Of a DNA stretch of 64,000 bases, positions 1 to 64,000 are shown piece after piece. The position numbers were made by a program, and so were the translations under genes. The stretch covers positions 602,523-666,522 of the forward strand of contig NZ_KV700385.1 of the NCBI RefSeq assembly GCF_001687305.1. The letters run 5' to 3'. Numbering within the stretch: the stretch's first letter is position 1; the number at the start of each line of letters is the position of its first letter. The notes beneath the pieces are model-generated. The model saw only the letters and a list, made by a program, of their open reading frames with translations, was not told where the DNA came from and searched no databases. Origin of the DNA: Actinomyces vulturis (GTDB lineage: Bacteria; Actinomycetota; Actinomycetes; Actinomycetales; Actinomycetaceae).

Positions 1-469
1 TAATGTCCCCTAGGTCGGGAATGGTGAGTTGGGCGTTGGCTTCTACCTCCTCCATGAGGTTCTGACACACCTCGGTAGGCACAGTTTCTGGCTGGTAGCC
101 GGCCAAGCCCATGATGACGGCGCGGTCGGTAGCGTGACCGCGGCCGGTTGCGCCCAGTGAGCCATACAGTTCGATGATGATCCGTGCCACAGTAGGAACA
201 TCTTCGCCGCGGGCTTCAATGTTACCCAGGCGGCGCACAATGGCTCCACCAAAGGCCATACCTGCTCGCATGGGGCCCACGGTGTGGGAGGATGAAGGGC
301 CAATGCCGATCCGCATGAGGTCGAAAACACTGAGCGGTCGGGGAGCTTCTTCCGGCGTGATTTCACCGGCCACAAGTGCTGCAGGGCTCGCTCCTTCACG
401 AACCTGAGTCATAGCGATAGTCTCGTCGTTGAGTTCTGCCGGGTCAGTCAAAGGTACGGATGAAGTCAT
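1..469 (-). CDS. sdaA: L-serine dehydratase (L-serine ammonia-lyase), N-terminal part
   Basis: Only the first 156 residues lie in the window; the gene runs off the left edge. Reading the minus strand from the ATG at 469 gives a protein whose residues 47-70 hold the hallmark SVFDLMRIGIGPSSSHTVGPMRAG-type segment (the SSSHT core at 59-63) of the beta domain of iron-sulfur L-serine dehydratases, which deaminate L-serine to pyruvate and ammonia in the cytoplasm. The 4Fe-4S alpha domain would lie outside. An internal Met20 is an alternative start. The gene lies 42 bp downstream of the amylosucrase gene on the same strand, so the two may be co-transcribed. Confidence 0.88.
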   Translation of the reverse strand, partial: MTSSVPLTDPAELNDETIAMTQVREGASPAALVAGEITPEEAPRPLSVFDLMRIGIGPSSSHTVGPMRAGMAFGGAIVRRLGNIEARGEDVPTVARIIIELYGSLGATGRGHATDRAVIMGLAGYQPETVPTEVCQNLMEEVEANAQLTIPDLGDI

Positions 470-511
470 GAATCCATCATGCCTGATTTTGTTTTCTTCT
501 GCCGACGCCGT

Positions 512-2587
512 TCAGTTTCCTTTCAGCCACCAGGCGCCATAGGGACGAATTCGGTAATTTCCGTCCACTCCAGGCTCGTGGGATTCGCCGCTAAGTAGAT
601 CGATCACCCAGATGCCTTGATGATCGCTGCTGGCGCACTCGTGATGGACGCCAAGTTCCGCTAGTCGCCATGCAGGAATGGCGGCTTCGCGGTTGGAAAC
701 GTTATAGATCTCGATGAGTGATTCTGTGTGGGAAGTACGTACCACGATGAGGATGGCCGGGTCCTCAGTTTCTTCAACGCTGGTGGGCCAACGTCCGTCA
801 AGGATAGGAAGTGATGCGCGGGTGCGAGCTAGTCGAGCTAGGTCCGCGTAAACGCGTCCTGGAACTTGTTCGATATTCCCCAGTTGAGCGATGCGCTCCG
901 CATCAAGGACGGGACGACCAGCCCACCGATTGTCGGCTCGATGCGCTGGATCATCATGCCAGGAAGAATCATTGGCTTGTCCAAGTTCATCTCCGCTCCA
1001 AATCACGGGAATCCCTCCCCAGCCGTAGATCATCGCGTTGGCGAGGAACAGTGCACGGAGGCGTTCTTCCATGGTGATGCCTGTGCTCATGGCGGCAAGG
1101 CGAACTTCCTCGTTGATACCGGCCATTTCGGGAGGGTTAGTGGCGAGGATGGCGGCGCGCTCGTCGGGATCTTGTCCACATTTCCACCCGGTGAGTTCGC
1201 TGTATCGGGAGGCTGCGGCCAGATGGTGTTCCTCGGCGTCGGTTAACCCGATAAGTGCGGCGGCGGTCCCACTAATGCGGGAGTCGTTGGTGACCGGATT
1301 ATGTTGGAAGATCAGGCCGCGAGCGCGAGAGGTGGGGTAGGCCCCTGAGTAGTAGTCGGAGAGGAATTCGCGATGAGCGGGGCCGGATAAACCCACTGCG
1401 GCGGCGTGGGAATCGTCGATAGCCCATCCAATGTCATCGTGGCAGCGGATGTAGGTAATCCACGTGCTTCCTAGTGGGGTTGGCGGGAGGTCACGTAATA
1501 CATGGGCGGCAAGACGTACGTCAGCACTGGCGAGCATGGACCAGATCTGGACCATGAGGGTGTTGTGGTAGGCGATGTGGGAGAGTTTGCCTTCGTTCGC
1601 GCCGGTTCCCAGGTAGTGGACCAGTTCTTTGGGCCCCACGATGGCTTCGGCTTTGAGGGCTAGTGCGGGACAGGCAATAGAGGTTAGTGCTCGCAATACT
1701 CGGGTAATCGCATGGACTTCAGGCTGGTTCTGGCAAGTGGTTCCTAGTCGTTTACCCATGAAAGCAATGGCATCGAGGCGCAACACATCCACACCGAGGT
1801 TAGCCAAACGGAAAATAATGGCGACGTATTCGCGCATGACGGCGGGATTAGACCAGTTCACATCCCATTGGAAGGAGTTGAAGGTTGTCCAGACCCAACT
1901 CTGGCATTCGTCTACCCAGGTGAAGTTGCCAGGAGCAAAATCAGGGAAAACTTCCGGCAAGGTTTCCTCGAAAGCATCAGGCATGGTGCGATCAGGGTAG
2001 ATATAGAAATAGTTGCGGTAACGCTCGTCGCCTTGGCGTGCTTTTCGGGCCCACTCGTGTTCTTGGGCTACGTGGTTAAGTACCAGGTCCATGACGAGGT
2101 TGATGCCATTGTCATGAAGGGCACTAGCAAGTGCCGCCAAGTCCTCTATGGTGCCCAGGTCGGGTCGGACGGTGGTGTAGTCAGCTACGGCATATCCGCC
2201 GTCATTGTCACCCTCGCGCGGTTGGAGCAAGGGCATGAGGTGGAGGTAGGTGACTCCTAGTTCTTTGAGGTAGTCGATGCGCGTGGAGACCTCTGGCAAA
2301 CTGCCGGCGAACCGTTCGGTATAAGCGGCGTATCCCACGTGTTCATTGGAGGTCAGCCATGTGGGGTTGAGTTGGCGGCGAATATCTCGGGCTTGCAGTT
2401 CGGGGCTGCGCTCTTGGTAGGCGTTCCATGCCATTTCCAGCAGGGCCTCTTCTTGCTGGTTCGCCTCGGGGCCGTAAAGTTTGACGAGTGCGTCGTGAAG
2501 GTCTGGCCCGAAGTGTTCGCAGCGTGCGGTGAACAGTGACAGGGTGGTGCTGTCATAAGAGTCATCGGCAATGGTGACGCGGTCCAT
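512..2587 (-). CDS. Amylosucrase-like GH13 glucosyltransferase
   Basis: A 691-residue protein of the alpha-amylase (GH13) superfamily, subfamily GH13_4 by motif. Visible catalytic elements are D167-x-x-x-NH in the (beta/alpha)8 barrel, the nucleophile D272 in LRLDAIAF, the acid/base E314 in LKAEAIVG, and H383-D384-D385 in RCHDDIGW. RCHDDIGW and the segment after the nucleophile (GTTCQNQPEVHA) resemble Neisseria amylosucrase, which converts sucrose to an alpha-1,4-glucan plus fructose. No signal peptide is seen, so the enzyme is probably cytoplasmic. A sucrose hydrolase or trehalose-synthase-like specificity is possible. The kinase gene lies 95 bp upstream and sdaA 42 bp downstream, all on one strand. 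No sugar transporter or regulator is adjacent. Confidence 0.88.
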   Translation of the reverse strand: MDRVTIADDSYDSTTLSLFTARCEHFGPDLHDALVKLYGPEANQQEEALLEMAWNAYQERSPELQARDIRRQLNPTWLTSNEHVGYAAYTERFAGSLPEVSTRIDYLKELGVTYLHLMPLLQPREGDNDGGYAVADYTTVRPDLGTIEDLAALASALHDNGINLVMDLVLNHVAQEHEWARKARQGDERYRNYFYIYPDRTMPDAFEETLPEVFPDFAPGNFTWVDECQSWVWTTFNSFQWDVNWSNPAVMREYVAIIFRLANLGVDVLRLDAIAFMGKRLGTTCQNQPEVHAITRVLRALTSIACPALALKAEAIVGPKELVHYLGTGANEGKLSHIAYHNTLMVQIWSMLASADVRLAAHVLRDLPPTPLGSTWITYIRCHDDIGWAIDDSHAAAVGLSGPAHREFLSDYYSGAYPTSRARGLIFQHNPVTNDSRISGTAAALIGLTDAEEHHLAAASRYSELTGWKCGQDPDERAAILATNPPEMAGINEEVRLAAMSTGITMEERLRALFLANAMIYGWGGIPVIWSGDELGQANDSSWHDDPAHRADNRWAGRPVLDAERIAQLGNIEQVPGRVYADLARLARTRASLPILDGRWPTSVEETEDPAILIVVRTSHTESLIEIYNVSNREAAIPAWRLAELGVHHECASSDHQGIWVIDLLSGESHEPGVDGNYRIRPYGAWWLKGN

Positions 2588-2682
2588 GCTTCATTGTCTC
2601 AGGCTTTGGAGGTGTTGACGTCCCAAAGCGCCATGAGATCAATGAGCAGGACCGCGTCGGAATGCTGTAAAACCTGAAGGAA

Positions 2683-3486
2683 TCAGACGGTGAAGCCACC
2701 CTGGTAGACACAGTCGAAGGGGGCTCCTCCGTGCATACGGCCAATGATGGCGTGACGCACGAGTTCCTTGGCCTGGACGGTGGCGTCCAAGGGCCTCAGG
2801 CCCTTGGCCAGGCCAGCGGTGATAGCGGCGGCCAGCGTGCATCCTGCACCGGAAACCCGTTCGGTGCCCACTGCTTCAACTTCAAGCACCTCAAGGGTGG
2901 AGCCGTCGTAGTACACGTCAAGCGCAGTGCCGGTGTTGAGCAGGGTGCCTGCTTTGGCAACCACCACGCCCACACCCTGGTCGTGGATCTTCTTGGCGGC
3001 ATCCTTGAGTTGGTCGACGCTGGTGATTTCATCCACGCCAGCAAGAATTTGGGTTTCGAAGAGATTGGGGGTGGCCACGGTTCCCAGGGGAAGGACCTTT
3101 TCACGCAGTGCGTTGTCCACGTCGAGTGCGGCGCCGGGTTCCTGGCCCTTGCAGATGAGGACGGGGTCAACGACCACCTGGGGGAAGTTGTAGCGCTTGA
3201 GAGCATCGGCAACCACGTCGATGGTGGTGGGTGTGCCGAGCATGCCGATTTTGACGGCGTCAATCTTGCCGTGAACGGCGACTGCTGCCTCAATCTGGTC
3301 GGCAATGACTTGTGGATCCACTGGGACGAAGCGGTGGCCCCAATCATTGTTGGGATCGAATGACACGATGCAGGTGAGCGCCGTGCAGCCGAAAACACCG
3401 AGTTCATGGAAGGTTTTAATATCTGTCTGTGCGCCTGCGCCGCCGGATGCTTCAGAACCGGCGATGGCCAATGCGATGTGGGTCAT
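2683..3486 (-). CDS. Pyridoxal/hydroxymethylpyrimidine kinase (PdxK/ThiD family)
   Basis: A 267-residue ribokinase-fold kinase. Residues 9-25 (AGSEASGGAGAQTDIKT) are the substrate-binding signature of ThiD/PdxK, and 212-216 (SGAGC) form the ATP anion hole with a Cys in place of the ribokinase Asp. That GAGC form resembles the Gram-positive PdxK branch, which phosphorylates pyridoxal or pyridoxine, more than two-step ThiD enzymes. No thiamine genes are nearby, and no TPP-riboswitch-like sequence was recognised upstream. I therefore favour vitamin B6 salvage, with HMP kinase as the alternative. The ATG at 3486 begins the conserved HIALAIAGSEASGG start. Confidence 0.82.
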   Translation of the reverse strand: MTHIALAIAGSEASGGAGAQTDIKTFHELGVFGCTALTCIVSFDPNNDWGHRFVPVDPQVIADQIEAAVAVHGKIDAVKIGMLGTPTTIDVVADALKRYNFPQVVVDPVLICKGQEPGAALDVDNALREKVLPLGTVATPNLFETQILAGVDEITSVDQLKDAAKKIHDQGVGVVVAKAGTLLNTGTALDVYYDGSTLEVLEVEAVGTERVSGAGCTLAAAITAGLAKGLRPLDATVQAKELVRHAIIGRMHGGAPFDCVYQGGFTV

Positions 3487-4011
3487 GACACGGAGTATAG
3501 ACCGACACCACTATCACCCCACACAGCCAAACAGTGTGCTATTACACTCTAATTCTCGATCGTCTCATTCCACTCAAAACGCCTTGGTTTCGCCAGATAA
3601 AACACACCTCACCGCTTTCCGCATCCACCACCCCCAAGACCGCATTCACACCCCCAGAATCACCTCACCTGCCGTTAGGCAATACCTACTTCCAAGGTAA
3701 AGCGGCCAACCAGGCGGCATAGTGACATGCATACAGATGCTACTCAGTGCCTTGTGCCGTATAGCAGGGTCATCAAATAGGGACAATGAGTACGACAGTG
3801 ACAAGACGGCGTCATCCTGAGAAAAATCGACATACGCAGGACAGTAGGCAAACTTTTTAGCAAGGGAGAACCTGCGCCGCGAAACAGGAGGAGTGTCACA
3901 CAACCCCTACACAGAGCCACGCCTACGCCATTACTGCAACCTTAGACGTAACTCTCCACTTGAGATCCATCCAGAGGTCCCCGCGTCAGTAAGGGGCACG
4001 TATGGCACCAT
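3487..4011. other. Intergenic region between divergent kinase and FNT channel genes
   Basis: This stretch of 525 bp separates two divergent genes and should contain both promoters. I could not identify a convincing -35/-10 pair, a riboswitch or a strong hairpin. The longest reading frame inside (minus strand, 3646-3903) looks random in composition and has no recognisable domain. The segment AAGGGG at 3991-3996 is the only purine-rich element ahead of the channel gene, and it sits rather far from the chosen start. Confidence 0.6.
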
Positions 4012-4806
4012 ATGGGGGTGCTTACCTTAACTGAAAACCTTGCCGCCCAAGACGCCGCTGCCGAGCATAAAGTTCATGGCGCCTCAAGGCCCTTCAATTA
4101 TTTCATTGCCGCCATGCTAGCTGGCGCATTCATCGGCCTGGCCGATATTTTCATGATGACTGGTGGTGGCCCACTCAAGGTGGCTGGCAGCCCCTGGTAC
4201 AACCTCATCGGTGGCGGAGTATTCGGTATTGGCCTCATTCTCGTCGTCTTTGCAGGTGGCGAGTTGGCGACCAGCGCAATGATGATTTTGCCTATCGGCG
4301 TACGCCGACACCGCATTTCACCCTCACGCGCATTGGTAACTTTTGGTTACATGCTGGCAGGCAACCTAGCCGGATCTATTGTGATTGCCGGTTTGGTTCG
4401 CGGAAGTGGAATTATGCATGGCGACGGCCCCGTTGCTCAGGCACTGGCAATGACTGTAGCCGGAAAAGTTCATCACACAACCACTGAACTTTTTTTCCGC
4501 GGTATTTTGTGCAATATCTTGGTTTGCTTAGCTATGTGGTGTGTGACTCGATGCAGCAATGAAGTTGCCAAAATCATTCTTATGGCTTGGTGCATGTCTG
4601 CATTTGTTGGCAGCGGTTTCGAACACGTAGTTGCCAATATGACGACGTTCTCTTTAGGGATTATGCACGGAGTCGATGGCGGGACTTTTGCTGAAGCTGG
4701 CAGGAATTTGCTTACTGTGCTATGTGGCAACATTGTTGGCGGTGCGATCTTTGTGGGTGGGGCATACATGCTCGCTGCACGAACTGAAGAACACACCAAG
4801 CCATAA
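4012..4806 (+). CDS. Formate/nitrite transporter (FNT) family channel
   Basis: A 264-residue integral membrane protein with the six-helix FNT layout. Diagnostic segments are AGGELATS (residues 81-88), GNLAGS (117-122), FFRGILCNILVCLAMW (161-176) and SGFEHVVANM (201-210). H205 corresponds to the central pore histidine of FocA/NirC channels. The family moves formate, nitrite or related monovalent anions by pentameric channels. Sequence alone does not separate FocA from NirC. The ATG at 4012 gives MGVLTL. An upstream ATG at 4002 is out of frame and quickly stopped, and a GTG at 4018 is possible. The gene appears monocistronic, with a strong terminator about 140 bp downstream. Confidence 0.87.
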   Translation: MGVLTLTENLAAQDAAAEHKVHGASRPFNYFIAAMLAGAFIGLADIFMMTGGGPLKVAGSPWYNLIGGGVFGIGLILVVFAGGELATSAMMILPIGVRRHRISPSRALVTFGYMLAGNLAGSIVIAGLVRGSGIMHGDGPVAQALAMTVAGKVHHTTTELFFRGILCNILVCLAMWCVTRCSNEVAKIILMAWCMSAFVGSGFEHVVANMTTFSLGIMHGVDGGTFAEAGRNLLTVLCGNIVGGAIFVGGAYMLAARTEEHTKP

Positions 4807-4945
4807 AGCCCTACGCACCAGCACGTGATTCCTTGAGAATAAACAAAGGTCACTTGCTCGAACATGAGCGATTAGTTAAGTAACCTCTCATTTTTATCAC
4901 CAACGATTCGAAAGCGGTGAGCAACCACCGCTAGACATCAGGACC

Positions 4946-4990
4946 AAAGTCCTCCTTCGCTCAAATAGTTGAGCGAAGGAGGACTTTTTT
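4946..4990 (+). terminator. Rho-independent terminator, perfect 19-bp stem
   Basis: 4946-4964 is exactly complementary to 4969-4987 around a 4-nt loop (ATAG), and the 3' arm runs into a run of T ending at 4990. It terminates the FNT gene. The 5' arm begins AAA, so weak function on the other strand is possible. The 355 bp between the FNT gene and the lyase gene hold this terminator and then, from about 4991, the presumed lyase promoter, in which I could not assign boxes. Confidence 0.9.
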
Positions 4991-5161
4991 GATCACTTCT
5001 TTTAAGATTGCGTGAATTTGATTGATTTCGAGCGGAAACGACGTTGATCGAGCACTACTTGCATGAAAAACTCACACTATGGCGTCACCGACGACGCCTT
5101 CCGACACTCTTGTCAGGACGCCCCCCTCATTCCTGACTAGACAGCTCAGAGGAGACCACAC

Positions 5162-7795
5162 GTGAACCTGTCTCGACGCACATTCTTAGCTGCCTCATCT
5201 ACCGCCGCTCTTGCCGCTGCATTCGCATCAGCTTTCGGCAGTGTTGCAGTAGCCGATGAAGGCGCAGCCAACGATTTTGCCACTCTGCGAAACAAGTGGG
5301 TTGACATTATTTCTGGCCGTAACTTCGTCAAGGACAATCCAGGTGCCTACGCAGATTCAATTCAATCTCTGGACAATGCTGCCCAGAAGATCCTGGCTGA
5401 TATTGTCCGTGACGATAACCGCACCACTGTCCTAGCCAGTTCTAACTTGAGCGAAGAGAAGTCCCCTGCCCTAACAAAGACCTCCCGTGCCGCACTTTCT
5501 CTGGCCGTATGCTGGGCTATGCCAGGCTCTCGCTACTACCAGAACAAGGACGTTCTCACCGATTCTATCAATGCGTTAGCTGACTTGCTTCGTCTACGCT
5601 ACAACCCCAATCAGCCCGAATATGGCAACTGGTGGGATTGGGAAAGCGGCGCTTCCCGCGCTGTAGGTGACCTCATGTGTGTCCTGCATGACGAACTTCC
5701 TGAAGAGGTTCTCACTGCAGCCAAGGCTGCTATCGATCACTTTGTCTCTGACCCAACCCAACAGGGACGTAAACCTGGCGCAGAAACTATTCCCTCTACC
5801 GGCGCTAACCGCCTGGATCTGTGCCGTGCCGTGATCTGCTCCGCCATTGCCACCGACGATGCCCCTCGCCTTGCTCAAGCCCTTGCTGGTCTTGATGACA
5901 CCTGGGCATTTGTGGAGACCTCCGACGGTTTTTACCGTGATGGCTCTTACATCCAGCATCACCATGTGCCTTACACCGGCGCCTACGGCGATGTACTCCT
6001 CAACGGATGGTCACTATTGTTCGAACTCGTCGCAGGCTCTCCCTATGACATTGCCGAAGACAAGAAACAGAAGGTCTTCGATGCTGTTGATAACTCTTTC
6101 GTCCCCGTCATGGTCGATGGCCAGGTTCTCGACGCCGTCCGTGGACGTTCCGTTTCTCGCCTCACCGAATCCGGTTCTTTCCACGGCACCTCCATCATGT
6201 TGGCCATGCTCCGTCTGGCCAACGCCGCTTCTGAGGAAACCGCTCAGCGTTGGCGCTCACTGATTTCCGGCTGGATTTCACGTAATACCTACAACGATTT
6301 CACTAACACCAAGAACATCGTTCAACGCGCCCTTATCACAACTGTCGCCAACGAAACACCATCAGAAGGCATTCACGAGCCACGGATGTTCGCATCCATG
6401 GACCGCCTTGTTCACCGTGGCAATGGGTGGACCGCTGCAATCTCTATGTGTTCTAACCGCATCAGTTGGTACGAGTACGGCAACGGTGAGAACGAATGGG
6501 GGTCACGTACTGGTTCGGGTATGCGCTACCTCTACCTTCCTGAAAACATGGGGCAGTTCGAGGATGCTTTCTGGCCTACCCTCAATTACAGCGCCCCCGT
6601 GGGTACCACCGTTGACACCAACGAGCTCCAGCCTAAGGTGGGCGTGGCTTGGGGTGAAGACACTCCCAACAACGAGTGGACCGGTGGCGTGACTTCCGAT
6701 GTCACTTCCACCGCAGGCATGCACCTTGTTGGCCCTGACAGTAATGGTCTGAGCGCACGGCGTGCCTGGATGGCCAGCCCTAGTGTTCTCGTTGAGGCAG
6801 TTACTGACGTTCGCACCACTGCTGACCACGCCTACACCGTGGTTGAGGCTCGTAACCTCGGTGAAAACTCCAGCGCTTCTTTACTTGTTGATGGTAATGC
6901 AATCACCGATCTACAGACTCTGACCAACCCCTCCTGGGCACACCTTGAGGGTGTGGGCGGCTACGTCTTCCTCACGGATGTCATCTTGGAGGCTTCCGTT
7001 GCTCCCCGCACCGGTAAGTGGGCCGATCTCAATACCCGTTCCTTCCCTGGCAACGATGTGGAACTGACCCGCACCTGGGCCACCATGCATGCCCTGCACA
7101 GCGCAGAGTCCACCCGAGCCGCTTGGGTTCTCCTTCCTGGTGCTGACCTAGAGGCCACCAAGGCTTATGCCGATTCCCTCAAGGGTGACGCTCCTGAAGC
7201 AGTTGTTCGTGAAAACTCTGCCGATGCTCAAGTCATTTCCTTGCGTCAGGGCGGAACTTCTTGGAATGTATGGAAGCCAGGCACCTACGCCGATTTGCGC
7301 TTCAATCAGCCCACGGTTCTTCTCGCTGAGGCACTTGTGGACGAAGGCACCATCGACCTCACTGTTGCTGATCCTACTCAGGGCGCTGACAGTGTCACCG
7401 TCACCATGCCTGGTATGTGGGAGATTGTGCGTGGAGCCGAAAATGTCTTGGCATCCACCACCGATAATGAGACTTCCTTCCAAGTCAGCACCTCAGGTCT
7501 GCTGGGCAGTTCCGTCCTGTTCACCGTCAAGCCCGTTGGCCAGACCCCCGTGGATCCTGCTGACCCCACCCCAGCCCCCAGTGAAAGCGCGGCCCCTGCC
7601 CCTGTAGCACCGTCTGCCACTCCTTCAGCAGCTCCCAGCGCACACCCCACCGCTGAAGCTACAGTTGCAGCCACTGTTGCACCCAAGGCAAATAAGGATC
7701 TAGCTTCCACTGGCGCCAACGGTCTTCTTGCTGTTGCCGCTGTTGCTGCCGTGGCCGGTGGCGTGGCACTGACCGCTTCACGCAAGCTCAACTGA
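5162..7795 (+). CDS. Polysaccharide lyase family 8, hyaluronate lyase-like, LASTG-anchored
   Basis: An 877-residue secreted enzyme. Residues 1-32 form a signal with a twin-arginine motif (SRRTFLAA, 4-11) and a likely cut after AVA. The alpha/alpha toroid carries NWWDW (156-160), the aromatic patch, and the catalytic set N216, H266, Y275. Their spacing of 50 and 9 residues equals N349, H399, Y408 of pneumococcal hyaluronate lyase. A beta-sandwich part follows, then a Pro/Ala/Ser spacer (about 785-840) and LASTG at 847-851 with a hydrophobic stretch and RKLN tail, a sortase sorting signal. It would cleave hyaluronan, chondroitin or another uronate polymer by beta-elimination. Substrate is not decided by sequence. 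GTG start at 5162 has AGAGGAGA a few bases upstream. Confidence 0.92.
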   Translation: MNLSRRTFLAASSTAALAAAFASAFGSVAVADEGAANDFATLRNKWVDIISGRNFVKDNPGAYADSIQSLDNAAQKILADIVRDDNRTTVLASSNLSEEKSPALTKTSRAALSLAVCWAMPGSRYYQNKDVLTDSINALADLLRLRYNPNQPEYGNWWDWESGASRAVGDLMCVLHDELPEEVLTAAKAAIDHFVSDPTQQGRKPGAETIPSTGANRLDLCRAVICSAIATDDAPRLAQALAGLDDTWAFVETSDGFYRDGSYIQHHHVPYTGAYGDVLLNGWSLLFELVAGSPYDIAEDKKQKVFDAVDNSFVPVMVDGQVLDAVRGRSVSRLTESGSFHGTSIMLAMLRLANAASEETAQRWRSLISGWISRNTYNDFTNTKNIVQRALITTVANETPSEGIHEPRMFASMDRLVHRGNGWTAAISMCSNRISWYEYGNGENEWGSRTGSGMRYLYLPENMGQFEDAFWPTLNYSAPVGTTVDTNELQPKVGVAWGEDTPNNEWTGGVTSDVTSTAGMHLVGPDSNGLSARRAWMASPSVLVEAVTDVRTTADHAYTVVEARNLGENSSASLLVDGNAITDLQTLTNPSWAHLEGVGGYVFLTDVILEASVAPRTGKWADLNTRSFPGNDVELTRTWATMHALHSAESTRAAWVLLPGADLEATKAYADSLKGDAPEAVVRENSADAQVISLRQGGTSWNVWKPGTYADLRFNQPTVLLAEALVDEGTIDLTVADPTQGADSVTVTMPGMWEIVRGAENVLASTTDNETSFQVSTSGLLGSSVLFTVKPVGQTPVDPADPTPAPSESAAPAPVAPSATPSAAPSAHPTAEATVAATVAPKANKDLASTGANGLLAVAAVAAVAGGVALTASRKLN

Positions 7796-7822
7796 TCCCA
7801 ATTCTCAAACTACTGCCTACAC

Positions 7823-7876
7823 AGACGTGCTGTTCGTTGTGCCCCATATATCGGAGGTACAGCGAACAGCACGTCT
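7823..7876 (+). terminator. Inverted repeat downstream of the lyase gene
   Basis: AGACGTGCTGTTCG at 7823-7836 is repeated as its exact complement at 7863-7876, with a 26-nt loop. No T-run follows, so this may be a weak terminator, an mRNA-stabilising hairpin or a protein-binding site. It lies between the convergent lyase and dnaB genes. Nothing else was recognised in 7796-8051. Confidence 0.5.
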
Positions 7877-8051
7877 ACATATATCAGCGTGACCATGGCA
7901 TGTGGATGGTGGGCATCGAGGTTCCTCGCAGAGAACTACCTACCTACACAGATCAATCCGCACAACCGATCCGTCAATGAGTTGTGTAGATGAGTTTTGT
8001 CATCATTAAATTCTCGTAACTACGAATTCGCATCAAGAAGATGGCCAACTA

Positions 8052-9431
8052 TTACTGGAAGGGATCTGCAGGCGCAGTCACGTCACGGGCCATATTGGCA
8101 AAGCGTGAAAGATGGCCTTGGAAGGCTACAGGAATCGTTTTTGTCTCACCGTTACGATGCTTGGCCACGATGATATCTGCTTCACCGGGGCGTTCTTCAG
8201 TGTTGTAGTAGGAGGGACGGTGAAGCAGCATGATGACGTCAGCATCCTGCTCGAGTGAGCCAGATTCACGTAGATCGCTCATCTGCGGCTTATTACCAGT
8301 ACGCTGCTCAGGGCCACGGTTGAGCTGAGCCACAGCAATAACCGGAATATCGAGTTCTTTAGCCAGAAGTTTAAGAGCACGAGAGAACTCGGAGACTTCT
8401 TGCTGACGGGATTCCACACGTTTACCACTACTCATCAACTGCAAGTAGTCGATAACGATAAGCCCAAGATTGTACTGCTGCTTCAGGCGGCGACACTTAG
8501 CGCGAATCTCGGGCATAGTGAGGTTAGGAGAATCATCCACAAACAGCGGTGCTTCTGAAACAGGGCCATAATGCTTGGCAAGGTCTTGCCAATCGCGGTC
8601 GCTCATTTCCTGACCACGGAGTTTGTTTAGATCCACGCCACTTTCAGCACTAAGCATGCGCATCATCAGTTCCATACGTCCCATTTCAAGAGAGAAGTAG
8701 CAACTGGTAATACCGTGATGTACCGACGCTGAACGGCAGAAATCCAAGGCGAGAGTAGATTTTCCCATCGCAGGACGGGCAGCCACGATGATCATCTGAC
8801 CGCCATGGAGGCCGCGGGTCAGTTCATCGAGTTCGATGAAGCCGGTGGGTACACCGCGCATATCGCCATCTTGCTGGCTCTGGGCACTTTCAATTTCAAG
8901 GTTTGCTTCATCAAGAAGTTCACCGATGCGGACGTAATCTTCTTGGTTTCGTTTTTCAGCGACCGCGTAAACTTCCGCCTGAGCCTGATTGACCAATTCA
9001 TCAACATCAGAAGCGTCAGTGGTATATCCAAGCTGGGTCACACGTGTTCCAGCATCGACCATGCGACGGAGGATAGCTTTCTCACGAACGATGCGTGCGT
9101 AATAGGCAGCGTTCGCGGCGGTGGGAACAGATGCCATGAGAGAAGCAAGATAAGGTGCCCCGCCGACGCGTTCGAGTTCACCGCGCTTAGATAACTCATC
9201 TGCCAAGAGAATGGGATCGGCAGGATCACCACGGCCATAGAGATCCACGATGGCATCGAAAATCATTTCATGGGCTGGCCGGTAGAAATCTGCTCCGCGG
9301 ATCTCATTAATAACGTCAGCCACAGCATCTTTACTCAAAAGCATGCCACCCAAGGCACTCATTTCTGCCTCATTATCTTGAGGTGGAGTGCGATCAAAAA
9401 CTCCGTTGTATGGCAACTGATCTTGGTCCAT
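8052..9431 (-). CDS. dnaB: Replicative DNA helicase DnaB
   Basis: A 459-residue protein with the full DnaB layout: N-terminal helical domain (residues 12-115), linker helix, and RecA-like C-terminal ATPase from about residue 190. The Walker A segment is ARPAMGKST (218-226), and LGLIVIDYLQLM supplies Walker B. It unwinds DNA ahead of the replisome as a hexamer. Neither the Walker A region nor the Walker B region is interrupted by an intein, although inteins are common in actinobacterial dnaB. The gene is divergent from the MATE exporter across a 427-bp region containing DnaA-box-like sequences. Confidence 0.96.
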   Translation of the reverse strand: MDQDQLPYNGVFDRTPPQDNEAEMSALGGMLLSKDAVADVINEIRGADFYRPAHEMIFDAIVDLYGRGDPADPILLADELSKRGELERVGGAPYLASLMASVPTAANAAYYARIVREKAILRRMVDAGTRVTQLGYTTDASDVDELVNQAQAEVYAVAEKRNQEDYVRIGELLDEANLEIESAQSQQDGDMRGVPTGFIELDELTRGLHGGQMIIVAARPAMGKSTLALDFCRSASVHHGITSCYFSLEMGRMELMMRMLSAESGVDLNKLRGQEMSDRDWQDLAKHYGPVSEAPLFVDDSPNLTMPEIRAKCRRLKQQYNLGLIVIDYLQLMSSGKRVESRQQEVSEFSRALKLLAKELDIPVIAVAQLNRGPEQRTGNKPQMSDLRESGSLEQDADVIMLLHRPSYYNTEERPGEADIIVAKHRNGETKTIPVAFQGHLSRFANMARDVTAPADPFQ

Positions 9432-9542
9432 GGTGGGTCTTCCTCGTCATGCCTCAGATGCCATGGAGGTCATGGCATGGGCCCTGCCCGCGTGAGACTA
9501 CGTGGCATCGACGTTCTGCGCAAGCACTAGAATCTGAACTCC

Positions 9543-9737
9543 TGTGGATAGAAGCGCGTACGCAGTGGATATGTGGCCTATACCTGTGTGTAAACCAGCG
9601 GATTTGTTGTGGAAAACTCGTTCTCTCACCACTCGATACCACTATTTTTCATTGAGATAACGCTATTTTTAGGTTTTCATCAATGGGGACAAAAATTACA
9701 CCAAAATATGTGGATAAGTGGATTATCTTGGGGATAA
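9543..9737. promoter_or_regulatory. DnaA-box-like cluster in the dnaB/MATE divergent intergenic region
   Basis: The 9432-9858 gap contains TGTGGATAA at 9709-9717, the exact complement of the DnaA box TTATCCACA. Near matches are TGTGGATAG (9543-9551), AGTGGATAT (9564-9572), TGTGGAAAA (9608-9616) and TGGGGATAA (9729-9737). All read in the same orientation. The surrounding DNA is more A+T rich than the genes. DnaA binding here would sit upstream of dnaB. Only one box is perfect, so the functional claim is tentative. Confidence 0.5.
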
Positions 9738-9858
9738 ACCTCATGCATCACTTGAGGGTTTATTCGGAGAGTGCTACTCACCTATATTCGAAAACACTTG
9801 ACGTCCTACCCTGAGAACAAATCTTTCACTCAACTCCACAGTTCGCCACAATAGGATC

Positions 9859-11313
9859 GTGAATACTGTGGAGCCGAGCCTAAACAAACAGATACTCTCC
9901 CTGGCTATCCCCGCTTTAGGGGCATTAATCGCAGAACCCTTGTTTGTCATCATCGACTCCGCCATGGTCGGACACCTAGGCCGCACGGAATTGGCTGGCC
10001 TTTCTTTAGCCTCCACGATTCTCACTACCATTGTGGGCCTCTGCGTCTTTCTGGCCTATGCCACCACCGCCACGACCGCGCGACTCGCAGGAGCCGGTAG
10101 AACACGAGAGGCACTACGCGCTGGAATTGACGGCATCTGGTTAGCCTTAAGTCTCGGCGTCGTTTTAGCAACGGGAGCGTGGCTAAGCGCTAACTGGTTA
10201 GTTCATGCACTGGGAGCCACCACGGACGTGGCCACCAATGCGGTGGCCTATCTTCAAGCCAGTGCCCCAGGATTGCCGGGCATGCTCACAGTCTTAGCTG
10301 CCACAGGAACTCTTCGAGGCCTTCTAGATACGCGCAGTCCTTTCATCGTGGCCACCATTGGAGCAGGCGTTAATGCCGGACTCAATGCATTCCTCATTTA
10401 TGGCCTGCACTTAGGAGTCGCTGGTTCAGGTTACGGCACTGCTCTCACCCAAACGCTGATGGCAGTGGTGCTCTGCGGACTCGTGGCAAACGGGGCACAT
10501 CATCACGAGGTAAGTATCCACCCGCACCGCTCCGGCCTAGGCAACGCCATTGTTGCTGGTACGCCTCTATTGATACGCACAGTAAGTTTGCGTATCGCAA
10601 TGATGACTACCGTCTGGGCGGCCACGGCGCTGGGTGCCACAGCACTTGCTGCCCATCAAGTGGTTAACTCAATTTGGGGTTTCACCGCCTTTGCCCTCGA
10701 TGCCTTAGCCATTGCCGCCCAAGCACTCATTGGCACGCATTTAGGGAAAAAAGATGCTCACGAGGCTAAGTTATCCGAAAATGATGTCCTCAACGGCCAG
10801 TCAAGCAGATCTGCTGCGGCTCAACTTGTCACAGAGGAAGACACTAGCTTCCCCTCATTTGACCCCCATCAGCCAACTACTCCTCATTCACAGCCACCGA
10901 ACATCGATGCGCTGCTTCGTCGCTTCGTTATGTGGGGCTTGGGCGCTGGCATCGCACTCGGGTTAATCCTGGCACTCTTTAGCAGTTTGCTTCCCCGAGT
11001 CTTTACTCCGAACAACGATGTAGCGCATGTTGCTAGTGTCAGTCTTCTCATCATCGCTGTCCTCATGCCTCTAGCGGGAATTGTTTTCCTCTTCGACGGG
11101 CTTCTCATTGGCGCTGGAGACGGTCACTATTTGGCGATCGCTGGCGTCATCACACTGATTCCTTATCTCCCTATCGCTATTTGGATTGGCCTTCATCCTG
11201 CATCAACTCCAGCCATGTCATTGGGGCTATTGTGGTTGGCCTTTGCCGGAGTGTTCATGGGAATGCGAGCTCTAACAACCGGCCTTCGGGTCCGTGCTGA
11301 CGCATGGCGCTAA
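9859..11313 (+). CDS. MATE-family multidrug/metabolite exporter (DinF-like)
   Basis: A 484-residue membrane protein with the two six-helix halves of MATE transporters, which use a Na+ or H+ gradient to export cationic compounds. Conserved features are the start IPALGALIAEPLFVIIDSAMVGHLG (residues 17-41), which resembles the DinF group, and AAHQVVNSIWGF in the second half. Residues 297-349 form a hydrophilic, disorder-like insert between helices. AGGA at 9853-9856 is only 2 nt from the GTG at 9859, so the in-frame GTG at 9868 is an equally plausible start. The gene is inserted on the opposite strand between rplI and dnaB. Confidence 0.85.
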   Translation: MNTVEPSLNKQILSLAIPALGALIAEPLFVIIDSAMVGHLGRTELAGLSLASTILTTIVGLCVFLAYATTATTARLAGAGRTREALRAGIDGIWLALSLGVVLATGAWLSANWLVHALGATTDVATNAVAYLQASAPGLPGMLTVLAATGTLRGLLDTRSPFIVATIGAGVNAGLNAFLIYGLHLGVAGSGYGTALTQTLMAVVLCGLVANGAHHHEVSIHPHRSGLGNAIVAGTPLLIRTVSLRIAMMTTVWAATALGATALAAHQVVNSIWGFTAFALDALAIAAQALIGTHLGKKDAHEAKLSENDVLNGQSSRSAAAQLVTEEDTSFPSFDPHQPTTPHSQPPNIDALLRRFVMWGLGAGIALGLILALFSSLLPRVFTPNNDVAHVASVSLLIIAVLMPLAGIVFLFDGLLIGAGDGHYLAIAGVITLIPYLPIAIWIGLHPASTPAMSLGLLWLAFAGVFMGMRALTTGLRVRADAWR

Positions 11314-11364
11314 TACGACGCGTGATGAGCAGCGGCAGTGTGATGCGCAAGGCTAATTAAAAGC

Positions 11365-11403
11365 AGGTGGGTGCCGGCTGGAAAATCCAGCCGGCACCCA
11401 CCT
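11365..11403 (-). terminator. Terminator of the rpsF-ssb-rpsR-rplI operon
   Basis: A perfect 17-bp stem (11365-11381 with 11387-11403) closes on a 5-nt loop. On the minus strand the stem is followed by GCTTTTAATTAG. It lies 25 bp past the rplI stop codon and also separates rplI from the convergent MATE gene. The minus strand has the better T-run. Confidence 0.85.
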
Positions 11404-11428
11404 ATAAACGATAACGCGTCGCTAATAA

Positions 11429-11884
11429 TCAGCGAGCAGCAACCACGTTGACCTCGAGAGGTGCAACCACGTCAGCGTGCAAACGAACGCTAGCGCTGTG
11501 ACGGCCGAGGGACTTCATGGGGCGAAGAACCTCGATCTTGCGGCGGTCCACGGTGGGGCCGCCAGCAGCCTTGATGGCCTCGACGAGTTCAGCGGTGGTG
11601 ATAGCGCCGAAGAGACGACCGGAATCGCCAGCCTTTGCGGTGATGGTCAGGACGTTGCTGGCCAGCCACTCACGAGCGGTCTGTGCATCTTCCAGGCTAG
11701 AAATAGCCTGCTTGCGACGAGCTTCTGCCATCTGGTCAAGCTGACGCTGTGCACCCTTAGACCAAGGGGTAGCGAGTTTGCGGGGAATGAGGTAGTTACG
11801 GGCGTAACCGTCCTTAACCTCAACAACGTCTCCGGCATGACCGAGGTTGGTCACGTCGTGGGTGAGGATGAGCTTAGAAGTCAT
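11429..11884 (-). CDS. rplI: 50S ribosomal protein bL9
   Basis: A 151-residue L9, near the usual length of about 150. The N-terminal RNA-binding domain is clear (LILTHDVTNLGHAGDVVEVKDGYARNYLIPRKLATPWSKG), followed by the long central helix and the C-terminal domain (RLFGAITTAELVEAI). L9 bridges the base of the L1 stalk on the large subunit. It is the last gene of the rpsF operon, 16 bp after rpsR and followed by a strong terminator. Confidence 0.97.
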   Translation of the reverse strand: MTSKLILTHDVTNLGHAGDVVEVKDGYARNYLIPRKLATPWSKGAQRQLDQMAEARRKQAISSLEDAQTAREWLASNVLTITAKAGDSGRLFGAITTAELVEAIKAAGGPTVDRRKIEVLRPMKSLGRHSASVRLHADVVAPLEVNVVAAR

Positions 11885-11900
11885 GAGCGTAATCCTCCAA

Positions 11901-12137
11901 TCAGCGAGCAGAGCTCGAGTAGGGCAGGAGAGCCATTTCGCGGGCGTTCTTCACGGCCTTCGCGATCTTGCGCTGTTCCTGCACGGACACGCCAGTCACG
12001 CGACGAGCGCGGATCTTGCCGCGGTCTGAAATGAACTTACGCAGGGTTGCAGTGTCCTTGTAATCGATGGTGCCAACCTTGATCGCCTTGACAGGGCCGA
12101 CCTTTTTCTTGGGCTTGCGAAGTTGAGGCTTCGCCAT
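11901..12137 (-). CDS. rpsR: 30S ribosomal protein bS18, cysteine-free form
   Basis: A 78-residue S18 with the conserved [20 protein letters not shown] and [10 protein letters not shown] segments. It contains no cysteine, so it is the zinc-independent type; the Zn-binding form has Cys ligands near residues 14-17 and 50. S18 pairs with S6 on the platform of the small subunit. A strong AAGGAG precedes the ATG on the minus strand. The gene lies between ssb and rplI as in most bacteria. Confidence 0.96.
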
Positions 12138-12209
12138 GGTGGTACTCCTTGGTCTGAGCGCTGTGCGCTCGAAAGAAAATGAATGAGGGGTGGATCAATC
12201 AATGATTGA

Positions 12210-12779
12210 TCAGAATGGAGGCTCGTCGTTAAAACCTGTTGAGCCTGGGCCTGATGCCCACGGATCTCCTGCCTGGCCGCCACTGGGGGCGTCAAAGCCA
12301 GAGTATCCGCCACCTTGAGATGAATAGCCGCCCTGTCCGCCTACGGGGCCTCCCTGGAAACCGCCACCAAAGTTGCCACCAGGGCCTCCCTGGAAACCGC
12401 CACCCTGACCTGCACGGGGAGTGCGGGTCACTTGTGCTTTAGCGTAACGAAGGGAGGGGCCGACTTCGTCTACCTGCATTTCCACAACGGTACGGTTTTC
12501 ACCTTCGCGTGTGGTGTATGAACGTTGAACGAGACGACCCTGGACGATGACACGTGTACCTTTGGTAAGTGATTCAGCCACATTCTCTGCAGCATCACGC
12601 CACAGTGAGCAGCGCATGAACAGAGTGTCCCCGTCCTTCCACTCACCGGCTTGACGGTCAAAGGTCCGTGGGGTTGAGGCGACGGTGAAGGATGCCACGG
12701 CCGCACCAGACGCAGTGAAGCGAAGCTCCGGATCTGCGGTCAGGTTTCCCACAACAGTAATTATCGTGTCTCCGGCCAT
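12210..12779 (-). CDS. ssb: Single-stranded DNA-binding protein
   Basis: A 189-residue SSB. The OB-fold is at residues 1-115 ([25 protein letters not shown], later [13 protein letters not shown]). A Gly/Gln-rich flexible linker follows, and the protein ends in NDEPPF, the acidic tail that recruits repair and replication partners. The linker holds repeated GGFQGGP units encoded by a 23-bp direct repeat. The location between rpsF and rpsR marks it as the main housekeeping SSB. Confidence 0.96.
12346..12404. repeat. 23-bp direct repeat inside the ssb linker
   Basis: 12346-12368 and 12382-12404 carry the same 23-bp sequence, with a 36-bp period. It encodes a glycine-rich GGGFQGGP-type unit of the SSB linker. 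Because 36 is a multiple of 3, gain or loss of a unit keeps the frame and only changes linker length. Confidence 0.75.
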
Positions 12780-12801
12780 GATGTTCTCCTTAACGCTCTA
12801 C

Positions 12802-13089
12802 TCAGGCCTCAGGGCGAAGCAACTTGGTGCGCAGAACGGATTCGTTCAGGCCGAGCTGACGATCCAGTTCCTGAGCAATTTCAGGCGTGGTGGTCATGTC
12901 AACAACCACGTAGAAACCCTCAGACTTCTTCTTAATGTCGTAGGCGAGACGACGCTTACCCCAGATATCCACCTTGTCAACGGTTCCACCGTTGTTGGGG
13001 ACAACCTGCAGCAACTTCTCAAGCGACGGAGCAACCGTACGCTCGTCAGTCTCGGGGTCGAGAATGATCATGATCTCGTAATGACGCAT
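12802..13089 (-). CDS. rpsF: 30S ribosomal protein bS6
   Basis: A 95-residue S6 with the typical start [16 protein letters not shown] and the [23 protein letters not shown] core that contacts S18. It opens the rpsF-ssb-rpsR-rplI operon. A near-perfect Shine-Dalgarno sequence (AAAGGAGGTG on the minus strand, 13101-13110 region) precedes the ATG at 13089. A leader hairpin lies just upstream. Confidence 0.97.
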
Positions 13090-13101
13090 GCTTGTAACCC
13101 A

Positions 13102-13145
13102 CCTCCTTTGGACTTAAGCGGTCACGGTCTTTCCGTGACAGGAGG
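13102..13145 (-). promoter_or_regulatory. rpsF: rpsF leader hairpin and possible anti-Shine-Dalgarno
   Basis: In the rpsF leader GTCACGG (13121-13127) and CCGTGAC (13133-13139) form a 7-bp stem with a 5-nt loop. Beside it, the plus-strand AGGAGG at 13140-13145 is CCTCCT in the transcript and can pair with the AGGAGG of the rpsF ribosome-binding site (13102-13107). The two pairings are nested, giving one longer structure that would hide the site. S6:S18 autoregulation of rpsF through a leader is known in several bacteria. Here it is an inference from base pairing only. Confidence 0.4.
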
Positions 13146-13281
13146 GTGATGCGTGATGGCTGACGATCAATGCCGGTTGCATGTCACGTCACACCAAAGT
13201 CCAAGATTACCTTAGGAAAGGCAATCTCCCAAGGGCGAACTTGCTTTGCTGGGAGTGTGTTTGCCCACCAAAGCAAATCCG

Positions 13282-15513
13282 TTAGTTTCCTTGAGTATGA
13301 GAATCCTCAGGAGGTGGTTGATTAGCACCATCTTCTGTGTCATCTCCACTCCCCTCACCGGAACCAGTGCCATCCCCAGGGCTCTTTTCTTCAAGAGCAG
13401 GTTCTGTCTCAACGGGTTCAGGTTCAGCGGGAGCCTGGCTGGCAACAGGTGTCGGGGCCTGAGTAGATTCCGGTGTTGCAGTTTCAACAGGTTCTTGTGA
13501 TTCAACAACCCGAGCAGGTGGCTGGGCAAGGTCTTTACCGTTGAGATGGCCAGGAGTATATGAACCAGGGGTACGAGCCGGAAATTCTTCAATAGGAAGA
13601 TTTTGGAGCGCTACTTCCATGTAGTTAGTGAATAAATCAGCAGGAACAGTGGACCCGGTGATCTGCTCGTATCCGTCGAATGGGGTAATGGATTCTTCTT
13701 CACCATTGGGGCCTGATTGGTAGAGCGTCACCGCTGTGACAATCTGCGGAGTAAAGCCCACGAACTGTGCGGACTTGTTATCGGAACTCGAACCAGTCTT
13801 CGCTGCAATAGGGCGACCAAGACGCTGTGCTGTATCACCGGACCCTCGTTGAACCACCTGAGTGAGCGCATAAGTGGTATCAGCCATTACACCATCGTCA
13901 AAGACCTTTTCTCCGGCAACATTAGGGGAATAGATGACAGTGTTCTGAGAATCGGTCACCTGAGCCACAATATGCGTGTCATGACGGGTACCACCGCTGG
14001 CAATAGTGGCATAGGCCCTAGCAATATCCAGAGTATGCGGGGAGGCTGAGCCAAGCACATTCTGCACATAGGTGTTCATCCCCAGAGTGTCTTCGGGATA
14101 GCCGGCACGTAATGCTACTGAGTTAGTTTTTGAAGGACCCACATCACGGTTTAATTGAAGGTAAGGGGTGTTAATCGAGTTTGCGGTGGCTTCAACCATA
14201 GATACCCACCCATAGGACACATCTCCGAAGTTTTCGAATTCTGTCCCGTCAATCTGCATGGGCGATGTGCCCATATACCCATTAGACAAAGTTGCACCAT
14301 TTTCCAAGGCAGCAATCAAAGCAAATGGCTTATAGGTGGAACCTGCCTGGGCTACCGCGTTAGTAACGGTGTTGACCTGATTGGTCAGGTAGTCCTCACC
14401 GCCATAAAGAGCAAGAATTCCACCAGTCGTAGGATCAATACTGACCATGGCCACATGAAGGTTTGGATCATGATCCCCAGGAAGGTTCGTAGCCGTAGTA
14501 ACGATCGCATTCTGATCGTCTTTATTGATAGTGGTGACGATATGGTAACCGCCGGTATCAATCTGCCGGTCAGTCATACCGTGATCCCGGAGTTCATCTC
14601 TCACCATCTGAAGAAGAAAGCCTTGAGGGCCGGAGTAAATCTCGTTACTCGCTGGTGCAATGGTTTCTGGGAAGGTTGCTTCTTGACGCTGCTGCGCAGT
14701 GATATATCCGTCTTGTGCCATGTAATCGAGCACGCGTTCGAATCGAATCTTGGCTTGCTCTTCATCAATAGCAGGATCCCAGGCACTAGGCGCAGGAATG
14801 ATGCCAGCCAGGAGTGCTGATTCAGCAATGGTCAACTGCGATGCGGGGTGGCCAAAATAGGCCTGTGAAGCAGCTTCAATACCGTAGGCGCCACGACCAA
14901 AATAAATGGTATTGAGGTAGTTACCCAGAATAGTTTCTTTGGACTGTTCACGGTCTATTTTGAGAGCAATAATGGCCTGTTCAAACTTACCTGCGTAGGA
15001 ACCAGTGGTATCCACATAGTAGTTCTTCACATACTGCTGGGTTAGGGTTGAAGCTCCTTGAGTAGCCCCACCTTTGAGGTTATTCCATAAGGCTCGAATG
15101 ATGCCCTTAGGATCTACACCGCTATTAGTGTAAAAACTCCGGTCTTCACTGGCGACTACTGCATTGCCGACGTAGTCAGGCAGTGTCGTAGGGTCAATGA
15201 TGGTGCGGTCAACTTCAGCAAACTCCCCCATGGCTGTGGTGCCATCAGCGTAATAAACGGTGGAAGTCTGAGCCTGAGCAAATTCATTGGGCTTAGGAAC
15301 ATCAACCAAGGCATATGCCACAGCCACCATTCCAACCACCATGGCGATGCCAGCAAGCATTGTCCCCAGCACAAAGCGCCAACTCGGAATCCAACGTCGA
15401 ATAGGGCCTTTCCCTGCGCGCGGATAGTTCACCCAGCGGCGCTTTGTCGCTGAGCGCGATGTTTTTTTTGACCGCGAGCGTGCGGATGAGGAACTTTTTC
15501 CTGATCGTGCCAC
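13282..15513 (-). CDS. Class A penicillin-binding protein (transglycosylase/transpeptidase)
   Basis: A 743-residue bifunctional PBP. It has a basic cytoplasmic N-terminus (1-45), one membrane anchor (48-70) and a GT51 glycosyltransferase domain with catalytic E123 in ASEDRSFY and QGASTLTQQYVKNYY (152-166). The transpeptidase domain has the three motifs S392-TYK (SxxK), SIN at 446-448 and KTG at 572-574. A Pro/Glu/Thr-rich tail follows. It polymerises and cross-links peptidoglycan outside the membrane and resembles actinobacterial PonA/PBP1A. GTG start at 15513, with GGAAGG about 10 nt upstream. Confidence 0.94.
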   Translation of the reverse strand: MARSGKSSSSARSRSKKTSRSATKRRWVNYPRAGKGPIRRWIPSWRFVLGTMLAGIAMVVGMVAVAYALVDVPKPNEFAQAQTSTVYYADGTTAMGEFAEVDRTIIDPTTLPDYVGNAVVASEDRSFYTNSGVDPKGIIRALWNNLKGGATQGASTLTQQYVKNYYVDTTGSYAGKFEQAIIALKIDREQSKETILGNYLNTIYFGRGAYGIEAASQAYFGHPASQLTIAESALLAGIIPAPSAWDPAIDEEQAKIRFERVLDYMAQDGYITAQQRQEATFPETIAPASNEIYSGPQGFLLQMVRDELRDHGMTDRQIDTGGYHIVTTINKDDQNAIVTTATNLPGDHDPNLHVAMVSIDPTTGGILALYGGEDYLTNQVNTVTNAVAQAGSTYKPFALIAALENGATLSNGYMGTSPMQIDGTEFENFGDVSYGWVSMVEATANSINTPYLQLNRDVGPSKTNSVALRAGYPEDTLGMNTYVQNVLGSASPHTLDIARAYATIASGGTRHDTHIVAQVTDSQNTVIYSPNVAGEKVFDDGVMADTTYALTQVVQRGSGDTAQRLGRPIAAKTGSSSDNKSAQFVGFTPQIVTAVTLYQSGPNGEEESITPFDGYEQITGSTVPADLFTNYMEVALQNLPIEEFPARTPGSYTPGHLNGKDLAQPPARVVESQEPVETATPESTQAPTPVASQAPAEPEPVETEPALEEKSPGDGTGSGEGSGDDTEDGANQPPPEDSHTQGN

Positions 15514-15686
15514 TTATCTAAAGCCTTCCTGGTGGTCACCGAGGTGTGCCCAACTGTTCTGCTTTAAGTATGGCTGGTGACCCCGATGAATCCCAGCACG
15601 CTAACAATGAACAGTGGATTGTGCACGCCATATCCACAACATCTAGGGACTAAATCACAATAGATGCACCATTGGTTAAGAACTGC

Positions 15687-17129
15687 TTAGGAATTATCCC
15701 GATGCGTAGCGGCCCACCACGAATGAAGTGCCTCACGTGCTAATTCCGGTCCTATTGGTCCGCGTTCCATACGCAGATTTAGGAGGAACTGGTATGCCTG
15801 CCCCACCTCAGGGCCGGGTTTAAGGGCAAGTTCCTCCATTATTTCCTGACCATTGAGATCAGGACGGATGGCAGCAAGTTCTTCTTGTTCACGTAATTGA
15901 GCAATACGATCTTCAAGATCGTCATACGCATGAGCGAGCATGGCTGCTTTACGACGGTTACGGGTAGTGACATCTGCACGAGTCAAGCGGTGCAAACGTT
16001 CAAGAAGGGGGCCTGCGTCTGTGACGTAACGACGTACTGCAGAATCGGACCACCCGGCGTCAGCATAGCCGTGGAAGCGCAAATGCAGTTCAACCAGACG
16101 CGAAACATTTTTAACTGTCTGCTTGTCAAAACGCAGAGCCTTGAGTCGCTTAGCGCTCATACGGGCACCTACATGATCATGACCATGGAAAGTGACGGTT
16201 CCGCCAGGACCGAAACAGCGGGTGGCTGGCTTGCCAATGTCGTGAAGGATTGCAGCCAAGCGCAACTGTAAGTCTGGGGCAGGAACAGCACCATCAGGAC
16301 CGGTCTCCAGATCCATTGCCTGATCAAGAACAGTCAGCGTGTGTTCGTAAACATCCTTGTGACGTTTATGTTCATCAACAGTTTCCCGCAAAGCGGCAAG
16401 TTCAGGAAGAACAATGTCGCATACGCCGGTGTGCACCATAAGTTCAAGGCCACGGCGAGGCCAGCGCGAACACAACAGACGTTCGAGTTCGGCGCGAATA
16501 CGCTCAGGAGAAACGATCTCCAAGCGTGAAGCCATGTCTTCCATAGCTTTCATCACGTCAAAGTCCACATCAAATCCCAGTTGAGCACTAAATCGTGCCG
16601 CACGCATAATGCGCAAAGGATCATCATCAAAAGACTGTTGCGCCCCTACAGGAGTACGAAGAATTCCAGCGTCGAGATCAACCAGTCCCCCGTGCGGGTC
16701 CACCAGTTCAAGGCCAGGCAAACGTAACGCCATCGCGTTAACAGTAAAGTCACGTCGAGTAAGGTCACCTTCAAGGCTGGTGCCGTAGGTGACAGCAGGT
16801 TTGCGACTACCTACTTCATATTCTTCGGTGCGGTAAGTAGTAATTTCGACAATCACATCTCCACGGCGGGCCGCAATGGTGCCAAAATCCTTGCCCACAT
16901 CCCAAGTGGTGTCAGCCCACTCTGCCAGGAGTTTCTCCGTGGTTTCGGGGTGTGCGGACGTGGTGAGATCCATGTCGTGAGGGGGCATTCCAAGAAAAGC
17001 ATCACGAACAGGACCACCAACAAGAGCGATTTCTTCTCCGGCGTCAGTAAATAAACGCCCCAGGTCGAGAACGCTCTGAGGAAGTTGGGCCAGTGCTGAA
17101 CGGGCGGTGGAGGTAAGGCTTGAAGTCAT
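15687..17129 (-). CDS. cca: CCA tRNA nucleotidyltransferase
   Basis: A 480-residue enzyme of the polynucleotide-adenylyltransferase superfamily that builds or repairs the 3' CCA of tRNAs. The nucleotidyltransferase head shows LVGGPVRDAFLG and the metal-binding DMD motif. An HD domain follows (HKRHKDVYEHTLTV, later LAAILHDIGKPATR). I start at the ATG at 17129 (MTSSLTS). A TTG 13 codons upstream would add a poorly conserved stretch. tRNA-Leu in this window lacks an encoded CCA, while tRNA-Ile and tRNA-Ala have one. The NUDIX gene is divergent, as in other actinobacteria. Confidence 0.93.
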   Translation of the reverse strand: MTSSLTSTARSALAQLPQSVLDLGRLFTDAGEEIALVGGPVRDAFLGMPPHDMDLTTSAHPETTEKLLAEWADTTWDVGKDFGTIAARRGDVIVEITTYRTEEYEVGSRKPAVTYGTSLEGDLTRRDFTVNAMALRLPGLELVDPHGGLVDLDAGILRTPVGAQQSFDDDPLRIMRAARFSAQLGFDVDFDVMKAMEDMASRLEIVSPERIRAELERLLCSRWPRRGLELMVHTGVCDIVLPELAALRETVDEHKRHKDVYEHTLTVLDQAMDLETGPDGAVPAPDLQLRLAAILHDIGKPATRCFGPGGTVTFHGHDHVGARMSAKRLKALRFDKQTVKNVSRLVELHLRFHGYADAGWSDSAVRRYVTDAGPLLERLHRLTRADVTTRNRRKAAMLAHAYDDLEDRIAQLREQEELAAIRPDLNGQEIMEELALKPGPEVGQAYQFLLNLRMERGPIGPELAREALHSWWAATHRDNS

Positions 17130-17307
17130 CACTCTAAGAGTGCCATACGTAGAACCACGACGGGACAAACACTGCCGTTCTTAGTAACCGACTAATACCA
17201 CTTGCACTGTTATTTCTTTATATCAACCATCCGAAAGGTGAACGTGTGGCATACCTCAGGTGCGCCAATGACATACCTAGGGCCTGATTCCACATAGAGT
17301 TGGCACT

Positions 17308-17817
17308 ATGTCCGCTCCTCACCCTCGCACGCCCCGCTTGGCTGCTGCCGCGCGGCGTTTAAGTGCGCGCAGTTTGCCTGTGGTGGATGAGACGAGTGCC
17401 GGCGGCTTGGTCATTGATGTGCAAGATGGTCGAGCTTTCACTGCAGTGATTGCACGGCGTAATCGTGGTGGACGTTTGGAATGGTGCTTACCAAAAGGCC
17501 ACCTTGAAGGAGCAGAGACTCCCGAGCAAGCGGCCGTTCGTGAAATTGCGGAAGAGACCGGTATTTACGGTCAGGTGCTTCGCCATTTAGCAACGATTGA
17601 TTACTGGTTTGCTGGTGACGATCATCGTGTTCATAAAGTAGTTCACCACTTCTTGTTGGAGGCTATGGGTGGTGAATTGACCACCCTGAACGATCCTGAT
17701 CACGAAGCTGAACAGGTTGCGTGGGTCCATCTTGATGATGTAGCTCGTCGTCTGGCTTATCCCAATGAGCGCCGCATTGTTGCTGCTGCCCGCGATATTT
17801 TGGTGGGCAACGGATGA
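17308..17817 (+). CDS. NUDIX hydrolase
   Basis: A 169-residue NUDIX protein. The segment GHLEGAETPEQAAVREIAEETGI matches the Nudix box GX5EX7REUXEEXGU exactly, with the Mg2+-binding glutamates present. The substrate, some nucleoside diphosphate derivative, cannot be told. No Shine-Dalgarno is seen before the ATG at 17308. A -10-like TAGAGT lies 7 nt ahead (17295-17300), so the transcript may be leaderless. The stop codon overlaps the next start (ATGA), so this is the first gene of the NUDIX-DUF6049-murJ operon, a conserved actinobacterial arrangement. Confidence 0.9.
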   Translation: MSAPHPRTPRLAAAARRLSARSLPVVDETSAGGLVIDVQDGRAFTAVIARRNRGGRLEWCLPKGHLEGAETPEQAAVREIAEETGIYGQVLRHLATIDYWFAGDDHRVHKVVHHFLLEAMGGELTTLNDPDHEAEQVAWVHLDDVARRLAYPNERRIVAAARDILVGNG

Positions 17818-20054
17818 AGTCGCGCCGGGGTCTCAGGCTTCTAATAAGCCTTATCGCCGGTATTGAGTGTGCTGTTCTTACATCATGTGCTGCTCTACCG
17901 ACTCATTCTGGTGATGCCTCGTCTGCGCCTACAGTGCAGGAAACTGTTACCGCTTCTCCTTCCGCTCCTGCTACGCCAGTACCTGATGGTCCTGTTGTTC
18001 ATATCGATCAGTTAAGCCCTGAAGTGGTTTCTTCATCGACTGATGTGACTCTCAAAGCCACGATCGTCAATCCTCATGACGAGCCTTTATCCTCCATTGA
18101 GGCGGTGGTGTGGTTACAGCAGTCCACTCCAGTAACTAATCAATTCCTTGATCCGTGGGTGACAACTCCTGCTACAGATCCTTCAGCTCAGTTGCCGGGT
18201 GAGGCAGAGATTCTTCGCGTGCCGATTAATGATGTTCCTGGCCATTCATCGTCTGATGTGCACGTGATAATTCCCAAAGATCACATTCCTGATGTTCGCG
18301 GTGAGGCCTGGGGACCTCGTGGTTTAGCGCTGACAATTGAATCTTCTGACGGCATTGAGATGGCCGATGGCACAGTCCTTATGTTTGCCCCCGAATCCCA
18401 GGTGGATGCCACTGGAATTACCGTGGTTATTCCAGTAATTCCGACTCCCCTGGAATTGGCTGCTATTCAGCATGTTAATGGCCCCACAGCCGATGAACGC
18501 TTGGCAATGGAGGAACGTGTTTCAGGATTACTGACTCTCGCTGGTAACGGTGTTGTTTTAGCGATTGATCCGGCGCTCCTGTCTGTTTTGGGCGTGTTAC
18601 CTGATGTCACTGATGCCCAACCACCTCAGTCTGCCTCCACTCCTTCATCTTCTCCTTCCGACGCCGCATCCCTCGCTCCAGCCCAGCCTTCTGATTGGCC
18701 ATCCTCATCTACTCAGCCTACGACGGATGTCTCTGCCTCACCGCAACCCTCATCGGCTACAGTGGCAACTCCAGATCCCAGCCAAGCGTCAGCACTACGC
18801 TCTAAATTACTCAAAGCCCTTGAGGATCATGACGTCATTGCACTGCCGTGGGATGATCCTGATTTGAGTGCTTTAGCTCATCGTGGTGAGCGTTCCCTCA
18901 TTGATGACGCTACGACTCGAACCTCTTCTCTTGCTTCACTTACAGCTTCTCGCCAGGATGTAGCCTGGCCTGCAGGAGCATTGGATCAGTCCACGCTCGA
19001 TGCGCTTCCTGACGTTACTCGTTTAGTTATCGCTGATCCTCATGCTTTTGACGTCACTGAGTCCTTGACATATACGCCCACTGAGGTGACACACGAGCAG
19101 GGTCGAACCATTTTGCTTCCTGATAGTGATCTCACCGCGGATCTTGGCTGGATGGGAAATTCTCCTGAGGAATCCGATCTCGATTCTCGCCAATTATTGC
19201 GAGCCCATAGTGCGATTATTACGCGTCAGCGTCCCTATGATCCACGTTCCATGGTGGTGGTCCTTGAGCGTCAAGCTGCCTCCACATTGAAGGTTGAACA
19301 AATTCGCACGCGCATTGATGCGTTAACTTCGTCATGGACTAAGCCCGTTCGTCTCTCCACACTGCTTGCTGATCCTGCTCCTGAGATTGAGAGGGCAGTG
19401 CTGCCTGATCAGGTGATATTGCCTAATGAAGTCTCAACCGAAGAAATCGTTGAGGCTCGTAAGATTCACTCGACTGCAATCGAAGTGACCAGTGTGGTCG
19501 CGCAGCCCGATGCCTTGTTAGGGCCAGCGCAATCTGTGGTGAGTTCAACGGTAGCCTCTACGTGGCGAACAAATCCTGATCTGCGGGCAGCAACTTTACA
19601 TATTTGTGAAGACTTTGTTCACACATTGAGTCAATCCATTGAGGCTGCCCCATCATCGACAATTAACCTGATTAACTCTGAAGCGCACATTCCTGTTCGC
19701 ATCATTAATTCCTTAGATCAAGATGCCACAGTTAATGTGCGTCTAACCCCGTCCTCTACGCGCTTGGAAGTGCGCAACGTTGTAACGGTCACTGTTCCTG
19801 CTCACAGTGAGGCCACAGCAATGATTCCGGTTGTTGCGGTGGGTAGTGGTGATGTTGATGTCCGCGTTGACCTCATGTCACAAGCAGGAATTCCAGTCAG
19901 TACCCCAGCGGTCGTTCATATGAGGATCCGCGCTGACTGGGAGAACGTGGGAACAGCCATTATTGGTGGCATTCTTGCAGTCATTCTCGTTGGGGGCATT
20001 ATTCGTACAGTGCGCCGTGGGCGCAGGAATCCTACAGGTGAGGGTCACTCATGA
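17814..20054 (+). CDS. DUF6049-type secreted membrane-anchored protein
   Basis: A 746-residue exported protein of unknown biochemical role that is regularly found just before murJ in actinobacteria. An N-terminal hydrophobic segment ends in LTSC at Cys25, which fits a lipobox. A large extracellular region follows, with a Ser/Pro/Thr-rich insert at about 265-325, and a single C-terminal membrane helix (about 710-733, GTAIIGGILAVILVGGII) with a basic RRGRR tail. Possessing both a lipobox and a C-terminal anchor is unusual, and the N-terminus may be an ordinary signal peptide. It overlaps both neighbours by 4 bp, so a role in lipid II export or cell-wall assembly is a guess from context. Confidence 0.8.
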   Translation: MKSRRGLRLLISLIAGIECAVLTSCAALPTHSGDASSAPTVQETVTASPSAPATPVPDGPVVHIDQLSPEVVSSSTDVTLKATIVNPHDEPLSSIEAVVWLQQSTPVTNQFLDPWVTTPATDPSAQLPGEAEILRVPINDVPGHSSSDVHVIIPKDHIPDVRGEAWGPRGLALTIESSDGIEMADGTVLMFAPESQVDATGITVVIPVIPTPLELAAIQHVNGPTADERLAMEERVSGLLTLAGNGVVLAIDPALLSVLGVLPDVTDAQPPQSASTPSSSPSDAASLAPAQPSDWPSSSTQPTTDVSASPQPSSATVATPDPSQASALRSKLLKALEDHDVIALPWDDPDLSALAHRGERSLIDDATTRTSSLASLTASRQDVAWPAGALDQSTLDALPDVTRLVIADPHAFDVTESLTYTPTEVTHEQGRTILLPDSDLTADLGWMGNSPEESDLDSRQLLRAHSAIITRQRPYDPRSMVVVLERQAASTLKVEQIRTRIDALTSSWTKPVRLSTLLADPAPEIERAVLPDQVILPNEVSTEEIVEARKIHSTAIEVTSVVAQPDALLGPAQSVVSSTVASTWRTNPDLRAATLHICEDFVHTLSQSIEAAPSSTINLINSEAHIPVRIINSLDQDATVNVRLTPSSTRLEVRNVVTVTVPAHSEATAMIPVVAVGSGDVDVRVDLMSQAGIPVSTPAVVHMRIRADWENVGTAIIGGILAVILVGGIIRTVRRGRRNPTGEGHS

Positions 20055-23000
20055 GCCGATCGTCCAGTCGTACTCCTACCCTGGCGCGTTCGTCATCAAT
20101 CATGTTCGGTGGCACGTTAGTTTCTCGTGTCCTGGGATTGATCCGTAACGCTCTGCTCGTTGCCGCCTTAGGCGCAACAGGTTCGGGCGCTGCCGATGCG
20201 TGGACCACGGCCCACAACGCTCCACAGATGCTTTACAACCTACTGGCTGCCGGCATTTTGAATGCCATTTTAGTACCGCAGATTGTTCGGGCTCTTCGTC
20301 ATGACAACGGCGACGAGTTCGTGAACCGTCTGCTCACTGCGGCCGGAACAATTCTTTTTGGCGCCACCGTCGTACTTACTGTTGGCGCACCTCTAGTCAT
20401 TACGATTTATGCCTCACAACTCGATGCGTGGCGGCCTCTAGCGATCATCTTTGCTCTTTGGTGTTTACCGCAGATTTTCTTCTATGGCTTGTATGCCTTA
20501 TGGGGCCAAGTCCTTAATGCGCGCTCATCCTTTGGGCCATACATGTGGTCACCTGTTTTAAATAACGTTATTTCGATTGCTTCCCTGCTGGTCTACCTCC
20601 ACCTCTACGGTGCTTACACCACCACGCAGTCTCCTGATGAATGGACTGCTGGTCGTATTGCTCTTTTGGGCGCTACGTCGACTCTAGGTATTGCCGCCCA
20701 GGCTCTTGTCCTTTACATTCCTCTGCGTCGCACTGGCTTTAAACCAAAACTAGTGTGGGGTGTTCGTGGCACTGGTTTGGGCAAAGTATCCAAGGTTGCC
20801 ATGTGGGCGTTATTGGGCTTGTTTGCTGCCGAATTCGGTTCACTAGCTACCTATAACTTAGGTGCTGCAGCACTGACTGCTTCAGAGTTGCCACAATATG
20901 CGGGCGTGGTAGTCCCCTCAACCATCATGTTCACTAACGCGCAGATGATTTACATGCTGCCGCAGTCATTAGTGACCACTTCAATTATCGTGGCGCTGTT
21001 TACTCGCATGTCCGAAAGTGCAGCTGCAAACGACGCCGAGGGAGTACGTGATTCTCTCTCGCTCGGTTTACGCTCTATTGCGGTCTTTACCGTGCTCTTC
21101 GCCGCAGGTATTGGTGTGCTTGCTGAACCTGCACTACAGGTTTTCGTCCCCTCACTAACCTGGGAGGAAGCCCATGCCTCAGCATTAATGCTCACGGTAA
21201 TGGCTATTGCGATTGTTCCTCAAGGTATCTGGTCAACATCTCAGCGTGTGATGTTAGCTTATGAGGACACAAAAAACCTGCTATGGGCGGATGTTCCGGT
21301 GGGTATTGTTCCAGTGGTGGTTTGCGGATTGGCTTACCTGTTGGCGCCAGCAAACCACTGGATGATGTGGGCTGCTGTGGGTAGTTTGCTTTCACAAATT
21401 ACTGGCGCAGTCATCATCATGTTCTTATTACGCCGTCATCTACCTGATGTGGATGGCCCTCGAGTCTTTGGGGCGTATCTGCGTTTGATTGCTTGCGCTA
21501 TTCCGGCAGTCATCACGGGTGTGGCGTTGAAATGGGCATTAGGTCCTGCCAATGAGTTGACCCGTTCTGAGCGCTTCTCTCATGCTGTCATGACGGTCAT
21601 GGTTGTTGCTGTGGCGATGACAGCGACCTATCTCATTGCTTCACGATTACTCAAAGTTCCTGAACTGGGTGTGTTCGTTCGCCCGATAGTGGGAATTTTG
21701 CACAAAATTGCATCACTTCTTCCTACCGGTCCTGCACGTGCAATAGAACGCTTTGCCCTGTGGGTGGGCGGTCCTCATATTGCTCGCGTGACCTCATCAC
21801 ATGACGATGAGGATGATTATGACGACGATACATGGACCCCACTACCTGCTGGCTTATCTGATCCTTCGGCCAGTGCTGCTGGCGCAGAACCTGCCGCTTT
21901 TGCTCCTGCTGCTGGTGCAGGAACGATGGCTGATATTGATGCGATGACTGATGGAGTCGAGCGTGCTCATTCGCAGCATCATTCCCTCTCTAGCCATCCG
22001 CTTTCCTCCCCCTCTTCCTCCGTGACCGGTACGATGAGGAGCAATACAATTGCGCATCTGGAGAGGAGCACAATGAGTTCATCACTGTCTGCTTCTCAGA
22101 GTCGTTATGTGTTAGGTCAGGCCATGCCTACCACGATCCCTACTCTGGTTCGCCATGATGCCCACGACACGATCCTTGATCGTGATGTAACAATGGTGAT
22201 CTTGACTGATGCCACCAATAATCCTGAAGAAGTGCTCAACGCAGCTGCACGGACCAGCCTGTGTGATGATCCACGTTTAGTTCGCATTGTTGATGTTCAG
22301 CGTGAAGGTGAACATCCCTTCATTGTGTGTGAAAAATTCCAAGGTCACACCTTTGAGTCTCTGGTTCATCAGGGTCTAAGCATTGACGAGGTTCGTTCCA
22401 TCATTGGAGAAAGTGCCGAGGCTTTAGAACATGCTTCTCGACGCGGCGTTCACCATCTGATGCTTACTCCCGAATCAATTCGTGTTGATGATCAGGGTAA
22501 AGTCCATGTTGCCGGTGTCGGTCTTGGTGCTGCACTACTGGATCGTCCTGCTCATGACAGAGATCCTCTGAGTGATGACCGTGTGGATGCTGAAGCTCTT
22601 ATTCGATTGCTCTACTACGGGGTTACTGGACGTTGGCCTGGCAAACGTCCTGGCGTTCCTAGCGCTCCCTTGCGGGATGGTGTACCCGTACCCCCGTCAG
22701 TAATTAATTCTGCGGTTCCTGATGACATTGATCAACTGTGTATCGAGGCTTTCTCTCACCAGCCTGCACGAAGCGCGGGTCAGGTTGCTCGTCGCTTAGC
22801 ACCATGGCCTGTTCTCAGTCCTCGTACTCAGGTCAACTCCGCACCTACCGCCGACGATTCTTCACTCGGTTTATTCGATGATTTTGCTTCGCAGTCCTCT
22901 CCCAGTCCCGTAGTACCGTCACCTGGGACTGCAGTTGGTGCTCACGCATTATGGGACTCCAACTCCTCCATATCAGACACTGACCCATCAATAGCTGTAT

Positions 23001-23917
23001 CCGCAAATCATCCCCACTCCGATGAGTTGAGCGATTCTACTGCTAGGGTGACCTCAGTACCTGGGTCTGTTCTTGCGGTAGGTGATGATGACATTAACTC
23101 ATCGCTTGATAACACAAGTCGTCATCGCGGTGAGGTTCCTCCCCCGCCACCTCCACCTTCAGGTAATCCTGAGGTTGAACACTATTCTTCCGCCGAAACT
23201 GTCTCTGTCAGTGAATCACATACAAGTGATGTCGAGGATGAGCCTGTGGCCTCAGGTGATGAAGATGCAATCTCTCGCCGTATTTCTCATACCACCACAG
23301 CTATTCTTGTTGGTCTGCTGATTGCCGTTCTGGTTGGCGTGTTCTTTGCTGTCTCAAATCTGTTGGAGTTGGCTGGCGTTCGCGTCACAAACGATGACAT
23401 TCCCGCAGCCCACACTGTGCCCACAGTTGTAGCTACAACTCAGGAACCTGCCGATAATTCAGGTCCTGCACCCAAACCTGAACAGTCTTCTACTCCAATC
23501 AGCATCGCTGAAGTCACCAGCCTTGACCCCTACGGCAATAATGGTGAACATCCTGAATTGGCTCATCTTGTCGCGGACGGTGACCAGTCCACACAATGGT
23601 ACTCACGCTATTACGCCGCCCCTTCCCTTGCCTATAAAGGGGGTATTGGTCTGGCATTAAATCTGACCGAACCCCATGAAGTATCCAGTATCGAAATGAC
23701 CGGTACAGGCTCAGGGGGTAACGTACAAATTCGTGCTACCACTGCTAATGACCCTGAGGGTGGAACACTTTTGGCGGAAGGTCCATTTACCCCTGGAACA
23801 ACAACTTTCACTTTTACTCCCACCACCACTCAGTCTGTGGTGATTTGGGTGACGGATCTTCCGACATCGGCCGATGACCTGTATAAGGTCACCATGACCA
23901 CTGTCACGCTGCACTAA
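20051..23917 (+). CDS. murJ: MurJ lipid II flippase fused to pseudokinase and extracellular domain
   Basis: A 1288-residue protein. Residues 15-545 form the MurJ/MviN multi-helix flippase that moves lipid II across the membrane. Residues 686-918 are kinase-like but lack catalysis: the HRD position reads HHLML (801-805) and the DFG position AGVGLG (821-826). Both flanking regions are low-complexity and acidic. A membrane helix at about 1084-1108 is followed by an extracellular beta-rich domain (about 1145-1288) with discoidin-like appearance. This layout matches mycobacterial MviN, whose phosphorylated pseudokinase domain recruits FhaA. PknB and FhaA homologues are in this window. It starts at the ATGA overlap with the preceding gene. 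Confidence 0.93.
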   Translation: MSRSSSRTPTLARSSSIMFGGTLVSRVLGLIRNALLVAALGATGSGAADAWTTAHNAPQMLYNLLAAGILNAILVPQIVRALRHDNGDEFVNRLLTAAGTILFGATVVLTVGAPLVITIYASQLDAWRPLAIIFALWCLPQIFFYGLYALWGQVLNARSSFGPYMWSPVLNNVISIASLLVYLHLYGAYTTTQSPDEWTAGRIALLGATSTLGIAAQALVLYIPLRRTGFKPKLVWGVRGTGLGKVSKVAMWALLGLFAAEFGSLATYNLGAAALTASELPQYAGVVVPSTIMFTNAQMIYMLPQSLVTTSIIVALFTRMSESAAANDAEGVRDSLSLGLRSIAVFTVLFAAGIGVLAEPALQVFVPSLTWEEAHASALMLTVMAIAIVPQGIWSTSQRVMLAYEDTKNLLWADVPVGIVPVVVCGLAYLLAPANHWMMWAAVGSLLSQITGAVIIMFLLRRHLPDVDGPRVFGAYLRLIACAIPAVITGVALKWALGPANELTRSERFSHAVMTVMVVAVAMTATYLIASRLLKVPELGVFVRPIVGILHKIASLLPTGPARAIERFALWVGGPHIARVTSSHDDEDDYDDDTWTPLPAGLSDPSASAAGAEPAAFAPAAGAGTMADIDAMTDGVERAHSQHHSLSSHPLSSPSSSVTGTMRSNTIAHLERSTMSSSLSASQSRYVLGQAMPTTIPTLVRHDAHDTILDRDVTMVILTDATNNPEEVLNAAARTSLCDDPRLVRIVDVQREGEHPFIVCEKFQGHTFESLVHQGLSIDEVRSIIGESAEALEHASRRGVHHLMLTPESIRVDDQGKVHVAGVGLGAALLDRPAHDRDPLSDDRVDAEALIRLLYYGVTGRWPGKRPGVPSAPLRDGVPVPPSVINSAVPDDIDQLCIEAFSHQPARSAGQVARRLAPWPVLSPRTQVNSAPTADDSSLGLFDDFASQSSPSPVVPSPGTAVGAHALWDSNSSISDTDPSIAVSANHPHSDELSDSTARVTSVPGSVLAVGDDDINSSLDNTSRHRGEVPPPPPPPSGNPEVEHYSSAETVSVSESHTSDVEDEPVASGDEDAISRRISHTTTAILVGLLIAVLVGVFFAVSNLLELAGVRVTNDDIPAAHTVPTVVATTQEPADNSGPAPKPEQSSTPISIAEVTSLDPYGNNGEHPELAHLVADGDQSTQWYSRYYAAPSLAYKGGIGLALNLTEPHEVSSIEMTGTGSGGNVQIRATTANDPEGGTLLAEGPFTPGTTTFTFTPTTTQSVVIWVTDLPTSADDLYKVTMTTVTLH

Positions 23918-23987
23918 TAGTTTTTTGTGGAATGAATGGACCGCACTGACTGTTGGAGCTAATGGAAACCTGAGATAAAGGAGAAAC

Positions 23988-24911
23988 ATGGTTCACGACG
24001 TCGTTATTGTGGGGTCCGGTCCTGCCGGTTACACTGCCGCAATCTACGCAGCTCGCGCCCAACTCAAGCCCATTGTGCTTGCAGGCTCCGTCACCGCTGG
24101 TGGCGCCTTGATGAACACCACCGAGGTTGAAAACTTTCCTGGTTTTCCTGAAGGCTTGATGGGTCCCGATCTCATGGCTCGCATGCAGGAACAGGCAGAA
24201 CGTTTCGGTACAGATGTGCGTTTCGAAGACGTCATCAAGCTCGAACTTGATGGTGATATTAAACGCGTAACCACCGACGATAACGTTTATGAGGCAAAGA
24301 CTGTCATCCTGTCGACCGGTAGCGAATATCGCAAACTTGGACTCAAAGATGAAGATCGTCTGTCTGGGCATGGTGTCAGTTACTGCGCCACCTGTGATGG
24401 CTTTTTCTTCCGCGACCAGGACATTATCGTAGTTGGTGGCGGCGATAGCGCGATGGAAGAAGCAACCTTCTTGACCACCTTTGCTCGCTCAGTGACCATT
24501 GTTCACCGTCGCGATGAATTCCGCGCTTCCCCCTTCATGGTGAAGAAAGCCGAGAATAATCCGAAGATTCGTTTCGAGTTCAATGCCGTGGTCAAGGAAC
24601 TTCGTGGTGAGGACTCATTGACTGGTGTAGTCCTAGAAGACACTGTCACCGGTGAAGAGCGAGTCTTGGACGCAACTGGCATGTTTGTCGCTATCGGACA
24701 GATTCCTCGCACCGAACTGGTCAAGGACCAAATCGCTCTCGAAGATTCCGGTTACGTTGCCGTAGACCATCCCTCTACACGTACCAACATCCCCGGCGTT
24801 TTTGCTTGTGGTGACGTCGCTGATACCACCTATCAGCAGGCCATCACCGCCGCTGCGTCAGGCTGCCGAGCAGCACTTGATGCTCAGCACTTCCTCGAGC
24901 AGGCTGAGTAG
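23988..24911 (+). CDS. trxB: Thioredoxin-disulfide reductase
   Basis: A 307-residue flavoprotein of normal length. It has the FAD-binding GSGPAGYTAAIYAARA (residues 9-24), the redox pair C133-AT-C136 in SYCATCDGFF, the NADPH-binding GGGDSAMEEA and the C-terminal FACGDVAD. It reduces thioredoxin with NADPH in the cytoplasm. AAAGGAG lies about 5 nt before the ATG. It is 70 bp after murJ. The sigM-like gene found between murJ and trxB in mycobacteria is absent here. Confidence 0.97.
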   Translation: MVHDVVIVGSGPAGYTAAIYAARAQLKPIVLAGSVTAGGALMNTTEVENFPGFPEGLMGPDLMARMQEQAERFGTDVRFEDVIKLELDGDIKRVTTDDNVYEAKTVILSTGSEYRKLGLKDEDRLSGHGVSYCATCDGFFFRDQDIIVVGGGDSAMEEATFLTTFARSVTIVHRRDEFRASPFMVKKAENNPKIRFEFNAVVKELRGEDSLTGVVLEDTVTGEERVLDATGMFVAIGQIPRTELVKDQIALEDSGYVAVDHPSTRTNIPGVFACGDVADTTYQQAITAAASGCRAALDAQHFLEQAE

Positions 24912-24990
24912 CATTCTCACTCTATGCCTGTAACAACGAATTAGTCACCATCACTTACTTACTTGTCCACCTGCATTGAAAGGTATTGCT

Positions 24991-25317
24991 ATGTCTAAGG
25001 CTCTTGCTGTCTCAGATTCCACTTTCGAAGCTGAGGTTCTTCAGTCCGATGTCCCCGTTCTCGTTGACTTCTGGGCCACCTGGTGCGGTCCTTGCCGCCA
25101 GATGAGCCCCATCGTTGATGAAGTTGCTTCTGAACTTGGAGATCGTGTCAAGGTTGTTAAGGTTGACGTTGACGAAAACCAGGCCACTGCAATGAAATAC
25201 GGTGTGCGCTCCATCCCCACTTTCGCTGTGTTCCGCAACGGCGAAGTGTTCCATCAGTTTGCTGGCTCACGCCCCAAGCCTGCTTTCCTCAAGGAAGTTG
25301 AGCGTGTCCTCGACTGA
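24991..25317 (+). CDS. trxA: Thioredoxin
   Basis: A 108-residue thioredoxin with the active site WCGPC (C32, C35), the conserved cis-proline segment SIPTF, and the usual length. I start at the ATG at 24991, which has GAAAGG 7 nt upstream. A TTG at 24976 would extend the protein through that ribosome-binding site and is unlikely. It follows trxB by 79 bp and completes the disulfide-reducing pair. A terminator-like hairpin lies downstream. Confidence 0.96.
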   Translation: MSKALAVSDSTFEAEVLQSDVPVLVDFWATWCGPCRQMSPIVDEVASELGDRVKVVKVDVDENQATAMKYGVRSIPTFAVFRNGEVFHQFAGSRPKPAFLKEVERVLD

Positions 25318-25384
25318 TTATCAATTCTCTACGTGTTACCACCGTCAGTAAGTACTGATGTCAGTCAGGATTTCTGATGACTTC

Positions 25385-25427
25385 AAGGCCGGCGAAATGA
25401 GACTAATTGTCTGATTTCGCCGGCCTT
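25385..25427 (+). terminator. Long hairpin after trxA
   Basis: 25385-25398 pairs perfectly with 25414-25427, and after one G-G mismatch an inner AGAC/GTCT stem (25400-25403 with 25409-25412) closes on TAATT. The stem is therefore about 18 pairs and G+C rich. It lacks a clear T-run, so it may be an intrinsic terminator of the actinobacterial U-poor kind. Confidence 0.7.
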
Positions 25428-25548
25428 GTCCATGATGTGAATAGGTTTTCCTGTTGTTCACTACGATTAATGCTTGCTTCCAGCACATTTCAATAGAGAC
25501 GTGACACACTTAGGGCGGAACAACCGTTCCTAGACGAAAGGACGCACC

Positions 25549-26856
25549 GTGGTTAGCAATTCGCAGCCCGTCAAAGGAAACAGGCTCGATCCATGGCTGG
25601 ATAGTTACGCCGCTAGGGCCCGTGGGCTGCGCGCTTCAGAAACCCGCTCACTCTTTGCTGTAGCGTCCCGTCCTGAAGTTGTTTCTCTGGCCGGTGGCAT
25701 GCCTAACCTTAAAGATTTGCCGCTCACTGAGATTGCACAAGCAACCGAACGAATGCTTCGGCGTAACGGTGCCAGCGCATTACAATATGGCAACGGTCAG
25801 GGACTTCCGCTGCTCCGCGATCTGATTCCCCACGTCATGGCCATGGAAGGCATTCACGCCCATGCCGACGATATTGTCGTCACTACTGGTAGTCAGCAAG
25901 CTGTGGACCTGCTGACAGAAGTTTTTATCGATCCTGGCGATGTAATCCTCGCTGAAGCACCTACTTATGTAGGAAGCCTGGGCATCTTTAACGCTTATGA
26001 GGCTGATGTTCACCATGTCCCACTTGATGCCGATGGTCTGATTCCTCAGGCTCTTGAAGAAACCATCCAACGGCTTAAAAGAGAAGGGAAACGGGTTAAG
26101 TTCCTCTATACCCTTCCCAACTTCCACAACCCTGCTGGGGTGTGCATGAGCGAAGAACGGCGTCCACAAATCGTTGATATTTGCGATCGTCACCGCGTGT
26201 TAATTGTTGAAGACAATCCCTATGGTTTGCTTTCTTTTGAGGGTCGTACCTATACCGCGTTAAAGGATCTCAATCCCGACGGTGTGGTCTATCTTGGCTC
26301 CTTTTCCAAAATCTTTGCTCCTGGATACCGTGTGGGCTGGGCAGTGGCGCCTCCTGCAGTAAAGGAAAAAATAAAGTTAGCCTCTGAAGCAGCCATTTTG
26401 TGCCCATCATCCATGGGGCAATACTCCATCGCGATGTACCTCAACGAGTTCGACTGGAAAGCCCAAATTGAAGCTTTCCGAGTCATGTACAAAGAACGCC
26501 GTGATGCCATGATTGGAGCGCTCAACGAGTACCTGCCCTACTGCTCATGGAATACCCCGACTGGCGGTTTCTACACCTGGGTGGGATTACCCGAGGGCCT
26601 TGATGCCCACGAAATGTTACCCCGGGCTATTACCAATCTCGTGGCCTACGTATCAGGTACAGCTTTCTACGCTGACGACCAAGGTCATGACCATATGCGA
26701 CTGTCGTTCTGCTATCCGGAACCTGCCGAAATTCATGAAGGCATTCGACGATTAGCAGAGGTTGTTGATGCGGAGCGTGATCTTGTCAGAATTTTTGGAC
26801 CCGCACATCATCCTTCTCCTACGGGGATTCAACGACCACAACCAGATCAAATCTAA
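25549..26856 (+). CDS. PLP-dependent class I/II aminotransferase
   Basis: A 435-residue fold-type I aminotransferase. The PLP-binding lysine is K254 in GSFSKIFAPGYRVGW. Other cofactor contacts are N194 in NFHNPAG and D222 with Y225 in EDNPYG. The family includes LysN-type 2-aminoadipate and multisubstrate aromatic/branched-chain aminotransferases, and the substrate cannot be assigned. No MocR-type DNA-binding domain is present. GTG start at 25549 with GAAAGGA upstream. An aminotransferase at this place beside parB is common in Actinomyces relatives. Confidence 0.88.
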   Translation: MVSNSQPVKGNRLDPWLDSYAARARGLRASETRSLFAVASRPEVVSLAGGMPNLKDLPLTEIAQATERMLRRNGASALQYGNGQGLPLLRDLIPHVMAMEGIHAHADDIVVTTGSQQAVDLLTEVFIDPGDVILAEAPTYVGSLGIFNAYEADVHHVPLDADGLIPQALEETIQRLKREGKRVKFLYTLPNFHNPAGVCMSEERRPQIVDICDRHRVLIVEDNPYGLLSFEGRTYTALKDLNPDGVVYLGSFSKIFAPGYRVGWAVAPPAVKEKIKLASEAAILCPSSMGQYSIAMYLNEFDWKAQIEAFRVMYKERRDAMIGALNEYLPYCSWNTPTGGFYTWVGLPEGLDAHEMLPRAITNLVAYVSGTAFYADDQGHDHMRLSFCYPEPAEIHEGIRRLAEVVDAERDLVRIFGPAHHPSPTGIQRPQPDQI

Positions 26857-26941
26857 CAATACATTAGTTCATTACTACAGAATTCGTTCTAATTACTCAC
26901 TCATACCATCCACCTATTCCGACTCACCACGGGAAGCCATC

Positions 26942-27922
26942 ATGTCACGACTCAACGACGTTCTTTCAACGATCACCGTTGATCCTACGCCTCTTACCAT
27001 TGCCGTCATTGCGGGCGGATGGGATCACGAACGCGATATTTCATTGCGCTCGGGAAACCGTGTTGCTCAAGTATTACGCGACTGTGGACACACTGTTCAC
27101 ATCCTCGATGTGGATTCCGACATGATTCCCCGCCTCAAAGAGATTTCTCCCGACGTGGTGTGGCCGCTTGTTCACGGTGGCACAGGTGAAGATGGCAGTT
27201 TGCAAAATATTCTCATCGCGCTCGGTCTTCCCTACGTTGGTACTCATTCTGATGGTTGCCAACTTGCCAGTTTTAAACCCACCTCGAAGGCTATGGTCCG
27301 TACTGCTGGCGTTCTCACACCTGATTCACTGACCTTACCTAAGACATTCTTTGCTCAACTTGGTGCACGTACCGTCCTTGACGTGGTGTGTGAGCACCTT
27401 CAACTTCCGGTAGTAGTCAAGCCATTCCAAGGTGGTTCTGCGCTTGGCGTGTCAATGGCCAATAATGAAGAAACGCTGCGTACAGCTATGGTTGAGTGTT
27501 TTTCTTACGCTCCTGACGCCTTGATTGAATGCATGGTTGACGGCACTGAAGTAGCGGTTTCTGTCGTTGATCTTGGTAACGGGCCTATCGCGCTGGATCC
27601 CGTCGAAATCGTTACTGATGGTAACTATGATTTTGACGCCCGCTACAACCCGGGTCGCTCGGAATATTTCACCCCTGCACGTCTGGATGAAAGCACCACG
27701 GCAAAGGTCTGCGAAATGGCTGAACGTGTTCATCGAGCACTTGGGCTAGGCACATTCTCACGTACTGACATTATTGTTGATCATGACGGAACACCATGGT
27801 TCATTGATCTCAATGTCACCCCAGGAATGACCGAAACTTCTCTATTCCCGATCGCTGCTGCAGTGACAGGTAAACTCCCCGACCTATACAACGCAATGGT
27901 ACATGCGCCTTTAGCGAGTTAA
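26942..27922 (+). CDS. D-alanine-D-alanine ligase family (ATP-grasp)
   Basis: A 326-residue ATP-grasp ligase. The N-terminal IAVIAGGWDHERDISLRSG and HGGTGEDGSLQ match Ddl, as do KPFQGGSALGVSMA (nucleotide binding) and the end DLNVTPGMTETSLFP. Ddl makes the D-Ala-D-Ala dipeptide for peptidoglycan. The protein is somewhat short and diverged, so a Ddl-like ligase with another amino-acid substrate is possible. The reading frame is open for 60 codons upstream, but that part has no conserved feature; the ATG at 26942 starts the domain. It is convergent with parB, with a parS palindrome between them. Confidence 0.82.
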   Translation: MSRLNDVLSTITVDPTPLTIAVIAGGWDHERDISLRSGNRVAQVLRDCGHTVHILDVDSDMIPRLKEISPDVVWPLVHGGTGEDGSLQNILIALGLPYVGTHSDGCQLASFKPTSKAMVRTAGVLTPDSLTLPKTFFAQLGARTVLDVVCEHLQLPVVVKPFQGGSALGVSMANNEETLRTAMVECFSYAPDALIECMVDGTEVAVSVVDLGNGPIALDPVEIVTDGNYDFDARYNPGRSEYFTPARLDESTTAKVCEMAERVHRALGLGTFSRTDIIVDHDGTPWFIDLNVTPGMTETSLFPIAAAVTGKLPDLYNAMVHAPLAS

Positions 27923-27955
27923 TTTCTTCGCGATGAGTACGACTCACACACATTC

Positions 27956-28013
27956 TCTATAGACAATTGGCGGTTATGTTTCACGTGAAACATAACCGCC
28001 AATTGTCTATAGA
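27956..28013. promoter_or_regulatory. parS: parS site at the centre of a 58-bp perfect palindrome
   Basis: The 16-bp parS sequence TGTTTCACGTGAAACA occupies 27977-27992. The symmetry does not stop there: 27956-27984 is the exact reverse complement of 27985-28013, 29 bases on each arm. As RNA this would fold into a very stable hairpin able to end transcription from either side, although no T-run follows. As DNA it is a ParB-CTP loading site and a potential cruciform. It sits between the convergent ddl and parB genes. Confidence 0.93.
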
Positions 28014-28101
28014 AGCAGTAAGACTATCTCTCACATTTCTTCAAATAAGTACCACACTAGATTGCCCGGCATATAAGCGCGCAACTATGTAACCTTGAAG
28101 A

Positions 28102-29397
28102 TTACTGTTCATCGACGATAAGACCGGGCTGTAAACTCGCAATCAAGCGCTGTAAATCATCATCACCAGCAAACTCAATAACGATTTTACCTTTCTTTAC
28201 ACCCTTAGTGACCTTCACTCGAGTATCAAAAATATTAGACAGTTCTTGAGACAAGCGCTGAAGAACAGCGGACTTTGCACGCGGCCGTGATACTGGAGTA
28301 TCAAGCGGATCATCGTGCAGTGCCACAAGTTCTTCTGTAGCACGTACTGAAAGTCCCTCGGCAACAATTCGTTGAGTTAACTTTTCCATCGATGCGGGAT
28401 CCGGCAAACCAAGAAGTGCGCGAGCGTGACCTGCACTAATGACACCGGCCGCTAAACGACGCTGCACTGTCGGGGGTAATTTCATTAAACGGAGCGTATT
28501 GGAGATTTGAGAACGAGACCGTGCAATACGTTCAGACAGTTCAACGTGAGTGCACCCAAAGTCATCAAGAAGTTGCTGATATGCCGCCGCTTCTTCCAGG
28601 GGATTGAGAGCAACACGATGAAGATTTTCTAACAATGCATCACGTAGAAGCTCCGAATCATCAGTATGACGAACAACTGCCGGAATTGTATCTAAACCGG
28701 CTAACTTGGTTGCACGAAGACGCCGCTCACCCATAATGAGTTCATAATGAGGCGCTTCTTCTGTTGAGTCGAGAGCTCGTCGAACAACAATCGGTTGAAG
28801 GAGTCCAACTTCTTTAATCGAGGCTGAAAGTTCTTCAATGTCATCATCATCAAATACTTCACGGGGTTGACGTGGATTAGGGTCAATTGTCCCAACACTG
28901 AGTTCCGCGAAGGTTGCACCCGGAACAGGTATAAGATCATCATTTGTCGTGATCCCTGTTTCACGTGAAACACTACCGGGTTGGTTAACAAAGTCCCGAT
29001 CAGCCCTCTTGGGCAATGAGGAAGGTGCATCAACATCAATGTCACGATCTGATGCTTGAGGAACGCTCCGAAGTGTTTCACGTGAAACACTTTCACGTTC
29101 AGCACCAACAGCATCCGTTAAATCACCTAATGTTTCACGTGAAACACCAAGCGATCCTTCATCACCCTTATTCTTACTACCCCCTTTTGAAGAACTGGTT
29201 GACGCCGTTCTCTTCTTAGATGACTTGCGAATCGTAGGAGCCATCAATGTCTCAGAAAGATCAGAATGCTGTCGATTTAACGAGGTTCCATTTTGGGAGG
29301 GAAAAAAGACGTCAGTGGGGCGTCCACCTGTTTCCTTTTGTGTATCGGGGATAAGAGCGGACAATCCACGACCAAGCCCACGACGTTTCTCTACCAT
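28102..29397 (-). CDS. parB: Chromosome-partitioning protein ParB
   Basis: A 431-residue ParB/Spo0J CTPase. It begins VEKRRGLGRGLSALIP, the segment that stimulates ParA ATPase. A long disorder-like region (20-150) follows, containing VSRET three times (85-89, 104-108, 143-147), then the ParB/Srx domain with GERRLRA, a helix-turn-helix core (HVELSERIARSRSQISNTLRLMKLP) and the C-terminal dimer domain. I use the ATG at 29397 with GAGGAG 8 nt upstream; GTG at 29400 overlaps the parA stop. Each VSRET is a parS site read in frame. The variable linker is longer than in most ParB proteins. Confidence 0.95.
   Translation of the reverse strand: MVEKRRGLGRGLSALIPDTQKETGGRPTDVFFPSQNGTSLNRQHSDLSETLMAPTIRKSSKKRTASTSSSKGGSKNKGDEGSLGVSRETLGDLTDAVGAERESVSRETLRSVPQASDRDIDVDAPSSLPKRADRDFVNQPGSVSRETGITTNDDLIPVPGATFAELSVGTIDPNPRQPREVFDDDDIEELSASIKEVGLLQPIVVRRALDSTEEAPHYELIMGERRLRATKLAGLDTIPAVVRHTDDSELLRDALLENLHRVALNPLEEAAAYQQLLDDFGCTHVELSERIARSRSQISNTLRLMKLPPTVQRRLAAGVISAGHARALLGLPDPASMEKLTQRIVAEGLSVRATEELVALHDDPLDTPVSRPRAKSAVLQRLSQELSNIFDTRVKVTKGVKKGKIVIEFAGDDDLQRLIASLQPGLIVDEQ
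28957..28972. promoter_or_regulatory. parS: parS site inside parB (copy 1)
   Basis: TGTTTCACGTGAAACA, a perfect copy of the bacterial parS palindrome. It lies within parB codons for VSRET at residues 143-147. ParB should load here as a clamp and spread. Confidence 0.93.
29074..29089. promoter_or_regulatory. parS: parS site inside parB (copy 2)
   Basis: A perfect 16-bp parS, extended to a 22-bp palindrome at 29071-29092. It encodes VSRET at ParB residues 104-108. Confidence 0.93.
29131..29146. promoter_or_regulatory. parS: parS site inside parB (copy 3)
   Basis: A perfect 16-bp parS at the codons for VSRET, ParB residues 85-89. Copies 2 and 3 start 57 bp apart, and copies 1 and 2 start 117 bp apart. 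Confidence 0.93.
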
Positions 29398-30302
29398 CAC
29401 TTATTCTCCTCAAGGTTTGCAGACGATACTCCGCGTAACGCAACTTCTAGGGCAAGTTCTCGATAAGCAACCGCACCAGTAGAACGTGGGTCAAAATAAA
29501 TCACCGGACTACCAAACGATGGCGCTTCAGCAATACGCACCGAACGGGGAATTTTTGTGTGAAGAGTTGCTTCAGGAAAGTATTGACGTACTTCATTCTC
29601 AACTTCGCGCGCAAGAGTAGTACGCCGGTCAAACATCGTTAGCACAATCATTGACACACTCAACGCAGGGTTGTGAATGGCTGCTATACGATCAATAGAT
29701 CGTGTCAACAAAGCCAAGCCTTCAAGAGCGTAGTACTCCGCTTGCATAGGAATAAGCACTTCACCGGCGGCAACAAAAGCATTAATCGTCATAATGCCAA
29801 GCGATGGAGGACAGTCAATAATGACATAATCCATCCGTGGCAGCCCTTCTCGTGAACGATGAAGAAGATACTCCCTCAGCGCCAAACGCAGACGAGATTC
29901 ACGCTCTGATACGTCAATCAAATCAATTTCTAAGGCAGCAAGGTCAATCGTCGCAGGTACACAACTGAGATGTTCTGAAAAAGGTGTTTTCTGTATGACG
30001 TCAGCAAGAGTACGCCCTTCAACAAGCACATCAAACAGACTCATCGTGCCTTCGCTGTGATCCACACCCAGTGCTGTAGAAGCGTTACCTTGAGAATCAG
30101 CATCAATGAGAAGAACTTCTTGCCCTGCTTGAGCCAAAGCAGCCGCAACATTTACAGCAGAAGAAGTCTTACCCACGCCGCCTTTTTGATTAGCGACAGC
30201 AATGACCCTGGTTTGATCGGGATGAGGGAAAGTATCTTCATGAAGCTCACGCAATTTAGCGTGGTCTGCTTGAAGCTGGTCAAATATTGACGATCCGGGC
30301 AC
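29397..30302 (-). CDS. parA: Chromosome-partitioning ATPase ParA (Soj)
   Basis: A 301-residue deviant-Walker ATPase. The Walker A motif is KGGVGKTSS (40-48), with the signature lysine, and later IIDCPPSLGIMTINAF. It binds DNA when ATP-bound and moves ParB-parS complexes. The N-terminal 30 residues before the ATPase are poorly conserved. GTG start at 30302 with GGAGGAG 6 nt upstream. It overlaps parB by up to 4 bp, so the two are translated as a unit. Confidence 0.96.
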   Translation of the reverse strand: MPGSSIFDQLQADHAKLRELHEDTFPHPDQTRVIAVANQKGGVGKTSSAVNVAAALAQAGQEVLLIDADSQGNASTALGVDHSEGTMSLFDVLVEGRTLADVIQKTPFSEHLSCVPATIDLAALEIDLIDVSERESRLRLALREYLLHRSREGLPRMDYVIIDCPPSLGIMTINAFVAAGEVLIPMQAEYYALEGLALLTRSIDRIAAIHNPALSVSMIVLTMFDRRTTLAREVENEVRQYFPEATLHTKIPRSVRIAEAPSFGSPVIYFDPRSTGAVAYRELALEVALRGVSSANLEENK

Positions 30303-30370
30303 CAGTTCTCCTCCACATCACGCCCCGTCTGGGCAGTAACCCAAGTGTACGGGAGTGATGCGTCAAGAAC

Positions 30371-31024
30371 CTAGACTCGTGGTTTACGAACCTCGACAAC
30401 CATGGTGAGTTCTTCGCCAGGCGTAATCACTTCGTGAACGGTAGCAGGTGACAGACGCGCTTTCTTTATCACGTAACGTGCGTCATTGACCTCTTCATCC
30501 GCTCGTTGCCCTTTTAATGCAAGCAAGGAACCGCCAGGACGGACAAGATGAGACGTTAAACGAAGGAGTTTCGACAAGTTTGCTACCGCGCGTGCGGTAA
30601 CCACGTCATAGCGATCTTTGACATCTTCAGCTCGAGCCCGACGAATAGCGACATTATCTAAATCGAGTTCTGCCACAACATCACGTAACCATTGAACTCG
30701 CCGTTCCATGGTTTCAATAAGCGTAACGTCAAGATCGGGGCGCATTAGTGCAATCACGATACCCGGAAAACCTGCCCCGGATCCCACGTCAGCCACCGAT
30801 CCCCGCGAGGGAAGGAAAGGAACCACTGCCGCTGAGTTAGCGATATGTCTCGTCCACAAGCGAGGAAGTTCGCGAGGGCCAATAAGTCCACGAAGTTGTC
30901 CTTCTTCAGCAAGCATCGAGGCAAAATGATCTGCCGCAGCAAATGACAAACCAAAGAGTTCTCGAATCTCTTCAGTTGGTTCTTGACATAACAATTCCGA
31001 TTCTAGGAAATCATTATCAGCCAT
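30371..31024 (-). CDS. rsmG: 16S rRNA (guanine527-N7)-methyltransferase RsmG
   Basis: A 217-residue SAM-dependent methyltransferase (GidB). The motif I region is VADVGSGAGFPGIVIALMRPD, and RRARAEDV and VTARAVANL follow as in RsmG. It methylates G527 of 16S rRNA; loss gives low-level streptomycin resistance in other bacteria. I place the start at ATG 31024, which has AAAGGA upstream. A GTG at 31063 overlapping the jag stop (GTGA) would add 13 residues but has no visible ribosome-binding site. Confidence 0.93.
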   Translation of the reverse strand: MADNDFLESELLCQEPTEEIRELFGLSFAAADHFASMLAEEGQLRGLIGPRELPRLWTRHIANSAAVVPFLPSRGSVADVGSGAGFPGIVIALMRPDLDVTLIETMERRVQWLRDVVAELDLDNVAIRRARAEDVKDRYDVVTARAVANLSKLLRLTSHLVRPGGSLLALKGQRADEEVNDARYVIKKARLSPATVHEVITPGEELTMVVEVRKPRV

Positions 31025-31059
31025 GTGCTCTGGATCCTTTACATCACCCAGCAAAGCGA

Positions 31060-31599
31060 TCACTCAGAATCAGTTTCATCAACCGCTTCATCAATATCTT
31101 CGTCAACGGCTAAACGAACCACAACGTGACGATAGGGCTCAGCACCTTCGGACTCACTCGAAAGTCCCTCAGCAGCCACTACATCATGACAGACCTTACG
31201 CTCAAAAGGATTCATGGCATCTAGAGCTACGTCTTCACCTAATTCGCGAACCTTTTTCACTGCTGCCATCGCAACATTCGTAAGTTCTTCACGACGCTGT
31301 GCCCGATAGCCGGCAATGTCAAGCATAAGGCGAGAGCGCACACCAGTTCGTGCTTGAACGGCCAAGCGAGTCAATTCCTGTACAGCTTCGAGAACCTCAC
31401 CGTCGCGGCCAACAAGATCGCTGAGTTCTTCAGCATCTGCATCTTCGGACGCCACAATAGCAATCGAAGCGCGACCATGATCGACGTCAATATCAATATC
31501 ACCGCCAAGGTCAGCGATATCCAATAGTTCTTCAAGGTAGTCGGCGCCGATATCGCCTTCTTCTTCAAGACGGCTAACAGTTTGTGGAGTCTCAGTCAT
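31060..31599 (-). CDS. jag: Jag/KhpB-like KH-R3H RNA-binding protein
   Basis: A 179-residue protein with a KH-like domain (LVGRDGEVLEAVQELTRLAVQ, about 82-102) and an R3H domain (MNPFERKVCHDVVA, carrying the R-x3-H signature). The N-terminal Jag-N module is replaced by an acidic stretch, as is usual in actinobacteria. Homologues bind RNA and affect cell division and cell-wall synthesis. It is placed between yidC and rsmG, the standard order. Confidence 0.92.
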   Translation of the reverse strand: MTETPQTVSRLEEEGDIGADYLEELLDIADLGGDIDIDVDHGRASIAIVASEDADAEELSDLVGRDGEVLEAVQELTRLAVQARTGVRSRLMLDIAGYRAQRREELTNVAMAAVKKVRELGEDVALDAMNPFERKVCHDVVAAEGLSSESEGAEPYRHVVVRLAVDEDIDEAVDETDSE

Positions 31600-31675
31600 G
31601 GCTTTTCCCTTTAATCAATATGGAATGACGATTGTTAGGATGCTGGGAAATCGAAATCAGCATCAGTGCACGGTA

Positions 31676-32812
31676 TTACTCAGCGTTATTCCGCTTCGCT
31701 TTTTGTGCTTCCTTACGGCGTTGGGCCGCGGCCTGGCGTTCACGAGCACGACGCTCATAACGACGCCGCGCAATCTCTTCCTTACTCAAGCCAACTCGAT
31801 TGTCATTGGGAGTATCATCCGCTGACGTATCCGAAGAAGACGAATCAGTAGTGTCAACCGGTCGAACAGCCTTTTTCTGACGATCCTTACGCTTGGGCTG
31901 CACACGCTGGCCACCAACGGGTTCCTCGGAGGTTTCGTTGATCTCTTCTTCGAGGGGAGGAAGACCCTTGCGTGCACGCTTCTTTGCCTGGCGTTCCTTC
32001 ATCAAGCGTTCTGCCTCACTGCCAGGTGCAGGCATACGGTGAATAGCAAAGAACTGCTGTCCCATAGTCCACAGGTTGGTGGTCAACCAGTAGATGAGCA
32101 CGCCAATCTGGAACTGAACACCGGTCACAGCGAAGATGACAGGCATGATGTACATCATCGACTTCTGCGAACGCATCATCGGGTTGTCATCATTCTTTGC
32201 CGATTCCGGCATGTTCTTCATGGTGAGCTGACGCATAGTAAGGAACTGCGTCACACCCATAGCGATGATGAGAACAATAGTGACGATCTTAACTTCAGTG
32301 GTGCTGGCCTGCATAAAACTTTCAGACAGTGAGGCACCAAAGAGATTGGAATGCTGAACGTCATCAGCAAGTGATGCAGTCAAAGGACCGATAGGATCGA
32401 TCTTTCCGCTAGCCACGTCTTGCAGTCGTGCGAGCACACGGAAAAGGGCGAAGAAGATCGGCATCTGAATAAGGATGGGAAAACAAGAAGCCATGGGGTT
32501 CGAACCATGCTTTTTGTACAGCGCCATCATCTCTTCTTGCTGGCGGCGCTTCGATTCCGGATCTTTTTTCCCTTTGTATTTTTCTTGCAGAGCGCGCATT
32601 TCAGGCTGCATAAGTTGCATACCGCGGGAAGCACGAATCTGTTTGAAAAACAACGGCATGATGAGAATACGCACCACAACCGTCAGACCGACGATGGACA
32701 ACACCCATGCAAAACCAGGGCCATCATGCATACCCAAGAACACCAGGATGTTATGAATGTGAACCATCACCCAGGCAACAGCCCACTTCAACGGGTAAAG
32801 CATCGCGTCCAT
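31676..32812 (-). CDS. yidC: Membrane protein insertase YidC
   Basis: A 378-residue YidC/Oxa1 insertase. It has a first membrane helix, the conserved cytoplasmic hairpin (RASRGMQLMQPEMRALQEKYKGKKDPESK), SNPMASCFPILIQMPIFFALFRVL, and two or three further helices. The basic and acidic C-terminal tail (about 270-378) is long and probably contacts the ribosome. It inserts proteins into the membrane alone or with Sec. It lies 44 bp downstream of yidD and 76 bp upstream of jag. Confidence 0.96.
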   Translation of the reverse strand: MDAMLYPLKWAVAWVMVHIHNILVFLGMHDGPGFAWVLSIVGLTVVVRILIMPLFFKQIRASRGMQLMQPEMRALQEKYKGKKDPESKRRQQEEMMALYKKHGSNPMASCFPILIQMPIFFALFRVLARLQDVASGKIDPIGPLTASLADDVQHSNLFGASLSESFMQASTTEVKIVTIVLIIAMGVTQFLTMRQLTMKNMPESAKNDDNPMMRSQKSMMYIMPVIFAVTGVQFQIGVLIYWLTTNLWTMGQQFFAIHRMPAPGSEAERLMKERQAKKRARKGLPPLEEEINETSEEPVGGQRVQPKRKDRQKKAVRPVDTTDSSSSDTSADDTPNDNRVGLSKEEIARRRYERRARERQAAAQRRKEAQKAKRNNAE

Positions 32813-32856
32813 GAAATCTCCTCAACCATGGCGGGGATTAACCCCGTGGCATGAAA

Positions 32857-33168
32857 CTAGTGTGTTTCTGCCGTGGAACCAGATTCATCATGCGATGAGT
32901 TCTCATCAATAATGAATCGAGCAATATCTTTGGGGTGGTCATATTTCCATCGCCCTGGATCAGGGACATGGTCAACTCCACCGGATGACAACGGATTACA
33001 GCGGCATATTCTCCACGCCGTCAGTATGAGTCCTTTGGCTACACCATGAACTTCGCATGCCTCAATGCCGTACTGGGAACACGAGGGGTAGTACTTGCAT
33101 CGAGGACCAAAGAGAGGAGAGATATGGCGCTGATAAAAGTAGATTGCGCCCGTCACGGCATTAGGCAT
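32857..33168 (-). CDS. yidD: Membrane protein insertion efficiency factor YidD
   Basis: A 103-residue YidD. The diagnostic segment [30 protein letters not shown] (residues 8-37) carries the conserved cysteines, followed by [21 protein letters not shown]. The hydrophilic tail is longer than in minimal YidD. I choose the ATG at 33168, which overlaps the end of rnpA by 8 nt (ATGCCTAA), suggesting coupled translation. An upstream GTG at 33243 would overlap rnpA further without adding conserved sequence. Confidence 0.92.
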
Positions 33169-33517
33169 TGTCTTTATCTCGGCATCGGCGAAGGCAGGAG
33201 TCAATGTCATGCGCAAGAACTGAACTCGGTGCTCCGTCAGCATCAGCTAATCCGCGAATAACTACTGCCGATCCACTATCGAGTTCGTGAATTCTCTCAG
33301 TCATAATCGCGCGGATACGTCGTTTGATGCGATTACGGTGAGGAGCTCGCTGAACTTGCTTTTTAGGCACGACGACGCCGACGACCGCCGGACTATGAGA
33401 ATCCGGGTCGCCGGCGCGGTAGTGAATCACAAGCCTACGTGTGCCACTGCGATTGCCGCTGCGAAGAGTCGTGGTGAAATCTTCACTACGAATCATCCGA
33501 TGACGGGCAGCAAGCAC
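33161..33517 (-). CDS. rnpA: Ribonuclease P protein component
   Basis: A 118-residue protein subunit of RNase P, which trims tRNA 5' leaders together with the RNA subunit. The RNR motif is present ([16 protein letters not shown]), with the N-terminal [16 protein letters not shown] and [14 protein letters not shown] start at 33517, one base after the rpmH stop codon. rnpB is not in the window. Confidence 0.95.
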
Positions 33518-33518
33518 C

Positions 33519-33656
33519 TCAGGCGGCGAGACGTGCGCGGCCCTTGCGGCGGCGCGAAGCCAGCACTGCGCGTCCTGCGCGGGTGCTCATGCGCTTACGG
33601 AAGCCGTGCACCTTGGCACGACGACGGTTGTTGGGCTGAAAAGTCCGCTTGCTCAC
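33519..33656 (-). CDS. rpmH: 50S ribosomal protein bL34
   Basis: A 45-residue, very basic protein read from the GTG at 33656 ([20 protein letters not shown] and on to GRARLAA). It is the standard L34 next to dnaA and rnpA. Its usual length is 44-47 residues. It is easily missed because it is short and starts with GTG. It begins the leftward rpmH-rnpA-yidD-yidC-jag-rsmG-parA-parB block. Confidence 0.97.
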
Positions 33657-34053
33657 GGTGTTCTCCTGGTCTCGGTGCCGCGCCGCATGGTGCGACGCCG
33701 TTTCTCAGTCATGCTGATTTGTCCACTTGGCTGGTCCAGTGAGGTAGGCCCGGAATCCAAGAAGACGTCTGCACTACGGTACGGGCCTGTCACGGTGTGG
33801 GTCAACACGAAAGCGCGTGATACCCCTCTCGTACAACAAATTCACAGGATGTGGGCCGCGATTTTGACAACCTGTGGATGACAAAGCGTTAAGTAGCACA
33901 AAATCATAAGAAAAATATAGTGTGAAGGAACTTTCCCATAATGTGGACAACCCTGTGGAGAACTATTCCACAATTCCGTAGATTTTCGGTCATTAAGGAA
34001 AAAAATCAGTTACGCTCAGGGTGTTCTTCATCCCCTACGTTCAGGAGTCCGCC
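33657..34053. other. rpmH-dnaA intergenic region with DnaA boxes (origin, left part)
   Basis: This stretch of 397 bp holds the divergent rpmH and dnaA promoters. TGTGGACAA at 33942-33950 is the complement of TTGTCCACA, the consensus DnaA box of high-G+C actinobacteria. Near boxes are TGTGGATGA (33873-33881), TGTGGAGAA (33954-33962) and TATTCCACA (33964-33972). An A-rich segment lies at about 33899-33922. It may form one half of a bipartite origin or mediate dnaA autoregulation. Confidence 0.6.
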
Positions 34054-35547
34054 GTGTCTGACGATGCACAGAGTCAGTGGCAACAAGCCCTTTCACTCCT
34101 GGAACAACAGGGATATCTTGGTCAAGGTCGTCTTTCTCTTGTGCGTCTATCGCAACTTATTGATGTTGATGGCACATTCGTCTTAGTTGTTGGCAGTGCA
34201 TACGCGAAAGATCTCATTGACGTTCAAGCACGGCCCTTTATTACTGCGGCGCTACGCGAAATCACCGGTCGCGATGTTCCCCTTGAAGTGACTATCGACA
34301 CCTCGGCCGCATCTACCGCTCCATCAAAACCAGCAGAGCCTTCTCTTTCTCGGCAAGAACCACCAGCGCCAACTCAACATTTCACTCAACCTGTTGTTCA
34401 AGTAGAAACACCGCGTGAATACCCCCAACCCGCATCACTTCCACCTACATCTCCAGTAAGCATGGATGATGACGTTCCTCTAACAGCATCTCCGTCCACG
34501 GATATGTCTGCCGATCTCAATCCTCGCTATACCTTCGACACCTATGTCACTGGTTCATCAAACCGCTTTGCCCATGCCACTGCCATTGCTGTCGCTGAAG
34601 CTCCTGCCAAGGCATACAATCCTTTATTCATTTATGGCGGTTCTGGTCTAGGTAAAACTCACCTTTTGCATGCAATCGGCCATTACGCCAACAAGTTGTA
34701 TCCGGGCATTCGTGTCAAGTACGTCAACAGCGAAGAGTTCGTTTCTGACTTTATTGCTTCTGTCGCCGAGAACCGGATGGAATCGTTTAAACGTCGTTAT
34801 CGCGAAGTGGACATTCTTCTTGTTGACGATATTCAGTTCCTTCAAGGAAAAGAACAAACTCTCGAAGAGTTTTTCCACACTTTTAATGCTCTACATAATG
34901 CTAATAAGCAAGTAGTTATCACCTCAGATCAACCGCCTAAATCCTTAGGTGGGTTTGAAGAACGTCTACGCTCACGATTCGAGTGGGGTCTTCTTGCAGA
35001 CGTTCAACCTCCGGATCTCGAAACACGTATCGCTATTCTTTCCAGAAAGGCGCGAAACGAAGGCATCGATGTTCCTCCCGATGTTCAGGAGTACATCGCT
35101 TCTCGAATCTCCACAAACATTCGAGAACTTGAAGGTGCTCTCATTCGTGTCACCGCATTCGCATCACTGAATAAACAGCCAATTGATCACACATTGGCTG
35201 AAATGGTTTTGAAGGATCTCGTTACTGATCCTGATGGTGGTGAAATCACTATTTCTCTCATCATGGGTCAAACTGCTGACTACTTCTCTATCACGATTGA
35301 TGATTTGTGCTCAGCCAACCGTTCTCGAACCATCGTTAATGCTCGTCATATTGCTATGTACCTGTGTCGCGAACTCACAGATCTTTCGCTACCTAAGATC
35401 GGTAAAGAATTTGGTGGTCGTGATCACACCACTGTGATGAGTGCTGACCGTAAAATTCGCACACAAATGGCTGAACGTCGCTCCACCTTTACTCAAGTTA
35501 CTGAACTCACTAGTCGAATCAAACAAGCGAGTCGTTCTGCGAACTGA
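34054..35547 (+). CDS. dnaA: Chromosomal replication initiator DnaA
   Basis: A 497-residue DnaA with domain I (1-80), a long Pro/Ser-rich linker domain II (about 82-155), AAA+ domain III with GGSGLGKT (195-202) and VDDIQFL, and DNA-binding domain IV ending in [16 protein letters not shown], which reads the DnaA box. GTG at 34054 has AGGAG 6 nt upstream. A GTG at 34021 is in frame but lies before that ribosome-binding site. DnaA-box clusters flank the gene on both sides. Confidence 0.97.
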
Positions 35548-35993
35548 TCACTACTAATTCACGATGGGGATAGTTGTGTGTGTACTTGGTGTACAGTTCC
35601 AGCATTCCTGTGGATAACTAAGGGCACCATTGTGGAGACGTTTTTTGTACTTCTATGACTCTCACAAGGAGTCGCAGTAACAACACATCAGTCTCCCCAA
35701 TCAATCCACAGTAAAAAATGGCGAAAAATCAAACAAAAACATCATTATCCCCAGTTCCCACACATGCTATTACCTCTTCTATCTACTTTTTCTAGGCCAA
35801 ACACATCTTGCACAGCTTCCAAAGAAAATCGCGCTACACCCTTTAACGATTCATCGAGTCACAGGATCTATGTGCATCAAGAGGGAAGAACGGTTTAGAC
35901 TGACACGTAATGTGTGCGTAACTACCACATAATTGGCAAAGAGTCCTTGCATCATCAAGGAAATATGTTCACAAAAGATAGGAAGGCACCCCG
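35548..35993. other. oriC: dnaA-dnaN intergenic region, probable oriC
   Basis: A gap of 446 bp without a gene and clearly more A+T rich than its surroundings. It has one perfect DnaA box, TGTGGATAA at 35609-35617 (TTATCCACA on the other strand). Weaker matches are TGTGGAGAC (35631-35639), CAATCCACA (35702-35710) and TTATCCCCA (35745-35753). An A-rich segment at about 35711-35744 could be the unwinding element. The position between dnaA and dnaN and the divergence of gene orientation here support oriC. The dnaN promoter must lie toward the right end. Confidence 0.75.
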
Positions 35994-37142
35994 ATGAGGT
36001 TCACCGTTGATCGTGACGTGTTCGCTGAAGCAGTGACCTGGGCTGCACGTTCCGTTCCGGCTCGTCCACCGGTTCCTGTCCTTGCAGGTGTTCGTCTCCA
36101 TGCAGAAAATGACGAACTGACTTTCGCCTCCTTTGATTACGAAGTATCAGCATTATGCTCAGTTCCAGCACAAGTAGAAATTAGTGGAACTGTTCTAGTT
36201 TCTGGTCGCCTTTTAGCAGAGATTTCTAAGGTTCTACCGAAAAATCGTCCTGTCAATATTGAAGTTGAAGGTAATAAAGTCAACATCACCTCGGGATCAG
36301 CGCACTTTACCCTTGCGTCAATGGCAGCAGATGATTACCCGTCTCTTCCTGGAATGCCTCGTGACGCTGGTACAATCGATGCCTCAGAACTATCTCACGC
36401 AGTAAGTCAGGTATCTATAGCTGCTTCTCGTGATGACACACTTCCGTTACTCACATCAATTTTGATGGAAGTTCAAGGTACTCAATTAACATTGTTAGCA
36501 ACGGATCGATACCGTTTAGCAATGCGTGAGATGACATGGGCTCCAATTGATGAGTCATTTGAAACTCATGCTCTGATTAAATCCCGCACACTTGTTGATG
36601 TTGCTAAACAATTAACAGCATCGGGTGACATTACTGTTTCGCTATCGACTGGTGATGATGTTGCCAACGGTATGATTGGATTTGAAGGTCGTTCAGGTTC
36701 ATCAACTCGCCGAACCACTAGCCTTCTTACCGATGGAAACTATCCACCTGTACGTCGTTTGTTTCCGGAAAGTTCATCAATTTTCGCTGATGTCCCCACT
36801 GCAGAACTGATTGATGCAGTTAAGCGCGTTAGTCTTGTTGCGGATCGTCTTACTCCGATTCGTTTATCCTTCACTCAAGGAAATCTTTCCCTTGATGCAG
36901 GTACCGGTGATGATGCCCAGGCAACAGAACAGCTTCAAGCTCATGTTGATGGTGACGATATTGTCATCGCCTTTAACCCAGCTTTTCTTCTTGACGGTTT
37001 AGGTGCTGTAGGTACACCCTATGCGCGTTTTGCTTTTACCCATTCAACAAAGCCAGCAATGATGACCGGTGTGAATTCCATTGGTGGAACTGAAGATTTA
37101 TCATTCCGCTATTTGTTAATGCCTCACCGTTACGGAGTCTGA
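35994..37142 (+). CDS. dnaN: DNA polymerase III beta sliding clamp
   Basis: A 382-residue clamp subunit with the three repeated folds and typical start MRFTVDRDVFAEAVTWAARSVPARPPVPVLAGV. The C-terminus (SFRYLLMPHRYGV) corresponds to the conserved MPxR end that lines the peptide-binding pocket. It forms a ring on DNA that tethers polymerase. GGAAGG lies about 7 nt before the ATG. recF follows after 12 bp. Confidence 0.97.
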   Translation: MRFTVDRDVFAEAVTWAARSVPARPPVPVLAGVRLHAENDELTFASFDYEVSALCSVPAQVEISGTVLVSGRLLAEISKVLPKNRPVNIEVEGNKVNITSGSAHFTLASMAADDYPSLPGMPRDAGTIDASELSHAVSQVSIAASRDDTLPLLTSILMEVQGTQLTLLATDRYRLAMREMTWAPIDESFETHALIKSRTLVDVAKQLTASGDITVSLSTGDDVANGMIGFEGRSGSSTRRTTSLLTDGNYPPVRRLFPESSSIFADVPTAELIDAVKRVSLVADRLTPIRLSFTQGNLSLDAGTGDDAQATEQLQAHVDGDDIVIAFNPAFLLDGLGAVGTPYARFAFTHSTKPAMMTGVNSIGGTEDLSFRYLLMPHRYGV

Positions 37143-37154
37143 GTTAGGAACGCG

Positions 37155-38474
37155 GTGTATATCTGCGACCTCGCTTTAGATAATTTTCGTTCTTACGAAC
37201 ATGAAGTTTTGTCTTTTGACCCAGGCCCAGTAATGCTTATTGGTTCTAATGGTCAAGGAAAAACCAATATCGTTGAAGCTATTGCTTATTTAGCAACTCT
37301 GTCTTCTCATCGTGCAGGAACGGACGCTGCCTTAGTGCATCGACCTTCGCAACCTCCATATCCATCAGGTGCTGTTGTTCGTGCTCGCGTTATGCACGGA
37401 GAACGTCCACAACTCATTGAGTTAGAGATTATTTCCGGTAAGGCTAATCGAGCTCGATTAAATAAATATGCGTGCTCACCACGAGAAGTTTTAGGAATAA
37501 TTCAAACGGTAGTCTTTGCTCCTGAAGATCTTGGCCTTATACGTGATGAACCGGCTATTCGTCGTAAGTTTCTTGATGATTTAGCAATCACTATGACTCC
37601 TCGATTAGCAGGAGTTAAAGCTGATTATGACAAAGTGATAACCCAACGGGCATCATTGCTGAGAAAAGCAAAGTTTTCTCGTGACTTCCTTGATGACACC
37701 TTAGAGGTATGGAATGAACAATTAGCCTCGTATGCTGCCCAACTTATTGCTGCACGGGTTCGTGTTTTGCAACGAATTCGTCCTTTCGTCGCTGAGGCTT
37801 ACCATCAGGTTTCTCATGGTCAATCTCAGATGTGGCTAACCTATCGTTCAAGTATTGACCGTTTTGACCGTTCCATTGACCTTGCACAAAGTAAAGGAAT
37901 TAATGATCAAGAACTGTGTCAGGAACTTGAGCACAGTCTTCTTGATATTCCAGCGCTGACTCAGCGTCTTGTAAGTGCAATGAATGTTTTACGAGACAAA
38001 GAATGTGAACGTGGGGTCAATCTTATCGGTGCACATCGAGACGATCTTAGTATTTTTCTTAATCATCTTCCTGTAAAGGGTTTTGCTTCTCACGGAGAAC
38101 AATGGAGCAGTGCGTTAGCTCTTCGCCTGGGATCCTTTCATCTTCTGCGTGATGATAATCAACAACGCCATAACGGGGTTAATGACCCTATCTTAATTTT
38201 GGATGATGTTTTCGCTGAACTTGATGAAAAACGTCGTCAGCGCCTAACAAAAATCATTTCTTCTGTTGAACAAACAATTATTACCTGTGCGGTTGAAGAT
38301 GATGTTCCTGAACAACTTCGCGGGCAACGATTGTATGTCGCGAATTCTGCAGTGAGCACTGAACCATCATTGTCTTCATCTGTTGTTATTTCAAATGATT
38401 CAAATATAGATATAGATAACGAATCATCGATCACTGATCAATTCCTTGAGGATAATGATGATCTCGAGCGATGA
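37155..38474 (+). CDS. recF: DNA replication and repair protein RecF
   Basis: A 439-residue SMC-like ATPase. It begins MYICDLALDNFRSYEHEVLSF. Walker A is GSNGQGKTN, the signature-like region includes SHGEQWSSALALRL, and Walker B is ILILDDVFAELD. RecF loads RecR/RecO at gapped DNA. After the family's usual end it has an additional Ser/Asp-rich acidic tail of about 45 residues, whose codons overlap the start of the next gene. GTG start at 37155 with AGGAA just upstream. Confidence 0.95.
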   Translation: MYICDLALDNFRSYEHEVLSFDPGPVMLIGSNGQGKTNIVEAIAYLATLSSHRAGTDAALVHRPSQPPYPSGAVVRARVMHGERPQLIELEIISGKANRARLNKYACSPREVLGIIQTVVFAPEDLGLIRDEPAIRRKFLDDLAITMTPRLAGVKADYDKVITQRASLLRKAKFSRDFLDDTLEVWNEQLASYAAQLIAARVRVLQRIRPFVAEAYHQVSHGQSQMWLTYRSSIDRFDRSIDLAQSKGINDQELCQELEHSLLDIPALTQRLVSAMNVLRDKECERGVNLIGAHRDDLSIFLNHLPVKGFASHGEQWSSALALRLGSFHLLRDDNQQRHNGVNDPILILDDVFAELDEKRRQRLTKIISSVEQTIITCAVEDDVPEQLRGQRLYVANSAVSTEPSLSSSVVISNDSNIDIDNESSITDQFLEDNDDLER

Positions 38475-39063
38475 TGCTTTAGCGAAACGACTCCTTCACC
38501 AAGTTCGTGCACAAGCATGGGATAAAGGATTGAGTCGAATTCCGGTCCGTGCGTTATCGTCAAAACGATTAGTTAATGATGAACAAGTAAACTCCGTGGC
38601 ACCGTGGGACCTGGCTTTACGGCGTCGTCAGGAAAATAGTGATGACGATAAACCTGGTTTAGCTTGGGATGTATCGAAAAAGTATCGATATTCCACCATT
38701 ACCTCACTTCATCACACGTCAAAGAAACTTACTAGTGAACGTGGATGGACAGCTCATCTTGCTGCGGCACACCTACTTAATTCTTGGAGCACTATTGTGG
38801 GGCCAACCGTAGCGGAACATTGCGTAGTTGTTTCTTCTATTAGTCAAATTCTTGATGAACAGACATTGATGTTGAAAGCATCGTCAAGTTCATGGGCTCA
38901 ACAGATACGTTTGATTACACCAAGTATTCAACGACAAATTGATGACTTAGTTGGTGTGGGTGTCATTAAAAAACTCATTGTTCATGGTCCCTCTCAACGT
39001 TCTTGGACACATGGAAAACGTTCCTTACGAGGTGGACGAGGGCCGCGAGATACTTACGGATAA
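38455..39063 (+). CDS. DciA-like (DUF721) protein
   Basis: A protein of about 202 residues whose C-terminal half carries the DUF721/DciA fold (LNSWSTIVGPTVAEHCVVVS, then LMLKASSSSWAQQIRLITPSIQRQI). DciA proteins assist loading of the replicative helicase in bacteria lacking DnaC/DnaI, and this gene regularly follows recF in actinobacteria. The start overlaps recF by about 20 bp. ATG at 38455 or 38458 is preceded by GAGG. The N-terminal half is hydrophilic and variable. Confidence 0.85.
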   Translation: MMISSDDALAKRLLHQVRAQAWDKGLSRIPVRALSSKRLVNDEQVNSVAPWDLALRRRQENSDDDKPGLAWDVSKKYRYSTITSLHHTSKKLTSERGWTAHLAAAHLLNSWSTIVGPTVAEHCVVVSSISQILDEQTLMLKASSSSWAQQIRLITPSIQRQIDDLVGVGVIKKLIVHGPSQRSWTHGKRSLRGGRGPRDTYG

Positions 39064-39137
39064 ATGTGAAGGTGAACCCGCTCACCATCCCCTCTTTTTC
39101 GCCTATTTACACGGGAAAAAAGGCCCAGGCACGGTAG

Positions 39138-41267
<2,130 letters not shown>

Positions 41268-41309
41268 TCAGCAAAACCGGTCGCACATAGCACCGCATTA
41301 AGGATTCTC

Positions 41310-43976
41310 GTGAGCGATACCACCAACACTGATCCCACTCAGACCCCAGACAACGAACTGGCCGGTCAGGTCGAGGTTGTTGCCCCAGAACACGACCGTA
41401 TTGAACGCGTTGACTTGCAAAAGGAAATGCAGCGCTCCTACCTCGATTACGCCATGAGTGTGATCGTGGGACGCGCACTCCCTGAAGTACGCGATGGTCT
41501 TAAGCCCGTTCACCGCCGTGTTCTCTATGCCATGTATGACGGTGGCTACCGCCCTAGCGCCTCATTCTCTAAGTCCTCACGCATTGTGGGTGACGTCATG
41601 GGTAACTATCACCCCCACGGCGATGCCGCCATTTACGACGCATTAGCTCGTTTGGTCCAGCCGTGGTCGATGCGTTACCCGCTGGTTGCCGGCCAGGGTA
41701 ATTTCGGTACGCCCGGTAACCTGGGCCCCGCTGCTCCTCGTTACACCGAATGTAAGATGGCCCAGCTTGCCATGGAAATGGTGCGGGACATTGACGAGGA
41801 AACCGTTGATTTCCAGGACAACTACGACGGTAAAAACCAAGAACCCACCATTCTTCCCGCCCGATTCCCTAACCTGCTGTGCAACGGCAGTGAAGGTATC
41901 GCCGTGGGTATGGCCACCCGCATTCCTCCGCATAACCTGCGTGAAGTAGCTACCGGTGTCCAGTGGTTCCTTGAACACCCTGATGCCAGCCGTGAAGAAC
42001 TTCTTGAAGCTCTTCTCCAGCGCATCCCTGGCCCCGATTTCCCTACAGGCGCCACCATCCTCGGGCGTCGTGGAATCGAACAGGCCTACCGCACCGGCCG
42101 TGGCTCCATCGTCCAACGCGCCGTGGTCAACGTCGAAGAAATTCACGGACGCCAATGCCTGGTTGTCACCGAACTGCCCTACCAGGTCAACCCTGACAAT
42201 CTCGCTGACAAGATCGCCCAGCTCGTCCGTGACGGATCCATTAGCGGTATCGCTGACATTCGCGATGAGACTTCCGGTCGTACTGGTCAGCGTCTAGTCA
42301 TCGTTCTTAAACGTGACGCCGTGGCCAAGGTTGTTCTTAATAATCTTTACAAACGCACGCCCCTGCAGGATTCCTTCCCCGCCAACATGCTCGCGCTTGT
42401 TGACGGCGTGCCACGTACCCTCAGCCTAGACGGTTTCGTTCGCCACTGGGTGGACCACCAGATTGAAATCATTGTCCGTCGCACCGAGTTCCGCCTGCGC
42501 AAGGCTCTCGAACGCCTCCATATCCTCCGCGGTTTGTTGGCAGCCATTGACGCACTTGATGAAGTTATCGCCCTCATTCGTCGCTCTCCCACCACGGACG
42601 ACGCACGCAATGGCTTAATGGAACTGCTCAACGTTGATGAAGTCCAGGCCGAAGCAATCCTCAGCCTGCAGTTGCGTCGTCTTGCCGCTCTGGAACGGTT
42701 GAAGATCCAGAAGGAAAGCGAAGAACTCGAAAACAAGGTCACTGACTACCGGGAGATCATCGCTTCCCCTGAACGTCAGCGCGGAATTGTCTCCACAGAG
42801 CTGGCTGAAATCGTTGAGAAGTATGGTGATGAACGTCGTACGACCATCGTCCCCTTTGATGGTGAGATGAGTATGGAAGACCTCATTCCTGAAGAGGAAG
42901 TCGTGGTCACTATTACTCGTGGCGGATACGCCAAGCGCACTCGTGTGGATAACTATCGTTCCCAGCACCGCGGTGGCAAGGGCGTCAAAGGTGCAGCACT
43001 GCGTGAAGATGACGTGGTGGACCATTTCTTCGTCACCACCACCCACCATTGGCTTCTCTTCTTTACCAACCTTGGACGTGTCTATCGTGCTAAGGCCTAC
43101 GAACTACCTGAAGGCGGTCGTGATGCCAAGGGCCAACATGTGGCAAACCTTCTAGCATTCCAACCTGGTGAAGAAATTGCTCAGGTCATGGATCTGAAAG
43201 ACTATCAGCAGGCAGATAATTTGGTTCTGGCCACTCGCCGTGGATTAGTTAAGAAGACCCGACTCAGTGAATACGATTCCAACCGTTCTGGCGGTGTGAT
43301 CGCTGTGAATCTACGTGTTGATGATGATGGGCAGAGCGATGAACTTGTCTCAGCGGTTCTTCACAATGCGGACCAAGACCTTCTTCTTGTTTCTCGACAC
43401 GGTCAGTCCGTTCGCTTCACTGCCGACGACGATCATTTGCGTCCCACTGGACGTGCTACCTCCGGTGTGACCGGCATGCGTTTCCGTGACAATGATAGTT
43501 TGCTTACTATGGACGTCGTCCGTGAAGGTGCGGATCTCTTTGTTGTCACTGAAGGCGGTTTTGCTAAACGTACCGCAGTTGCCGACTATCCTGTGAAGGG
43601 TCGCGGTGGTTTGGGTGTCAAAGTTGCCAATCTTGTGGAAGATCGTGGAAACCTCGTGGGTGCGCTTGTCGTGGATGAATCTGATGAGGTTCTGTGCATT
43701 ATGGGTAGCGGTAAGGTCATGCGTTCTGCTGTTGCTGAAGTCTCCCGTACTGGACGAACTACGCAGGGTGTTACCTTTGCAAAACCTGATGAAGGTGATC
43801 GCATCTTAGCTGTGGCGCGCAACGAAGAACGTGAATTAGGTGATGATGAATCACCTAAGGATGTGATTTCTGATGACACACCTACCATTGACAATAGTGA
43901 CAGTACACAATCGCTTACCACTGACAGCGAAGAACCAGTAGCGTTAGAAGCATCCAAAAGTGAGGAGCAGGCATGA
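41310..43976 (+). CDS. gyrA: DNA gyrase subunit A
   Basis: An 888-residue GyrA. The catalytic tyrosine is Y145 in [10 protein letters not shown]. The quinolone-contact region reads [15 protein letters not shown], with A106 at the E. coli Ser83 position and D110 at Asp87. The C-terminal beta-pinwheel contains the GyrA-box-type segment [10 protein letters not shown]. The last roughly 60 residues are acidic. GTG start at 41310 with AAGGA 5 nt upstream, 42 bp after gyrB. No intein is present. Confidence 0.97.
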
Positions 43977-44605
43977 GCGCCGCTGAGAATCCAACTCCCC
44001 AATCTTCGGGAACATCTGCCCCAGCACCCCCTCCACCTGCACCTGAATCCACATCTGCTCATTCCTCTTCTCAAAGAACTTTGTCCGGGATGAGCCAAAA
44101 GGCAAGCGGCATGGCTGGGGCAGCCACAGGTACTTTTAAGAATGCTGCTCAGGCAATTAAGGCAAAAGGTAGTGCGATCGGCCAGGCGCCCGCATCGAAC
44201 TCCTCATTGAATGGTTCTTCCAAGAAGGCCGTCACTGGTCCTCGTCGTGTTCAACTCTCGCTGACTCATGTCGATCCCTGGAGCATCATGAAGGTCTCCT
44301 TCATGCTCAGTGTGGCTTTTGGCATCATGACTATTGTTGCTGCAGCAGTGGTATGGTTCACACTTGATGCAATGCATGTCTTTGCTACGATCCAGGATCT
44401 GGTCGCCAAGGTTGTTGATACGGACAACAATTCCTTCACAGCCTTGATCGAATACATGAAGTTTTCCCGCGCTATTTCAATGGCAACGGTCATTGCTGTG
44501 GCCAACATTATTTTGGCTACTGCTCTATCCACCATTGGCGCATTCCTTTACAACATCACGGCGACTTTGGTCGGCGGGGTGCATGTCACACTCGCAGATG
44601 AGTAA
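43973..44605 (+). CDS. DUF3566 membrane protein
   Basis: A 210-residue protein with a Pro/Ser/Ala-rich cytoplasmic N-terminus and a C-terminal DUF3566 region holding two membrane helices ([21 protein letters not shown] and [23 protein letters not shown]) with [10 protein letters not shown] before the first. The gene nearly always follows gyrA in actinobacteria; its function is unknown. The start codon overlaps the gyrA stop (ATGA), so it is translated with gyrA. It may interact with gyrase or the division machinery, but nothing here shows this. Confidence 0.88.
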
Positions 44606-44654
44606 TTCAGTTTGTTTTTTCTGTGACTAATGGGGTAATCTCTTCCAGTCGCAA

Positions 44655-44731
44655 GGGCCTATAGCTCAGTTGGTTAGAGCGCATCCCTGATAAGGATGAG
44701 GTCGCTGGTTCGAGTCCAGCTAGGCCCACCA
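44655..44731 (+). tRNA. tRNA-Ile (GAT)
   Basis: The 77-nt sequence GGGCCTATAGCTCAGTTGG... folds as a complete cloverleaf: acceptor GGGCCTA/TAGGCCC, anticodon loop CTGATAA with GAT, T loop TTCGAGT. The 3' CCA is encoded. Confidence 0.97.
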
Positions 44732-44748
44732 CCTGCGAACGGAGAATC

Positions 44749-44883
44749 ATGACACGCTCTCGAGTCACTCAATCTCTGCTGATTTTTTCAGTGCTGTCAG
44801 TCGCCTACGGCGTCTGGATGTATCTCGAAAAAGAACGCGTAGAGCGAGCGCAATGGGCGGAAGTGACAGATCCGATTTCGTAA
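44749..44883 (+). CDS. DLW-39-type membrane microprotein
   Basis: A 44-residue protein between the two tRNA genes: a basic start (MTRSRVTQS), one hydrophobic helix (LLIFSVLSVAYGVWMYL) and a charged tail ending QWAEVTDPIS. The last part resembles the DLW-39 family, whose members end in a DLWAEATDP-type tail and occupy this place between tRNA-Ile and tRNA-Ala in many actinobacteria. GGAG lies 4 nt before the ATG. Function is unknown. It is too short for most gene finders. Confidence 0.78.
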   Translation: MTRSRVTQSLLIFSVLSVAYGVWMYLEKERVERAQWAEVTDPIS

Positions 44884-44919
44884 GTGATAGAGTATAGACT
44901 AGATTCATACTCTCCCTTT

Positions 44920-44995
44920 GGGGCCATGGCGCAATTGGTAGCGCACCTGCTTTGCAAGCAGGGGGTTAGGGGTTCGAGTCCCCTTGGCTCCACCA
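44920..44995 (+). tRNA. tRNA-Ala (TGC)
   Basis: A 76-nt cloverleaf beginning GGGGCCATGGCGCAATTGG, with acceptor GGGGCCA/TGGCTCC (one G-T pair), anticodon loop CTTTGCA with TGC, T loop TTCGAGT and encoded CCA. It follows the microprotein gene by 36 bp. Confidence 0.97.
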
Positions 44996-44997
44996 AT

Positions 44998-45028
44998 AAT
45001 CCCGGAACATCATGTTCCGGGATTTTTT
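44998..45028 (+). terminator. Terminator after tRNA-Ala
   Basis: AATCCCGGAACAT (44998-45010) pairs with ATGTTCCGGGATT (45012-45024), and a T-run continues to 45028. It is a classic intrinsic terminator two bases past the tRNA. Confidence 0.92.
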
Positions 45029-45108
45029 GTTGTGTACACGGAGTCTTTAATCCTTTTCTTTTGTGCGCTGAGACTAGTCTTATCTGTTCGTGAACTTTTA
45101 GCGCCAGG

Positions 45109-45337
45109 TTATTCACATCCTCAGTTTTTCCACAGCCGAGGTGGATTCATTCCTGTGGAGAAAAGCGAAATCCCTGAAAACACGCAATGAAGCCAATTAT
45201 CCCCAATTGGGGAAAGGGTTGTGGATAACTACACCAATGTAATTCCACAGGAGTATCCACATCTGTGGAAGAGCTACACGAATGTAGTTTCCCGTGATTC
45301 CGCGCTAGGTTCATCAAATAATCCACAGTTATCCACA
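45109..45337. promoter_or_regulatory. Dense DnaA-box cluster outside oriC
   Basis: Within 229 bp there are two perfect DnaA boxes: TGTGGATAA at 45220-45228 (minus orientation) and TTATCCACA at 45329-45337 (plus). Close matches are TTATTCACA (45109-45117), TTTTCCACA (45126-45134), TGTGGAGAA (45154-45162), TTATCCCCA (45197-45205), AATTCCACA (45241-45249), GTATCCACA (45253-45261), TGTGGAAGA (45264-45272) and TAATCCACA (45319-45327). The gap 44996-45522 contains no gene; it holds two terminators and this cluster. It is denser than either flank of dnaA, about 10 kb away. Confidence 0.7.
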
Positions 45338-45457
45338 GCTTTGTACAGATGGTGGGGAAATCTATTTCCAAAACCTCAACAAGTGAATGGAAGTCAAGAC
45401 TCATCAAGAACGTGGGGGCGGGTTCTGAACCTTTGACAACGTTGCTACGAATGCCGA

Positions 45458-45489
45458 AAGGGCCTGACATCTTTCGATGTCAGGCCCTT
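45458..45489 (-). terminator. Hairpin downstream of the rhomboid gene
   Basis: 45458-45471 is the exact complement of 45476-45489 with a TTTC loop (14-bp stem). It lies 33 bp past the rhomboid stop codon. No T-run follows on the minus strand, so it would be a U-poor terminator. Confidence 0.7.
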
Positions 45490-45522
45490 GATGAGAGTCG
45501 GCTCTGGGGATGTGTCTAAGCG

Positions 45523-46380
45523 TTACATAATCATGGCGCGCATAGTTCCTAAAAGAGCGAAAATAATAGCCAATGCGATCACGCCAATTGTGGTGCGTTG
45601 TTTGCGTTTTGTGGGCGGAGCCCACGCAAACAACGCACCAAAAATACTTCCTGTCATTAGTCCGCCGAGGTGAGCTTGCCATGAGATTGCTGCGCCAAGG
45701 AAAGAGATCGCTAAGTTAATACCGATCAACAGGACAATGGTGCTAGTGTCACGGCCCATCCGGTATTGCAAGATAAATAGCATGCCAAAAAGGCCGAAAA
45801 TTGCTCCGGACGCGCCCACGGTTGCAGTTAACCATGAGGTTGAATTGGGACTTGCTAGAACATAAACAGCTAGAGAACCACCTAAGGCACTCAAGAAATA
45901 CACTGCGGTGTAGCGCACGGCACCTAATGCGCGTTCTAAGGATGTACCGATAACCCATAGTGCCCACATGTTGAAAGCTAAGTGCATGAGTCCACTGTGG
46001 AGAAATGCTGAGGTTAAGAAACGCCAGGGCTGACTCTCAGCAAACAATGGGATAAATGCCCAGCGTGTTAGCAATGGTGGATACACCGTTTGAATGACAT
46101 AGATCGCCACACACAGGGCAATTAACGTTGCAGTGACCGGATACTCACGGATTTTTCCTTGTGGGCCACTCAGGGAAGCTAAGGGCATCTCCACCGGTGA
46201 ACGGCGTTTCTTTGCGGCTTGACGTGAACAATCCACACAGTGAATCCCTACATCGGAGGGAATCTGACAAGCCGGACAGGTAGGACGATCGCATCGCTGG
46301 CACCGTACGTACGCGATCGTTCCAGGATGACGAGGACAGGTTGGGGGAGTGTAGCGGTCAGACGGTGGCTGTTGGGTCAT
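45523..46380 (-). CDS. Rhomboid intramembrane serine protease with N-terminal zinc finger
   Basis: A 285-residue protein. Residues 15-51 contain paired Cys/His ligands (CPRH, CQRC, CPAC, CVDC), a B-box-like zinc finger. The rhomboid domain has about six or seven helices, the catalytic serine S191 in GASGAIFG and histidine H237 in QAHLGG, and FLHSGLMHLAFNMWAL in the first loop. It cleaves membrane proteins within the bilayer; the substrate is unknown. ATG 46380 is chosen; the frame is open for 23 further codons that show no conservation. It sits beside the cyclophilin gene, as in other actinobacteria. Confidence 0.92.
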   Translation of the reverse strand: MTQQPPSDRYTPPTCPRHPGTIAYVRCQRCDRPTCPACQIPSDVGIHCVDCSRQAAKKRRSPVEMPLASLSGPQGKIREYPVTATLIALCVAIYVIQTVYPPLLTRWAFIPLFAESQPWRFLTSAFLHSGLMHLAFNMWALWVIGTSLERALGAVRYTAVYFLSALGGSLAVYVLASPNSTSWLTATVGASGAIFGLFGMLFILQYRMGRDTSTIVLLIGINLAISFLGAAISWQAHLGGLMTGSIFGALFAWAPPTKRKQRTTIGVIALAIIFALLGTMRAMIM

Positions 46381-46473
46381 AACGCAATTCTGTGTCAGGA
46401 AAGGAAGAAAACAAGAGAACGGTGGGTGCTTGCTGCCAGAACACAGCAAGTACCCACCGTTGATGGTAGAAAA

Positions 46474-46995
46474 TCAGTCAACAATCTCCACGGATGTGAT
46501 GACGATGTCTTCGAGAGGGCGATCCACTTGGTTCGTGGGCTGAGCGCTGATAGCGTCAACAACGCTGCGGCTATCTGCGTCTGCAACTTCACCGAAGATA
46601 GTGTGCTTACCAGCAAGCCAAGTGGTGGGAGCCGTGGTGATGAAGAACTGTGAACCGTTAGTTCCCTTGCCCATGCGTCGGCCAGCATTAGCCATAGCAA
46701 GCACGTAGGGTTCATTGAAGTTCTTAGCTGGATCAATTTCGTCATCGAAGACGTATCCGGGGCCACCGGTACCGGTACCCAGGGGGTCGCCCCCCTGAAT
46801 CATGAAGCCAGGGATGACACGATGGAAGATCACACCGTTGTAGAGAGGATCAGTGGTTTCCTGACCGGTACGAGGATCAATCCACGTACGGGAGCCAGTA
46901 GCAAGATCGGTAAAGTTTTTCACCGTCTCAGGAGCACTGTCAGGGAAAAGAGTAAGGCGAATATCGCCCAGAGAAGTATGCATGATTACGTCCAT
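46474..46995 (-). CDS. Peptidyl-prolyl cis-trans isomerase, cyclophilin type
   Basis: A 173-residue cyclophilin. VIFHRVIPGFMIQGGDPLGTGTGGPGY holds the catalytic arginine in FHR, followed by GTNGSQFFITTAPTTWLAGKHTIFGEV. It has no signal peptide and is probably cytoplasmic. I start at ATG 46995 (MDVIMHTSLGDI), which aligns with the usual beginning of actinobacterial PpiA. GTG 47022 would add nine residues. Confidence 0.94.
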   Translation of the reverse strand: MDVIMHTSLGDIRLTLFPDSAPETVKNFTDLATGSRTWIDPRTGQETTDPLYNGVIFHRVIPGFMIQGGDPLGTGTGGPGYVFDDEIDPAKNFNEPYVLAMANAGRRMGKGTNGSQFFITTAPTTWLAGKHTIFGEVADADSRSVVDAISAQPTNQVDRPLEDIVITSVEIVD

Positions 46996-47151
46996 GCCTT
47001 CATCGTCCCACGTTTTACCCACTTTCTTATGCGAAAGGAGGTCAACATGGGGTAATTGTTCACCTCAGGCAAAAAACTTCAGCAAGTCTCATGCAAAGCC
47101 AAGAAAAGAATGGGACCATAGAAGACACACTGTCTGACCAGGGAGAATTTT

Positions 47152-47736
47152 ATGCTGATGCGCATGTTCGAAAAGTTTGATACCAGCAAGGTTCATGTAG
47201 AGCCGGCTGAGATCGCCGATGCCCTCAGCGATCGTGCTAGTAAGGTTGCTCAGTGGGCCAGCCCACACGTATCTAAAGCCTGGGATGAAGCTGTGCGCGT
47301 AGCTGGCGATGCTCAGGATAAGGCACGCCCCATGGTGGATGATGCTCGTGTCCGTCTTATTGAAGATTACGTCCCCCGTGCCCGCAATGCCGCTATCCTC
47401 GCTCAGGAAGCCGCAAGCGTTGACGGCACACTCGCTGAGCGCGCTCAGCGTGCCGCACTTGCTGCTAAGGAAGCAGCTGTAACCCCCGTGGAGGTAAAGG
47501 TGAAAAAATCTCACAAGGTCCTCAAGACTTTTGGATGGTTGACCGTTGCAGCAGCAGCTGCAGGCGCAGGTTATATCCTGTGGCGTCGTAGCCAGCCCGT
47601 CGAAGATCCTTGGGCTGAGGAATACTGGGAAAATCCCGTTGATGAAGCTTTCACCGAAGATCCCGTTGCTGAGGTTGTCGAGGCCCTTAATGGTGAACCT
47701 GAGCCCCTCGTGAAACCTGAAGAATCCGAGAAGTGA
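47152..47736 (+). CDS. Ala-rich [10 protein letters not shown] membrane protein, DUF5324-like
   Basis: A 194-residue protein of unknown function. Residues 10-110 are helical and rich in Ala, Arg and Glu (RASKVAQWASPHVSKAWDEA and similar). A membrane helix (about 127-142, GWLTVAAAAAGAGYILWRR) is followed by an acidic tail including DPWAEEYW. The layout resembles DUF5324-type proteins of other actinobacteria. GGGAGA lies before the ATG at 47152. A 275-codon frame on the opposite strand is rejected because its product has no coherent features. Confidence 0.65.
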   Translation: MLMRMFEKFDTSKVHVEPAEIADALSDRASKVAQWASPHVSKAWDEAVRVAGDAQDKARPMVDDARVRLIEDYVPRARNAAILAQEAASVDGTLAERAQRAALAAKEAAVTPVEVKVKKSHKVLKTFGWLTVAAAAAGAGYILWRRSQPVEDPWAEEYWENPVDEAFTEDPVAEVVEALNGEPEPLVKPEESEK

Positions 47737-47777
47737 TTGACTGTCACACATGCCCACTAAATGTGTGACATCAAAGT

Positions 47778-47809
47778 AAGGGCCCCGCATCAGTTGATGC
47801 GGGGCCCTT
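47778..47809 (+). terminator. Terminator after the DUF5324-like gene
   Basis: A perfect 15-bp stem (47778-47792 with 47795-47809) forms a very G+C-rich hairpin. A second smaller inverted repeat precedes it: TGTCACACAT at 47742-47751 with ATGTGTGACA at 47761-47770. It separates this gene from the convergent sortase operon. Confidence 0.85.
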
Positions 47810-47933
47810 CGCATTAGTTTTGCTTGTCTTGATACTGGGCAAATTGGTGCCGTTTCAACAACAGCATCGACACTTATCAAGACTGACAGGATGCGAACAG
47901 TAGAACGACACAGCAATGCTGCAGTGCATCGTC

Positions 47934-48134
47934 TTAGAGCAGGGAAGGTCTCAATCCATTGATAAATGAAACGCCCTGTGCTGTGGTGGCATTACCAGAT
48001 AAATCAAAGGTGGCATCCGCCCAAGGGAATACCCACTGGAACAAAACAAAAACTGCGGAAGCAATGAGGATCAAAGCGATGATCACACGTGCCCACCAGG
48101 GACCGGGAAGATGGCGCCAAATCCATCCGTACAT
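47934..48134 (-). CDS. Small membrane protein downstream of class E sortase
   Basis: A 66-residue protein with a single helix (VIIALILIASAVFVLFQWVF) after a conserved start MYGWIWRHLPGPWWAR. Small proteins of this kind with the RHLPGP segment are common near crgA and sortase genes in actinobacteria, and their role is unknown. Start and sortase stop overlap as TAATG, so translation is coupled. Confidence 0.8.
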   Translation of the reverse strand: MYGWIWRHLPGPWWARVIIALILIASAVFVLFQWVFPWADATFDLSGNATTAQGVSFINGLRPSLL

Positions 48135-48883
48135 TAGTTCACCTCCGGGTCAGACAAAACGGATTCAGGGCGACCTTCACTACGTGGAATCCAGTAGGAG
48201 AACTTTGCATGAGTAATCCAACGATGGTCATTACCCCACTCACCAATTGATGTGGAGTGGCATGTAGTTAGTGTTAAGTAACGTTCCGTGGGATCGGCTC
48301 CTGGCTCATTGGGAACAGGTGCAATCACATCTACATCATTAGGTTCCACAATTTCGTGATCCGTCACTGTGTAGACGTACCAGGTATCAGCAGTCTCCAC
48401 AACAATCTCATCGCCAGGTTCAAGAAGATCAATACGCCGGAACGAATTGCCATTTGTACGGCGATGGCCGGCAATAGCAAAGTTACCTACCTCGCCGATC
48501 TGTTGAGTGTACTCATAGTGGCCTGCTGCAGCTTGGTCAAGAACATCACGGCCCGTTCCCTCAATGATGGGCATTTGGTTCTCGGTAATGCCGTACCAGT
48601 CGGGAACAATCAACATACCGATGGTCTCCCCATAACCAACCTGCGGTCCAACAGGAGGAGGATCAGTATGATGTTCTGCAGTCTTCTTTGGGGACTCAGG
48701 AAGTTCCTGATAGAAGGTTTGGGAAACTTCTTGAGCTTTTTCTGTGGCGTCAATTCCTGTCCACCATAGTTGCCAGACAAGGAATAATGCCACAATCACG
48801 CCGGCGGTGATGAGCAACTCTCCGATTCCGAGCAATATATGGTTAAGGACTCGTGAGGTTCGCGAGCGGCTTGGTGAAGTCAT
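48134..48883 (-). CDS. Class E sortase
   Basis: A 249-residue transpeptidase with an N-terminal membrane anchor (15-42). The catalytic residues are H140 in IAGHRRTNG, C208 in LTLTTCHS and R221 in DHRW. Class E sortases of high-G+C actinobacteria prefer LAXTG sorting signals over LPXTG. The secreted lyase at 5.2-7.8 kb ends in LASTG and is a candidate substrate. A housekeeping role is supported by its fixed position near crgA. Confidence 0.92.
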   Translation of the reverse strand: MTSPSRSRTSRVLNHILLGIGELLITAGVIVALFLVWQLWWTGIDATEKAQEVSQTFYQELPESPKKTAEHHTDPPPVGPQVGYGETIGMLIVPDWYGITENQMPIIEGTGRDVLDQAAAGHYEYTQQIGEVGNFAIAGHRRTNGNSFRRIDLLEPGDEIVVETADTWYVYTVTDHEIVEPNDVDVIAPVPNEPGADPTERYLTLTTCHSTSIGEWGNDHRWITHAKFSYWIPRSEGRPESVLSDPEVN

Positions 48884-49027
48884 GAAGCCTCCGAGACAAT
48901 GGTGACGATGAACGAATAAACCTAGTTTAGGCTAGGACTATCATGAGATGCCTAAGCCCTGCGCCCACCGCGAAAGGGAAAAGTTAAGCATCACTATTGT
49001 CATTGACTGCTACCCTGGGAGGATCGC

Positions 49028-49372
49028 GTGCCAGAATCGCGCAAGCGTGTAAAGAACATTCGTTCTTCGAAGCTTACCTCTGGAAATCCAGCTAAGCTGA
49101 GCGCTGAAGAATCACGTGCCGCAGCTAGCCGTGTCTCACGCACCCCCGCTAAGGTCAAGGACCCTGTCAGCCCTTCCTGGTACGCCCCTCTCATGGTCGG
49201 GATTATGACGGTGGGGCTGCTGTGGGTTGTCATTACTTACTTGACTGGTGGGGAATTTCCTATCCCATGGTTCTTCGCTAACCATCGCTCTGACTGGCTA
49301 GCCAATGGCAACCTTTACATTGGCTTTCTTTCGATGTTTGCCGGATTCTTAGGACTCCTACGCTGGCACTGA
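49028..49372 (+). CDS. crgA: Cell division protein CrgA
   Basis: A 114-residue protein with a basic cytoplasmic N-terminus (1-48) and two membrane helices in PSWYAPLMVGIMTVGLLWVVITYLTG and NGNLYIGFLSMFAGFLGLLRWH. The PxWY and short-linker pattern is that of CrgA, which coordinates FtsZ, FtsI and PBPs in actinobacterial division. GTG start at 49028 with GGGAGGA upstream. It is convergent with pknB. Confidence 0.93.
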   Translation: MPESRKRVKNIRSSKLTSGNPAKLSAEESRAAASRVSRTPAKVKDPVSPSWYAPLMVGIMTVGLLWVVITYLTGGEFPIPWFFANHRSDWLANGNLYIGFLSMFAGFLGLLRWH

Positions 49373-49548
49373 GCATTGTGTGCGGTTGATTTAATCGGTG
49401 GCAGTATAAGTAAAGATGAGATGTGTTCACTCTTTTTGTGGATCGGGAGTGACTATTGGCCTATGGTGAAGAGATGAGTGATTTTTCAATCACCAAATAA
49501 CTGAGATCGTAGAAATCACTGCTTACATCATTGAGAACTTATGATGTT

Positions 49549-51432
49549 TTAGCCGTTCGTTGGTGCTTTCGTTGGATTAGCACCATTGTCAGGAGCTTTG
49601 GTGGGCTCAACAGGCTGAGGAGGTTCAGTAGGCTCAGGTTCGTATTGACCAACGGTCAATTTAATTTCTGTTCCCGCATCCACTACCGTGCCTGGTTCAA
49701 GTGAGCACGATTCGACAACGTTATTCATGGTTTCATCATGAGTTGTCGCAATAACGATGGTGATACGAGTAAATCCTGCTTCACTTAACGTCTGTTCAGC
49801 TTGCTGACGCTCAGTACCAACGACGCCATTGGGAACAGTGATCTTGCCCGAAGACAGTTCTAACTTCACCGTAGAACCACGCTTCACCGATGTACCAGCA
49901 ACCGGATCGGTACGAACAACTTGACCAGCCTTGATATCGGGAGCATCGACGGTAGTCACATCTCCCACAACAAGACCAGCCTTACTGATGATTTCACGTG
50001 CTTCAGCCTGAGTCTTTTTTGCAACATCAGGAACAGGGACCATTGCAGATCCCGAGGAGAAGTGGACCGTTACCGTCACACCAGGAGCCACTTTTGTACC
50101 TGCCTTGGGATCCATGGATACGGCCTTTCCTTCAGGAACCGTATCGGAGGCCACGTCACTTCCCTTAGAAAATACCAAGCCAAGGGTTTCTAATGCGTTG
50201 CGCGCAGCAGCCTCATCCATGTTGGTCACATCTGGAATCTTCAATACGTCTACTGTGGGGCTCGCGGTGGGTTCAGGTGCCGGAGTTTTATCAAAGCCGC
50301 CGGAAACCGTGTAGGCGATAGCGCCAGCTATCAATGCCAGTAAAGCAACAATGAAGATCCATACCCAAGCAGGCTTACCTTTAGAGTGTGGATCAGCCTT
50401 AGGGACAGGAGGAATATCTGAGCGCGTCGAATTGAGAGAATCCAGGGATGAGGCCTCAGCGTAGAAGTTTCCAGATGCTGTGTTCATTGCCTGATTTACA
50501 GAATCAGGAGTCGGGGTCATCACACTGGTGGCTTGTGTCCAACTGTCCACTGAAGGAGCTGCAACAGCGCCACTTCCACGAGCGGCGCGTAGTAGATCAG
50601 CACGCATGTGTGCAGCATCCTGGTAGCGATCTTCGCGTTTCTTAGCCAAAGATTGCAGCACAACGCGGTCAATCGCATCGGAGATATCTGGTGCAATAGA
50701 ACTGGGTTTTCGAGGAATTTCGCGAACGTGCTGATAGGCGATTGATACCGCTGAATCTCCCTTAAACGGTGGGCGGCCGGTAAGAAGTTCATAGAGAAGA
50801 CAGCCGGTGGAATACAGATCGCTTCGTGCATCTACATTCTCTCCACGTGCCTGCTCAGGGCTCAAGTATTGGGCTGTTCCGACGACGGCGTGTGTTTGGG
50901 TCACGCTGACAGCTGAGTCTTCGATGGCGCGGGCAATACCGAAATCCATCACTTTGACGGCACCGGTGGCTGTCAGCATGATGTTTCCGGGCTTAATGTC
51001 ACGGTGAACAATGCCGATCCGGTGTGAGTATTCGAGGGCGTCAAGTACGCCCACGACAATCTCTACCGCTTCATCAATCGGTACTGCTTCACCTTCGGCG
51101 ATGAGTTCGCGGACTGTATGGCCCTCTACGTATTCCATAACAATGTAGGGAACTTTGGCGACAGAACCGTCGGCATGAGTGATGGATTCTTCACCAGAGT
51201 CGTAGACTGCCACAATCGCTGGGTGGTTTAGTGCGGCAGCACTTTGTGCTTCTCGTCGAAAACGAGCTTGGAAGGTGGCATCATCGGCGATGTCAGAGCG
51301 AAGCACCTTAATGGCAACTGTCCGAGACAGGCGTTTGTCATAGCCCAGATGCACTTCAGCCATGCCGCCCCGTCCGATGAGATCACGAATCTCATAACGG
51401 CCAGCAAGAACCTGTGGAACTGTATCTGTCAC
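49549..51432 (-). CDS. pknB: Serine/threonine protein kinase PknB with three PASTA domains
   Basis: A 627-residue transmembrane kinase. The kinase domain (12-280) has K42, HRD at 143-145, DFG at 163-165 and the activation loop VTQTHAVVGT, where T178 and T180 match the autophosphorylated threonines of mycobacterial PknB. A juxtamembrane region, membrane helix (355-376) and three extracellular PASTA repeats (about 395-600) follow, then a Pro-rich tail. Mycobacterial PknB has four PASTA units. It senses muropeptides or lipid II and controls cell-wall synthesis. It overlaps pknA by 4 bp. Confidence 0.95.
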   Translation of the reverse strand: MTDTVPQVLAGRYEIRDLIGRGGMAEVHLGYDKRLSRTVAIKVLRSDIADDATFQARFRREAQSAAALNHPAIVAVYDSGEESITHADGSVAKVPYIVMEYVEGHTVRELIAEGEAVPIDEAVEIVVGVLDALEYSHRIGIVHRDIKPGNIMLTATGAVKVMDFGIARAIEDSAVSVTQTHAVVGTAQYLSPEQARGENVDARSDLYSTGCLLYELLTGRPPFKGDSAVSIAYQHVREIPRKPSSIAPDISDAIDRVVLQSLAKKREDRYQDAAHMRADLLRAARGSGAVAAPSVDSWTQATSVMTPTPDSVNQAMNTASGNFYAEASSLDSLNSTRSDIPPVPKADPHSKGKPAWVWIFIVALLALIAGAIAYTVSGGFDKTPAPEPTASPTVDVLKIPDVTNMDEAAARNALETLGLVFSKGSDVASDTVPEGKAVSMDPKAGTKVAPGVTVTVHFSSGSAMVPVPDVAKKTQAEAREIISKAGLVVGDVTTVDAPDIKAGQVVRTDPVAGTSVKRGSTVKLELSSGKITVPNGVVGTERQQAEQTLSEAGFTRITIVIATTHDETMNNVVESCSLEPGTVVDAGTEIKLTVGQYEPEPTEPPQPVEPTKAPDNGANPTKAPTNG

Positions 51433-52655
51433 GGTGCCTCCTTAGAGGTAAGCAATGTGTGGCTGTTATCCACACGAGAATCAACTGATGCCAGAGTTGA
51501 AACTGTTCCGGCAACAATAGCAATCAAGGCCAAAACAATCAGTGCGAACGCAAGAATTCTGACCAATGGGCGTGAACCCATATCATCAAACTTTTTTAAA
51601 GGCGATGATGATGAAACTTGGGGAAGAGAGCGCGTCCGTGGGGCTTGAGCGAAATGACGCCCCCCTGACCGGGTATTCCGTGATGGTGAGTTGCCTTTTC
51701 GAATAGGACGTTGAGAAGTGCGAGATGGTGGTTCTAGACGTTTTGACGATGGGTGAGCGCTGGTAGCAGATGGGCGCTGAACGGGAGCGAAAGTGGACTG
51801 AGAAGTATTAGATGATGGTGTGTATACGGCGTCGGACAAACGCACTACGAGACGATCGATCATGCGAGCCGTATCGCGAGCACTATGAGGTCGATCAGTA
51901 GGTTTCTTCGCCAGTAAACAACGCACTAAGTCCTGCACGCGTGGATCCACCGAATCAGGCATGGCAGGAATTGGATTATTGACATGCGCAAACGCAATAT
52001 CAACTTGGGTAGCACCAGAAAATGGTCGACTACCAGTGAGCGCTTCAAACGCGATAACACCTAGGGAATAAATATCACCGGCGGGGGTAGCAGGATTACC
52101 CATGGCCTGCTCAGGAGACAAGTACTGGGCAGTGCCCATCACCATGCCTGCAGCAGTCATCGGTAACTGACCCGCCGAGGTAGAAATACCAAAATCAGTG
52201 AGCTTGGCTAAATTCTCAGTGGTGATCAAAATATTTGAAGGCTTTACATCACGGTGCACGACACCGGCTTCATGGACTACATGCAAAGCGCGAGCAGTTT
52301 GGGCAAGAATCGGCAAAATCTCGAGAGCATCCATGCAGCCGCGCTCAGCAATAATGTCGCTCAGTGCAGTGCCATGGACTAGTTCCATAATGATCCAGCC
52401 AGTTCCGCCGCGTTCACCAGCGTCAAGAACTACCGCAAGATTAGGATGGCGTAATCCACGAGAGTTTGCCGTCTCTGCGCGAAGACGCTGCAAAAAGACC
52501 TCATCGCCGGCTAATTCGGGGCGGAGAATCTTAGCGGCAACTGCGCGACCACTGCGTAGGTCGGTGGCGCGCCATACTTCACCCATGCCGCCTAAGGCAA
52601 TCATTTCTTGAAGTAGATAACGCCCCTGTAATTCCATTCCAGCACGAGGCTTCAT
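51429..52655 (-). CDS. pknA: Serine/threonine protein kinase PknA
   Basis: A 408-residue kinase with K42, HRD at 134-136 and DFG at 154-156. A Ser/Arg-rich juxtamembrane segment (about 280-360) leads to one membrane helix (LAFALIVLALIAIVAGTV) and a short external end, without PASTA repeats. This is the PknA pattern. It lies between pbpA and pknB, with 4-bp overlaps on both sides. Expected targets are division and cell-wall proteins. Confidence 0.93.
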   Translation of the reverse strand: MKPRAGMELQGRYLLQEMIALGGMGEVWRATDLRSGRAVAAKILRPELAGDEVFLQRLRAETANSRGLRHPNLAVVLDAGERGGTGWIIMELVHGTALSDIIAERGCMDALEILPILAQTARALHVVHEAGVVHRDVKPSNILITTENLAKLTDFGISTSAGQLPMTAAGMVMGTAQYLSPEQAMGNPATPAGDIYSLGVIAFEALTGSRPFSGATQVDIAFAHVNNPIPAMPDSVDPRVQDLVRCLLAKKPTDRPHSARDTARMIDRLVVRLSDAVYTPSSNTSQSTFAPVQRPSATSAHPSSKRLEPPSRTSQRPIRKGNSPSRNTRSGGRHFAQAPRTRSLPQVSSSSPLKKFDDMGSRPLVRILAFALIVLALIAIVAGTVSTLASVDSRVDNSHTLLTSKEAP

Positions 52656-54145
52656 CGATTCACCGCCTCATCAATAATATGAGCAGCAATCGGAGCAGCC
52701 AGTGTTCCACCTGTGGCACCATCAGGAATCTGGGCACCGCCATCAAGAACCACGGCCAAAGCAATAGTCGGATTGTCTTCGCTTCTGCCAGCAAAGCCCA
52801 CAAACCATACCGTGGGGCCGCCTTCAGCATGACCGGTTTCAGCCGTCCCCGTCTTTCCCCATACATGAGCACCAGTTACCTTGGCGTTAGTGCCGGTACC
52901 GGAAGAGACTACTTCGCCCATCATGGATCGAAGATCCTGGGCTACTTCGGGAGTCACTGGGGTACGCAATACCATCGGATCGGTGGTGGACAGGACATTA
53001 AGATCGGCATCCATGGTGCGGGCCACCAGATAGGGACGCATTTGCACACCATTGTTAGCAACTGTGGCAGCCACCATCGCCATCATTAGCGGGGTCGCGC
53101 GGACAGACTGCTGACCAATGCCAGCCATGGCCACCTCAGATGGCGCACTATTGTCCGGGAAAGTTGACGGAGTCACTGTGAGAGGAACAGATAAGGCTTC
53201 ATCGAATCCCCAACCATGAGCTTCTCGACTTAATTCCTCTTGTCCCAGATCCATGGCCATCTGCGCAAATGGTGTGTTGCAAGACTGGGCGAAAGCATAA
53301 CTGAGGGAAACTACGCCATTACCGCATGCCTCACCGGCATAGTTAATGAGGTCGTGGTTCGTGCCCGGAAGGGTTAAAGCGTCGGGAGCATTCACCTCGG
53401 ATGTCGGCGTAAATTTCCCTGTGCGTAGGGCAGCAGCTGTGGTGAGAATTTTGAATGTTGAGCCAGGAGGATACAGGTCGCCAGAAATTGCACGGTTCAC
53501 CAGAGGTTGGGCGGGGTCTGCATTATCGGTATTCCACGCATCTTGAGCAGTCTGCGCATCGTGAGACGCGATGGCGTTAGGATCAAAACTTGGTGACGTT
53601 ACCATCGCCAAAATGGCTCCGGTATGCGGATCTAGCGCCACCACTGCACCTTCGCGTCCGTCGAGCGCATCGTAGGCAACCTGCTGAATTCCCGGATCAA
53701 TCGTTAATTCCACTGCACCGCCCTGAGGCTGAGTGCCAGTGATTAACGCTTGTAAACGTGAGGCAAACAAAGAGGGAGCCGTACCGTTGAGTATCGTGTT
53801 TTCGGTGCGCTCTAGTCCTGTAATTGAGGAAAAGACCGTTGAGAAATACCCGGTGACTGGAGCATACAAGGGTCCATTGGCGTACTCGCGTTGATACCCG
53901 TAAGCATCATCAGTGGGCACCGACGACGCGATGGGTGTTCCAGCCACAACGATAGGTCCGCGTGAGTGACCGTACTCACGATAAATTGTGCGGGAGTTAC
54001 GCCCGTCAGTCACCAAATTGCCATATTCGGAACGTGACTGCCATAAAGCAGGACGATCAAAGGCCTGAATAGAGGTCAGGCTCACGCTCAAAGTCGTAAA
54101 CATCACCATGACAAGAAGCCACACGTGACGGATCTGACGATTCAT
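52652..54145 (-). CDS. pbpA: Class B penicillin-binding protein PbpA
   Basis: A 497-residue monofunctional transpeptidase with an N-terminal membrane anchor. The active-site motifs are S229-TFK, S288-CN and K431-TG. It lacks a transglycosylase domain and has the short N-terminal domain typical of PbpA beside RodA. It cross-links peptidoglycan made by its partner RodA, whose gene is directly upstream with a 4-bp overlap. Confidence 0.95.
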   Translation of the reverse strand: MNRQIRHVWLLVMVMFTTLSVSLTSIQAFDRPALWQSRSEYGNLVTDGRNSRTIYREYGHSRGPIVVAGTPIASSVPTDDAYGYQREYANGPLYAPVTGYFSTVFSSITGLERTENTILNGTAPSLFASRLQALITGTQPQGGAVELTIDPGIQQVAYDALDGREGAVVALDPHTGAILAMVTSPSFDPNAIASHDAQTAQDAWNTDNADPAQPLVNRAISGDLYPPGSTFKILTTAAALRTGKFTPTSEVNAPDALTLPGTNHDLINYAGEACGNGVVSLSYAFAQSCNTPFAQMAMDLGQEELSREAHGWGFDEALSVPLTVTPSTFPDNSAPSEVAMAGIGQQSVRATPLMMAMVAATVANNGVQMRPYLVARTMDADLNVLSTTDPMVLRTPVTPEVAQDLRSMMGEVVSSGTGTNAKVTGAHVWGKTGTAETGHAEGGPTVWFVGFAGRSEDNPTIALAVVLDGGAQIPDGATGGTLAAPIAAHIIDEAVNR

Positions 54146-55830
54146 GCCTGACCTCCTTCGGGTGTGTCCACGGGTGGAGTAAACGCGGTTTCTGACTCAG
54201 GTGAGGAGGTGGTGCGGTTAGATGGCAAAGACTCCTCAGATGCGGCGTTGAATGATGAGGAGGAATCTATATCGCGAAAACGTGCGGATGAATCCTTCTC
54301 CGGAGTGATCGTGGAGAATGCTCGTAATGGGGCTAGGCGCATACCAGCAGGGGGAGTGTGCTCACTGCGAATAATCCGCTTGCGGACATTCTTTGGGAGA
54401 TCAGCGGTGTCAATAATGGCCGGGACGTGAGTGACTGGACGCCGCGCCGAATCAGACAGGCGAAGAAGAAGAGCCAAAATAATCCAGTTCGCCACTAAGG
54501 AGGAGCCGCCATAAGCTAAGAACGGCATCGTTAAACCGGTTAGCGGGATCAGGCGTGTAATACCCCCAACCACTACAAAAACCTGCAATGCCATCGTGAA
54601 AGACAGACTCACAGCAAGAAGTTTGCCGAACCCATCGCGTAGTGCCATAGCGGTTCTCATCCCCCGCTCGATGAGGATGATGTACATGAGCATGATGGCT
54701 AGTGAACCAGTTAGCCCCAGTTCTTCACCCAAGGAAGCAACGATGAAGTCCGAGTTCGCAAAAGGGACGAGGTTGGGATAACCCTGACCCCAGCCGGTTC
54801 CAAAAATACCGCCACTTGCTAAACCAAATAAGCCAGACACAATCTGTCCTGAGCCACCAATGACTGAGTAGACGTCGTTATCCATGGCGTGAAGCCAGGC
54901 GGTAATACGTCGAGAGACGTGACCCAAATGAGTAGCAGCGAACCACGCAGCAGGGATAAATAATGCGCCACCTAAGAACAACCAACTGGGGCGATCCGTG
55001 GCCACATACATGCTTACCACGAACAGACCAAACAACATCAGCGATGTGCCCAGGTCGCGCTGTGCCACCAACACAAGAATGGATAGGCCCCACACCACCA
55101 ACAGAGGAAGAAGGTGACGAGCACGAGGGAAACTCATACCCAGAATACGGCGGGATGCTAAAGCTAGATTGTCACGGTTCGCCACCAAGTAAGAGGCGAA
55201 GAAAATAGCTAAAAGTACCTTGGTTAACTCAGCGGGCTGGAAACTCATCCCCAAGCCAGGGATAAGAATCCAAATGCGTGAACCATTGACCGTAATGCCA
55301 AGGCCAGGAACAAAGGGCAATACGAGCGCCACAAGACCAAGCCACATGGCCCAGCGATCCCAACGGCGTAACTGTCGATGGTCACGAATCATTACCACAA
55401 TCGCACCACATAAGAGCACACCGATACACGACCACAGCAACTGCTTGATGCCGATGACGTTATCAAGTTGGTCTAACTTGATATACGCCAAGTCCAGTCG
55501 TTGAATCATCGCCAAGCCCAAGCCATTGAGGGCGACTGCGATAGGGAGAAAAACGGGGTCAGCGTAGGGGGCCCAATGACGTATCCATAAATGAAGAACA
55601 AGCGCAATAACCACACTGATTGCTGTAATTTCATAAAAATACGGCGGAATATGGCCAGAGCGGTTTAGTGATGTCAGTAAGTAACCTCCCAAGCCCACAA
55701 GCAGGGCCGGGATAAGAAGAAGGAACTCAGCACGCCGGCTCGTTTTTGCGCGATCTTGTCCTGCGGATACGCCAATAACCCCACGGGGAGAACCTTGGGG
55801 TGAAAGAGCATGGATAGTAGCGTTACTCAT
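54142..55830 (-). CDS. rodA: RodA/FtsW-type peptidoglycan glycosyltransferase
   Basis: A 562-residue SEDS-family protein with about ten to twelve membrane helices and conserved motifs such as FQPAELTKVLLAIFFASYL and LTMPFLAYGGSSLVANW. SEDS proteins polymerise lipid II. The C-terminal cytoplasmic tail (about 465-562) is long and rich in Ser/Thr/Glu, a possible kinase target given the operon. It lies 6 bp downstream of pstP. Confidence 0.94.
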   Translation of the reverse strand: MSNATIHALSPQGSPRGVIGVSAGQDRAKTSRRAEFLLLIPALLVGLGGYLLTSLNRSGHIPPYFYEITAISVVIALVLHLWIRHWAPYADPVFLPIAVALNGLGLAMIQRLDLAYIKLDQLDNVIGIKQLLWSCIGVLLCGAIVVMIRDHRQLRRWDRWAMWLGLVALVLPFVPGLGITVNGSRIWILIPGLGMSFQPAELTKVLLAIFFASYLVANRDNLALASRRILGMSFPRARHLLPLLVVWGLSILVLVAQRDLGTSLMLFGLFVVSMYVATDRPSWLFLGGALFIPAAWFAATHLGHVSRRITAWLHAMDNDVYSVIGGSGQIVSGLFGLASGGIFGTGWGQGYPNLVPFANSDFIVASLGEELGLTGSLAIMLMYIILIERGMRTAMALRDGFGKLLAVSLSFTMALQVFVVVGGITRLIPLTGLTMPFLAYGGSSLVANWIILALLLRLSDSARRPVTHVPAIIDTADLPKNVRKRIIRSEHTPPAGMRLAPLRAFSTITPEKDSSARFRDIDSSSSFNAASEESLPSNRTTSSPESETAFTPPVDTPEGGQA

Positions 55831-55836
55831 CAGGCC

Positions 55837-57228
55837 TTACGGGGTGGGAGTCGATGAAGGAGATGATGAGGGCGAGGAACGTACTGAGGGAGTAGAAGCC
55901 GAAGGCAAGACAGATGGATTAGCCGGAGGGACGGCGTCTTGCGAAGCAAGGTGAGATTTTACTGTGGTTTCCACATACGCCTCAGCCGCTTCCAGCGACG
56001 GCTGAGCAACCGTGTCGGACAGGCGCTGACTCATTTGAGGATCGAGTTCATCGACTCGGGGAGACTTATAGCGTTTGGTGACATGAGAGAGTTCGATGGG
56101 GCCAAGTTTTTGAGGAATTCCTTGGTAAATCACCACATCATTACCATCTGTGGCCACGTAATACTGCGTCTGAGTCCAGCGCCACCCTAGGAAGGCTGCA
56201 AGAACAGTTAGGAGAACAATGATGCCACCCCACATCAATGATCTGAGCACTAGACGTCGCGGCTTAGCCGGGTGCATGCTCGTATCAGCAGGAGAATTGT
56301 CCTTGTTCTCGTCTTCAGTGGTCGGCGGATTCAGTAAAGCCGCTGCTTTGGCTGCAGGAGAAGTATGAGCGGGAGAATGAACAGACTCAGGCGATGAGGC
56401 ACTATCGGCTGAAGAGGGGGAGGAAGGAGTAGAAGGCTCAGGATTTACAGCATTTTTCGCTGCTGAACCCACAATTTGGACGTCCCTTTGTGCTGGGCCA
56501 TCATCGTCAACAACATCGAAGATGACCGCAGTGACGTTATCAGGGCCACCAGCTTTCAGCGCTAAATCAATGAGACGTTCGGCAGCGTCACCGGGATCGT
56601 TAACAGAGGTAAGAATCTCCTCAATCGTTGCGGCAGTGACGGGACCAGAGAGGCCATCGGAGCACAATAACCAGCGGTCACCGGGAACAGCTTCACGAAT
56701 GGACTCATCAAGGAGTACTTCACCTTCACCATCCCCAAGGACGCGAAGAAGAACAGAACGCTGCGGGTGGCGGCGCGCTTGTTCAGGGGTGAGGCGACCG
56801 GTTTCAATGAGGTACTCAACGAAAGTGTGATCGGTGGTGACCTGAGTAAGTTCACCATCACGAAGTAGATACGCACGCGAGTCACCCACGTGAACCATCG
56901 CTAATTTGTTGCCACTGCGCATTACCGCGATACATGTGGTTCCCAAGCCAGCAAGGTCGGGGTTTTCGGCTGAACGAGCCATTAAGTCGGTGTGGGCATC
57001 GTCAACAGCGCTGCGAAGAAGATCAAGTAGTTCGTCAGCCTTATGAGAGTCACCTTCCAATGGAGCAAGGTGACTAATAGCAATAGCTGAAGCAATGTCA
57101 CCGCCAGCAGGGCCCCCCATGCCATCGCAGAGAATGCATAGGTGAGGACCGGCGTAACCGGAATCTTGGTTGCTTTGGCGAACCAGACCTACATCTGAGC
57201 GGGCTGCGTAACGCAGTGAAATGGTCAT
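55837..57228 (-). CDS. pstP: PP2C-family serine/threonine phosphatase PstP
   Basis: A 463-residue phosphatase. The metal-binding motifs of PP2C are present: NQD at 20-22, CDGMGGPAGGD at 34-44, SDG and GGPDNVTAVIF. A Ser/Pro/Glu-rich linker, one membrane helix (about 330-350) and an external Ser/Pro-rich end follow. It reverses PknA and PknB phosphorylation. It overlaps fhaB by 4 bp. Confidence 0.94.
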   Translation of the reverse strand: MTISLRYAARSDVGLVRQSNQDSGYAGPHLCILCDGMGGPAGGDIASAIAISHLAPLEGDSHKADELLDLLRSAVDDAHTDLMARSAENPDLAGLGTTCIAVMRSGNKLAMVHVGDSRAYLLRDGELTQVTTDHTFVEYLIETGRLTPEQARRHPQRSVLLRVLGDGEGEVLLDESIREAVPGDRWLLCSDGLSGPVTAATIEEILTSVNDPGDAAERLIDLALKAGGPDNVTAVIFDVVDDDGPAQRDVQIVGSAAKNAVNPEPSTPSSPSSADSASSPESVHSPAHTSPAAKAAALLNPPTTEDENKDNSPADTSMHPAKPRRLVLRSLMWGGIIVLLTVLAAFLGWRWTQTQYYVATDGNDVVIYQGIPQKLGPIELSHVTKRYKSPRVDELDPQMSQRLSDTVAQPSLEAAEAYVETTVKSHLASQDAVPPANPSVLPSASTPSVRSSPSSSPSSTPTP

Positions 57229-57737
57229 GGCCTTAGCTCCAACCGTGTTTGTCCAATTCGCAATGGCACACCAATGGGCAGTTCAACAGTGTCAGTAATC
57301 AACGAATCTCCCAGCATCGTGCCGTTCGTTGATCCTAAGTCTTCGACCCACCACGTACCATCTTGTGGGAAAACTCGTGCGTGACGGCCTGAGGCGTAAT
57401 CATCATCAAGTACCAAGGTGCACGAGGGGGAACGCCCAATCACGATGCTTGACGGGGTTAAGGGAACAGTTGATCCAGCAAGTGGCCCCTCAGTGATGAC
57501 CAGTCGCGTGGCACCTTTGCGCCGAACGGGAGCAACGGCAGGAGCCGGATGAGAAACCGGGGTAGGTGCACTAGCGCCAAATGGAGCAGGTAGCACGTTG
57601 CGCATTGAGCGGCGATTACGGCTACGAGAAGGGGTGCCAAATATATCCTTGCGTAGGACATGCATAGTTAAAGCCAGGAATACCCATAGCAGCAGTAGGT
57701 ATCCCAGGCGAAGGATCGTAAAGGCAAGTTCACTCAC
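57225..57737 (-). CDS. fhaB: FHA-domain membrane protein FhaB
   Basis: A 170-residue protein with an N-terminal membrane helix (LRLGYLLLLWVFLALTMHVL), a basic Pro-rich linker, and a C-terminal FHA domain with IGRSPSC, GRHARV and GSTNGT, which binds phosphothreonine. Mycobacterial FhaB (FipA) links the kinases with division proteins. It overlaps both fhaA and pstP by 4 bp. Confidence 0.93.
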   Translation of the reverse strand: MSELAFTILRLGYLLLLWVFLALTMHVLRKDIFGTPSRSRNRRSMRNVLPAPFGASAPTPVSHPAPAVAPVRRKGATRLVITEGPLAGSTVPLTPSSIVIGRSPSCTLVLDDDYASGRHARVFPQDGTWWVEDLGSTNGTMLGDSLITDTVELPIGVPLRIGQTRLELRP

Positions 57738-58438
57738 CCGGCGACCTCATCATCTCCATTGAAGAACATTATTGTGGTTCGACCAATCTTGATGGTGTTG
57801 CCATCAACTAACGTGGCCTGCTCAATGCGATGACCTTCAACAAAAGTACCGTTCGTGGATTGAAGATCCGTGGCGATGGTGTGGAAGTCATTGGTAATCG
57901 TCAATTCGAGATGACGACGGGAAACCCCAGAATCATCAACGATGATGTCCGCTTCGCTACCGCGACCAATGATGGTGGTGGAACCGGTTAGAACATAACG
58001 TTGGCCCCCCACATCAATGATGGGGTGGCGACGTGAGGCAATGGCTGCAGCAGCAGGAGCGCTGGCGCCACGCTTAACCGAGGTTTCTACGGTAATGGTA
58101 GGGGAAGATAATTCCTCATTAGCGCTGATTGAGACATTGATGGGACCGACGAAGGAATAGCCTTGGTCATGTGCGTGAGTCGTAATCACGTCAGCGATCT
58201 GGTTGATCATCTCTTCTTTGCCCCATTCAATGACACGGTTGTGGTCATGAGGGGAAAGTTTGATGGCGTAAACGTTGGGTACTACGGAGCGGTCGCGAGC
58301 GAAGGTTGCTGCACGCTTATCCATTGTTTCCTTGACTTTGGAAGAGATTTCAATGGGCTCAACATCGGAGGCGAAGGTAGACAGGGCCCGGTTCGTGACG
58401 TTTTCTACGCCTTTTTCAAACCGATCAAATAATCCCAT
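57734..58438 (-). CDS. fhaA: FhaA, DUF3662 and FHA-domain protein
   Basis: A 234-residue protein. An N-terminal DUF3662 domain (MGLFDRFEKGVENVTNRALSTF to about 120) and a C-terminal FHA domain with IGRGSEAD, SRRHLEL and STNGTFV are joined by a short Ala-rich linker, much shorter than in mycobacterial FhaA. There FhaA binds the phosphorylated MurJ pseudokinase domain. I use ATG 58438 with AAGGA 5 nt upstream; an upstream ATG at 58468 is less likely. It is the first gene of the seven-gene signalling operon. The upstream 290 bp should hold the promoter. Confidence 0.92.
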   Translation of the reverse strand: MGLFDRFEKGVENVTNRALSTFASDVEPIEISSKVKETMDKRAATFARDRSVVPNVYAIKLSPHDHNRVIEWGKEEMINQIADVITTHAHDQGYSFVGPINVSISANEELSSPTITVETSVKRGASAPAAAAIASRRHPIIDVGGQRYVLTGSTTIIGRGSEADIIVDDSGVSRRHLELTITNDFHTIATDLQSTNGTFVEGHRIEQATLVDGNTIKIGRTTIMFFNGDDEVAG

Positions 58439-58728
58439 GGTGATCCTTCCGCTGACGGTGTTGGCCATTGTTCGACTGAGGGGCGGTGACGAACGGCCAC
58501 ACTCATACCTGCCACCATCGTAACGGTTGATTGGGAATTAACTCCGCTCCGTGAGGTATAAGGAATGTGTGTGTTTGGGGGAGATATTCCCATCCTGGGA
58601 TGGATACGGGTCTTCGTTGGGTGAGGCGTAGTGTTTAGAAAAGGGGAGTGTGTGAGGTATCACCTATGGTGGTGATGCGCTGAAGTAGACAAAAGGTACT
58701 CCAGTCATGCTAGTCTCAACTCTGCTTC

Positions 58729-58812
58729 GCGCGAGTGGCGGAATTGGTAGACGCGCACGGTTCAGGTCCGTGTGATCTTACGATCATGGGGGTTCGAGTC
58801 CCCCCCCGCGCA
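58729..58812 (+). tRNA. tRNA-Leu (CAG)
   Basis: An 84-nt class II tRNA with a long variable arm (TGATCTTACGATCA). The anticodon stem and loop are CACGG TTCAGGT CCGTG, giving CAG. The T stem is five G-C pairs. The acceptor is GCGCGAG against CCCGCGC, so position 6 is A opposite C. CCA is not encoded; the genome reads ACGA. Confidence 0.93.
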
Positions 58813-58816
58813 CGAA

Positions 58817-58862
58817 ACAAAACCGATGTGATGAGTATTCACCACGTCGGTTTTGTTGTTTT
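58817..58862 (+). terminator. Terminator after tRNA-Leu
   Basis: ACAAAACCGA (58817-58826) pairs with TCGGTTTTGT (58847-58856), extended by a G-T pair and GTG/CAC inside. A T-run follows from 58857. Confidence 0.85.
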
Positions 58863-58931
58863 TCCGGGGAAAATTTTCTTCATTCCCACTTGACATGACG
58901 GAGTGTGAAGTCTGTAGGGCGATCCGCTATT

Positions 58932-59402
58932 TCAGTGATTGTTATGTTGAGGCCAGCGCTTTGATGCCCAACTCATGAGCAGTACGGCCAGAGCAATTGC
59001 CAGCCATCCGCCTAGTGAGTTTTCGACAACGTTAGCGAATAAAGACCGGCGATGAAGCATAGGAAAAGCCCATTGAATCGTCTCCGCTAATGCGCTCAGC
59101 GCAGTAATGGCAATGGCCCAAATCCATGGTTTTACCTTTGGCCATCCCACGGTGAGCAGGAAGGCGAGTGGTGCCATGAGGATAAAGTTCAAAATGACGT
59201 CTTTGCCGACAAGAGATAAGAACCACGGACCAACGGAGTCCTTGAACTGAGCTACATCATTGCCGCTTGGCCACAGTACTGCGACCTCCACAGCAACAAG
59301 CATGGGGACTGTCAGCCACCGGCATGCTCGGTGAATCCATGAGGGAAGTGGTTCATGGGTGCAGGGCTGTGGGGATGTGGGCTGAGGATGTGAGGAAGGC
59401 AT
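58932..59402 (-). CDS. VanZ-like family membrane protein
   Basis: A 156-residue protein with four hydrophobic helices in the VanZ pattern: NFILMAPLAFLLTV, ALSALAETIQWAF, then the RRSLFANVVENSLGGWLAIAL segment that carries the conserved R and N. VanZ-like proteins are of uncertain function; one example confers teicoplanin resistance. The N-terminal 25 residues are Pro/His-rich. No van operon is nearby. Confidence 0.82.
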   Translation of the reverse strand: MPSSHPQPTSPQPCTHEPLPSWIHRACRWLTVPMLVAVEVAVLWPSGNDVAQFKDSVGPWFLSLVGKDVILNFILMAPLAFLLTVGWPKVKPWIWAIAITALSALAETIQWAFPMLHRRSLFANVVENSLGGWLAIALAVLLMSWASKRWPQHNNH

Positions 59403-59533
59403 AGAACAGGAAAGTTTCTGGTGACAAGTAGATGCGTGCTAAGGGTGAAAAATATTTGGGGGCTCGCTAGAGGAAAATTGCGTGCGACAACGTAAGTGTA
59501 ACCGCTGAATCTCCTATCGTTGCCGTGTGGTGA

Positions 59534-59545
59534 GGGGGGGGGGGG
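59534..59545 (+). repeat. Homopolymer of 12 G
   Basis: The tract lies in the 314-bp region (59403-59716) between the VanZ-like gene and the divergent transporter gene, about 131 bp from one start and 171 bp from the other. Long G tracts slip readily during replication. Apart from the tract I recognised no hairpin and no clear promoter in this region; TACACT on the minus strand (59495-59500) is a possible -10 box for the VanZ-like gene. Confidence 0.8.
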
Positions 59546-59716
59546 ATTACAGGGCAAGTCTGTCAGTTTTCGTTCACCTACTTCTGGATCCCTTATTTTT
59601 CAATTCTCGTGATGACATTCTTTATCAATCTGACTGAACGATACGAACTCCTTTATTTCTGTCACTTTTCTTTTTCTAGCAGTGACCTCAGGTCTTTACA
59701 GACTTAGTCTTGGACG

Positions 59717-61291
59717 GTGAATTCGCTCATCGACCTTCTTGTTAGCGCTCCACTGCTTACTGTGTTTGTGGTGATTGGCTTGGGCACGGCCGTTGGTCAA
59801 ATCCCTGTGGGTCCTATTCGCTTCGGTGCTGCAGGCGCATTGTTTGTTGGCCTGGCCATTGGGGCCCTCGATCCTCGTTTGGGCGCTGACCTCTCCCTCT
59901 TGCGCAGCCTCGGTTTAGGCCTGTTTTGCTACACGGTTGGTATCGGTGCAGGAAATACTTTCTTCCGAAATCTCAAACGCCAGTTGCCCATCATGCTGCT
60001 GTGCGTCGTGGCTCTGATTCTTTCCGGTCTTGCTGGCGCCGTATGGAGTCACCTCACGGGAGTCACCCCCGCGATGGACGCCGGAGCATTCGCTGGCGCA
60101 CTGACCTCACCTGTTCTTGACGCCGCCATCGAAGCAGCAGGCAACAGCGAACCCGCCGTGGGATACGCGCTGGCTTACCCCGTAGGCGTAGCGGTTGCCA
60201 TTATTCTCGTAGCACTGATTCTTCGACGCTCATGGGACAGCCCCCGCGACCCTCAATCACCAGGAGCACAAGGCATTCATGCCACTACTGTCGAAGTGCT
60301 CACCACAATCCGTATTAAGGAAATCCCGGGATTTGCCCGTAACGAACTGCGTTTGTCCTACCTTGAACGTGACGGCCACACTCGCGTTATTCATCCCGAT
60401 GATGAACTGCTCCCCGGGGATCATGTTGTCGTGGTCGGCAGCGATGAAGCACTCGATCATGCTATTGCAGACCTTGGCGGATCTCACTCCACGTGCCTAG
60501 CAAAAGATCGCAGTGTGGTGGATTTTCGCCGCTTGACCGTTTCAAGTGACAAAGTGGCTGGTCGTACTATTGGTGAGCTCGATATGCCTACGCGATTTCA
60601 TGGCGTGATTACTCGAGTTAAGCGTGCAGACCGCGACATGCTCGCCACCGATGACCTAGTCCTCGAACTGGGTGACCGTGTTCTCGCTGTGGTTCCTTCC
60701 GATCAACTCGAAGAAGCGGCCACTCTCTTTGGTGATTCAGAAAAATCCATCGCTACCATTGATGCTTTTACTGTTGGATTGGGGATGGCGCTTGGTGTGG
60801 CTGCAGGCTTGATTGCTATTCCACTTCCTGGCGGTATCATATTCAAACTCGGCGTAGCTGCAGGCCCTTTGGTGGTGGGCATGATTCTTGGTCGTCTGGG
60901 TCGTACCGGTCCCTTCATCTGGGGACTTCCTCACGCAGCAAACTCCACTATTCGTCAGTTGGGGCTGTTGTTCTTCTTGGCCGCCATTGGCTTAGCTTCC
61001 GGCCCTGATTTTGCTGCCTCGGCTTTTTCTATGACAGGTATTGCTGTGGGCGGTTTAGCGGCGCTGATCATTGTCGTCAACGCCATCATTTTAGTGGGTG
61101 GATCTCGGCTCATTGGCTTGAGTCCCCAGCGCGCAGCAGGTGGCCTGGCTGGTCTTGTAGGCCAACCCGCTATCCTTTCTTTTGCCTTGAGTATGGACGA
61201 TGACGAGCGCATTGAAGCTGGTTACGCCACCTTGTTTGCGCTCGCCATCGTTGTCAAAATTGTGATGGTGCAGGTCCTCGTTGCCCTCTAA
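59717..61291 (+). CDS. AspT/YidE-type transporter with TrkA-C domains
   Basis: A 524-residue permease of the aspartate:alanine exchanger family. Two blocks of membrane helices (6-171 and 350-524) flank a cytoplasmic part with two TrkA-C-like regulatory domains (about 190-255 and 270-335; RLSYLERDGHTRVIHPDDELLPGDHVVVVG). The two halves share a repeated motif (GALTSPVLDAAIEAAG in the first; GLVGQPAILSFAL in the second). The substrate is unknown. GTG start at 59717 with a poor ribosome-binding site. The stop codon is 1 bp from the stop of convergent mtnN. Confidence 0.85.
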   Translation: MNSLIDLLVSAPLLTVFVVIGLGTAVGQIPVGPIRFGAAGALFVGLAIGALDPRLGADLSLLRSLGLGLFCYTVGIGAGNTFFRNLKRQLPIMLLCVVALILSGLAGAVWSHLTGVTPAMDAGAFAGALTSPVLDAAIEAAGNSEPAVGYALAYPVGVAVAIILVALILRRSWDSPRDPQSPGAQGIHATTVEVLTTIRIKEIPGFARNELRLSYLERDGHTRVIHPDDELLPGDHVVVVGSDEALDHAIADLGGSHSTCLAKDRSVVDFRRLTVSSDKVAGRTIGELDMPTRFHGVITRVKRADRDMLATDDLVLELGDRVLAVVPSDQLEEAATLFGDSEKSIATIDAFTVGLGMALGVAAGLIAIPLPGGIIFKLGVAAGPLVVGMILGRLGRTGPFIWGLPHAANSTIRQLGLLFFLAAIGLASGPDFAASAFSMTGIAVGGLAALIIVVNAIILVGGSRLIGLSPQRAAGGLAGLVGQPAILSFALSMDDDERIEAGYATLFALAIVVKIVMVQVLVAL

Positions 61292-61292
61292 A

Positions 61293-62030
61293 TCAGGCCA
61301 GCGCCGCCAACACTACGGCAGCGCTACGGGCAGCAGCCAGTTCAGCGTCCAGATGGAAATCTTGGTCAGCAGCAGGCCCGCAGAGGTCTGAAATACCACG
61401 TACCGACTGGAACTTTACGTCGTAGGCGTGAGCTACTTGAGCCAGAGCGGTGGATTCCATATCGGTACTCACCGCATGGGGGAATACCTCGCGGGTATCA
61501 GCCACATTTGCTTGCGTGATGAAAGAGTTGCCTGCAAGCATTTGGCCGGTATGAATGACAGGTTCAAGGGCCTTGCCCTGCTCCACAGCACAATCCATCA
61601 ACGGACTAGAGCCTGCACGCACTACGCGGTCACAAGTCTCATCGTCACCATTGAAGACGGCAGGCGACCCAGGGATTTGGCCGCGTTCATAACCAAAAAC
61701 GGTGGCATCGGCGTCGGTAAAAGCAAGGTTGGTGGCCACGCACACGTCACCCACGTTGACTTCGGGAGCCAGGCCACCAGCGGTGCCGGCACTGACCAGC
61801 AGGTCCACATCGTAGGTGGTGAGCATATGGGTGGCGGCGCGTGCGGCGTTGACCAGGCCGATGCCGCTAATGCACAGCACCATAGTGGAGCGAGGATTGT
61901 TGTCCTCCCTGGGGCTACCCAAGTAGAGACGAAGCCCAGCAACCTCAGCGGTTTCGTGGACAGTCATGGCGTTAAAGAACGGCTGAGCTTCCAGTTCCAT
62001 AGCCACGTTAACGGCAAGTAATCCGCTCAT
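61293..62030 (-). CDS. mtnN: 5'-methylthioadenosine/S-adenosylhomocysteine nucleosidase
   Basis: A 245-residue purine-nucleosidase (Pfs). The catalytic residues are visible: E12 in [10 protein letters not shown], the DMEST ribose-binding glutamate, and the aspartate in VRGISDLCG. It hydrolyses S-adenosylhomocysteine to S-ribosylhomocysteine and adenine, the substrate for LuxS, and recycles methylthioadenosine. Its start overlaps the luxS stop (ATGA), giving a luxS-mtnN operon that carries two consecutive steps of the activated methyl cycle. Confidence 0.93.
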
Positions 62031-62503
62031 GCCATAACCTCAGTCCACTCATCACGCTTGGACAGGAATGCTCGTACAGCTTCCTGAGCGCCTTGAAGGG
62101 TGTGGTTGGCGCCCCAACCACACTGTTCTTCATTGGCGGCGGGAACTTCCGTGGCCTCAAGTAGGTCAGCGAAGGTGGCGGCGAGAATATCCATGAATGC
62201 TGCAGGCTCAAGTCCGAGCGTAATGGCGTAGAAACCGGTCTGGCAGCCCATAGGGGAGAAGTCAACCAGGCGATCAGTGTGGTTGCGCATGAGTTCTGCG
62301 GTCAGGTGCTCAATGGAGTGCACCGTGGGCATTTCTAGGTGTTCACTGTTGGGTTGGCAAAAGCGTACATCGTATTTGATGAGGGTATCCCCACCGGGGA
62401 GAGTCTTGGTGTCAGCCACGCGCACGTAGGGGGCACGCACGGCGCGATGGTCGAGGTTAAAGGATTCAACGTTCATGCGCTTGGCGCGGGTGGGTTCGCT
62501 CAT
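62027..62503 (-). CDS. luxS: S-ribosylhomocysteine lyase LuxS
   Basis: A 158-residue LuxS of normal length. The metal ligands are H62 and H66 in [13 protein letters not shown] and C128 in [11 protein letters not shown]65 and C87 are the catalytic pair. It splits S-ribosylhomocysteine to homocysteine and DPD, the precursor of AI-2. I start at ATG 62503, with AGGA close upstream. A start at 62545 would run into the neighbouring hydrolase promoter. The divergent hydrolase begins only 34 bp away. Confidence 0.95.
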
Positions 62504-62537
62504 GGTCCTATTGTGCCTTGCCTGGCACACTAGGCAT

Positions 62538-63617
62538 ATGGACACCCCACTGAGTTATGTCACCTCCGGCCCCGCATTCGCCCCCGCTATCGTCCTGTGT
62601 CACGGCCTGTCGGGCAGTGCTTTCTCTCTGACCGACGCCGTGGAGCGCCTTCTCGCCGCCGGCTACCGTGTCATCACTCCAGACTTTCGTGGACACGGAT
62701 TATCCCCACGATGGCGTGAGGGTGATGACGGGCAGGTGCTTGTCGATGATTTGGTGGACTTATTGACTACCTTGCGCACTTACGATGAGGCGCTCGCGGC
62801 TAGCCGTGATGTTCCCTGCCCTCCGCGTCCGGTCATTATTGGTCATTCCATGGGCGGGGCGACTGCCGGTGTGGTTGCTCTTGAGCATCCTGAATTGGTG
62901 AGCGGTGCCGTGTGTGAAGACCCTGCTCTGTATGGGACTCGCAGCGACGAGCAATTGCTTTCCCGTGGTCAAACTCGCTTGCGTGCTGTACACGAGGATC
63001 GGGAGAACTTGGTGGGTGCTGCACAGTCAGGGCTTGAGAGTGACTCTATGCCGGAGAAGGAAGCGTTGGTCAGTGCGTGGGCTAGTCAGATGGTTGATGA
63101 TGCGATTCTTGCTAGCGGCGTGGTATGCCCGCCGGTTCCTTGGGAAAAATGGATGCGTGGGCTGGTGGATGCTGGCCGGCTTGCTCTTGTTCTTACCGGT
63201 GATGTGCCAGGGTCAGCACGCGTAGGGGTGAAGGGTTTGGAGGCACTGAAGGCTATGGGGTGGACGGTAGCGCAGGCCTATGAGCGCCAACAGTCAAGTG
63301 ACTGGGGTGTACAAATGCGGGACGATCAGGGGACTGGTGTCCTGCCCAATGATCAGTCGGAAGAACTGGTCACCGCTTCTGATACTCAGCCTGAATATGT
63401 GCCTGCCTCCTCCCATGAATGGGGAGAGAACCAGATTATTGATTCATGTGCTCATGTTGATGGGGATCATAGCGTTCGTTGTGAAGAAGCGAATAGCCGT
63501 TGCCAGGCAGTGATGATTCCGGGAGCAGGTCACCAAGTTCGCCGTATGTGTCCTACAGACTTCTGGGCCGTCACCTTATCGTGGCTTGACCATTTCTATC
63601 CTGTGCCTACTAAGTGA
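62538..63617 (+). CDS. Alpha/beta hydrolase
   Basis: A 359-residue serine hydrolase. The fold starts [37 protein letters not shown], with the nucleophile in GHSMGG and the histidine in PGAGHQVRR near the end. A variable cap and a hydrophilic stretch of about 70 residues (about 255-325) with no clear homology lie before the histidine. The substrate is unknown. ATG at 62538 begins the conserved part; the frame is open upstream. Starts of this gene and luxS are 34 bp apart, so their promoters must overlap or lie in coding sequence. Confidence 0.85.
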
Positions 63618-63691
63618 AGTCTTGCTCTGTCAAAAATGAGAGGAGTGGGAGGCGTTTCTATCCAGAATATGGCAAGCAGTGATGAGAAAAC

Positions 63692-63733
63692 TTGTTGAGG
63701 GGCTAGCGCTAAACAGCGCCAGCCCCTCAACAA
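63692..63733. terminator. Bidirectional hairpin between hydrolase and AI-2E permease
   Basis: A 19-bp stem with one mismatch (63692-63710 with 63715-63733) around a short AAAC loop. It lies between convergent genes and may serve both. The T-runs are weak. Confidence 0.75.
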
Positions 63734-63779
63734 CGACTCCATTGCCTTCTTTGCTTCCATACAGTAGGTGGAAGACTCT

Positions 63780-64000
63780 TTAAGCCTTGCGGGGCTTGGC
63801 GTAGGGATCTTTGTCTCCGTCGGTCAAAAAGATTGTCAGCCAGCGAGAATCGGGGTCAGAATCGATAAGCAGTGACTTGGTCAACAGAGTTAAGGGCACA
63901 GCGAGAATGGCGCCAAGACCACCAATAATGAGAGTCCATAGCACTAAGGACAGAAAGGTGATGGTGGTATTCAGACCCACGGCATCACCGGTGAACTTGG
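63780..64000 (-). CDS. AI-2E family transporter, C-terminal part
   Basis: Only the last 73 codons are in the window; the gene continues past the right edge. The end KFTGDAVGLNTTITFLSLV and IGGLGAILAVPLTLLTKSLL are the conserved final helices of the AI-2E/TqsA (UPF0118) permease family, followed by a hydrophilic tail DGDKDPYAKPRKA. Members have been linked with AI-2 export or with Na+/H+ antiport; the role here is not shown. The proximity to luxS may be chance or functional. Confidence 0.82.
   Translation of the reverse strand, partial: KFTGDAVGLNTTITFLSLVLWTLIIGGLGAILAVPLTLLTKSLLIDSDPDSRWLTIFLTDGDKDPYAKPRKA

Follow-up and report, generated by a model that had tools for sequence, protein, structure and literature searches.

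The question raised by the locus considered here is why a 16-bp parS site in the genome of Actinomyces vulturis is extended into a far longer palindrome, and why this palindrome follows the ends of two convergent genes; the whole stretch of DNA analysed, 64,000 nucleotides in length, is referred to as the window. The palindrome occupies positions 27956-28013, and its two arms (27956-27984 and 27985-28013, 29 nt each) are 100% complementary without any spacer. The core at its centre, located by pattern matching at 27977-27992, is a perfect TGTTTCACGTGAAACA; in the test for a chromosomal parS, the 16-bp TGTTNCACGTGAAACA was matched perfectly at these positions. The left outer arm (27956-27976), which extends 21 nt past parS and in relatives carries other letters with pairing retained, pairs with the right outer arm (27993-28013), both delimited by inverted-repeat search. 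By chance, 21 extra paired positions on each side of parS would be expected with a probability of about 4^-21. The outer arms are AT-rich, with G or C at 8 of 21 positions as counted by eye. Among the 15 inverted repeats of the window with arms of at least 16 nt and at most 60 nt apart, this one has the longest arms, and the inverted-repeat and parS searches thus confirm the perfect 58-bp palindrome centred on parS that a preliminary description had reported.

The palindrome lies in a gap of 179 bp between the stop codon of a ddl-like gene of the D-alanine--D-alanine ligase family (26762..27922, plus strand, a listed open reading frame whose true start is probably later), ending at 27922, and that of parB (28102..29400, minus strand), starting at 28102. 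The ddl-like protein finds D-Ala-D-Ala ligase subfamily models as its top NCBIfam matches, with 238.8 bits against a cut-off of 243, whereas ParB scores well above the TIGR00180 cut-off (184.8 versus 58.45 bits). Upstream of parB and in the same direction follows a gene for a parA-like ATPase (29397..30302, minus strand), whose ParA/MinD family matches are below cut-off among the 25 best shown; the genes preceding parA and parB on the minus strand are presumably rsmG and jag. Being the sole strong inverted repeat in the gap, the palindrome is placed to serve both facing genes. It had been described as lying exactly between ddl and parB, which is right as to the convergent gap and loose as to the distances, since it starts 33 nt past ddl and 88 nt past parB.

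The window contains four parS matches (up to three mismatches allowed), all of them perfect, against a mean of 0.33 in shuffled sequence, and the whole 2.2-Mb genome in 10 contigs likewise has four, all perfect, when one mismatch is allowed. All four lie inside 1.2 kb, three within parB and one in the gap past its 3′ end, and are thus clustered beside parAB. The second (28957..28972), third (29074..29089) and fourth (29131..29146) are located within parB and have arms of 8, 11 and 8 nt, respectively. Read by eye, the ParB linker contains the motif VSRET three times, as the parS core translated in frame at the three internal sites. With a perfect 16-bp consensus beside parA and parB, the site resembles the chromosomal parS of ParABS systems; in contrast to most surveyed parS, which lose their symmetry 7-11 nt from the centre, it reaches 29 nt and follows two gene ends.

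As RNA, the palindrome is predicted to fold into one long hairpin on each strand, with -44.8 and -50.3 kcal/mol and z of about -11, and none of 200 shuffles folded equally well. A stable hairpin shortly after the gene, as expected of an intrinsic terminator, is thus present. A U-tract past the stem was not found at the window copy, where the next 10 nt hold one T in the sense of ddl and four in the sense of parB, and a scan for consensus terminators called none at the palindrome. Membership of a known RNA family was considered and rejected, the 14 Rfam matches at E ≤ 1 all being under the gathering score and mostly eukaryotic microRNA hairpins. The element resembles bidirectional intrinsic terminators in that a single long hairpin is placed to serve two facing genes and in that stems change in compensated pairs (compare PMC5381666). 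It differs from them in that its loop and the top of its stem consist of a centromere site and that A- and U-tracts are missing at the window copy. In sequence, it also resembles a class of transcript ends known from high-GC Actinomycetota, U-poor hairpins of I-shaped or Rho-linked type, which combine a strong stem with few U after it (PMC8269248 and PMC12207403). For S. clavuligerus, 353 of 535 structured transcript ends are given as U-poor (PMC8269248), and 3-4 U in 10 nt are given for Streptomyces terminators mapped by Term-seq (PMC12207403); the extended copies of Streptomyces-like genomes discussed below, with 1.7-1.9 T in the 10 nt past the hairpin, fall below this value.

How widespread the extension is can be seen from the relatives. 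In a comparison of 80 loci collected by ParB similarity, the eight best named ParB relatives were all Actinomyces. An extended parS palindrome is found shortly past parB in Actinomyces urogenitalis (27-nt arms), Actinomyces sp. MP_MU_2_bin.69 (18 nt with one mismatch), Corynebacterium dentalis (16 nt), and Bifidobacterium pluvialisilvae and B. catulorum, whose 17-nt arms occupy the same locus coordinate with different sequence (L005, L006, L066, L032 and L036, respectively). Winkia neuii (L017, 22 nt) and Isoptericola (L013, 21 nt) carry extended parS at other positions. At the level of the family, the parS pattern with two mismatches allowed was present in 198 of 200 genomes, and a ParB match likewise in 198. 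Up to 10 kb around parB were taken from 120 genomes, which together with the window gave 121 loci; L185 was excluded for want of a parB match, and the 120 loci with usable parB contain 686 parS cores, most of them with arms of 7-11 nt. Perfect arms of at least 15 nt occurred at 20 of 241 parS in the gap after parB and at none of the 121 within parB coding sequence, the counts elsewhere being 4/63 beyond the gap, 8/251 upstream and 0/10 among unclassed sites. Of all spacer-free perfect palindromes with arms of at least 14 nt in this 1.18 Mb of sequence, 40 of 47 are centred on parS.

The extension is a lineage-specific trait, because among the 51 loci with parS in the gap after parB, 32 have none extended to at least 14 nt. 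The outcome that the preliminary description had named as adverse, a loss of symmetry outside the core in relatives, therefore applies to these 32 loci, while the other 19 keep the extension. On the ParB tree (20 rows with the trait), 11 gains or losses are needed on the best tree, 7 of which are forced by well supported branches. In an alignment of 24 extended family sites the central 14 bp are invariant, the sites having been found by that core, and the arms vary widely in sequence and length between lineages. Both-side changes were counted in 17 of 24 pairs of alignment A1, with a score of 0.525 against 0.142 for shuffled data, a value biased by the fact that the A1 sites had been picked for symmetry. 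Several other arrangements were encountered along the way. L214 and L229 have parB-coding parS with 14-nt arms, and in L206, an AT-rich relative, three parS located about 2.5-3.0 kb upstream of the parB end have perfect arms measuring 14, 17 and 22 nt. In L126, L128, L135, L138, L139 and L141-L145, arrays of 8-15 parS, most of them unextended, are spread over 3.4-4.6 kb between parB and ddl, and L121 has 10 parS within 928 bp of the same interval. In the array intervals of L121, L126, L139, L140 and L143 our script called no open reading frames; the same script missed parB in L121.

Within the gap, the extension depends on the distance to a gene end. With the distance taken from the parS centre and extension defined as at least 14 nt with mismatches scored, the extension is found at 20 of the 75 gap parS that lie no farther than 150 nt from a gene end, compared with 5 of 166 at greater distances (p = 1.4 × 10^-7, kinship ignored). 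For gap parS outside all open reading frames of at least 100 codons, the figures are 13 of 41 near and 1 of 78 far (p = 2.4 × 10^-6, kinship ignored), and the single extended site among 78 counts against a plain mutation bias. Counted by locus, at least one extended site is present in 16 of 45 loci with a near site and in 3 of 32 with a far site. In four loci of one genus (L202, L212, L213 and L224) the gap contains two extended parS hairpins with a shorter parS between them; the hairpin on the parB side is centred 35-46 nt past the stop of parB and the one on the ddl side 48-49 nt past that of ddl. Past each hairpin, 3-6 of 10 nt are T in the sense of the adjacent gene, and among relatives of one genus such tails have 3-7 T of 10.

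The same gene ends often carry other hairpins. The best hairpin within about 170 nt of the ddl end (105 loci) was centred on parS in 13 loci, overlapped parS in 12, abutted it in 5, was separate from it in 40 and absent in 35; at the parB end (120 loci) the corresponding numbers were 14, 3, 6, 54 and 43, short and imperfect stems being included in the parS-centred counts. Strong hairpins without parS occur in the ddl-parB gap elsewhere, for example in L119, L134, L172, L173, L184 and L201. Another hairpin was absent rather than present in a ratio of 12:7 where parS is extended and of 4:28 where it is not (p = 3.6 × 10^-4), a count that after kinship correction comes down to 2-3 informative pairs. 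In nine loci (L122, L123, L127, L130, L131, L140, L222, L225 and L232) parS starts 0-2 nt past an ordinary hairpin, and where it follows the hairpin directly, as in L122, L131, L222, L225 and L232, its own TGTTTC or GTTTC stands at the position that a U-tract would take.

Beyond the family, a covariance model made from 24 family sites matched 45 of 394 genomes of the class (E of 1e-7, the genome of the window counted) and, at E of 1e-6, 42 of 396 genomes of the order and 11 of 396 of the phylum, in samples that overlap and each count the window's genome. Twenty of 29 class loci (the window's own left out, L240 with a GC content of 0.55 retained) are convergent, and nine lie 7-43 nt past the stop of the first gene in a co-directional pair; no locus is divergent or within an open reading frame. 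From 33 further loci, 15 new high-GC resolved ones were obtained (7 convergent, 7 co-directional, one inside an open reading frame in L330, none divergent) after dropping 7 loci of low GC content whose two neighbours had been called (4 convergent, 3 co-directional), 9 for which a neighbour was missing from the calls, and L331 and L332, in which the largest palindromes duplicate those of L260 and L239. Across the class, order and phylum loci, 44 extended sites had both neighbours called, and none of these is flanked by divergent genes; L317 and L319, two of the 9 loci just named, where only the right-hand neighbour was called and points away, were left out of the 44. The neighbours in this, the Streptomyces-like and the hairpin comparisons were called by a base-composition script that recovers the known parB 3′ end in 58 of 72 loci above 60% GC and in 6 of 48 below, so that a neighbour may go undetected and calls at low GC carry little weight. 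In L315, which comes from an assembly of 270 contigs, the perfect arms of one parS (centre 1524) reach about 60 nt, which may be an assembly fold-back.

Treating the class-wide sites as independent was rejected, as 47 of 63 loci fall into three kin groups by their flanking proteins. The 63 loci form 19 such groups, and of the 10 with a resolved high-GC member six are convergent, four co-directional and none divergent. The first large group (15 loci) is situated at the 3′ end of parB, the parB flank being found by BLAST in 14 of 15, and has a relative of ddl, a relative of trxA or something else on the other side. The second, also of 15 loci, has flanks that we take to be jag and rsmG in two loci inspected and rsmG and parA in L306, where the parA flank was found by BLAST; the third comprises 17 loci of a Streptomyces-like genus, whose adjoining gene, read by eye, is presumably CCA-nucleotidyltransferase-like. 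The class search thus meets the element repeatedly, mostly at three recurrent homes, one of which is the parB 3′ end.

A control within genomes was provided by two Streptomyces-like genomes, from which all 21 parS core sites of one and 36 of 43 of the other were taken. Eight of the 10 extended sites are convergent and two co-directional, while the 47 other parS are divided into 12 convergent, 27 co-directional, 4 divergent and 4 inside genes; convergent placement thus differs (8/10 versus 12/47, p = 0.002). Since ordinary parS also prefer gaps and avoid divergent ones (4/47), what the extension adds is a preference for convergent ends. The best hairpin of convergent gaps had a median score of 23.4 where parS is in the hairpin (n = 8) and of 10.4 where parS is missing (n = 9), and the strong hairpins of these two genomes therefore track parS and not gene ends in general.

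Orthologues of the Streptomyces-like gap were collected with mostly coding queries of 1 kb, so as to avoid choosing sites for their symmetry, each search matching 121 genomes and contributing its best 30 loci; the two query stretches turned out to be one orthologous gap, and removal of 3 duplicates left 57 gaps. Exactly two parS, one beside each gene end, are present in 53 of them, with both extended in 27, one in 24 and none in 2. The query stretches contained the palindromes, and the query sites account for two of the 53 gaps. The twin centres are a median of 45 nt apart; in 52 gaps, the outer edges stand at a median of 10.5 nt from one stop (range -28 to 74) and of 10 nt from the other (range -33 to 91). 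At offsets 9-16, outside the core, the arms pair in 72-94% of the 53 gaps, compared with 33-74% after shuffling, although the gain is small at some offsets (79 versus 74%, for example); past an offset of about 20 pairing approaches the background. Most outer-arm positions show several pair types, and several positions have all four across 53 species. Covariation of the outer arms, which the preliminary description had proposed as the supporting result, was thus obtained at this orthologous set, where pairing exceeds that of shuffles while the letters change.

The spacer-free perfect symmetry with like arms could also be of purely mutational origin. Template switching yields perfect spacer-free palindromes with like arms, and copying one flank of parS to the other in this way would need no selection if the products survive only after genes, where they are harmless. 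The parB-coding sites with 14-nt arms in L214 and L229, judged above chance, agree with such an origin; on the other hand, it does not lead one to expect that sites outside long open reading frames and farther than 150 nt from a gene end show the extension just once in 78, that twin sites hug both stops in 52 orthologous gaps, or that T-rich tails follow in gene sense in one genus. The occurrence of all four pair types across 53 species also speaks against it, even if steady copying between the arms could yield the same pattern, and we consider this origin unlikely. A bias of the outer 5′ arms towards G (146 G to 64 C in parS-centred hairpins versus 567 to 515 where these gene ends carry a hairpin separate from parS, with G at 0.72, 0.71 and 0.60 at offsets 12-14 of the class and order extended sites) would agree with a dyad acting as DNA, bound by a second symmetric protein or by ParB in an extended contact via the G-rich arms. 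Arm sequence and length differ widely between lineages, however, and closeness to gene 3′ ends is unexpected for a site acting on DNA only, which makes a DNA-level dyad quite improbable.

There are precedents for parS within signals of gene expression: ParB of Pseudomonas aeruginosa acts at intergenic parS3 and parS4 to repress neighbour genes (PMC7022226), and a parS is found at a promoter upstream of gidB in Mycobacterium bovis BCG (PMC2346475). These parS are at promoters, whereas that of the window is at gene 3′ ends. A description of parS within terminators was not found in the open-access literature searched, among the matches listed, including PMC7022226, PMC2346475 and PMC8743542. KorB, a ParB-family protein, silences genes as a clamp (PMC11790492). 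Clamp silencing by KorB and repression at parS3 and parS4 lend some plausibility to a block in which RNA polymerase arriving from either gene would be halted by ParB clamps and the hairpin would be of secondary importance. Outer-arm pairing would then be left unexplained, and most of the 686 cores, with arms of 7-11 nt, do without it, so that we regard such a block as very improbable. A perfect 58-bp palindrome might in principle also extrude as the cruciform at the centromere that had been suggested at the outset, and regulate ParB loading or replication. Convergent gaps accumulate positive supercoils, which oppose extrusion; no extended site out of 44 resolved lies between divergent genes, and extrusion would take apart the duplex parS, all of which renders this suggestion extremely improbable.

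The element of the window is thus probably of dual use, with parS supplying the loop and the top of the stem in a hairpin where convergent ddl and parB both end. The second role that the preliminary description ascribed to the extension is supported in part, in that the extension is recurrent, is kept as its letters change and is concentrated near gene 3′ ends, which is what one would predict for a terminator or another hairpin of transcript ends, and is qualified by the lineage-specific occurrence of the extension and by the missing U-tract at the window copy and, on average, at the Streptomyces-like copies. On DNA, parS would load ParB clamps as any parS does, while RNA polymerase arriving from either side would produce two transcripts that fold into the same long hairpin. 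This hairpin may help transcription to end, either by intrinsic termination with few U or with the aid of Rho, and shield the transcript 3′ ends; intrinsic, Rho-linked and purely protective action may all be compatible with the window hairpin. It can be rationalized that only matched outer arms would be needed to make a gene-end hairpin, because parS is already a perfect dyad, and conversely a palindromic terminator could become parS by gaining one 8-nt half-site; both routes together would explain the repeated origin. The hairpin forms only after both arms have been copied, such that the geometry gives parS no shield from transcription and polymerase would be halted just past parS. Reading the element as a gene-end hairpin leaves two observations without account, namely the excess of G in the outer 5′ arms and the low hairpin scores of the 9 parS-free convergent gaps in two Streptomyces-like genomes.

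As a tentative and rather unlikely extension of this reading, the parB message of many Actinomycetota might end in a hairpin around a ParB loading site, such that ParB occupancy and the passage or release of polymerase interact, parB has a feedback at its own terminator, centromere loading is coupled to transcription, and the parB 3′ end becomes a preferred home of a combined centromere and terminator. If the dual use holds true, some bacterial centromere sites would double as gene-end signals, which would help to account for where parS sit and would offer a cheap evolutionary route to make or move them, either from a terminator with a half-site or from a parS after a gene by matching its flanks. 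Furthermore, encounters between ParB clamps and RNA polymerase would become testable at natural sites, with extension-free orthologues as controls, and deleting or moving such a parS would also change transcript ends.
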